Origin: Candidatus Nomurabacteria bacterium
GTDB lineage: Bacteria > Patescibacteriota > Minisyncoccia > Phycocordibacterales > UBA9973
Assembly: GCA_023267375.1 (NCBI GenBank)
Contig: JAHFNJ010000011.1
Coordinates: 1 to 34,295, forward strand
Direction: 5' to 3'
Length of the DNA: 34,295 nt
Below, piece by piece: positions 1 to 34,295 of this stretch. The notes under the pieces are model-generated. The model was not told the DNA's origin. It saw nothing but the letters and a program-made list of their open reading frames with translations, and did not search any database. Each line of letters starts with the position of its first letter. Positions within the stretch are counted from its first letter, which is position 1. Made by a program: the position numbers and the translations under genes.

Positions 1-881
1 ACAACTTTGTCATCATCCGGGTACTTTTCTTCAAGGAGTGCTTTCCACTCTTCTTCATACGCATACATATTTTTCTTACCATCTTTTGAGAAAACTCCTG
101 ATGCAAGTTTTGGAGTCATAACTTCATCAAACAATCCTGTCATGCCGACTGGCAGTTCTGGTTTCTCGATCACCATTTTTTGTTTGCCGATTTCTGCTAT
201 CATTTTCTTCTGCCAGTTTTCAAGTTCGGTGATGTGACTGACGGCGATATCAAAAGCTTTGCCCAGATCTTCCTCAGATTCTTCATAGGTCATGGCTTCG
301 ATCATGCAGATTTTTCCATCTTTTCCGCAGATGGTGAGATCGAGTTCGTATCCGCTCTCACCATTGTGTGGAACATATTCATCGTATTTTATTTCTCCCG
401 CTGGTGCGCCTTTGACGCGGCCGATGTGGACAGCGCCCACTGGTCCTGCCCATGGAATATCTGAAACACCGAGTGCGAGTGATGCAGCATTCACAGCGAG
501 CACTCCTGGATCTGCCTTCCCAACTGAAAGCACCGTAATGACTACCTGTACTGCGTTCTTTATATAGTGTGCAAAGAGTGGGCGAATCGTGCGGTCGATA
601 ATACGTGATGAAAGAATCGCTTCATCAGACGGACGTCCTTCGCGCTTGTTGTACTGTCCGCCCAAGATAAGTCCGGCAGCGTAATATTTTTCCAAGTAAT
701 CAACCGTAAGGTTAAAAAATCCCGGGTTACCCTTGCCACTTTTTGACATCACGGCTGTTGCTAAAACGACCGTATCTTCGCACTTCAACATCACTGAGCC
801 ATTCGCTTGATCAGCGAGGTCAGAAAACTCTGCGACAATTTTCTTGCCAGCGATTACCAATTCGTATTCCTTTTTATGCAT
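1..881 (-). CDS. pnp: Polyribonucleotide nucleotidyltransferase (PNPase), N-terminal part; gene runs off the left edge
   Basis: Reverse-strand translation from ATG at 881: MHKKEYELVIAGKKIVAEFSDLADQANGSVMLKCEDTVVLATAVMSK...GFFNLTVDYLEKYYAAGLILGGQYNKREGRPSDEAILSSRIIDRTIRPLF; typical PNPase N-terminal RNase PH domain. Not in the ORF track because it is incomplete. Confidence 0.93.
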   Translation of the reverse strand, partial: MHKKEYELVIAGKKIVAEFSDLADQANGSVMLKCEDTVVLATAVMSKSGKGNPGFFNLTVDYLEKYYAAGLILGGQYNKREGRPSDEAILSSRIIDRTIRPLFAHYIKNAVQVVITVLSVGKADPGVLAVNAASLALGVSDIPWAGPVGAVHIGRVKGAPAGEIKYDEYVPHNGESGYELDLTICGKDGKICMIEAMTYEESEEDLGKAFDIAVSHITELENWQKKMIAEIGKQKMVIEKPELPVGMTGLFDEVMTPKLASGVFSKDGKKNMYAYEEEWKALLEEKYPDDDKV

Positions 882-1009
882 ATGTGATAGCGAGTCCTCA
901 AACTTTAGTATTGAAACGCCGCGCGCTTCACTACTACCTGTTTAAAGACTCGCGAATTACTTTTAATATTTCCACTCTAGCACAATTTTAAAAGTTGTCG
1001 AACCTCAAT

Positions 1010-1038
1010 TTGACCAACCCGTGTGAGAGGAGTAAGGT
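1010..1038 (+). promoter_or_regulatory. Candidate promoter: TTGACC (1010-1015), 17-nt spacer, TAAGGT (1033-1038)
   Basis: Hexamers and spacing, upstream of the ORF at 1075. Confidence 0.4.
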
Positions 1039-1074
1039 ATAAGAAAAACAAATCATTTTAAAAAAACAACAGTC

Positions 1075-1275
1075 ATGATATACGCAATTATTCTTACCGC
1101 TGCTATTTCAAGAGAGACAGCTGCTGCGATCTTAGGGCCACTATTTTTATTGTGTGCATTCTGCTTCTTCTATCTCGCGCACAAGAAGGATAAACCAAAA
1201 TCTTCGCTGAAAAAGCCGGAAGGCAAAACCTTCGATATTATCGAAGCGTCAGAACAACTCAAGAATCATTATTAA
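1075..1275 (+). CDS. Small single-pass membrane protein, unknown function
   Basis: 66 aa ORF, hydrophobic N-terminal half and charged C-terminus, promoter-like sequence upstream and terminator downstream. Confidence 0.55.
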   Translation: MIYAIILTAAISRETAAAILGPLFLLCAFCFFYLAHKKDKPKSSLKKPEGKTFDIIEASEQLKNHY

Positions 1276-1298
1276 AAAGCATTCATCAACTAGTAAAG

Positions 1299-1332
1299 AA
1301 ATCCGTCTCGGGGTAACTCGGGACGGATTTTT
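1299..1332 (+). terminator. Rho-independent terminator
   Basis: AATCCGTC...GACGGATTTTT. Confidence 0.75.
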
Positions 1333-1340
1333 GTATATGA

Positions 1341-1369
1341 TTGACCCGACTACCCTTTTACTGTAGTGT
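1341..1369 (+). promoter_or_regulatory. Candidate promoter: TTGACC (1341-1346), 17-nt spacer, TAGTGT (1364-1369)
   Basis: Hexamers and spacing, upstream of the ORF at 1411. Confidence 0.4.
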
Positions 1370-1410
1370 GAGTGAAAACTTCTATCCACACTACAAAAAA
1401 ACAAAAGAGT

Positions 1411-1548
1411 ATGAACCAGTATCTATTCACACAGTTGCCAGTACAAAATCCTGACGGGTTGCTGTACCTCGCCTCTTTTATTGTAATTTTCATTGTGTTC
1501 GTTGGAATAGTAATGAGATTCTTTATAAAAGAAAAAAATGAAAAATAA
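1411..1548 (+). CDS. 45-aa membrane peptide (MNQYLFTQLPVQNPDGLLYLASFIVIFIVFVGIVMRFFIKEKNEK)
   Basis: Read directly from sequence; below the ORF-track cutoff; strong TM helix, own terminator. Confidence 0.45.
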   Translation: MNQYLFTQLPVQNPDGLLYLASFIVIFIVFVGIVMRFFIKEKNEK

Positions 1549-1582
1549 AAAAATCCCCCAGATTGCTCCGGAGGATTTTTTT
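1547..1582. terminator. Bidirectional-looking terminator
   Basis: AAAAAATCCCCCAGATTGCTCCGGAGGATTTTTTT. Confidence 0.7.
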
Positions 1583-1599
1583 AGTTTTACCAAATTCTT

Positions 1600-2112
1600 T
1601 TATCGCATCCCCAACAAATATTTGCGAGGATTTTGCGAGAGGTCCAGAAAGTCATCTGCGACTTCTTTGAGTTTTCCTGAAGCAGATTGCCCGAAGGTCA
1701 CCACTTCTACTTGAATACCGGAGTGAATCTGTAAATATTCAACAAGCGGAATGAAGTCTCCATCGCCCGAAAGCAAGATGACTGCATCGAGTTTTGGTGC
1801 CATGGTAATAGCATCGACAGCAAGCCCTACATCCCAGTCGGCCTTTTTTGCGCCGCCGGAGAAGACCTGCAAATCTTTTGTTTTTGTTTCGATCCCCACT
1901 TTCGTGAGTGCTTCAAAAAAACTTTTCTCATCCCCCGCTTCCGAGGTGATGACATATGCTAATGCACGGACGAGTTTTCGTCCTGCAAGTGCTTCTTTGA
2001 CGATTGCGCCAAAGTTTGCTTTTCGTTTGTATAAATTTTTTGCGCTGTGGTAGATATTTTGCGTATCTATGAAAATGCCAACGCGCTGTTCTGAGTGTTT
2101 AATTATTCCCAT
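1600..2112 (-). CDS. NYN domain (LabA/DUF88-like, PIN-like fold) protein
   Basis: GIFIDTQNIYHSAKN, DWDVGLAVDAITMAPKLDAVILLSGDGDFIPLVEYLQ: conserved acidic residues of NYN domains. Confidence 0.85.
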   Translation of the reverse strand: MGIIKHSEQRVGIFIDTQNIYHSAKNLYKRKANFGAIVKEALAGRKLVRALAYVITSEAGDEKSFFEALTKVGIETKTKDLQVFSGGAKKADWDVGLAVDAITMAPKLDAVILLSGDGDFIPLVEYLQIHSGIQVEVVTFGQSASGKLKEVADDFLDLSQNPRKYLLGMR

Positions 2113-2220
2113 ATAAAAAGTATATTAGTAAGCTAGTAAATTGGTAATTTAGAAAATGAATGACAAAAATATCGACCGTATTTCTCTAGTATACTAACAT
2201 ACTAGATTCTAAATTACTGT

Positions 2221-2254
2221 AACAAAAAATCCGCACTGCTGCGGATTTTTTGTT
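2221..2254. terminator. Terminator at the 3' end of rpsO
   Basis: AAAAAATCCGCACTGCTGCGGATTTTTT. Confidence 0.75.
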
Positions 2255-2516
2255 ACTTAAGCTCGAGTTTTTTCAAAATTGCCTGATGGCGAGTCTTGTC
2301 CTTTCGTTCAAGATATTTCAAGTGTGTGCGGCGATCCGCTACCATCTTGATGAGGCCTCGGCGAGAGTGGTTGTCCTTCTTGTGTTTCTTAAGATGGGTT
2401 GCCAATTCGTCGATTTGCTTCGAAAGCATAGCCACTTGGACCTCCGGAGAGCCGGTGTCCTTATCGTGGACCTGATGTTTTTTGATAACTGCTTGCTTTT
2501 TCTTTGTTGTCAGCAT
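2253..2516 (-). CDS. rpsO: 30S ribosomal protein S15
   Basis: 87 aa; DTGSPEVQVAMLSKQIDELATHLKKHKKDNHSRRGLIKMVADRRTHLKYL. Confidence 0.97.
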   Translation of the reverse strand: MLTTKKKQAVIKKHQVHDKDTGSPEVQVAMLSKQIDELATHLKKHKKDNHSRRGLIKMVADRRTHLKYLERKDKTRHQAILKKLELK

Positions 2517-2601
2517 GGGCGCATAATAGCATACTTGCTAAAAAAATGCAAGACCCTCCTTTTGTGCCGGATGTCGCACAATATTTTGCTATACTTACCC
2601 T

Positions 2602-3555
2602 ATGGCATCTGAAATTGATCAGCGAAAACGTGAGTTTCTTGAATATTTAGAAATTGAAAAAGGCGCAAGTCTTCGAACGATTGAAAACTATGATCGGTAC
2701 CTCACTCGTTTTTTTGCTTTTACAAAAGTAACATCACCCAAACAAATCACTGACGACACTATTCGTGAATTTCGTCTCCACTTAAATCGGCAGGCGGGGA
2801 TGAAGGTGAAAGGACAAGTTTCATCGACGCTCAAAAAAAATACGCAAAACTACCACTTGATTGCGCTCCGTGTTTTTTTGAAATATATGATGAAGCGCGG
2901 TATTGCCGCGCTCTCCCCTGACCGTATAGAGCTTGCGAAAATAAAAGAGCGGAGCTTGGATCTCATTTCTTCTGACGAACTTGGGCGTCTGCTCACTGCT
3001 CCATCGAAAGCGATTATTGAAAAAACTCCTGAAGGTCAATTGAAGGCGTTGCGTGATACCGCAATCCTTGAACTTTTTTTCTCAACTGGTCTTCGTCTTG
3101 CAGAACTCTGTTCGCTCAATCGCGACCTCGATCTTTCAAAAGAAGAATTCTCGATTCGCGGTAAGGGAGAGAAAGTCCGCGTCGTTTTCTTGTCCGACAG
3201 CGCAAAGAACGCAATTCGCGCATACTTGAAAGCACGCAAAGATATGGATGAAGCGATGTTTATCGGGCTTTCAAAAATAAATAAACGCACAAAAGATTCT
3301 GATGGACGGCTCACTCCCCGCTCCATCGAACGGATAGTAAAACAATACGCGATCATCGCTGGTATTTCCAAAAAAGTAACGCCGCACGTTATCCGTCACA
3401 GTTTTGCAACAGATCTTCTCTCAAATGGTGCAGACATTCGTAGTGTGCAGATGATGTTAGGCCACGCAAATATTGCGACGACGCAAATCTATACTCATGT
3501 TACAGATAAACAACTTAGGGAGGTACATAAAAAGTTTCACACGAAAAGGAAATAA
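2602..3555 (+). CDS. Tyrosine site-specific recombinase, XerC/XerD type
   Basis: SAM-like N-terminal domain; catalytic motifs STGLRLAEL, HVIRHSFATDLL, GHANIATTQIYTHV. Confidence 0.92.
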   Translation: MASEIDQRKREFLEYLEIEKGASLRTIENYDRYLTRFFAFTKVTSPKQITDDTIREFRLHLNRQAGMKVKGQVSSTLKKNTQNYHLIALRVFLKYMMKRGIAALSPDRIELAKIKERSLDLISSDELGRLLTAPSKAIIEKTPEGQLKALRDTAILELFFSTGLRLAELCSLNRDLDLSKEEFSIRGKGEKVRVVFLSDSAKNAIRAYLKARKDMDEAMFIGLSKINKRTKDSDGRLTPRSIERIVKQYAIIAGISKKVTPHVIRHSFATDLLSNGADIRSVQMMLGHANIATTQIYTHVTDKQLREVHKKFHTKRK

Positions 3556-3570
3556 AAGCGGTATTCACCC

Positions 3571-3644
3571 TTCTATTTCGACTTCGACTCGGACGTTGTG
3601 AGTGAAAGTATTCACTCACACGCTCCTCGCTCGTCGAAATAGAA
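3571..3644. repeat. Extended intergenic hairpin: 12-bp outer arms plus 10-bp inner hairpin
   Basis: TTCTATTTCGAC (3571-3582)/GTCGAAATAGAA (3633-3644); TGTGAGTGAA (3597-3606)/TTCACTCACA (3611-3620). Confidence 0.85.
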
Positions 3645-3648
3645 AAAG

Positions 3649-3676
3649 AAAAGTCCCGCTGGTGCGGGACTTTTTT
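3649..3676. terminator. Terminator
   Basis: AAAGTCCCGCTGGTGCGGGACTTTTTT. Confidence 0.8.
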
Positions 3677-3701
3677 GTTTGCGCACAGTTAAGTGTAAAT
3701 T

Positions 3702-4598
3702 CTAAGCTTCAACCAAGGCATCCACCTTGTATGGCATCTCTTCTGCAACGGGATCGGTTTCTTCTTCCCCGATTTCATTCTGAAGTTTTTTGCTCCAGGG
3801 ACCACTTTTTTCACTACTCTCATCATTTTCTTCGACGAGCGATCTGTCATGAATAAGTTGTCCAAGTAAGCATCCAGAAAGAGCTAATGAGAAGGCGAAT
3901 AGTGCAAACCCAAGATCGAACTTAGGTATCATCACAAGACCAAGTAGTGCTCCAGCAACTGCTGTTAGTCCTACTGTTTTCATGAGCCAGTCAGCACTTG
4001 AAAGCTTGTGAATGTGTGCACGTTTCATCTTTGCATCGAAGTCCTTCATGCCAATGAAGACGAACCCCACTACCCCTGCCAAGAAGAGAGTGACAACAAT
4101 CATCATCGCCATGTTTTCAATGGAAACAAATCTCATTATTTTGGGGTACGTAAGTACACCACTTGTAAGAGATATGAGTCCCACCCATAAGACGCACAGG
4201 GTGTCGAATTGCGTTCCTGTTGTTTTCAGAAAGATTCTCCTGAAAAATCTCAACACATTGTTGGTCATTTCACCAAAGGCGCTCCAGCTTGTCTCAACCG
4301 GGTCTTTGTTCGAGTCTGTTCGCAACGTGAATCCGGCAATAGCTCCGATAAAGGCAGAGAACAACGAAAAAAGGCCTATAAGGGCCAGTAACGATACTTC
4401 TGCGGTTCTGATTTCTTGCTGAAAGATTGTTGCAAACAGGCACAAGATAACGCAAACGAGAATTAATTGGGTTACATTTCGGGGTTCTTTAAACTTTGTT
4501 CGGTCATACACCAAGCTTGCGCCGGTGATAAAGGTAATAACTGAGGTGGCTGCGATCATAAGCGCAACGGTCATACTGGGTACTAGCATCATTTTCAT
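3702..4598 (-). CDS. Polytopic membrane protein, unknown function
   Basis: 298 aa with several hydrophobic helices; no recognised family. Confidence 0.75.
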   Translation of the reverse strand: MKMMLVPSMTVALMIAATSVITFITGASLVYDRTKFKEPRNVTQLILVCVILCLFATIFQQEIRTAEVSLLALIGLFSLFSAFIGAIAGFTLRTDSNKDPVETSWSAFGEMTNNVLRFFRRIFLKTTGTQFDTLCVLWVGLISLTSGVLTYPKIMRFVSIENMAMMIVVTLFLAGVVGFVFIGMKDFDAKMKRAHIHKLSSADWLMKTVGLTAVAGALLGLVMIPKFDLGFALFAFSLALSGCLLGQLIHDRSLVEENDESSEKSGPWSKKLQNEIGEEETDPVAEEMPYKVDALVEA

Positions 4599-4755
4599 AA
4601 CTGAATTTGGGGGGTTTAAGAATTTAACATTTAACTTTATTGTACTTAGAAAGAACGAAACTCGGGCAATCTACATAGAGATATGCACGAGTAGGAGTAT
4701 TATACATAAAAAATTAAGAATTGCAAATTTGTAGTTAGTAGTTAGACGGAAAAAT

Positions 4756-4791
4756 AAAAGAAGGAATCAGCTGGAGCGGATTCCTTCTTTT
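4756..4791. terminator. Terminator
   Basis: AAAAGAAGGAATC...GATTCCTTCTTTT. Confidence 0.75.
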
Positions 4792-4838
4792 GTTTTTTTG
4801 TGAAAAATGAACTTTTTGATTAATAAACCGGCTTGTCT

Positions 4839-5108
4839 TTAGTTGCCGTCTTCGGGCCATAATGTTCTATGTTGACCCCTTTTTTCCCAAACTTTTTCCT
4901 TTTCTCCGTCAGGGAGATCAAGTCTCCCTCTTCTAACGGAGTAGTTGTCCATGGATCCTGTGCTGGTGATTTTTCCAACGGGCTTTTGTTTAATGATTTC
5001 CTGAAATTTTTGCTCTACCTTTGGTGGTAGTGATGAATGAATTGTTTCTTTTACTGGTTGATTTTTTGCTCTACCAATGAATGGGAGCCAAGCGAACAAA
5101 TTAAACAT
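4839..5108 (-). CDS. Hypothetical protein
   Basis: 89 aa ORF followed by the terminator at 4756-4791; no family recognised. Confidence 0.5.
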   Translation of the reverse strand: MFNLFAWLPFIGRAKNQPVKETIHSSLPPKVEQKFQEIIKQKPVGKITSTGSMDNYSVRRGRLDLPDGEKEKVWEKRGQHRTLWPEDGN

Positions 5109-5228
5109 AAGGATGGGGGTTTTAGTAAACGTAAAACACTTTTTTTTAAACAGCGCCTGCCTTCAGGCTTCAATCCTACTATCCTCCTTTCACATTTGTT
5201 TGTCAAACGGTATACTGTGTATTGTAGT

Positions 5229-5894
5229 ATGGATACCCATAAAGAATATTTTACCCATGCGTATCGAACTGGCACTGATGATTGGACTCATTTGCCATGG
5301 AAGCGCGCCGAAGGGCTTCTTCTTGAGAAGCTTCCTGATAAAGCGATGATATTAGATATTGGTACTGGTCGCGGACTATTTGCATTTCATTTGGCAAAAT
5401 CAGGGTTTCGAACTATTGGTATTGATTATGTGAAAGAAATTATTGATAAAAATAATCAAGAGGTGCAAAACCGTGGTATGCAGAAAGAGCTTCGTTTTAT
5501 GGAAGGTGATGCCCTGGATATCCCCTTCACTGACGAGGGGTTTGATGCGGTGACTGATATTGGTCTCCTACAGCATTTACCAGAAGGAGATTTTGCTGAG
5601 TATATAAACGAGGTGGCTCGTGTGTTAAAACCGAAAGGATATTTTTTAAACATAGCCCTTTCCAAGGATACTGTTTCTTTCTGGAGTTGGTTCCCAAGAA
5701 AAGCAGCTGAAAGCACTTTTGAGAAACAGGGACTCAAGCACCACTTCTTTACTAAAGAAAAAATAACCGAACTTTTTAATAAAAAATTTGAAATTGTTGA
5801 ACAATTCACCGAACGTTTTGATCCACAAGCATCACTCCCCTCACCTGAATTAGGAAATGTTGTGTATGTAGTAACATTGATGCAGAAGAAATAG
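5229..5894 (+). CDS. Class I SAM-dependent methyltransferase
   Basis: ILDIGTGRGLFAFHLAKSGFRTIGIDYVKE motif I, later LLQHLPEGDFAEYINEVARVLKPKGYFLNIAL; start at ATG 5229 preferred over the track start at 5037. Confidence 0.87.
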   Translation: MDTHKEYFTHAYRTGTDDWTHLPWKRAEGLLLEKLPDKAMILDIGTGRGLFAFHLAKSGFRTIGIDYVKEIIDKNNQEVQNRGMQKELRFMEGDALDIPFTDEGFDAVTDIGLLQHLPEGDFAEYINEVARVLKPKGYFLNIALSKDTVSFWSWFPRKAAESTFEKQGLKHHFFTKEKITELFNKKFEIVEQFTERFDPQASLPSPELGNVVYVVTLMQKK

Positions 5895-5911
5895 AAGCTT
5901 TGTGTAAAAAG

Positions 5912-5945
5912 AAAGCAGTCCTGCTTATGCAACAGGACTGCTTTT
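5912..5945. terminator. Terminator
   Basis: AAAGCAGTCCTG...CAGGACTGCTTTT. Confidence 0.8.
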
Positions 5946-6398
5946 GTTTTTGTGACCGAAGATCGGTCGAAAGCGTCTACTCTACTTTAAGATGAGTAGC
6001 CACCTGCTCCGGCATCGTTTTCTGAACAGGGTGTACCCGCTTTTTTGTCATGAATACTCAGATGGTTTTTAATAATTATTCCCCGTAGGGTGAAGAATTT
6101 AAAAAGTGTTTTCATTTTCTGAATTTTTAGTACTGTTTATTTTTATGTAAAGAATTGTTGGTAGAACCTTGTACGGTTCTGGCTTTCCAGGCAATCTGAG
6201 ACTGCGGGAGAGCAATTTGTTTGCTGGGCTTTGTCTGGTACCTCCTTTTTTTTAGTGGTTTTAAAGTTCAACAGTAACCTCCTTTTTTCCCCTACCGGCG
6301 GTGATAGGGACTCTAAAACCTGTTTAAAATTAATTTTGATATAAACAATATCACCCTTTTATATTGTTGTTAAGCATAAAATACAGTAAAGTGTGGAT

Positions 6399-7208
6399 AT
6401 GAAAATGATCAGTTGGAATACCAATGGTTTGCGCGCCACAGTTAAGCAAGGTTATTTCGAACCCCTTTTTACGAAATACAAACCCGACATTTTGTGTCTT
6501 CAGGAAACAAAATCAACTCCCGAACAATTGCCCGCTGAAGTAGTAAATGTACCTGGCTATCATTCTTGTTTTTCTCATCCGAAAGTAAAAAAGGGTTACA
6601 GTGGGGTTGCGATTTATTCCAAAGAAAAACCAATTTCAGTATCGGAAGATTTTCCTACGGCTATTTTAAAAAAATACGATATGTCGGCTGACGGGTACGG
6701 CGACCCAGCTCACGAGGGCCGACTACTCATTGCTGAGTTTAAAAATTTCTATATCGTAAATGTCTATACACCAAATTCAAAACGCGATTTGTCTCGCATT
6801 CCCCTTCGCCACAAACTCTGGGATCCAGCATTTTTAGCCACGTGTAAGCTGCTTGAAAAGAAGAAGCCGGTCATCTTTTGCGGCGACTTAAATGTCGCTC
6901 ATACTGCGATTGATCTTGCTCGACCAAAAGAGAGTGAGGGTTCGCATGGTTTCACAAAAGAAGAACGTGAAGGAGTAGATAAAATTATTGCCGCTGGATT
7001 CATCGATACGTTTCGCTACTTTTATCCAGACAAAACGGCTGCATACACATACTGGGATCAGCTTTCTCGTGCGCGCGATCGCAATGTCGGCTGGCGCATC
7101 GACTACTTTTTTGTTTCACAAAAATTGAAAAGCAAACTTGTGGATGCAAAAATCCTTGCAGACTACTATGGCAGTGACCACTGTCCAATTGAGCTCGTGC
7201 TTAAATAA
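6399..7208 (+). CDS. xth: Exodeoxyribonuclease III / AP endonuclease (ExoIII family)
   Basis: MISWNTNGLRA, DILCLQETK, GDLNVAHTAIDLARP, GWRIDYFFVS, YYGSDHCPIEL; GTG at 6393 is an alternative start. Confidence 0.95.
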   Translation: MKMISWNTNGLRATVKQGYFEPLFTKYKPDILCLQETKSTPEQLPAEVVNVPGYHSCFSHPKVKKGYSGVAIYSKEKPISVSEDFPTAILKKYDMSADGYGDPAHEGRLLIAEFKNFYIVNVYTPNSKRDLSRIPLRHKLWDPAFLATCKLLEKKKPVIFCGDLNVAHTAIDLARPKESEGSHGFTKEEREGVDKIIAAGFIDTFRYFYPDKTAAYTYWDQLSRARDRNVGWRIDYFFVSQKLKSKLVDAKILADYYGSDHCPIELVLK

Positions 7209-7271
7209 AGTATTGACATAATGCTCGTATAGATGTACTATCAAAACAAGTTTTAGGGTTAGATGTTCTTC

Positions 7272-7332
7272 GAGAGTCCTCCACAGATGGTTTTATTTGG
7301 TTTAGAGTAGTACTGCCTCTGTGGGGGCTTTC
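7272..7332. other. Stable hairpin downstream of xth
   Basis: CCTCCACAGA (7278-7287)/TCTGTGGGGG (7318-7327), extended by GAGAG (7272-7276)/CTTTC (7328-7332). Confidence 0.6.
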
Positions 7333-7398
7333 TTAGAGCATGAGTGCTCTTCAATATAATATTTTTTCGAGAGGGTTTAGTTTTGTGTTCCATTTTTC

Positions 7399-7443
7399 GA
7401 GACCGCGCCATTTATTTGGTTTTAGCGGTCTCAACTTTTTTTT
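7399..7443. terminator. Terminator between convergent xth and murI
   Basis: GAGACCGC (7399-7406)/GCGGTCTC (7425-7432) then AACTTTTTTTT. Confidence 0.75.
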
Positions 7444-8257
7444 AGCCTAGTTTTACTGTCTCAATTTTGATATTTTGCCCGAACCATTTTTTTGCAAGAG
7501 TATCAACAGTCTTCGTCTCTTTAGTGAGGTAGATATGCCTAGTGTGATTTTTTGAAAGCTCGCTTTTAATTTCCGGATGTCGTTTCAGGTAGTCAGCTGT
7601 TTTTTTAGGGATGAATTCGTCTTGTGAAATTACGTGCACTTTTTTGCCAACTTGCCCGCCGAGGCGGGCGATTTTTCGTACAAATGTTTTGCCGATCGGA
7701 TAATGAGTACAACCCAAGACGAGCGTATCAATTTTTTTCTCTAGTAGAGGCGCGAGGTATTTTCTGAAGGATTCTTTCATTGCCTTCGTGTCTCCTTTTT
7801 CAATATCAGTTACTAACGATGGTGCCGCAAGCTGGAAGACTTCTGCTCTTGGGTTTAGTTTCTGTATTTCTACTAAGTATGTTTTTGATTTTACCGTTGC
7901 AACTGTTCCAAGAATTCCAATTCGTTTCCCTTTGAGCGTTTCCTCGGCTGCAGGAATGATAACTCCCAATACTTTTCGATCAGGGAAATATTTTGGCAAA
8001 TACTTTTTCTGGATCTGACGCAGTGCTCGTGCGGACGCTGTATTGCAGGCAACAATCACAAGCTTGCAGTCCTTTTTTTTAAAAAGGTACGCCACTCCTT
8101 CTTTCAAGAATTGGTGTACTTCATTGTGTGATCGATTGCCATATGGGACGCGTTTCGTGTCACCGACATACACGTAATCATATTGCGGGAGGTGTTTTAC
8201 GAGCGCGCGGGTCATGATGAGCCCGCCAACTCCTGAATCAAATATACCGATATTCAT
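7442..8257 (-). CDS. murI: Glutamate racemase
   Basis: MNIGIFDSGVGGL, VYVGDTKRVPYGNRS, IVACNTASA, LVLGCTHYPIG. Confidence 0.95.
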   Translation of the reverse strand: MNIGIFDSGVGGLIMTRALVKHLPQYDYVYVGDTKRVPYGNRSHNEVHQFLKEGVAYLFKKKDCKLVIVACNTASARALRQIQKKYLPKYFPDRKVLGVIIPAAEETLKGKRIGILGTVATVKSKTYLVEIQKLNPRAEVFQLAAPSLVTDIEKGDTKAMKESFRKYLAPLLEKKIDTLVLGCTHYPIGKTFVRKIARLGGQVGKKVHVISQDEFIPKKTADYLKRHPEIKSELSKNHTRHIYLTKETKTVDTLAKKWFGQNIKIETVKLG

Positions 8258-8354
8258 TTTCTCATTCTAGCATTTTTACAGCAAAGCTTGTTAAAAATTT
8301 TTTCATAGTGTATAAACACTTGGAATTGTTTAACCCCCTAATTTGTTCTGTATT

Positions 8355-8762
8355 ATGGAAAAAGAAAATGAAGTAACATTAACATTTATTTGTTTAATGT
8401 ATTTAGCAAAAGAAGTTGAGCGGATCCTTCTTGGTAGTAACATTGACGGCGCTACTGTTGTTGTTGGTCGTACACGGCACAACGAACAGAAGGTCTGTAT
8501 CTCTTTTTCTACCAGTTCTGTCTATTGGGCTGATAGACTTAAAAAAGCGAAGAAGAGCATTGATCAATCCCTGCTACCATTTCATACCCGCAAGGATGGT
8601 TCTGTGTTGCATGTGTGGATAGAAGAGAAGGAGCATCTCGCCTGGTATTTTATACGCATGGTGAAGAAGACCCATTTCATTCCTTACTTCAGTGAAATGG
8701 AGTTGTTGCTCGGTGGTCTTGAAACGCCACTTACTTTTATTCGTGATCTTGAAGCCGCATGA
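8355..8762 (+). CDS. Hypothetical protein
   Basis: ORF with ATG at 8355, TGA stop, followed by a terminator. Confidence 0.6.
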   Translation: MEKENEVTLTFICLMYLAKEVERILLGSNIDGATVVVGRTRHNEQKVCISFSTSSVYWADRLKKAKKSIDQSLLPFHTRKDGSVLHVWIEEKEHLAWYFIRMVKKTHFIPYFSEMELLLGGLETPLTFIRDLEAA

Positions 8763-8782
8763 TTATTGTGGCTAGTATTTTC

Positions 8783-8817
8783 AAAAAGCTCCCCTGTTAT
8801 TACAGGGGAGCTTTTTT
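8783..8817. terminator. Terminator
   Basis: AAAAAGCTCCCCTGTTATTACAGGGGAGCTTTTTT. Confidence 0.85.
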
Positions 8818-10315
8818 ACACTCCATGTTTGCGGTGAAGTTCCTTCACCTCCTCTTCTTCAAGCTCTTCCTTTTTTTCTTTTGCTTGTACTCCAAGTTTT
8901 TTTAGTTCTTCATCAGATAATGTATTTAATTCCCCCACCCTCTTATCTAAGTACTCGCGCGTATTTTTTTTCGGATCATCGAGAACTTCTTCAAGCAATG
9001 CATGGAGCATCCAGCCCATGCGCGGACCGGGAGTGATTCCCAGCTCATCTTTCATAATGACCCCATCAATCGCAAGTTGTCCGACTGAAATGGGATCACG
9101 AAGTACTTCCTCAATCATGGCGTGGTACTTACGCAAACGGTATGGTGCTTCTTTTTTCTTCATCCCTACCCTATCGCACTCACGGATATCCATCAGTGTC
9201 CAGATATTCTCCTTCCCTATTTTAGCCACCACACGGCGCACAGCACTGAGTGTAATGGTTTCAGTATCAGAGAAAAACATATGCTGACGCACGAGAGCAA
9301 CCACCAGTTCAGTCGTTTTCTTTGGGAATTTCAATCGTTCCAGGATTTTCTGTGCCATTCGAGCGCCAATTACTTCATGGCCATAGAATGTGTATGCTTT
9401 CTTTGTTCCAGGGCGACGTGATCGTGGCTTGCCGATATCATGAAAGAGCGCAGCAAGGCGGACTTCGAGCGACCATTTTTTTTCTGCCGCATGACCAAGC
9501 GCATGGAGGAGATGTTCGAAGACATCGTAAATATGCACACCGCCTTGTTCACAACCAATCCCCTCCTCAAGTTCAGGGATGATGTGTTTTAGGAGCCCAA
9601 ACTTTGAGAGCATTCCAATGCCGACAGTTGGTTCTGGCGACATGATAATTTTTGTGAATTCATCACGAATTCGTTCAGCAGAAATGTGTGACAAAAGTGT
9701 TGAGTTATCCACAACTGCTTCCATTGTCTCGTGCGAAATAGTAAATCCCAATTCGCATGAAAAACGCACAGCACGGAGCATACGCAGCGCGTCCTCAGTG
9801 AACCTGTCCTTTGCGTTACCGACGGTCCTGAGGGTTTTATCGTTTATGTCCTTTAGACCGTCGTATAGGTCAATTAGCTGTCTTTTAGAGGCATTGTAGG
9901 CCAAGGCATTGACCGTAAAGTCACGTCTTTTAAGATCGTCCTTAATATCTTTGCTGAATTTTACCTCGTCAGGATGGCGAAAGTCGCTATATTCAGCCTC
10001 AATACGGTATGGAGTGACCTCGATAATAAAAGGTTTTAGGTTCGAGGGGCTAGTTTCTAGGTTAGGTTCAAAAACCACGGCGACTGTGCCGAACTTGTTC
10101 TCATACACTGTCTTTTCGAAAAGTCCTTGAATCTGTTCCGGAGTGGCGTTTGTTGTTACGTCCCAGTCTTTAGGTTCCCTACCTATTATAAGATCACGGA
10201 CACAACCGCCCACAAGAAAAGCCTCGAAGCCTGCTTTTTCGAGAGTGTCAGATACACGGGTAACTTCCGAAGGGATTTTGGAAGTGTCTATTTTATTTTC
10301 AGAATTAAAAGCCAT
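8816..10315 (-). CDS. cca: tRNA nucleotidyltransferase (CCA-adding enzyme) with HD domain
   Basis: FLVGGCVRDLIIGREPKDWDVTTNATPEQ, RRDFTVNALAYN, LFHDIGKP HD motif. Confidence 0.94.
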   Translation of the reverse strand: MAFNSENKIDTSKIPSEVTRVSDTLEKAGFEAFLVGGCVRDLIIGREPKDWDVTTNATPEQIQGLFEKTVYENKFGTVAVVFEPNLETSPSNLKPFIIEVTPYRIEAEYSDFRHPDEVKFSKDIKDDLKRRDFTVNALAYNASKRQLIDLYDGLKDINDKTLRTVGNAKDRFTEDALRMLRAVRFSCELGFTISHETMEAVVDNSTLLSHISAERIRDEFTKIIMSPEPTVGIGMLSKFGLLKHIIPELEEGIGCEQGGVHIYDVFEHLLHALGHAAEKKWSLEVRLAALFHDIGKPRSRRPGTKKAYTFYGHEVIGARMAQKILERLKFPKKTTELVVALVRQHMFFSDTETITLSAVRRVVAKIGKENIWTLMDIRECDRVGMKKKEAPYRLRKYHAMIEEVLRDPISVGQLAIDGVIMKDELGITPGPRMGWMLHALLEEVLDDPKKNTREYLDKRVGELNTLSDEELKKLGVQAKEKKEELEEEEVKELHRKHGV

Positions 10316-10335
10316 ATGGACTTAAATTAAAGGAG

Positions 10336-10367
10336 AATCGGCTACCACGTAGCCAGGTACTTTTCGA
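10336..10367 (-). repeat. 32-nt block shared with 14758-14789 (same orientation relative to the adjacent tRNA)
   Basis: + strand AATCGGCTACCACGTAGCCAGGTACTTTTCGA; exact reverse complement occurs at 14758-14789. Confidence 0.95.
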
Positions 10368-10405
10368 CAAAATCTCCCTACGGTCAATTTTGTAACGAAA
10401 AGTCT

Positions 10406-10448
10406 TTCAATTCTCCCACGCGAGCAAAGCAGTTTGCTCGCTTAGCCG
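10406..10448 (-). repeat. tRNA-Gly(GCC) trailer element: inverted acceptor fragment, 22-nt palindrome, GT, inverted T-arm copy
   Basis: Minus strand CGGCTA-A-GCGAGCAAACTGCTTTGCTCGC-GT-GGGAGAATTGAA; T-arm copy matches the inverted tRNA T-arm (10489-10500) at 11/12. Confidence 0.88.
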
Positions 10449-10450
10449 AA

Positions 10451-10473
10451 GACAATTCACCTAGTGAATTGTC
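10451..10473. repeat. 10-bp perfect hairpin next to the tRNA 3' end
   Basis: GACAATTCAC CTA GTGAATTGTC, followed by TTTTT on the + strand. Confidence 0.85.
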
Positions 10474-10480
10474 TTTTTAG

Positions 10481-10551
10481 TGCGGCTAGGGAGAATCGAA
10501 CTCCCGTCTCATCCTTGGCAAGGACGTGTTCTACCACTAAACCATAGCCGC
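10481..10551 (-). tRNA. tRNA-Gly(GCC)
   Basis: GCGGCTATGGTTTAGTGGTAGAACACGTCCTTGCCAAGGATGAGACGGGAGTTCGATTCTCCCTAGCCGCA; cloverleaf fits, no encoded CCA. Confidence 0.96.
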
Positions 10552-10566
10552 AAATTTCTACTAAAA

Positions 10567-10590
10567 TTGCGAATTAATCTTAATTCGCAA
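10567..10590. repeat. 11-bp perfect palindrome upstream of tRNA-Gly(GCC)
   Basis: TTGCGAATTAA TC TTAATTCGCAA. Confidence 0.85.
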
Positions 10591-10655
10591 GGCCATTATA
10601 TTATTTTTGTCCATAATATGCAATTTTCTAAATTAGCCTTATGATATAAAGTTAA

Positions 10656-10684
10656 TTTACTAATTAGTAAAAAAAGTGTATAAT
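10656..10684 (+). promoter_or_regulatory. Candidate promoter of tRNA-Arg
   Basis: TTTACT (10656-10661), 17-nt spacer, TATAAT (10679-10684); the -35 lies in the palindrome TTTACTAATTAGTAAA. Confidence 0.6.
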
Positions 10685-10701
10685 TTTCTTGTATTTTTTT
10701 T

Positions 10702-10773
10702 GCGCCCGTAGTTCAACGGATAGAACACCGGTCTTCGGAACCGGTGATGTGGGTTCGATTCCTGCCGGGCGCA
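10702..10773 (+). tRNA. tRNA-Arg(UCG)
   Basis: GCGCCCGTAGTTCAACGGATAGAACACCGGTCTTCGGAACCGGTGATGTGGGTTCGATTCCTGCCGGGCGCA; no encoded CCA. Confidence 0.95.
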
Positions 10774-10778
10774 CCCGA

Positions 10779-10814
10779 ATGAGACACCTGCGTGTCTCAT
10801 GTGCAGGAATCGAA
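10779..10814 (+). repeat. tRNA-Arg trailer element: 22-nt palindrome, GT, inverted T-arm copy
   Basis: ATGAGACACCTGCGTGTCTCAT-GT-GCAGGAATCGAA; last 12 nt are the exact reverse complement of tRNA T-arm 10754-10765. Confidence 0.9.
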
Positions 10815-10867
10815 AACCTTTTCATTATTTATGAGGAGCTTCGCTCCAAATAAATTGAAAAGGTGTA

Positions 10868-11009
10868 CTGTTCCTGTAAGGAAAGATTCCTGTTCTCTAG
10901 CGCAAAAATTCAGTAGAATTTTATGGGTGACCACTTCCCTGTTCCTGTAAGGAAAGATTCCTGCCGGTCCATAAGAAAATTCAGCAGAATTTTATAAGTG
11001 ACCACTGCC
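10868..11009. repeat. Two-copy 71-bp tandem repeat downstream of tRNA-Arg
   Basis: 10868-10938 and 10939-11009 share CTGTTCCTGTAAGGAAAGATTCCTG exactly, and AAAATTCAG(T/C)AGAATTTTAT..GTGACCACT. Confidence 0.9.
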
Positions 11010-11100
11010 CTTTTTCCTTTGTAATGAAAGCTTTTCACCAACGTCTTGTCCCTTATTTTAGTCCTTTTCCCCACATTTAAGCCTTATTTTTCAACGAATA

Positions 11101-11109
11101 TGTGGATAA
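11101..11109 (-). promoter_or_regulatory. Perfect-consensus DnaA-box-like 9-mer
   Basis: TGTGGATAA (reverse complement TTATCCACA); near-match TGTGCATAA at 11122-11130. Confidence 0.45.
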
Positions 11110-11226
11110 CTCTGTGTGTACTGTGCATAAAGGACACATTTTTGTCCCATAAAAAAGCCTTATTTTACGAATAAACCCTTTAAATATAAGCTATTTTTAA
11201 AAAGACAGCAAAAACAGCATATAATC

Positions 11227-11242
11227 AGTTTCACGTGAAACA
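11227..11242. promoter_or_regulatory. parS-like site 1
   Basis: AGTTTCACGTGAAACA: 15/16 to TGTTTCACGTGAAACA. Confidence 0.75.
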
Positions 11243-11298
11243 CTTAAGTATGTTTCATCCGCCATATGGGTCGGCGGACAAGTATGAAACGGTTGAGG

Positions 11299-11314
11299 TG
11301 TTCCACGTGTAACG
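11299..11314. promoter_or_regulatory. parS-like site 2
   Basis: TGTTCCACGTGTAACG. Confidence 0.6.
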
Positions 11315-11328
11315 TTTCATGTGTAACA
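11313..11328. promoter_or_regulatory. parS-like site 3
   Basis: CGTTTCATGTGTAACA. Confidence 0.5.
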
Positions 11329-11344
11329 ATTAGACTCAAATCAT

Positions 11345-11746
11345 ATGAATCTCCAAGTTGGTATTAAGGCATTTCTCAAAAATAAAGAAGGGAAGTACCT
11401 GCTTGTTCGGCGCAATCCTGAAAAATATAAGGATGTAGGTGCTAAGTGGGATATTATTGGTGGCCGTATAAACCCTGGTCAGGGTCTTTTGGAGAACTTG
11501 ACCAGGGAAATATATGAGGAAACTAAGCTTGCTTTGGAAGGGGGACCACAGCTTTTGTGTGCCCAAGATATCCTAAAAGCAGACTTTCACGTCGTACGCC
11601 TCACTTATTTAGGGGATACAACAGGGGAGCCGACCTTGAGCGAGGAACACACAGACTATGGCTGGTACACAGTTGAGGAAATGAAAAATCTGGAAAACCT
11701 AGATTCTTATACTAGAAAAGTTATAGAAGCAGGTCTGGTATTGTAA
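11345..11746 (+). CDS. NUDIX hydrolase
   Basis: WDIIGGRINPGQGLLENLTREIYEET resembles the Nudix box. Confidence 0.88.
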   Translation: MNLQVGIKAFLKNKEGKYLLVRRNPEKYKDVGAKWDIIGGRINPGQGLLENLTREIYEETKLALEGGPQLLCAQDILKADFHVVRLTYLGDTTGEPTLSEEHTDYGWYTVEEMKNLENLDSYTRKVIEAGLVL

Positions 11747-11762
11747 CGTTCCACGTGTAACA
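11747..11762. promoter_or_regulatory. parS-like site 4
   Basis: CGTTCCACGTGTAACA. Confidence 0.6.
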
Positions 11763-11771
11763 TATCTGAAA

Positions 11772-11787
11772 TGTTACACGTGGAACC
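11772..11787. promoter_or_regulatory. parS-like site 5
   Basis: TGTTACACGTGGAACC. Confidence 0.6.
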
Positions 11788-11806
11788 TAAATCGTCTGAA
11801 AGGGAA

Positions 11807-11822
11807 CGTTTCATGTGGAACA
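11807..11822. promoter_or_regulatory. parS-like site 6
   Basis: CGTTTCATGTGGAACA. Confidence 0.5.
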
Positions 11823-11825
11823 TAT

Positions 11826-12221
11826 ATGCCAAAAGTATTTACCTCAGAAACTCAAAAGATCGGACAACTCGGGGAAGATATCTGCTGCCGATACCTGCAA
11901 GGTAAAGGTTTTGAGATCATTGAGCGAAATTACACTCGAAAATGGGGCGAAATAGACATTATTGCCCGAAAACAGGGGGTTACTCACTTTGTAGAAGTGA
12001 AATCTCAGTCTGTAAGAGACATTTTAGTGGTATCCAGGGATGGGTATCGGGCGGAGGATCAAATGCACCCACAGAAGATTGTGAGGCTCTCAAGGACAAT
12101 CAATACCTATCTTTTAGAAATGGATGTCCGTAATGAATGGCAGTTTGATGTGGCTGTTGTCCTTTTAGAGATGGAAGGGAAGCGGGCGAAGGTTGAGTTA
12201 CTCGAGAACATTATTTTGTAG
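11826..12221 (+). CDS. yraN: YraN/UPF0102 family endonuclease-like protein
   Basis: IGQLGEDICCRYLQGKGFEIIERNYTRKWGEIDIIARKQGVTHFVEVKSQ. Confidence 0.9.
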   Translation: MPKVFTSETQKIGQLGEDICCRYLQGKGFEIIERNYTRKWGEIDIIARKQGVTHFVEVKSQSVRDILVVSRDGYRAEDQMHPQKIVRLSRTINTYLLEMDVRNEWQFDVAVVLLEMEGKRAKVELLENIIL

Positions 12222-12234
12222 TTCTACTAAAATA

Positions 12235-12262
12235 AAAAGTCCCGCGTGAGCAGGACTTTTTT
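12235..12262. terminator. Terminator
   Basis: AAAAGTCC...GGACTTTT. Confidence 0.75.
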
Positions 12263-12287
12263 GTTTTTGGCACTTTGTGCCGGATGT

Positions 12288-12794
12288 TTAATGGCCACCA
12301 CCTTTCTTCTTCTTTTTTTGAAAGCCTTGGATAAAGGCAATCGTAAGAATAAGTAGGATGAAGCTTAACCCTGGGATCAACCTCGGGTTTATGTAGCAAA
12401 GAGTAACGCAGATGGCGTATAGTGATAAAATAGTTTTGGTCCTATTTTCAAAACACCACTCACCAATCCTTCTGAAGAAGGGAGCAATATATAAACTCCA
12501 TAACTCTGGAATCGACACAGTACTCTTTCCGTGTTTGTTGCGGTATATCGCTACAATGAAGTAAACAATGAGGAACGCCAACACAACACATAAAACAGTA
12601 ATACCTATTATCTCTCCGGCTTCCCAGATTCCTGATAGGATCTCTGGATTATTTGCGCAGATAAGTACCAATGCAATGATGACGCTGATGACAACTCCAG
12701 CAGTAGTTGAAAGGATATCTTTTATCAGATCTCCAAAAAATGTAAGTACGGCGGACATAGCGCCATGGGAATGGGAAGAAGATTTCTTTGACAT
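12288..12794 (-). CDS. Multi-pass membrane protein, unknown function
   Basis: 168 aa, four or so hydrophobic segments, Lys/Gly-rich C-terminus. Confidence 0.65.
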   Translation of the reverse strand: MSKKSSSHSHGAMSAVLTFFGDLIKDILSTTAGVVISVIIALVLICANNPEILSGIWEAGEIIGITVLCVVLAFLIVYFIVAIYRNKHGKSTVSIPELWSLYIAPFFRRIGEWCFENRTKTILSLYAICVTLCYINPRLIPGLSFILLILTIAFIQGFQKKKKKGGGH

Positions 12795-12916
12795 AATATT
12801 CCGGGTTTAGGTTAGACATTATTTTTATGTGAAGAATTTTACCCATATATTATAGCATAGAAATATGCTATTTGTCAAGCTGTCACTAGGGCTACAATAG
12901 CCTGATTTTGCAAAAG

Positions 12917-12952
12917 AAAAGCACCTTTGAAGTTATCGCAGGTGCTTTTTTT
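12917..12952. terminator. Terminator
   Basis: AAAAGCACCT...AGGTGCTTTTTTT. Confidence 0.75.
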
Positions 12953-12985
12953 GTTTAAAAAATTAAATGAATGGAAAATTACTGC

Positions 12986-14149
12986 TTAATGCGTCATTTG
13001 GACAATGCCAGTACCACTTTCAAATGTAGTAGCAGTGCCTTTTGAGTTGCCCTGCATCATTGTTGGTGATGATGTCATTACCGTCGTTGCACCAGATTGT
13101 GCAGCACCGGTCATCTTTACATTGTTGTTCACAACGCCAGATGTTCCAGCTGTCATCCCTCCGGAATGTTGCATGGTTGTTACCAATGCTCCAGTTCCAT
13201 TTGTCATAGCCGCTGCATAGGTCATTCCTGTTGAAGGTGTTGTTGAGGAGTTCGTCCCTACAATCTTCACAACATTTCCCTGACTTTTTACAGTTCCAGA
13301 ATATGTTATTTGGGAAGTTGATGCAGTAGTAGCAGTAGTACTTACCATTTTGATGGGTTCAGTTTTGGCCGAACTCATCATCTTGGTTTGCTGAGGTTGC
13401 ATTGCCGGAGCACTTGAAGCAGTTGTTGTTACTCCTGTTGGAGTTGCTGCTGAAGCGCTCTGTCTTTGCATCCCAACACGTTGTTGGGTATTCGTATTCC
13501 CCAGATAATTTGAGGAATTCGAACTTCCATCATCACGGCGAGCATCGGTGTTTGAACCGCTACTTTGGCGTTGGCCATAATAGTAGGATCCATTTCCGTT
13601 GCTCCATTCATTGTTGTTCCATCCATTTGCGTAACTAACACCATTGTTTGAACCGGTGTAGTTACCATGGTAATTGTCGTACCATCCATACTGACTGTAC
13701 GGATTGCCTGCAGCATATTTGCCGAAGTAACAGTACTGCCAGAGATATGGATCATACAAATTGTATGTTGCAAACGAACTGCTATAACTGATGCCGACGC
13801 GGAAGCCAAAGAAATTGTCGGTATAGTTATAGTAAGAACCTGACATGTTATTCCAGTTGTAACCCAGTGCTGGGCTGTACTGTGGAAGTGGCGATGTGGT
13901 GCTTACGCTCGCTTGCGCTCCAACGTAACCATGGAATGCAGCCAACTGTGCTGTGTAGTTTGGACGTGAGTCATACCCAAGATAATAATTGTTTATGATG
14001 TCTGTCTTTACTTCAGCAGCTGTCTTAGTGGTGCTATCCTTTTTAGGATTGTAATATACGTCATCTTCCATATGTTTGGTTGATGAGCATGATGATGTCA
14101 ACAGTGCTATCGCTACTGTAAACATGACAAGAAGGTGTAATTTTCTCAT
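12986..14149 (-). CDS. Secreted lipoprotein, low-complexity (Tyr/Asn/Gly then Ser/Thr-rich)
   Basis: Signal peptide with lipobox LLTSSCSSTKH; YNWNNMSGSYYNYTDN..., long S/T/A-rich C-terminal half. Confidence 0.75.
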   Translation of the reverse strand: MRKLHLLVMFTVAIALLTSSCSSTKHMEDDVYYNPKKDSTTKTAAEVKTDIINNYYLGYDSRPNYTAQLAAFHGYVGAQASVSTTSPLPQYSPALGYNWNNMSGSYYNYTDNFFGFRVGISYSSSFATYNLYDPYLWQYCYFGKYAAGNPYSQYGWYDNYHGNYTGSNNGVSYANGWNNNEWSNGNGSYYYGQRQSSGSNTDARRDDGSSNSSNYLGNTNTQQRVGMQRQSASAATPTGVTTTASSAPAMQPQQTKMMSSAKTEPIKMVSTTATTASTSQITYSGTVKSQGNVVKIVGTNSSTTPSTGMTYAAAMTNGTGALVTTMQHSGGMTAGTSGVVNNNVKMTGAAQSGATTVMTSSPTMMQGNSKGTATTFESGTGIVQMTH

Positions 14150-14370
14150 AGCTATTTAATGTTTTCAATTGTTTTGCCCCCAGACTCGTTTCCAGAGGTT
14201 CTGGGACAATTATAGCACATTTATATAGCACCTGTCAAGACATATAAGGCCTTAAAAATAGGGGTATTTTGGCACTTTTGGCTTGTTTTTCAAGAGAAAC
14301 GTGCTACTATAATGGAAGCCTTTTTATGCTGCAGGTCGTTATGTGACGGTTGTGGCGTGCTTGTTTTTGG

Positions 14371-14470
14371 GTTTCATTCCTCTGTCGGGGCGTAGTATAT
14401 CGGTAGTATATCTGTTTTGGGAACAGAAGGGCCGAGTTCGATTCTCGGCGCCCCGACAGAGGAATGAAAC
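14371..14470. repeat. 22-bp perfect inverted repeat enclosing tRNA-Pro
   Basis: GTTTCATTCCTCTGTCGGGGCG (14371-14392)/CGCCCCGACAGAGGAATGAAAC (14449-14470); 15 bp lie outside the mature tRNA. Confidence 0.95.
14386..14456 (+). tRNA. tRNA-Pro(UGG)
   Basis: CGGGGCGTAGTATATCGGTAGTATATCTGTTTTGGGAACAGAAGGGCCGAGTTCGATTCTCGGCGCCCCGA. Confidence 0.92.
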
Positions 14471-14501
14471 AAAAGCAGGGGATTCCGTCTAGTAACGATA
14501 T

Positions 14502-14572
14502 GCGGGATTAGTTAAATGGTATAACTTCAGTTTTCCAAACTGATGTCGGGAGTTCGATTCTCCCATCCCGCA
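14502..14572 (+). tRNA. tRNA-Gly(UCC)
   Basis: GCGGGATTAGTTAAATGGTATAACTTCAGTTTTCCAAACTGATGTCGGGAGTTCGATTCTCCCATCCCGCA. Confidence 0.95.
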
Positions 14573-14620
14573 CACATGAAAAAAGCGCCATTATGGCGCT
14601 TTTTTCATGTGTGCGGGATG
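14564..14620. repeat. 28-bp perfect inverted repeat overlapping the tRNA-Gly(UCC) 3' end; contains a terminator-like core
   Basis: CATCCCGCACACATGAAAAAAGCGCCAT T ATGGCGCTTTTTTCATGTGTGCGGGATG. Confidence 0.97.
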
Positions 14621-14657
14621 AGTAAAGCGCTTGAGCGCTTTACGTGGAGAATCGAAC
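14612..14657 (+). repeat. tRNA-Gly(UCC) trailer element: inverted acceptor, 22-nt palindrome, GT, inverted T-arm copy
   Basis: TGCGGGAT-GA-GTAAAGCGCTTGAGCGCTTTAC-GT-GGAGAATCGAAC; last 12 nt exactly complement tRNA T-arm 14552-14563. Confidence 0.92.
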
Positions 14658-14757
14658 GCCGGAGCGATATTTTGCCAGTAGGCAAAATCGCGAGGCGGTG
14701 CCCAGACCAAAGCGAGCGACGGCGAGCTTTGAGTCGCGGGCGATTCTCCCAAGTTCA

Positions 14758-14789
14758 TCGAAAAGTACCTGGCTACGTGGTAGCCGATT
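14758..14789 (+). repeat. 32-nt block shared with 10336-10367
   Basis: TCGAAAAGTACCTGGCTACGTGGTAGCCGATT. Confidence 0.95.
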
Positions 14790-14868
14790 TCCCCATCCTA
14801 TATAAAAAAACAAAAGACCTACCTCGGTTAAGAGGTAAGTCTTTCTTTAAAAAATTAGTTGGCGGAAA

Positions 14869-15933
14869 TTATGCCGCAATTGCTAAATTCGCGTCAGATC
14901 TTCCCATGTTTCGCATGTGCCGATAGTGAGAAAGGAATGCCCCTCCCCAGTACTTGTAACTTTTGGATTTTATTCCATACAACGTACAGCCCTCCTGAAT
15001 TATTTTATTCAGGCCGCGGTAATGTCGTTCATGCACATGTGGCCAGAAATGATGCGACTGCTGCAGATGAAGTCCACCTAATGCTAACTCAAGAATAATG
15101 CTGTCTGCTCCAAAATTTGCAGTTGTCTCGATTTGGTGGATTCGATTGTTATTGTCGATGACTCCACTTTCGTCTGGAACTGGGTACGCAACATCTTCAC
15201 TCAAATGTGCCAATGGAAAGACAAAATTGAGCGTCAGTCCCAATCCAACATGCATACACAGAAAACCAAGTAGTGCGATTTTCCATTCCAGTAAATAAAA
15301 TGGAATGAAGAGATAGAGTAGGCAATACAGTGCTTTTCCTATCAACCACACAAAGTGTTCTCGCTGTGTCATCCCCGTGTTGCCCTTGAAGTATCTTCGG
15401 ATATCATTTACTAATATCACCAATGAAGAAATAGCATAGAGTGCATACATGTACCAGTGTTGATACTTATGAAACCATCGACGCTTTTGGCTTGGGCTTT
15501 GGCGTAAGAATGGCTCATTGTTTACATCATTGTCATGTCCATCTATGTTTGGATACGAATGATGTTCTTGGTTGTGGACGATATTCCATTGGAACATACT
15601 CCAGCCAACCAAGTCTGCGGTAAATGCTAATGTTTTATTTATCAGCGAATACGGCGAGTAGCTGCGGTGTGCTGCAGCATGCATTATGTTGAATCCTATG
15701 CCCCCCATCATTATTCCTCGTAGAAAGGAGAAAATGATTGCTGGCCACACTGCACTGACGAGTCCGCTTTTGTACACATACACAAACAGTATGACGATAA
15801 TGATCGACTTAATATGTGCTTGGGTATTAGCGAAACGTCCGCCGTTTAGAGCGATGTATGCATCGCCACGTTTTTTAATGTACGAAGCTGCTTCCGCATT
15901 CCGTAAATGGTTGAAAGTGATTTCTTTTTCCAT
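14869..15933 (-). CDS. Membrane fatty-acid desaturase
   Basis: Three His boxes: HAAAH, HNQEHH, QQSHH; multiple TM helices. Confidence 0.88.
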   Translation of the reverse strand: MEKEITFNHLRNAEAASYIKKRGDAYIALNGGRFANTQAHIKSIIIVILFVYVYKSGLVSAVWPAIIFSFLRGIMMGGIGFNIMHAAAHRSYSPYSLINKTLAFTADLVGWSMFQWNIVHNQEHHSYPNIDGHDNDVNNEPFLRQSPSQKRRWFHKYQHWYMYALYAISSLVILVNDIRRYFKGNTGMTQREHFVWLIGKALYCLLYLFIPFYLLEWKIALLGFLCMHVGLGLTLNFVFPLAHLSEDVAYPVPDESGVIDNNNRIHQIETTANFGADSIILELALGGLHLQQSHHFWPHVHERHYRGLNKIIQEGCTLYGIKSKSYKYWGGAFLSHYRHMRNMGRSDANLAIAA

Positions 15934-16010
15934 AACAGTAGTTTTTTATTTTAAAATTAACAGTTTTGTCTAATTATAAGGTTTCCTGCTGGAAAAGATA
16001 GGTATACATA

Positions 16011-16041
16011 ATAAAACCCCTCCGTCGAGGAGGGGTTTTAT
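16011..16041. terminator. Terminator
   Basis: ATAAAACCCCTCCGTCGAGGAGGGGTTTTAT. Confidence 0.85.
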
Positions 16042-16099
16042 GAGAACGTTTTAGATATTCTTCTCGCGCGACCTGCCTGCCGGTAGGCAGGGATGAATA

Positions 16100-16372
16100 T
16101 TACTTAACTGCATCCTTCAAAGCTTTTGCAGCGCGGAACTTAGGCACTTTCGTAGCCGCTACCTTTACTGCTTCACCTGTTTTTGGATTGCGAGCCATAC
16201 GTGCAGCACGCTGTTTTACTGAGAAGATACCAAGGCCTGCAATTGAAACTTCACCGCCTTTCTTCAAAGTGCTGACGATCGCATCAAGCAAACCAGCTAC
16301 GACTTCTTCTGCTTGCACTTTTGTGCCGCCGATTTTGCCGTGAACCCAATCAACCATATCTTGTTTATTCAT
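16100..16372 (-). CDS. HU-family DNA-binding protein
   Basis: MNKQDMVDWVHGKIGG...GLGIFSVKQRAARMARNPKTGEAVKVAATKVPKFRAAKALKDAVK; start at 16372 preferred. Confidence 0.95.
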   Translation of the reverse strand: MNKQDMVDWVHGKIGGTKVQAEEVVAGLLDAIVSTLKKGGEVSIAGLGIFSVKQRAARMARNPKTGEAVKVAATKVPKFRAAKALKDAVK

Positions 16373-16486
16373 ATTTATTAAAAAAATTGTGTTAGTGTTA
16401 ATGCTTCGACCATAGGCATTTAAGCCTTGTAAAACATACATTTAATTATACTCCCCCTCAAAAACAACGCAATAGAACACGTTCGC

Positions 16487-16576
16487 CCTGCACTTTTGAC
16501 AAGCACGAAAATTTACTGTTGAAAATTTTCTCTGTTCGGCGCCGTCGCGCCTCCCAAGGCTTGTCAAAAGTGCAGG
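16487..16576. repeat. 18-bp perfect inverted repeat enclosing two inner hairpins
   Basis: CCTGCACTTTTGACAAGC (16487-16504)/GCTTGTCAAAAGTGCAGG (16559-16576); inner GAAAATTT/AAATTTTC and GGCGC/GCGCC. Confidence 0.93.
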
Positions 16577-16621
16577 TTTCACTCTAATGAGCAGAGCCTG
16601 CTACTAGATTTTGTACTAAAA

Positions 16622-16650
16622 TTGACGCTCCTCTTTTATTTTAGTATTGT
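16622..16650 (+). promoter_or_regulatory. Candidate promoter of the agmatinase gene
   Basis: TTGACG, 17-nt spacer, TATTGT. Confidence 0.5.
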
Positions 16651-16671
16651 GGTAAGGTATTTTTCTGTAAA

Positions 16672-17733
16672 ATGAAAAAACTTTCCTATAAAGAAGAGAA
16701 AATTAAACACTTTGATCCCTCAGGGATGGCGCTTCCTTCTGATAATATTTACGGATTGCCTTTTACTACGGCCGAATCTGACCTCGTTATCATTCCGGTG
16801 CCGTGGGAAGTGACTGTTTCGTACAAAAAGGGGACAGCACAAGCCCCAGATCGCGTACGCGAAGCAGCGATGCAGGTAGATTTGTACAATCCTGATGCGC
16901 CAGATCTATGGAAAATGGGTATTTCGCTTGAGCCAGTATCAAAAAAATGGGCATCGGCAAATAAAAAATTGCGTGCGAAGGCAGAAAAGTACCTTGATGC
17001 GCTTGCGGCTGGTGAAAATATAGACAAAAAACCACTATTGAAGAAAAATTTAGCAGAAATAAATGCTGAATGTCGAAAATTGCATACTTGGGTGAAGGAG
17101 GAAGTATTGCACTTCATTGAAGAAGGGAAAATGGTAGCGCTTTTAGGCGGCGAGCATTCGACAGCGCTTGGCATGATTGAAGCGCTTGCTGTGAAAAACA
17201 AAGAGTTTGGTATTCTCCAGATCGATGCGCATCATGATTTGCGCAATGCCTATGAAGGATTTACTTATTCGCATGCATCGATTATGTACAATGCACTCCA
17301 GTTGCCACAGGTGAAGAAGCTAACAGCAGTTGGGATTCGCGATTATGGCGAAAACGAAGCGAGTTTAGTGAAACATTCTCGTGGACGCATCAGTGCTTTT
17401 TATGATAAAGATATGGCGCGCGATATGAATGAGGGCGTGCAGTGGAAGAAAATCTGCAAAGATATCGTGGCGACCTTACCTGAGAAAGTATATATTAGTT
17501 TTGATATCGACGGTCTTGATCCCAAAAATTGTCCAAACACTGGCACGCCAGTTGTTGGTGGACTTGAATATGAACAAGCGCTTTATCTTATAGAAGCAGT
17601 CATCGATTCTGGTAAAAAAATAATCGGCTTTGATTTAAATGAAGTAGGGGATGGCGAATGGGATGCGAATGTTGGCGCGCGTCTACTCTATCGACTCTCC
17701 GCCCTTTTTGCGAAATCTGCTGGAAAAGTTTAG
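16672..17733 (+). CDS. speB: Agmatinase / ureohydrolase family
   Basis: GGEHST, IDAHHDLR, SFDIDGLDP metal-binding motifs of arginase/agmatinase. Confidence 0.88.
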   Translation: MKKLSYKEEKIKHFDPSGMALPSDNIYGLPFTTAESDLVIIPVPWEVTVSYKKGTAQAPDRVREAAMQVDLYNPDAPDLWKMGISLEPVSKKWASANKKLRAKAEKYLDALAAGENIDKKPLLKKNLAEINAECRKLHTWVKEEVLHFIEEGKMVALLGGEHSTALGMIEALAVKNKEFGILQIDAHHDLRNAYEGFTYSHASIMYNALQLPQVKKLTAVGIRDYGENEASLVKHSRGRISAFYDKDMARDMNEGVQWKKICKDIVATLPEKVYISFDIDGLDPKNCPNTGTPVVGGLEYEQALYLIEAVIDSGKKIIGFDLNEVGDGEWDANVGARLLYRLSALFAKSAGKV

Positions 17734-17742
17734 AATACTTAG

Positions 17743-18867
17743 ATGTCACACGAAAAAATTGCAAAATTGAGTAAGGGTTTGAAGGAAAAGATTGTGCTCG
17801 GGGAGCGGATGTACCGTCCGAATTCAAAAACGCCGATTACGAATTGGTTGGTTGCTAATAAACGTCACTGTAACGGCGGGAAGACAATTGATGCCGGACT
17901 TTGGCTCAAGGAGCATACCGCAAAAGGCGGAAAAATATTCCTGACCATGTCAGGTGCTGGTTCATCGTTCCAGCAGGGTATTGTGATCAGTGATTTAATC
18001 CGCGCTGGCAAAATTGCTGCTATCTCTGTGACTGGTGCAAACATGGAGGAGAGCTTGTATCGTCTTGTGGCCAATGGCGACTATGCATACATTCCGGATT
18101 ATGTGGAACTGACACGTCACGAAGAAAAAGAACTTGATCGTGCTGGACTTCGCCGCATCACCGACACCTTTTTGCCTGAAGATGAATCAACACGTCTCAT
18201 TTTGCCACTTCTTGAAAAACTTTGGCGCGATGCGGAGGCGCAGGGGGAGTCACGATTGTGGCATGAATACTTCTTTGAGCTTTTTGAAAAGAAGCTACTC
18301 GACAAGATCTTGAAAGCAAAAAAGGCAGGAAAGCTCGAAGAGTGCTGGCTCTATCAAGCATGGAAGCACAACATTCCCGTGTATGTGCCAGGTTGGGAAG
18401 ATTCAACGATGGGAAATATTTTCACGTACTATACATATGATGGCGACCACAAGTTTCTTGGGAAATATAAACAAGCAAAACCAATCAGCGCTTCAGTGGT
18501 GAAACCAAACTATGCCTACATGCAGCACATTTCTGAATGGTACATGGATGTGACAAAAAAACATGGATTGGCATTCTTGCAGCTTGGCGGGGGAATCGCA
18601 GCAGATTTTCCAATCTGCGTTGTGCCCCACTTGAAGAAAGACTATCTTGCTGATGAGACTGAAGAGAAGCAGGACAAAATGATTCCACCATGGGCAGGCT
18701 TCATTGAAATCCATTCTTCACCAATGAGCTTCGGTTCGTACTCGGGCGCAGGTTTTAAAGAAAAAATCACCTGGAGCAAGCTCGCCACTGATGCCTTCGG
18801 CATTCAGATCTTCGGTGACTACACCGAGCATTTCCCCGATATCGCGGCCATCGTGTTAGGTAAGTAA
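17743..18867 (+). CDS. Deoxyhypusine synthase-like protein (probable polyamine enzyme)
   Basis: LTMSGAGSSFQQGIVISDLIRAG, VTGANMEESLYRL, FLQLGGGIAADF, GSYSGAGFKEKITWSKL (matches the DHS C-terminal active-site region with Lys). Confidence 0.87.
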   Translation: MSHEKIAKLSKGLKEKIVLGERMYRPNSKTPITNWLVANKRHCNGGKTIDAGLWLKEHTAKGGKIFLTMSGAGSSFQQGIVISDLIRAGKIAAISVTGANMEESLYRLVANGDYAYIPDYVELTRHEEKELDRAGLRRITDTFLPEDESTRLILPLLEKLWRDAEAQGESRLWHEYFFELFEKKLLDKILKAKKAGKLEECWLYQAWKHNIPVYVPGWEDSTMGNIFTYYTYDGDHKFLGKYKQAKPISASVVKPNYAYMQHISEWYMDVTKKHGLAFLQLGGGIAADFPICVVPHLKKDYLADETEEKQDKMIPPWAGFIEIHSSPMSFGSYSGAGFKEKITWSKLATDAFGIQIFGDYTEHFPDIAAIVLGK

Positions 18868-18905
18868 AATAAAACCCTCGAGTCCTCGAGGGTTTTATTT
18901 TACTT
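18862..18905. terminator. 21-bp perfect palindromic terminator overlapping the DHS-like stop codon
   Basis: AAGTAAAATAAAACCCTCGAG TC CTCGAGGGTTTTATTTTACTT. Confidence 0.9.
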
Positions 18906-18964
18906 GATAAAGCACACCCTTTCTGGTAGTTTAAGTAGAAATCAAACTATAAATCTATTTAGTC

Positions 18965-19297
18965 ATGGAAGCTACAGATAGACTTGCTATTTTAAATGGG
19001 AATGATCAGTCCCTACTTGTAAACCTTATCGGCTCAGAGCTTTCAGTGAGATATAAAATAAATTTCACTTATCGCAATAGAGATAATCAAAACTCTGTAT
19101 GTTGCGGGAAACATCCTACATGCAGTGGTTGCCACCTGATTGAAGTTGATCCAAATACCTCAATCATTATACGTGAAGTATCCACGAATGACGGTATTAG
19201 TTTTACTGTAACAATTGGTGATCGGGATCTCATCTTTAGTCTTAATCGCCTCAAGACAGAACTTAATCATTGGAAACATTTTGTTTTTAAAGATTGA
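18965..19297 (+). CDS. Hypothetical small protein with a Cys cluster
   Basis: VCCGKHPTCSGCHLIEV; terminator downstream. Confidence 0.6.
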   Translation: MEATDRLAILNGNDQSLLVNLIGSELSVRYKINFTYRNRDNQNSVCCGKHPTCSGCHLIEVDPNTSIIIREVSTNDGISFTVTIGDRDLIFSLNRLKTELNHWKHFVFKD

Positions 19298-19315
19298 TTA
19301 TTTCTGAGCACAATT

Positions 19316-19357
19316 TAAAAAGCCCTGTAACATTGAAATGTTACAGGGCTTTTTATT
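19316..19357. terminator. Terminator
   Basis: AAAAAGCCCTGTAACATTGAAATGTTACAGGGCTTTTT. Confidence 0.85.
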
Positions 19358-19361
19358 TTTT

Positions 19362-20123
19362 CTAATCTAAGTTCGGTGCTGGCAATGCATTCCACATTAT
19401 TTCAAACAGTTGCCGGTGCATTTCGATAATGGATTTATTTTCAAGACTCACCGCAGAGAGTGGTTCGTCGAGACTGAAGATGGTTACTTTTTGCGGTACG
19501 ATCATGACATCTACCGCGAGTTCTGAACCTTTTGGAAGTACTCGAATCTCGTGGTTGAATTGCTTTGCAAACTTCTGCATGTAGCGGGCTTGCTCATTGT
19601 CAGTGACGATGAGCCGCGCATTTTTTATCGCTTTCACTCTTTTCTTAAAAAAATCCTCGAAATACTCACGGTCCATGTCGAAAAATTTCTGCATATCTCC
19701 CATGACAAGATAGTAGTCATTTGGTCGCATTGGTTCCAAAATCGTATCGTAAATAGTTTTGATTGATTCGAGTCCTTCGTAGTAGCGGAGCGTGCTTTCT
19801 TTTCCTTTCAAATTGTAGAGTGCTGTGAATTGGGGAAGTACGCGCGCCAGGGCATTTTTTCGCGTGTCTAAAATAGATTCAAGCTTGTCCGGATGTTCAG
19901 CAACAAACAGTTGCTTCAGTCCATGGAGTTCAATATGCATTAAACCCTTTCGTTTCAAGGCCTCGACGACGGAGTAGACCGTAGTGCGGCGCAGTTCGGC
20001 TGCCTTGGCAATGTTCAAGACGGTGGTCGGCCCCAGGGAAAGGCTTGCCAGGTACACGGTAGCCTCATTCTCGGTGAGACCTAAATCTATCAATATTTGT
20101 TCTAATTGCTCGTTTTTTGCCAT
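19362..20123 (-). CDS. TrmB-family transcriptional regulator
   Basis: LGLTENEATVYLASLSLGPTTVLNIAKAAELRRTTVYSVVEALKRKGL winged HTH typical of TrmB. Confidence 0.85.
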   Translation of the reverse strand: MAKNEQLEQILIDLGLTENEATVYLASLSLGPTTVLNIAKAAELRRTTVYSVVEALKRKGLMHIELHGLKQLFVAEHPDKLESILDTRKNALARVLPQFTALYNLKGKESTLRYYEGLESIKTIYDTILEPMRPNDYYLVMGDMQKFFDMDREYFEDFFKKRVKAIKNARLIVTDNEQARYMQKFAKQFNHEIRVLPKGSELAVDVMIVPQKVTIFSLDEPLSAVSLENKSIIEMHRQLFEIMWNALPAPNLD

Positions 20124-20204
20124 AAATGTCGAATAAAAAAGACAACATGTTTATCATATAAAACAAAGATAAAATAGTCAAATTTAGGTATATGTCCGAC
20201 AAAT

Positions 20205-20233
20205 ATGACATGTATTGACTTTACGCGTATACT
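20205..20233 (+). promoter_or_regulatory. Candidate promoter for the gene at 20287
   Basis: ATGACA, 17-nt spacer, TATACT. Confidence 0.5.
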
Positions 20234-20286
20234 ATTGGCAAATATAAATGTTCAATCAAATTCTAAACCTTATAAATCTACTGACT

Positions 20287-20766
20287 ATGAAAAAGATCCT
20301 GTTTGTTATCGCCATACTTATGGCTCACGTCGCAGTTGCGCAAGACACTGCAAGCTCTAAGAAGTTTATTCAGAAAATCATGGGCGGAGCCATCCTCGCT
20401 CATAGCGCAAGTACTTCGTTCGAGAAGAAAAAAGAACCCTTTGCCTTGGGTCAAAATTTGTTTGTGAATGTTCTAGCTATCACGCCAAAAACATTCCACA
20501 ACATTTTTTACACCTTTGCGGGGAACAATCTGGTATTGCTCAATGGGTACTTCCTTCCGAATGACTGGGATACTTATCTCGCTTACTCGAAAAGTCTATC
20601 CTCAAGTGGAAACTATCTGGGAGTGGGGATAGAGAAGATGGTGAAAGTATCTGGCGGCGTCAACATTTTTCTTTTCGGAGAAGTCGGTACAGGTTTTAAA
20701 GGGAAAGAATCATTGACGTTCGGGTTTCTCCTCTCGGCTCAGAATAAGATCTGGCAGAGAAAGTAA
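20287..20766 (+). CDS. Secreted hypothetical protein
   Basis: Signal peptide MKKILFVIAILMAHVAVAQ; start at 20287 preferred over the track start. Confidence 0.65.
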   Translation: MKKILFVIAILMAHVAVAQDTASSKKFIQKIMGGAILAHSASTSFEKKKEPFALGQNLFVNVLAITPKTFHNIFYTFAGNNLVLLNGYFLPNDWDTYLAYSKSLSSSGNYLGVGIEKMVKVSGGVNIFLFGEVGTGFKGKESLTFGFLLSAQNKIWQRK

Positions 20767-20835
20767 TTTACTGGGCTCATTTGCAAAGATGAGCTCAGTA
20801 TTAGTTTAAATGTAAATTATAAAAAAATAACCATT

Positions 20836-21102
20836 ATGAAAGAATTATTTTTATTGATTGCGCCATACAGTACTTTCTTTTTTTTAACGACATTTATACC
20901 AGAAATTGTCAGAAATTTCAGGAAAAAAATTTATGCGAGTGGCACGCTGCTTTCCTGGATATTACGTTTGATAATCTGTGTAATATTTGGAATTTATAGT
21001 TTGATGATAAAGGAAGATGTTGTCGGGGTAGTGCATATTGTTGCTGCTATTCTTGTCTCGATAATTATTTTTCAATGGTTCAGATATAAGCATGCAAAAT
21101 AA
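20836..21102 (+). CDS. SemiSWEET/PQ-loop-like three-TM protein
   Basis: 88 aa; TTFIPEIVRNFRKKIYASGTLLSWILRLIICVIFGIYSLMIKEDVVGVVHIVAAILVSIIIFQ matches the SemiSWEET layout. Confidence 0.6.
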   Translation: MKELFLLIAPYSTFFFLTTFIPEIVRNFRKKIYASGTLLSWILRLIICVIFGIYSLMIKEDVVGVVHIVAAILVSIIIFQWFRYKHAK

Positions 21103-21135
21103 TAAAACCCCCTAGGTCTTGCCTAGGGGGTTTTA
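21103..21135. terminator. Terminator
   Basis: AATAAAACCCCCTAGGTCTTGCCTAGGGGGTTTTA. Confidence 0.85.
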
Positions 21136-21166
21136 CGTTACACGGTATAAGTTATGCGCTGCGTGA

Positions 21167-22693
21167 TTATCTCGCGTATTCGATAACTCGGGTTTCGCGG
21201 ATAATTGTTACTTTGATTTCACCCGGGTACTTCAATTCTGATTCAATCTTACCGGCGATTTCGCGGGCCATATCTTTTGCTTCAAGGTCAGATACTTTTT
21301 CGGGGGTAACAAAGATTCGGATTTCACGACCAGCTTGGAGAGCGTATGATTTCTCGACACCACCAAAACTGTTCACAAGTGCTTCGAGTTCAGCGAGGCG
21401 TTTCAAATAGTTTTCGACTGAATCGCGACGAGCACCAGGCCTGCCACCTGAGATAGAGTCTGCTGTCTGCACAATGACTGCTTCAACAGATTCATACGGA
21501 TAATCTTCATGGTGCGACTTCATCGCAGTAATGATGCGTGGATCAGCGTTGAACTTTTGGAGAATACGAATACCGATTTCAATGTGCGTACCTTGTACTT
21601 CGTGGTCGAGCGCTTTGCCGATGTCGTGGACGAGTGCGCCAGCTTTTGCGATCTGCACATCAGCACCGAGTTCTTCAGCGAGCATACCGGCAATGTGTGC
21701 CATTTCAATTGAGTGCTGCAGCACATTTTGTCCATAACTCGTACGGAAGTAGAGGCGGCCGATGATTGCGATGATACGTGGATCGAAGTTGAAAATGCCA
21801 CATTCGTACACTGCCTGATCTCCTTTTTCTTTGATGATTTTATTGATATCTTCTTTTGCTTTCTCAACAGTCTCTTCAATTTTTGCTGGCTGAATACGGC
21901 CATCCAAAATGAGATTCTCAAGTGCCAAGCGGGCGATCTGGCGACGGATTGGATCAAATGACGAAATGATGATCATTCCTGGTGTGTCGTCCACAATGAG
22001 TTCGACTCCAGCGGCACGTTCGAAGGCGCGAATGTTTCGGCCTTCTTTACCGATAACCTTACCTTTGATTTCATCATTTGGAATAACCACGTTTGTGGTC
22101 ATGAGTTCCGCTGCAGTTGATGATGCCAAACGCTGAATAGTCGTTGCCAAAATATCTTTGGCACGACGATCAAGCTTTTCTTCATTATTGTTTTCAAGCT
22201 TCTGAATACGGACCAAGAAATCTTCTTCGTACTCTTTTTCAATCGAAGCCATCAACGTTTCTTTCGCTTCTTCTTTTGAAAGACCAGCGACTTTTTCAAG
22301 TGCGACGTGCTTCTCTTTTTCGAGATTGTCGGCCTTCTCCTTAATCTTCTTTATTTCTTCGATCTTGAGCTTGATATTCTCTACCTCTTTGTCGATTTCA
22401 ACCTGCCGTGCGTCCAAGAGTTCTTCTTTCTTAATGAGACGCAGTTCGGTTTTCTTATAATCTTCTTGTTTCTTCTTTTCTTCTTCGCGGATCTCCTCAT
22501 TCTTTTCTTCCGCTTTCTTACGCACTTCTTCACGGATACGCTCAGCTTCTTCGCGAGCGGCGATCATCATTTGTTTTATCTCGAGCTCCATAGAGCCGCG
22601 CTTTCCTTGCGAAATGATGATACGCAAGTAGTAGCCGACACCAGCACCGGCAAGTAATGCGGCGATGGCGACGAGGATTGCTGTTAAACTCAT
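21167..22693 (-). CDS. rny: Ribonuclease Y
   Basis: N-terminal TM, coiled coil, KH (GKVIGKEGRNIRAFE), HD (AGALVHDIGKALDHE). Confidence 0.96.
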   Translation of the reverse strand: MSLTAILVAIAALLAGAGVGYYLRIIISQGKRGSMELEIKQMMIAAREEAERIREEVRKKAEEKNEEIREEEKKKQEDYKKTELRLIKKEELLDARQVEIDKEVENIKLKIEEIKKIKEKADNLEKEKHVALEKVAGLSKEEAKETLMASIEKEYEEDFLVRIQKLENNNEEKLDRRAKDILATTIQRLASSTAAELMTTNVVIPNDEIKGKVIGKEGRNIRAFERAAGVELIVDDTPGMIIISSFDPIRRQIARLALENLILDGRIQPAKIEETVEKAKEDINKIIKEKGDQAVYECGIFNFDPRIIAIIGRLYFRTSYGQNVLQHSIEMAHIAGMLAEELGADVQIAKAGALVHDIGKALDHEVQGTHIEIGIRILQKFNADPRIITAMKSHHEDYPYESVEAVIVQTADSISGGRPGARRDSVENYLKRLAELEALVNSFGGVEKSYALQAGREIRIFVTPEKVSDLEAKDMAREIAGKIESELKYPGEIKVTIIRETRVIEYAR

Positions 22694-22915
22694 AAGCGAT
22701 GTGCTCGCTTAAAAAATAGGGGACATCATTTCACACGCAAACGAGCCATACGCGTTTCGCGCAGGGCAGTGGGTCTTCAAATTTGGAAATAATGCTTGTT
22801 TCACGGTCTATTTTCTAAGTAAGTATCTAAATTACTAAATAAATATCGATACGCTCATACTACCAGAGGAAATGGAGTTTGACAATTGTTTGTTGCGAAA
22901 GCAAAGAATAGTTTA

Positions 22916-22944
22916 TTGACATTAATCTATATTAATGTTATTTA
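22916..22944 (+). promoter_or_regulatory. Candidate promoter with an operator-like palindrome in the spacer
   Basis: TTGACA, 17-nt spacer, TATTTA; ACATTAATCTATATTAATGT at 22919-22938. Confidence 0.5.
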
Positions 22945-22982
22945 TTAAATAAATAAACGTTTAACGCTTAAATCTATTCTTT

Positions 22983-23240
22983 ATGAAAAAAATGTATCTT
23001 ATGCTCTTTAGCATACTCCTCATTGGTGCATGCACCCATGAAAAAAAGTATACCCAAGCAGAAGTTGACGCTATTGTTAAAGCAAAAGTTGATTCTGCTA
23101 TTGACGCGACTATTACTGAGATGAATGAAATACCAGACCCTTCAGATAGTGCTTTAAACAGCAGTGGAACCTTCTTTCATTCAAAGCAGAGAGACATGGA
23201 GCTTCCTCCAGACATGTTTGCCGGTCAGAAGACACAATAA
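22983..23240 (+). CDS. Small lipoprotein
   Basis: MKKMYLMLFSILLIGACTHEKKYT lipobox. Confidence 0.65.
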   Translation: MKKMYLMLFSILLIGACTHEKKYTQAEVDAIVKAKVDSAIDATITEMNEIPDPSDSALNSSGTFFHSKQRDMELPPDMFAGQKTQ

Positions 23241-23262
23241 TTTGAGAAATACATCTCTAAAC

Positions 23263-23293
23263 AAAAAAAGTCCCGCAGTGCGGGACTTTTTCT
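23263..23293. terminator. Terminator
   Basis: AAAAAAGTCCCGCAGTGCGGGACTTTTTC. Confidence 0.85.
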
Positions 23294-23304
23294 TTTGCAC
23301 TCAA

Positions 23305-23901
23305 TTATTTTCCGTTTTTACCTTTTACCATCACTTCGTCGATAAGGCCGTATTTTTTGGATTCTTCGGCGCTCATGTAGTAGTCACGGTCGGAGTCTTT
23401 TTCAATCTGGGATTCGGTTTTGCCGGTATTCTTGGCGAGAATTTTATTGAGTTTCTCTTTAGTCTTTAAGATGTGCTTCGCAACGATTTCGATATCAGAT
23501 GCTTGTCCTTCCGCTCCGCCCATGACTTGGTGAATCATGACTTCAGCATTTGGGAGCGCGAAACGTTTTCCTTTTGCTCCGGAGGAGAGGAGTACTGCCG
23601 CTGCTGAAGCAGCGATGCCGATGCAGACAGTGCGGACGTCTGGTTTCACATGGTTCATAGTGTCAAAGATTGCCATGGCAGACGTGACTGAACCGCCTGG
23701 AGAGTTTATGTAGATTGAGATATCTTTCTTTGGATCTTCAGATTCCAAGAAAAGGAGCTGGGCAATGACAATGTTTGCGGTAGTGTCATCAATTGGTCCG
23801 CCCAAAAAGATAATGCGCTCACGCAAGAGGCGCGAGTAAATGTCATAAGCGCGTTCGCCAAATTGTGATTTTTCTATAACAGTTGGGATTAAGTAACTCA
23901 T
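23305..23901 (-). CDS. clpP: ATP-dependent Clp protease proteolytic subunit
   Basis: [58 protein letters not shown]. Confidence 0.97.
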
Positions 23902-24016
23902 AGTTTTTAAGTTATTTACTAGTAAATACTTACGGCTCCCATAGTAGCATAAAGCACATTCGTATGCTATTCTGGCAAAAAATCATTTGTTTTTAACCAT
24001 TTAAATATAACTCCCT

Positions 24017-24595
24017 ATGAAAACACTTTCCGAATTTTACAAATTTTGTCTTACCGCCTATGGCATTCTGGTTGCGGTTGTTGCCTTGTATTGGTTTATT
24101 GTGTATCAAAAGACTGGAGAAATTCCTTCTGGTGGTTTCACAAAGAATGTTATCCCTATTTCTCGATGGTTCGACTACCTATTCCTCCTGTTACTCGTCC
24201 CTTTTGGTGCCTCTTTTTATTGGAGTGACTATACGAAACTTCGCATTCCGGCAGGAAGCGAAGATGCCAAAGAGCTTGATGATTACGATCATTCTACTTT
24301 TGGCTTAGTTGCCGCGATCGTTATGGCCTGCATCATTATTGCATGGACCATTAAGCCAATACTCCCGCAGTATCACATCATGAGTTTCTTTATTCTCAGT
24401 GCAGTTATAACTTTCTTTGCATTCACGAGGATAGGATATTATGTGTACCTCATGTGGTTGAGTTTCTTGCTCCTTCTTGTTTTTGGTGGGGTATTTAGCC
24501 TATGCTTGTTCGTTCCTTCATTTTTTCTCTTAAAAAGAAGAGTAAAAAGGCACCTTAGATACCTCGCCGAACCTAATGTTGCACAGCTTATTTAA
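24017..24595 (+). CDS. Multi-pass membrane protein, unknown
   Basis: 192 aa with several TM segments, terminator downstream. Confidence 0.7.
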   Translation: MKTLSEFYKFCLTAYGILVAVVALYWFIVYQKTGEIPSGGFTKNVIPISRWFDYLFLLLLVPFGASFYWSDYTKLRIPAGSEDAKELDDYDHSTFGLVAAIVMACIIIAWTIKPILPQYHIMSFFILSAVITFFAFTRIGYYVYLMWLSFLLLLVFGGVFSLCLFVPSFFLLKRRVKRHLRYLAEPNVAQLI

Positions 24596-24611
24596 TTCTT
24601 GTTTGAACAAA

Positions 24612-24646
24612 ATAAAAAAGTCCCGCAGTAATGCGGGACTTTTTTC
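24612..24646. terminator. Terminator
   Basis: AAAAAAGTCCCGCAGTAATGCGGGACTTTTTTC. Confidence 0.85.
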
Positions 24647-24651
24647 TTGAT

Positions 24652-25701
24652 CTATTTTGCTTCTTCCAGTAACTTGAAGACCTCTTCATTACGAAGAATA
24701 CTATTGACGTATGCGCGTGCGCGATCGGGATCAACATTTTTGTATTGCGCGAGAAGGTTTGCAACTTCAAGCTCTACTTTTTCTTTTGATGCCTCAATCT
24801 TTTCTTTCTGGGCGATCGCATCGACGATGAGTTCCCAGACTGCACGCTTGGTCGCATCCGGCATCCATTCCTTACGGATATCATCTTCTGTCTTGTTGAT
24901 CTGCTTTAAATAATCTTCGAATTTGAATCCCATGCGGGTGATGTCGTCTTCAAAGCGAGCGAAGAGTTTCTGTAGTTCACTCTCGATGAGAATTTCTGGA
25001 ACTTCAACGGTTGTGCTTTTGACGATTTCTTCAATGATGGCAATGCGGTTCTTATCCTTTGCTTCACGTTCTTTTTCGAGCGCAATATTTTCTTTCAATT
25101 TTGCGCGGAAGGCTTCAACATCTTTGAAATCACCGAGTGTCTTTACGAATTCGTCGTTGAGTTCTGGTAAGTCCTCATCTTTCGGCGCTACATTTTCTTC
25201 GTGAGGGATATTGTCTTCATGCATTTTCTGGTGTGCGCGCATACGGCGAATATCCAAGATTGCCTGTTCAATATCTTCGTCAGACACATCAGCAACTTTC
25301 ATTTCAGCATTCTTTGCTTTGGCAAGTGCTTTGTAGTCAGGGAGTTCAAATTCTGGCACGACTGCGGTGGTTATCTTGAATCCAAGCGGATTGTTTGCGG
25401 CAATTTTAGTAATGCCAATCTCTGGTCTGCCAATAGCATCGATTTTTTCAAGTTCCAAAATCTTCGGATAGTGTTCAGCGAGTGCGTGTTCAGCCATCTC
25501 TTCAAGAATACTGATCTCTGGCACATTTTTTACAATCACGTGCTCAGGGACATGGCCTTTACGAAAACCAGGCATTTCAAATTGTGCCGCAATCTTTTTG
25601 AGTGCGTTTGCGCGGAACGCTTCAAACACCTCAGCATCGATTTCGCCTTCAATTTCAACGATACTTTTTGGTAATTTTTTTACGGTGTGTTTTTTTGACA
25701 T
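24652..25701 (-). CDS. tig: Trigger factor (peptidyl-prolyl isomerase chaperone)
   Basis: FEMPGFRKGHVPEHVIVK and C-terminal SurA-like helical region; ATG at 25701 preferred. Confidence 0.87.
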   Translation of the reverse strand: MSKKHTVKKLPKSIVEIEGEIDAEVFEAFRANALKKIAAQFEMPGFRKGHVPEHVIVKNVPEISILEEMAEHALAEHYPKILELEKIDAIGRPEIGITKIAANNPLGFKITTAVVPEFELPDYKALAKAKNAEMKVADVSDEDIEQAILDIRRMRAHQKMHEDNIPHEENVAPKDEDLPELNDEFVKTLGDFKDVEAFRAKLKENIALEKEREAKDKNRIAIIEEIVKSTTVEVPEILIESELQKLFARFEDDITRMGFKFEDYLKQINKTEDDIRKEWMPDATKRAVWELIVDAIAQKEKIEASKEKVELEVANLLAQYKNVDPDRARAYVNSILRNEEVFKLLEEAK

Positions 25702-25734
25702 GGGCCTTATACTAGCGATTTTTTTACAAAATGT

Positions 25735-25770
25735 CAAAAATCCCCTCAGATTGCTCTGAGGGGATTTTTT
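25735..25770. terminator. Terminator
   Basis: AAAAATCCCCTCAGATTGCTCTGAGGGGATTTTTT. Confidence 0.8.
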
Positions 25771-25802
25771 AGACATTGGATATTAGGATTTAGTCGTTTC
25801 TC

Positions 25803-26057
25803 CTAGAGTCCTTGGTCAATAGTATCGAAATCTGTTGCGTTAAGGTCTGCCCCAACATTATTAACATCTGCGTTCAGGTCAGCCTGAGCCGGAGTTTCAT
25901 TTGATTGTCCACTATACGGAGCTGGAGCTGTCTTTTTCTGAACATTCATTTTCCAGAAATAGATACCTCCGATAATAAGGATAACAACGACAATGAGGAT
26001 TCCAATGAATGGTCCTGATCCTTGTTTTTGTGGTTGAGATACAACTTGTTCGTCCAT
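25803..26057 (-). CDS. Small membrane-anchored protein
   Basis: 84 aa with one TM helix and acidic tail. Confidence 0.55.
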   Translation of the reverse strand: MDEQVVSQPQKQGSGPFIGILIVVVILIIGGIYFWKMNVQKKTAPAPYSGQSNETPAQADLNADVNNVGADLNATDFDTIDQGL

Positions 26058-26108
26058 TTTATTTTTTTGATCGTCAGCGTAGCCAACAATCTTAGTTAAC
26101 TAATAATT

Positions 26109-27218
26109 TTAATTACCATCTTCAGTCTCTCCCCCTACTTGCACTGTTGCTTTTATAGAAAGAAATACATCCTTAAGCGCATCTCGAGCAGCCAGTAGTG
26201 CTGTTTTTGTTTTGAGTACAGCTTCTTGTATTTTTGTTTTGTCAGCATCTGATAGAGCAGATTTAATTGATGCATTACCTGGCACTACTGTTGCTTCTTT
26301 GATTGAAGCAATAAGTCCTGTCATATCATCAATTGCTATTTTTGCATCAGTGATTTTAGTCTTGGCAATTACCAGTTTTGCCTGCGCGTCAGTCACATCA
26401 CTGCCATTATCATCTAGTCGAGTAATAATATTCGAAAGTCGATCATAGAGACTATCGAGCGCGCTTTGCGCAAAACCGAAGCGGCGGTCAATAACCTGCT
26501 TTTTTGAGAGACCCTGCTCCTCTTTTTGGTCATTCCATTTCATAGGAAGAAGGCGTGGTTGTTGTCCCATATGCAAGCCAACTCCTCCTTTCAAAAATCC
26601 ACCAATACCACGACCCCCTCCCTGTTCATCGCCGCCGCTTTGGTCATTGTCATCTCCCTCGTCATCATCGCCTCCTTTATTTGAGACGGTACCACTTATG
26701 GTAACTGTGTTTCCTGAAATAGCAGTAACTGTACCGCGAATTGGTCCGCGACCATTCATCATTCCAGCATTTGCGTTTACCCCAAGATTAAGAATTGAAG
26801 TTGCGGTAATGTTTGTACCGCTCACTGTTCCTATAATGATGAGTTTATCACCTACCTTTATATCTGCGACAGTTGCTGTTGTTGCACCAGCTCCTGACTG
26901 CTTCATGATTGTCGCGTCCTTTGCAGCAACACTATAGGTTGCTACTACCTGCTCCCTATTGCCTTTATTTGTTCCCAAATTCCAACCCTTCATTCCTTCT
27001 TGTTCTTTCTGACTATCATCACCTTGATCTTCATCCTGATCATCAAGTGAACTATCCTCGTCATTTCCCTTATCATCTAGTTCTGAAGATTTGTCTTCCT
27101 GTTCTTGTTTACTGTCATCTCCCCACGAAAACAAACCATCTTTTGCGTATGAGACTTTTGCAAGTCCAACGACTGCCAAAAGGGCAATCATTACAATTCC
27201 TATATATTTTTTACTCAT
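26109..27218 (-). CDS. Secreted acidic protein with a small beta-rich domain (DUF5666-like appearance)
   Basis: Signal peptide MSKKYIGIVMIALLAVVGLAKVSYA; Asp/Glu-rich tract; IRGTVTAISGNTVTISGTVS. Confidence 0.65.
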   Translation of the reverse strand: MSKKYIGIVMIALLAVVGLAKVSYAKDGLFSWGDDSKQEQEDKSSELDDKGNDEDSSLDDQDEDQGDDSQKEQEGMKGWNLGTNKGNREQVVATYSVAAKDATIMKQSGAGATTATVADIKVGDKLIIIGTVSGTNITATSILNLGVNANAGMMNGRGPIRGTVTAISGNTVTISGTVSNKGGDDDEGDDNDQSGGDEQGGGRGIGGFLKGGVGLHMGQQPRLLPMKWNDQKEEQGLSKKQVIDRRFGFAQSALDSLYDRLSNIITRLDDNGSDVTDAQAKLVIAKTKITDAKIAIDDMTGLIASIKEATVVPGNASIKSALSDADKTKIQEAVLKTKTALLAARDALKDVFLSIKATVQVGGETEDGN

Positions 27219-27319
27219 TTTTTTAATTATTCTATTCACTAATAAATTCGACAATACGTAACCTATGACGCACCTACAAAAAACTACTTACATTTTAGCA
27301 CAGGTACTTTCATATACGT

Positions 27320-27346
27320 CAAAACGCACCCGTAGGGTGCGTTTTG
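27320..27346. terminator. Terminator
   Basis: CAAAACGCACCC GTA GGGTGCGTTTTG. Confidence 0.75.
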
Positions 27347-27373
27347 GTTGCTTTTCTCTATTTTGTGCAAAGC

Positions 27374-27961
27374 TTACTGTTCAAGTTTCGGTGCATACTC
27401 TGTTTGGTATTTTAGAGCGCATTCGTTGATGATTTTGATTGCTTCTTCAGGGCCGTGGAACGTTTCAACAACGCCGGTACCTGGTTTCTTAAGTGCTTTC
27501 AAGTTTTCCCAGAAGTACTTTGTTTGTGTTTTGAAGTAATCACCTAAATCATCAACTGTCTTGATATGGTCGGAACGCTTGTCGCTTGCAAGAACTGCAA
27601 TTATTTTGTCATCAACTTCGCCACCATCAATGAATTTCATGACGCCGATGACGCGTGCTTCAACAACGGATCCAGGAACAAGTGGTTCAGTAATGTTTAC
27701 GATTTCAATATCGAGTGGATCATTGTCGTGATCCCACGTCATTGGGATTGCGCCGTAAGTAAATGGGTATGAGAGTGTTGAGTAGCCGACGCGATCGAGC
27801 TTCAGCTGCCCACTTTCGGTGATGAGTTCATACTTATTAATTGATCCTGCTGAAACCTCGACGATTGTATTAACAATCCCGTCCGCTTCATTTTCGAATG
27901 GAGGGAGCACATGGAGGAGATTCAACATGTACTTTGATGGTTTGTGATTTATGTTTGCCAT
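27374..27961 (-). CDS. ppa: Inorganic pyrophosphatase
   Basis: ELITESGQLKLDRVGYSTLSYPFTYGAIPMTWDHDNDPLDIEI; ATG at 27961 preferred. Confidence 0.94.
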   Translation of the reverse strand: MANINHKPSKYMLNLLHVLPPFENEADGIVNTIVEVSAGSINKYELITESGQLKLDRVGYSTLSYPFTYGAIPMTWDHDNDPLDIEIVNITEPLVPGSVVEARVIGVMKFIDGGEVDDKIIAVLASDKRSDHIKTVDDLGDYFKTQTKYFWENLKALKKPGTGVVETFHGPEEAIKIINECALKYQTEYAPKLEQ

Positions 27962-28004
27962 ATTTTTAGTAGATAGAAAATAGTTAGTAGTAAATAGAGA
28001 ACAT

Positions 28005-29228
28005 TTACTCAGATTTTTCTTCAGTTGGTGCAGTTGCTTCAGCATCTGCTTCTTCACTTTCTTCTTTGGTTTCAATTTCTGCGTCATCACCAAATGTATC
28101 GTCATCGGAAGAAATTATTTCTGTTGCGCCAACACCTTTGATATCGATTCTCCAACCAGTGAGCTTTGCAGCGAGACGAACGTTTTGTCCGCCTTTACCG
28201 ATAGCGAGTGAGAGTTGATCGTCGGCAACTTCGATAAACGCTTTGTGCTCTGCTTCATCGATATTGATGTCGAGCACGCGCGCAGGAGAAATCGAATTTG
28301 AAATAAAGGTTGCGATGTCTGCTGACCATGGAATGATATCGATTTTTTCGCCAGAGAGTTCACTCATGACTGTAGTGACACGAATTCCTTTTTGGCCAAC
28401 ACATGAACCAACTGGATCAACGTGTTCATCGTTTGAGTGCACGGCAACTTTTGAACGGCTGCCTGCTTCGCGGGCGATCGCTTTGATTTCAACAACACCA
28501 CCAGCAACTTCAGGAGCTTCTTGTGCAAAGAGCGCTTCCAAGAATTTTGGATGAGTGCGAGAAAGGCGGAGATTTACGCCACGAGGAGATTCTTCAACGG
28601 CATAGAGATACGCACGAATGCGTTCGCCGCGACGGAAATGCTCTGAAGGAATTTGTTCTTCAAATGGCAGTACGCCAACAGCACGATTGAAATCAACGTA
28701 GATATTTCCACGTTCAATTTTTTGTACGACACCGTTTACGATTTCACCTTCTTTGGTGCCGTATTCATCGAGAATAGAAGTACGTTCAGCTTCGCGGATA
28801 CGCTGGATGATCACTTGCTTCGCTGTTTGTGCAGCAATGCGACCGTAATCTTCTTTTGCTTCGAGGGGGAACGTCATTTCATCATTCAACTCTGCACCTT
28901 TTTTCATTTTACGTGCATCTTCGAGCATGATGTGGTGTTCAGGATTGAAACGAACACGTTCATCGTCTTCAGCGATTTCACCCTCTTCTTCACCTTCAGG
29001 CACGATGCGTACAAGTGAATCATCAACCACAATCTTTACTTGCAGAAAGTGTGTGTCGCCCGTTTCCAAATCAAACTTTGCACGGATGATTTGTCCGCGC
29101 TTGCCGTAATCTTTTTTGTACGCAGCAGCAAGAGCTTGTTCAATGGCTTCAATTATTTTTTCTTTTGGTATCCGGCGCTCTTCTTCAAGCTGTTCGAGAG
29201 CGGAGCGGAGTGTTTTAAGGTCTAACAT
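28005..29228 (-). CDS. nusA: Transcription termination/antitermination protein NusA
   Basis: N-terminal NusA domain, S1 (KEGEIVNGVVQKIERGNIYVDFNRAVGVLP), KH (DPVGSCVGQKGIRVTTVMSEL, LAIGKGGQNVRLAAKLTGWRI). Confidence 0.97.
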   Translation of the reverse strand: MLDLKTLRSALEQLEEERRIPKEKIIEAIEQALAAAYKKDYGKRGQIIRAKFDLETGDTHFLQVKIVVDDSLVRIVPEGEEEGEIAEDDERVRFNPEHHIMLEDARKMKKGAELNDEMTFPLEAKEDYGRIAAQTAKQVIIQRIREAERTSILDEYGTKEGEIVNGVVQKIERGNIYVDFNRAVGVLPFEEQIPSEHFRRGERIRAYLYAVEESPRGVNLRLSRTHPKFLEALFAQEAPEVAGGVVEIKAIAREAGSRSKVAVHSNDEHVDPVGSCVGQKGIRVTTVMSELSGEKIDIIPWSADIATFISNSISPARVLDINIDEAEHKAFIEVADDQLSLAIGKGGQNVRLAAKLTGWRIDIKGVGATEIISSDDDTFGDDAEIETKEESEEADAEATAPTEEKSE

Positions 29229-29285
29229 ATTTAATTGTTATTAAATTTTTATAATTGTATTAAACAGAGCGGAGCCCTATTTAAT

Positions 29286-29351
29286 AAAAAAAGTCCGGTT
29301 CGAGACGGACGTTAATATGAATACTATATATGAGCAATCCATAGAAGTCAA
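29286..29351 (-). promoter_or_regulatory. Candidate nusA promoter followed directly by a terminator-like hairpin
   Basis: Minus strand TTGACT-17 nt-TATAGT (29351-29323), then GTCCG TCTCGAAC CGGAC TTTTTTT (29310-29286). Confidence 0.5.
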
Positions 29352-29386
29352 ATACTCGTTGTAGCAAGCCCTGCTTCTTGGAGTGA

Positions 29387-29480
29387 GCTCTTTTCTTTTC
29401 AAAAACCTGGGGAGTGGCGGCGCTAACAGGAAGAAAAAATTTCTACCAAGAAATTTTTACGGTTTTGAAAAGAAAAGGGC
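29387..29480. repeat. Long inverted repeat (18-nt arms) with inner hairpins
   Basis: GCTCTTTTCTTTTCAAAA (29387-29404)/TTTTGAAAAGAAAAGGGC (29463-29480), inner AAAAATTTCT/AGAAATTTTT. Confidence 0.9.
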
Positions 29481-29583
29481 GAACGGACTTTATCCACAGC
29501 AATCGTGGTTTTGCCATGCGCATATATATTGTGTCGTAGTATAATAAAAACGTAATTTACAACTTAATTTAAAAATAAAATCA

Positions 29584-29913
29584 ATGCCTCCATCTTCTTC
29601 TAAAAAATTTATAGGGATCCTTGCGATTAGTGTGATTGTTCTTGCTGCTGTTTTTATTTATTTTTCAAAAAATAAAACAGGGCTTATTCCAGGGAATAAC
29701 ACAACCCCATCATCTTCTGGTGAATTAAGTGCAAGTGAGAGAGAGGCTGTTGTGAAGCAATTTTCAGAGAATCCTTCTCCAGAAGTAGCGCCTCTTACAG
29801 AGACCGAGCGCAAGCAAGTAGTAAACAATATCTCTGCAAGTCAATCTACGAATTCAGAACAGCAACTTACTGCAGAAGAGCGAGCGCAGGTACTAAAATT
29901 GCTTGGCAACTAA
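29584..29913 (+). CDS. Membrane-anchored small protein
   Basis: 109 aa, N-terminal TM, two or three related L(S/T)xxER..V segments. Confidence 0.65.
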   Translation: MPPSSSKKFIGILAISVIVLAAVFIYFSKNKTGLIPGNNTTPSSSGELSASEREAVVKQFSENPSPEVAPLTETERKQVVNNISASQSTNSEQQLTAEERAQVLKLLGN

Positions 29914-29943
29914 CGTGTTCTCTTGGACTAGCATCACATATAA

Positions 29944-31551
29944 ATGAGAAAGAAGAAAATTATAGCCAAAATACCCCATATTTTCATTTTTAGCCTTATT
30001 TTAATTGGGCTTTTTACTGTTTCGGAAATGGTCAATCGGGTGTATGCCGATGACCCTCAACCAGACAGTATTACGGCAAATGTTCATGGCTATGCCTGGA
30101 ATGGTATTCGCGATGATGCAACAGGCACCGTTGGAGGTCTTGGCTGGATCAGCATGAACTGTAAGGAGGGGGGTACGAATATGACTGATATATGCGCTAA
30201 CAGTCTTTATGGAGTAAGTATGGCTTCAAGTGGTGATTTGGCTGGACATGCTTGGGCTTCCACTGTTGGTTGGATTAGTTTCGATTCAGCTGATGTGGTA
30301 GATTGCCCTATTAAAGATTCAGCAGCTCTGGATAAGTGCACGGGACATATTGATACAACAACAGGGGCTGTGACTGGCTGGGCACGGATTATTTCCCCTC
30401 CAGCAGGCGGTAATGATGGCAAAAACGGAAACTGGAATGGCTGGATCCGTTTCTCAAGTGGCAACAATACCTATCCTTCTCCTAAAACAGACGGTTCTGG
30501 TGGGGTTACCTATATGACAACAGACCCCCAAGATCACCATAGACTTATGGGTTATGCGTATGCGGGTACTATATATGATACTTCTCCCGAAGGAACGGAT
30601 GAATTTGGTTGGGTGAGTTTCAACTCAGACAGCGCGGGGTCTTCTGGCGGAGGCAAATTTGAGGTTTGGGTAGATGCTGGTCCAGCACAATTCTTGAACC
30701 TTGAAGCAAGCACTGGAGGTGGAGCGCCTGGTACCTCTATTAGTGTTCTCGAGGGTGACAACATCACGCTTGATTGGTTTACCAATCCAAAGGGGTACAC
30801 TGGATTTACTGCTTGTGAGGGTATTTCAAGTCTTACTACGAACTGGGCTCCTGCTAACCCAACTGCTTGGGGTGGAGCACTCCCATGGGTAGGTGGAGCT
30901 ACGAGCTTTGCCTTCAGTCCGCAAAATACAACACCTCTTGATAGTATTACTGTCACCGCAACTGCCGGAACTTCGCAAACCTACTCAATTCGATGCCGAG
31001 ATAATAGTTCTGTTTCTAATATTGCAACCGCTACCGTCAAAGTACTTCCAGCAGATTGGTGTGATACACATCCAAATGATCCGGTATGCACCAACATACT
31101 TACTCCTTCAGTAGATGTTTCTGTTACAGGCGAGTGTACTGATAGTACACAAACAGCAAATGGTGATGCGCATATCACCTGGAGTGTTGATGATGTAAAT
31201 TATTCACAGTGTAAGAGCGGAACATGGAATGGATCATCATTTACTGAGACTAATTGGGCTGGGACAATCTCATCCTCGAAAAAGTCAGGTGCCGTGAGTG
31301 TAAGCATGGATGCCGCTCCTTCTTCAGAGACATACATGATTCGTTGTGGTGCTGATTTCGATTCTGCAACTATTAGCCACGTAACACAATGTACTACAAG
31401 CAACACCTGTAACGACCCAATTGCAATTAACTACACTTTACCGAAACCATGTGAGTATGGTGATGGTATTTGTCACGATCCTGAAGCACGAAACCAAGGC
31501 GATCCGATGCCGTGTAAGTACACGCGTCAGTTCTTGTGGTTTGAGTACTAG
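29944..31551 (+). CDS. Secreted surface protein with GWISFN-like repeats
   Basis: Signal peptide; GYAWNG..LGWISMN, GHAWASTVGWISFDS, NWNGWIRFSSG, GYAYAG..FGWVSFNSD. Confidence 0.85.
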   Translation: MRKKKIIAKIPHIFIFSLILIGLFTVSEMVNRVYADDPQPDSITANVHGYAWNGIRDDATGTVGGLGWISMNCKEGGTNMTDICANSLYGVSMASSGDLAGHAWASTVGWISFDSADVVDCPIKDSAALDKCTGHIDTTTGAVTGWARIISPPAGGNDGKNGNWNGWIRFSSGNNTYPSPKTDGSGGVTYMTTDPQDHHRLMGYAYAGTIYDTSPEGTDEFGWVSFNSDSAGSSGGGKFEVWVDAGPAQFLNLEASTGGGAPGTSISVLEGDNITLDWFTNPKGYTGFTACEGISSLTTNWAPANPTAWGGALPWVGGATSFAFSPQNTTPLDSITVTATAGTSQTYSIRCRDNSSVSNIATATVKVLPADWCDTHPNDPVCTNILTPSVDVSVTGECTDSTQTANGDAHITWSVDDVNYSQCKSGTWNGSSFTETNWAGTISSSKKSGAVSVSMDAAPSSETYMIRCGADFDSATISHVTQCTTSNTCNDPIAINYTLPKPCEYGDGICHDPEARNQGDPMPCKYTRQFLWFEY

Positions 31552-31635
31552 GAATAGAAAATATATGAAGTATAATTAAGTAAGCATTAAAAATTAGTAA
31601 CAATATTATTAACTAAATTTATTAGAAAGAAAGTT

Positions 31636-34295
31636 ATGTATACAAAAATTGCTCGTGTTATAAAAGTGGTCGTGTTGGTTCTCATGCTCTTTATTGGAGC
31701 AAGTACAGTTTCTGCTGCTGGTACGTGGGTTCCTCCAATCTCTCAACCGACCGAAAACAATGTTGAGCCACCAGTAAATACGAGCAGTACGTATCAACAG
31801 AAAACAGGCTCACTCGGTGTGGGTGCTTCTGTCCCCGTAAATGGAACTTTCTTTGATGGAGTGATCCGCGCACTCAACTTCATATACTCACCAACAGTAT
31901 ACGGACAACAAAACGTTGTAACTTCTGGTGCTTTTGCTGCCATGAGGGTTTCTCCCACCGTGGCACCATTCTTCCCTGTAGACTACAATGCAGATCATGT
32001 TACTGGTCAACCGATTTCTGATACTTACGGAAAACACTTTTTGCAAGGAGGGTTGGGAAGTGGTTTGGGGGCTGTTCGTTCTGACTATTTCTGTCTCCGC
32101 GACACAAAAGGCGGTTGTGTGAGTGATTGGTCACAGCTTGCTGGAATGGCTTTGCCAGCTGGTGTTGATATGACGACACTTCGCAATAATGCTGGCACAT
32201 GGGAAGAAAGCAAACTCCTCTTGAACAATGGTAAAGGTGTTGCTGTAGGATTTCCATATCCAAATTCTACGAGTGATAAATTGCTTTTCAACGGCCTTAC
32301 AAACAACTTTAAATTTTTAGTGGGAGGTAAAAGTCTTTTTATTGGTGATACGCTTCAACTAGGAAGTAACTCCTTAACTGCAACTGAAGGACGGGTTGAA
32401 GCAAATGTTTCTGTCACGTCTCCTTATATCGGAAACAAAGTCCGAGGTAACATCTTAGCTGGTCAAAATGCATGGGATACAGTAGGACCTACTGGAAATA
32501 ATTCTAATTACGCTAAGGTCTATGCTACCGGTCAAGATCCATTAATACTTGGACAAAACGAAGGAGCTGTCCGCTCTGATTGGTTCTGTCTGCCAAACGC
32601 AAACGGTGGTTGTATTTCAAAATGGGATGATATATCTGGTGGTGTACCAAAAACTCACAATCCTGGAGATACACTTCGTTACGATGCCACCAATAATCTT
32701 CAAGCTAACAATTATATTTATAATGACCCATCAAATAATGGTGTACAGATAAATAAAGGTAATGTAGTTTCTGCAAACCCTGCTTTGGAGGTTGTAAATG
32801 GTGATCTTAAGGTCAGCTCCGCAAATGGTGTAGGAAACGCATATGTATACAATAGTCAAATTCTCGTGCCGGTAAGTAGTGTTAAGAATGCTACCTCAAG
32901 AGGTAATGAAGGACAGATTGTTGGTGATGACGTTTTAAGTGTTAATGATGTTCGTGTAGGTGCTGCTGCTATAAAAACTCCAGCGAACTATGACTTAAAT
33001 TTACCTCCTCCAAACACTAACTTTGGTACTGTCCGCACAGATTATGTTTGTCTCCCTGATGCAAAAGGCGGGTGTATTGATGACTGGTCAAAAGTGTCAA
33101 CGCCGCTACTCACTGGAACACCGAATAATACTACGCGATTTGATACTACAGGCAAAGAGGTAGAGAGTAATGTACTTACTAATGACGGAACTGATTTAGT
33201 GGCAAATGGATATTTAACGGCAAACAAAAGTGTGAGTATCGGATCAGGCCTTAAGTTCCTTTCTCCTGGTTTCTTGTATGCGAATAGTGCTGTTCTCTCT
33301 CCTGTCGTTACTGGAACCAATGTATTTGGTGGAGGAAATGCTTGGGATAAGACCCTCAATTTACAAACTGATTATAATAGAGATCATGTAACAGGTACCC
33401 AGCCAATCGTTTTAGCTAATGGCGCAGGATCTGTACGTTCCGACTGGTTCTGTTTACCAAATGGAAATGGTGGCTGTATTAAAAGCTGGGATGATATTTT
33501 TGCAGGCAAGACATTTTTCCCAACGGGGAAAGCTGAACAAACTCTCCGTTATGACAATAGTAATACAGCGGTTGCAAACTACTTTTTAGCAAACGATGGT
33601 AAAACAGTGAAGGTGGGAGGGTCTGGTCCTATATGGCCGGCATTTCACGTGCCTAATAACGATCCGGTTTTCTTAGTTGAAGGTAAAACAGAGGTTGATA
33701 ATGGCGATTTGATTGTTAATGGTGGGGGGAGTTTGGTAGTAAATAAGGGGACTGGAACGATTGGTGCACTTGCTGTTCCTTATGCTGATCCAAGACTAAA
33801 ATTATACAATGGCCCGCTCGAGGTTAATTTAAGTCTGATGCCAAAATCAGGACAAGTAAATGATTATCAGGGACGTGAAGCTATTCATATCAAAACTTCA
33901 GATAAGAATAATGCTGCTACCATTACAACAAATGCTACGGGGCTTCTTTTCTGGAGCACTGAGCCAGGAAAAGGACGTGCGGATATCGCTGTTAATAATG
34001 TTCATGCATCGGGAAACGTCACAGTCCAAGGTCTTTTGAGTGGGGTGAAAGGGGGAAAGCCCGTTTGTTTTGACGCATCTGGACTGCTTGTTCCATGTGT
34101 AGAGGTTGGGCCTAGTGATGTTGTGTATGCACCTCCGTGTGCAGACGAGTTCCTTGTCTCTAGTCCTTGCCCAGACACCACTTGGGTTGTCCCTAATGAT
34201 ATTGTGGCTGGTAGTCAAATCAGAATTGAACTTCAGGGTGGAGGTGGAGGAGGTGGAGGAGGTCAGGGTCAGGTTAAAAATAGTGGTAACGGCGG
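31636..34295 (+). CDS. Large secreted surface protein, 3' end outside window
   Basis: Open frame from ATG 31636 to the window end (frame checked at 32041, 33421, 34201); signal peptide; four Cys-pair repeats; poly-Gly near the right edge. Absent from the ORF track because no stop is in the window. Confidence 0.85.
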   Translation, partial: MYTKIARVIKVVVLVLMLFIGASTVSAAGTWVPPISQPTENNVEPPVNTSSTYQQKTGSLGVGASVPVNGTFFDGVIRALNFIYSPTVYGQQNVVTSGAFAAMRVSPTVAPFFPVDYNADHVTGQPISDTYGKHFLQGGLGSGLGAVRSDYFCLRDTKGGCVSDWSQLAGMALPAGVDMTTLRNNAGTWEESKLLLNNGKGVAVGFPYPNSTSDKLLFNGLTNNFKFLVGGKSLFIGDTLQLGSNSLTATEGRVEANVSVTSPYIGNKVRGNILAGQNAWDTVGPTGNNSNYAKVYATGQDPLILGQNEGAVRSDWFCLPNANGGCISKWDDISGGVPKTHNPGDTLRYDATNNLQANNYIYNDPSNNGVQINKGNVVSANPALEVVNGDLKVSSANGVGNAYVYNSQILVPVSSVKNATSRGNEGQIVGDDVLSVNDVRVGAAAIKTPANYDLNLPPPNTNFGTVRTDYVCLPDAKGGCIDDWSKVSTPLLTGTPNNTTRFDTTGKEVESNVLTNDGTDLVANGYLTANKSVSIGSGLKFLSPGFLYANSAVLSPVVTGTNVFGGGNAWDKTLNLQTDYNRDHVTGTQPIVLANGAGSVRSDWFCLPNGNGGCIKSWDDIFAGKTFFPTGKAEQTLRYDNSNTAVANYFLANDGKTVKVGGSGPIWPAFHVPNNDPVFLVEGKTEVDNGDLIVNGGGSLVVNKGTGTIGALAVPYADPRLKLYNGPLEVNLSLMPKSGQVNDYQGREAIHIKTSDKNNAATITTNATGLLFWSTEPGKGRADIAVNNVHASGNVTVQGLLSGVKGGKPVCFDASGLLVPCVEVGPSDVVYAPPCADEFLVSSPCPDTTWVVPNDIVAGSQIRIELQGGGGGGGGGQGQVKNSGNG

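Follow-up and report, generated by a model that had tools for sequence, protein, structure and literature searches.

Gene-free units behind tRNA and tmRNA genes of ultra-small bacteria carry inverted and direct copies of the gene end and behave like mobile inserts

The window, a 34,295-nt stretch of contig JAHFNJ010000011.1 from a Candidatus Nomurabacteria bacterium, contains three tRNA genes with a trailer of common architecture. The head of each trailer, read along the tRNA transcript, consists of a terminator hairpin (L), an inverted copy of the acceptor strand (b'), a 9-4-9 hairpin (HP), the dinucleotide GT and an inverted copy of the T-arm (a'). A structured core follows 3' of a' and then a second, direct copy of the gene end (a2), giving the full order gene end a-b, L, b', HP, GT, a', core and displaced original gene end a2-b2. 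The strands a' and b' are complementary to the end of the same gene behind which the unit sits. The unit measures approximately 150–200 bp and is free of genes, an integrase included.

Behind the first target gene, tRNA-Gly(GCC) (10480..10551 on the minus strand, as are all features of this unit; ARAGORN and Rfam), a terminator-like hairpin L, AAGACAATTCAC-TAG-GTGAATTGTCTT (10449..10479), lies between the tRNA and the unit and is followed by b', CGGCTA (10443..10448), the inverted acceptor 3' strand, both assigned from the sequence. The HP is GCGAGCAAA-CTGC-TTTGCTCGC (10420..10441) and a' is GGGAGAATTGAA (10406..10417), which matches the inverted T-arm at 11 of 12 positions. The core, AGACTTTTCG..CGAAAAG plus TACCTGGCTACGTGGTAGCC, is of type B (10341..10405) and leads into a2, a direct copy CGATTCTCC of the T-arm strand that corresponds to the displaced gene end (10332..10340). 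The second gene, tRNA-Arg(UCG) (10701..10776, plus strand; ARAGORN), runs at its 3' end into b' (CCCG). Its HP, ATGAGACAC-CTGC-GTGTCTCAT (10779..10800, plus), is followed by a', GCAGGAATCGAA, a 12/12 inverted T-arm (10803..10814, plus), a type A core, CCTTTTC..GAAAAGG plus TGTACTG-TTCC-TGTAA-GGAA (10815..10884, plus), and a2, a direct copy GATTCCTG (10885..10892, plus). The relic of an older unit, comprising a repeated core end CTGTTCCTGTAAGGAAA and a second direct copy GATTCCTGCCGG, lies behind it (10939..10967, plus). The third gene is tRNA-Gly(UCC) (14502..14573, plus strand; ARAGORN and Rfam). Here the terminator hairpin L, ACATGAAAAAAGCGCC-ATTAT-GGCGCTTTTTTCATG (14574..14609, plus), is nested between b and b', the latter being the inverted acceptor 3' strand TGTGCGGGAT(GA) (14610..14621, plus). 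The HP, GTAAAGCGC-TTGA-GCGCTTTAC (14622..14643, plus), and a', GGAGAATCGAAC, again a 12/12 inverted T-arm (14646..14657, plus), are followed by a type C core, GCCGGAG..CGAGGCGG plus GCCCAGAC..GTCGCGGGC (14658..14740, plus), and by a2, a direct copy CGATTCTCCCA (14741..14751, plus). This unit too is backed by an older relic, a type-B core end TCGAAAAGTACCTGGCTACGTGGTAGCC with a degenerate direct copy GATTTCCCCATCC (14758..14799, plus).

The three trailers lie where a preliminary description of this DNA had placed them, and the 9-4-9 palindromes are exact at all three loci with GT directly after. The description had counted two T-arm complements of 12/12 and one of 11/12, which is correct, but had given the 11/12 to the wrong gene; the single mismatch belongs to Gly-GCC. 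The inverted acceptor fragment that it named is present, although at Arg-UCG it amounts to CCCG only, and the head that it described is confirmed as part of a larger unit, in which a core and then the 3' end of the tRNA in a second, direct copy come after a'.

In the 848-kb genome, where the reading covered the tRNA flanks and the model matches, a unit was located on 21 of the 44 tRNA genes by inspection with looser limits and one on the tmRNA gene as well; tRNA-Pro(UGG) in the window is without a unit. A strict descriptor, requiring a hairpin of at least 8/9 pairs followed by at least 9 exact inverted nucleotides of that gene's own 3' end, matches 16 of the 44 tRNA 3' flanks. The corresponding values were a mean of 0.01 for dinucleotide-shuffled flanks, 0 for upstream flanks and a mean of 1.4 when flanks were swapped between tRNAs, and on the shuffled control a chance origin of the trailers was rejected. 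The recurrence at other tRNA genes and the enrichment over shuffled flanks on which the preliminary description had staked its proposal are thus both clearly seen. The whole 17-nt direct copy is present at 34 of 108 scored loci and its T-arm part at 24 more; in the right copy the T-arm part is kept somewhat more often than the acceptor part (24 versus 14), a weak difference.

The HP follows the consensus GCRAGNNAA-CTGC-TTNNCTYGC, with compensatory change at 9/9 pairs and 96.8% of alignment cells paired versus 65.9% after shuffling. The arms are thus homologous variants of one consensus, and the earlier idea of independent arms with fixed geometry is wrong. Type-C cores show kept two-sided changes at 13/15 pairs, the a':a2 helix included. 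The b' strand is nested around the terminator hairpin, so the whole strand is predicted to fold as one T (−59.7 kcal/mol, z = −14.7). The association of HP with inverted gene ends is also seen in 104 HP-pattern matches that were picked without regard to a': at least 9 exact inverted nucleotides are found upstream in 56 of them, versus 6% after swapping.

A search with a model built from the 21 copies of this genome detected the unit in 81 of 100 relatives. The 104 further loci with the HP pattern are mostly from Patescibacteria, with others from Elusimicrobiota and a few more groups; outside Patescibacteria the unit occurs in Elusimicrobiota, Burkholderiales, Parachlamydiales, Verrucomicrobia and Campylobacterales. 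The HP pattern has 0 matches in 2.9 million viral contigs, which led us to reject phage carriage. A known structured RNA family was also rejected, since in Rfam 15 only tRNA and tmRNA exceed the gathering score, the other matches are weak and sub-threshold, and no family corresponds to the unit. We found no description of it in a search of literature outside subscription journals. Patescibacteria have tiny genomes, and to our knowledge few mobile elements are known from them; the units have been overlooked so far because they are gene-free.

Comparison of related genomes provides evidence on how the units come and go. tRNA-Arg(CCU) carries a unit in genome G051 (L120) but none in G040 (L136), whose empty site aligns with the displaced copy and flank of the filled locus. 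The native terminator of tRNA-Arg(GCG) lies 3' of a2 where the locus is filled and 3' of the tRNA where it is empty. Loss is another possible origin of such empty sites, since a unit would be excised precisely if its direct copies recombined with each other. New units adjoin old ones, with tandem and nested units at L220, L235, L239, L187, L177 and the tRNA-Trp locus of G040, and near-identical cores are found at different tRNAs. Heads are also present at other registers and genes, namely at a tRNA 3' end (L203), at the displaced end of an older unit (L177), at tmRNA and at topA (L255). At L255, in one genome, the unit targets the topA 3' end and its arms match topA; a' matches the left topA copy at 12/12 positions and the right copy more poorly. 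The two copies differ over 20 shared codons by 14 synonymous and 0 non-synonymous changes, which argues that the functional topA end was imported. Import of a gene end is in this way read from one clear protein-gene case. The purely synonymous differences between the two copies also led us to reject, as the source of the L255 gene end, a foldback mechanism that copies the target whenever a unit inserts.

The sequences themselves show the architecture and how it recurs, the direct copy of the displaced end, the empty site, the imported topA end and the shared cores at different tRNAs. The displaced copy, the empty sites, the nested and tandem units, core exchange between tRNAs, the topA case and the spread into further phyla support a mobile or templated element that uses tRNA 3' ends, as the preliminary description had suggested. 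Across a large group of ultra-small bacteria, the units behave like mobile inserts behind tRNA and tmRNA genes. We consider it moderately probable that the trailer is a small gene-free, non-autonomous integrative mobile unit in the 3' end of a gene, which restores the end that it enters. The unit would enter at the T-loop, after TTC, and would arrive with a 3' gene end of its own and a new terminator while the old end is pushed downstream; because it supplies both, the gene would keep working. By pairing with the gene end that the element itself carries, the arms a' and b' may let one strand form a T-shaped three-way junction (a:a', b-L-b' and HP), and a':a2 pairing is predicted to close the core, resulting in a folded single-strand attachment site. 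A putative recombinase, supplied in trans, would act at the core/a2 border, and new specificities could arise via arm re-matching or core exchange between units. More tentatively, and with considerable doubt, hairpin and core may constitute a protein-free scaffold that is re-aimed between genes by target-complementary single-strand arms, a guide-like, reprogrammable device worked by a not-yet-recognised recombinase or transposase.

None of the candidate recombinase families that we looked at fits. Among 146 heads we found no autonomous version with genes between a' and a2. The unit's genome has one tyrosine recombinase (window 2602..3555), which is probably the housekeeping Xer, and most unit-rich genomes also have one; a dedicated tyrosine integrase was rejected on the basis of this single Xer-like gene per genome. 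No IntI was seen among the few tyrosine recombinases, and integron R/L boxes with AAC...GTT cores were not encountered, the arms following the host gene end with no constant core triplets. A tRNA-primed retroelement, for which b'a' resembles a primer-binding site, was rejected because unit-rich genomes lack a reverse transcriptase: RVT_1 is absent from G000, G054, G062, G073, G095 and G098, each with 17–22 units. Y1_Tnp has 0 matches in G000, G010, G028, G062 and G069 (13–22 units each) and does not track the units, so a Y1/RAYT transposase was rejected. The IS91 Y2 transposase was rejected as well, since Y2_Tnp does not track the units either.

A functional trailer RNA, co-transcribed with the tRNA and either competing with or helping tRNA folding or 3' processing, with a', b' and core kept by selection on RNA structure, appears unlikely. 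The compensatory changes in HP, a':a2 and core hairpins, the GA/GA-like internal loops of type-C cores and the presence of units on approximately every second tRNA in a streamlined genome are in its favor. So is the finding that G-T mismatches in HP slightly outnumber A-C ones, although these counts (9 versus 4) do not separate DNA from RNA selection. However, a strong terminator L separates most tRNAs from b', units without L often abut another gene, and downstream genes are very close. Moreover, orthologous tRNAs within one genus are found both with and without a unit, a comparison that the preliminary description had proposed, units are stacked in tandem, and the topA unit has arms matching topA. 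If the units do act as RNA, they would represent an undescribed regulated trailer on half of these bacteria's tRNAs.

Ancient vertical descent of the heads is rather improbable. Each tRNA would long have had its own L-b'-HP-a', cores would be swapped by gene conversion via shared T-arm sequences and whole units lost by direct-copy recombination, with little or no new insertion. Consistent with this, L+b' similarity is 0.65 for the same tRNA of related genomes versus 0.46 between different tRNAs, while cores are shared across tRNAs. In one genome pair the tRNA keeps its head (L, b', HP, a') and the core changes, the Ser(UGA) and Trp heads being shared and their cores different; part of the system may thus be vertically inherited. 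The heads at other registers and genes argue against this reading, and both the imported topA end and the spread over several phyla need transfer.

RNA- or ssDNA-guided insertion, in which b' and a' would serve as guides (8 + 12 nt around the hairpin), pairing with the end of the target gene and steering a putative nuclease or transposase to it, is very unlikely. In its favor, the putative guides are constant in length, lie on either side of a conserved hairpin and in every case match the end of the gene that was entered, and one scaffold has many targets. None of the nuclease or transposase families that we looked at follows the units, however, and since the unit carries guide and gene end alike, the match may serve self-folding only. 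In addition, both arms pair with the same strand, unlike in an IS110-type bridge RNA such as that of IS621, which was rejected on this geometry. An origin as remains of conventional transposons, rolling-circle (IS91-like) or other, is exceedingly improbable and largely refuted already for this lineage: the Burkholderiales genome G103 has two identical units within a 3.5-kb repeat with an IS91-family Y2 transposase, but the unit there looks like a passenger because, together with a tRNA-Ser fragment, it is either cut by the end of the transposon or taken along with it. Of the 100 relatives, one has Y2.

With roughly half of the tRNA genes of this genome carrying a unit, each genome provides natural targets by the dozen. 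The same scaffold is combined with many gene ends, which makes the change of target of a mobile unit directly readable from sequence, and if the arms do steer insertion, DNA would be aimed here in a new way. Either as DNA or as RNA, the units should be allowed for in tRNA annotation and transcript studies of these bacteria.

The integrative mobile unit that we favor shares features with several known systems. Islander-type genomic islands use the T-loop or the 3' end of tRNA and tmRNA genes as their point of entry; they carry a replacement gene end, displace the old end as a direct copy, form tandem arrays and also use protein genes (PMC4383910). Like them, the unit regenerates the gene end and leaves a displaced direct copy, and its attB is empty in relatives at Arg(CCU) and Arg(GCG), with loss instead of gain being possible there. 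Unlike them, it spans 150–200 bp without a gene or tyrosine integrase, combines a structured core with an inverted copy of the target end that is split by a hairpin, and shows dozens of specificities on one scaffold in one genome. The rtT repeats of E. coli tyrT may be analogous in placing tRNA 3' end copies behind a tRNA gene, but by description these are direct copies only, at one locus, with no hairpin-split inverted copy. The unit resembles IS200/IS605-type and palindrome-associated elements and REPINs in its short conserved hairpin, non-autonomous copies and a target choice possibly made via strand pairing; it differs in its long direct target copies, 12+8-nt target complement, restoration of the gene end and lack of a requirement for a Y1 transposase. 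In contrast to integron attC sites, the arms are copies of the host gene end instead of integrase boxes, no IntI is involved, no gene is held and the anchor is a tRNA. As in integron cassettes and integrase-less attC clusters, the units form tandem arrays in which structure is conserved above sequence. Strand folding by inverted-arm pairing, predicted for the unit, would also be shared with attC, and in principle the proposed folded single-strand site may have its counterparts in integron attC or CTX-phage attP. In the G040 Trp array the newest unit adjoins the anchor, again as in integrons.

Four tRNA genes lie in the window, and three of them carry the trailer reported in the preliminary description, i.e. 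a 9-4-9 palindrome followed by GT and then by the reverse complement of the tRNA's own T-arm. The complement extends over 12/12 nucleotides at tRNA-Arg(UCG), as first described; the values for tRNA-Gly(GCC) and tRNA-Gly(UCC) had been swapped and are 11/12 and 12/12, respectively. The source genome (848 kb, 14 contigs) contains 44 tRNA genes, and reading all 44 flanks revealed the same trailer at 21. The genome-wide scan and shuffle control proposed at the outset showed that the trailer recurs: a strict descriptor matches 16 of the 44 flanks, compared to averages of 0.01 in dinucleotide-shuffled flanks and 1.4 in flanks exchanged among tRNAs, and to no match upstream of the genes. The observation is real and well beyond chance. 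tRNA-Pro(UGG) (window 14371–14470) is without such an insert; a complementarity of 22 nt between its leader and trailer (GTTTCATTCCTCTGTCGGGGCG / CGCCCCGACAGAGGAATGAAAC) lengthens the acceptor stem by about 13–15 bp.

The trailer belongs to a small, gene-free hairpin insert, here called the unit. Along the tRNA, the order is the gene end a-b (a being the strand of T-loop and T-stem, b that of the acceptor), in most units a terminator-like hairpin (L), b', A or GA, the 9-4-9 hairpin (HP), GT, a', a core and a2, where b' and a' are the inverses of b and a, and a2 repeats the gene end in direct orientation, at full length in some units (Gly-CCC, 21 nt; Thr-CGU; Arg-GCG; Gln-CUG). The HP consensus, with variation, is GCRAGNNAA-CTGC-TTNNCTYGC; two-sided change occurs at all nine pairs, and 96.8% of cells are paired versus 65.9% after shuffling. 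Several core types exist. Types A, B and D combine a long CTTTTC..GAAAAG hairpin with a short one, and type C consists of two hairpins, with a GGAG/CGAG internal loop in the first. In 26 type-C cores from several phyla, RNAalifold recovered the two core hairpins as well as an a':a2 helix; two-sided change preserved pairing at 13 of the 15 pairs. The Gly-UCC unit as a single strand is predicted to fold into a perfect T, composed of an a:a' stem, a b-L-b' arm and an HP arm (z = −14.7). Together with the a':a2 helix, this fold would give b'-a' two possible partners, a-b upstream and the displaced a2-b2 downstream.

The main rival reading is that the unit acts as RNA. The compensatory changes are compatible with this but alone cannot separate RNA from DNA; the HP mismatches, nine G-T and four A-C in 146 clean heads (L-b'-HP-a') of which 130 are perfect, favor neither side clearly. 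Against it, the terminator precedes b', and genes start close behind a2; behind the Cys unit, for example, this gene is another tRNA. Likewise, about 20 nt separate the tRNA-Gly(GCC) unit from the start of a co-directional ORF (window 8816–10315, minus strand) for a CCA-adding-enzyme-like protein with Pfam PolyA_pol domains. With terminator and nearby genes so placed, there is little space for the unit to have its own promoter or transcript. Many tRNAs of the source genome lack an encoded CCA.

The arms are fitted to their own target. Among 104 listed HP matches, selected blind to a', 56 have an a' that matches the own upstream gene end inversely over at least 9 nt, compared to 6% when arms were exchanged between loci; b' shows similar own-target matching. 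A covariance model of HP and a', built on 21 copies from the source genome, found 22 places there at E<0.01, all already known except the tmRNA 3' end. Of 100 relatives, the model detected the unit in 81; counts ran from 0 to 22 per genome and differed widely within genera. In a phylum-wide sample it was detected in 23 of 287 genomes. The HP pattern alone matched at least 114 contig stretches and had zero matches in 2.9 million viral contigs. Hosts among the matches listed are chiefly Patescibacteria; many are Elusimicrobiota (7–13 copies per genome), and a few belong to Burkholderiales, Parachlamydiales, Verrucomicrobia and Campylobacterales. These names follow the sequence records, whose bins may in part be mixed. 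In 91 of 124 listed matches, a same-strand tRNA ends no more than 170 nt upstream, and units stand behind tmRNA genes in at least five loci. At two Campylobacterales loci (L162, L271) the same hairpin, in a region also readable as a short ORF, follows gene ends that by eye are radA-like and lpxA-like; its arms (GCAAAGG..GCCTTTGC) are constant and not fitted to these different genes, possibly marking a fixed-target branch.

Orthologous loci were also compared, as had been suggested, and the three congeners G054, G051 and G040 bear units at different tRNAs. tRNA-Arg(CCU) is filled in G051 and empty in G040, and the displaced copy and downstream flank of G051 align with the tRNA end and flank of G040. 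At tRNA-Arg(GCG), the native terminator lies 3' of a2 when the site is filled and directly 3' of the tRNA when empty, and L is therefore newly brought by the unit. A second unit, lacking HP, sits between G040 tRNA-Trp and an older unit common to G051; tandem arrays occur at L220, L219, L178, L235, L239 and L187, and at L177 a unit occupies an older unit's displaced end in another register. Recombination between direct copies could delete units and leave some of the empty sites, but such loss fails to explain the new registers, the new genes and the spread over phyla. Sequence comparison thus shows that units enter gene 3' ends, or are exchanged there, and replace those ends.

In G054 an Arg(GCG)-matched unit (L079, contig C7, about 220600) stands behind a truncated tRNA-Arg(GCG) that has lost its middle and 3' end and keeps just the 5' part; a search for another Arg(GCG) tRNA in G054 found none. 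In G051 (L123, 1541–1850) a 75-bp segment is repeated after tRNA-Thr(UGU), each closing with a tRNA 3'-end copy and lacking the hairpin, a further kind of small tRNA-end repeat. Directly 3' of G040 tRNA-Leu(CAA) (L138, from 2800) is an ORF that by eye resembles a LAGLIDADG homing endonuclease, where G051 bears a unit.

At L255 the unit sits in the 3' end of a topA-like gene, whose product ends in what we take to be DNA topoisomerase I zinc-finger repeats, and a' fits that gene at 12/12 positions. The left copy completes the gene and the right copy is displaced. Their 20 common codons contain 14 synonymous and no non-synonymous differences, and the arms fit the left copy more closely than the right one. 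Since a functionless displaced copy would lose its protein sequence, both ends evolved while functional, in separate lineages; the unit imported its own gene end. This locus is the strongest single evidence for a target-restoring integrative element. Within a genome or genus, cores that are 81–89% alike recur at different tRNAs, each with own-tRNA arms (G054 Ser-GGA/Leu-UAA, 0.88; G051 Trp/G040 Asn, 0.88; G000 Cys/Leu-UAA, 0.85), whereas L and b' are more alike to the same tRNA's congener unit (0.65) than to other units (0.46) in a comparison of nine pairs only. Mobile cores, and L and b' that remain with their tRNA, indicate that target-specific heads and cores recombine.

Gene-end restoration is a feature of tRNA/tmRNA-integrating islands (Islander, PMC4383910), which the units resemble in this respect; in the literature found, the tiny size, lack of genes, hairpin-split inverted target copy and common scaffold for many targets are undescribed. 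The features tested do not place the units among integron cassettes, IS200/IS605, IS91, retroelements or any Rfam family. For the integrative reading, we propose that the arms would form a folded attachment site on one DNA strand, exchange taking place where the core meets a2 (type C, GTGACC|GATTCC; tRNA, TTC|GATTCC). Reverse transcriptase, Y1 and Y2 transposases are absent in the unit-rich genomes checked, and most genomes have one tyrosine recombinase. That of the window (2602–3555, plus strand, 317 aa, PF00589), the only one found genome-wide and 7 kb from the units, is probably the organism's housekeeping Xer and may work on the units.

In a Burkholderiales genome (G103), a 3.5-kb IS91-family repeat (L287/L288) bears a 59-nt tRNA-Ser(CGA) fragment and a unit, and these two copies appear to be passengers of the IS91-family element; a third, diverged tRNA-Ser(CGA) fragment with unit (L286, 8555) is cut by a transposon end. 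Finally, window 32064–33502 contains four degenerate 80-nt repeats at intervals of about 400–500 nt, which probably reflect a repeated protein domain.
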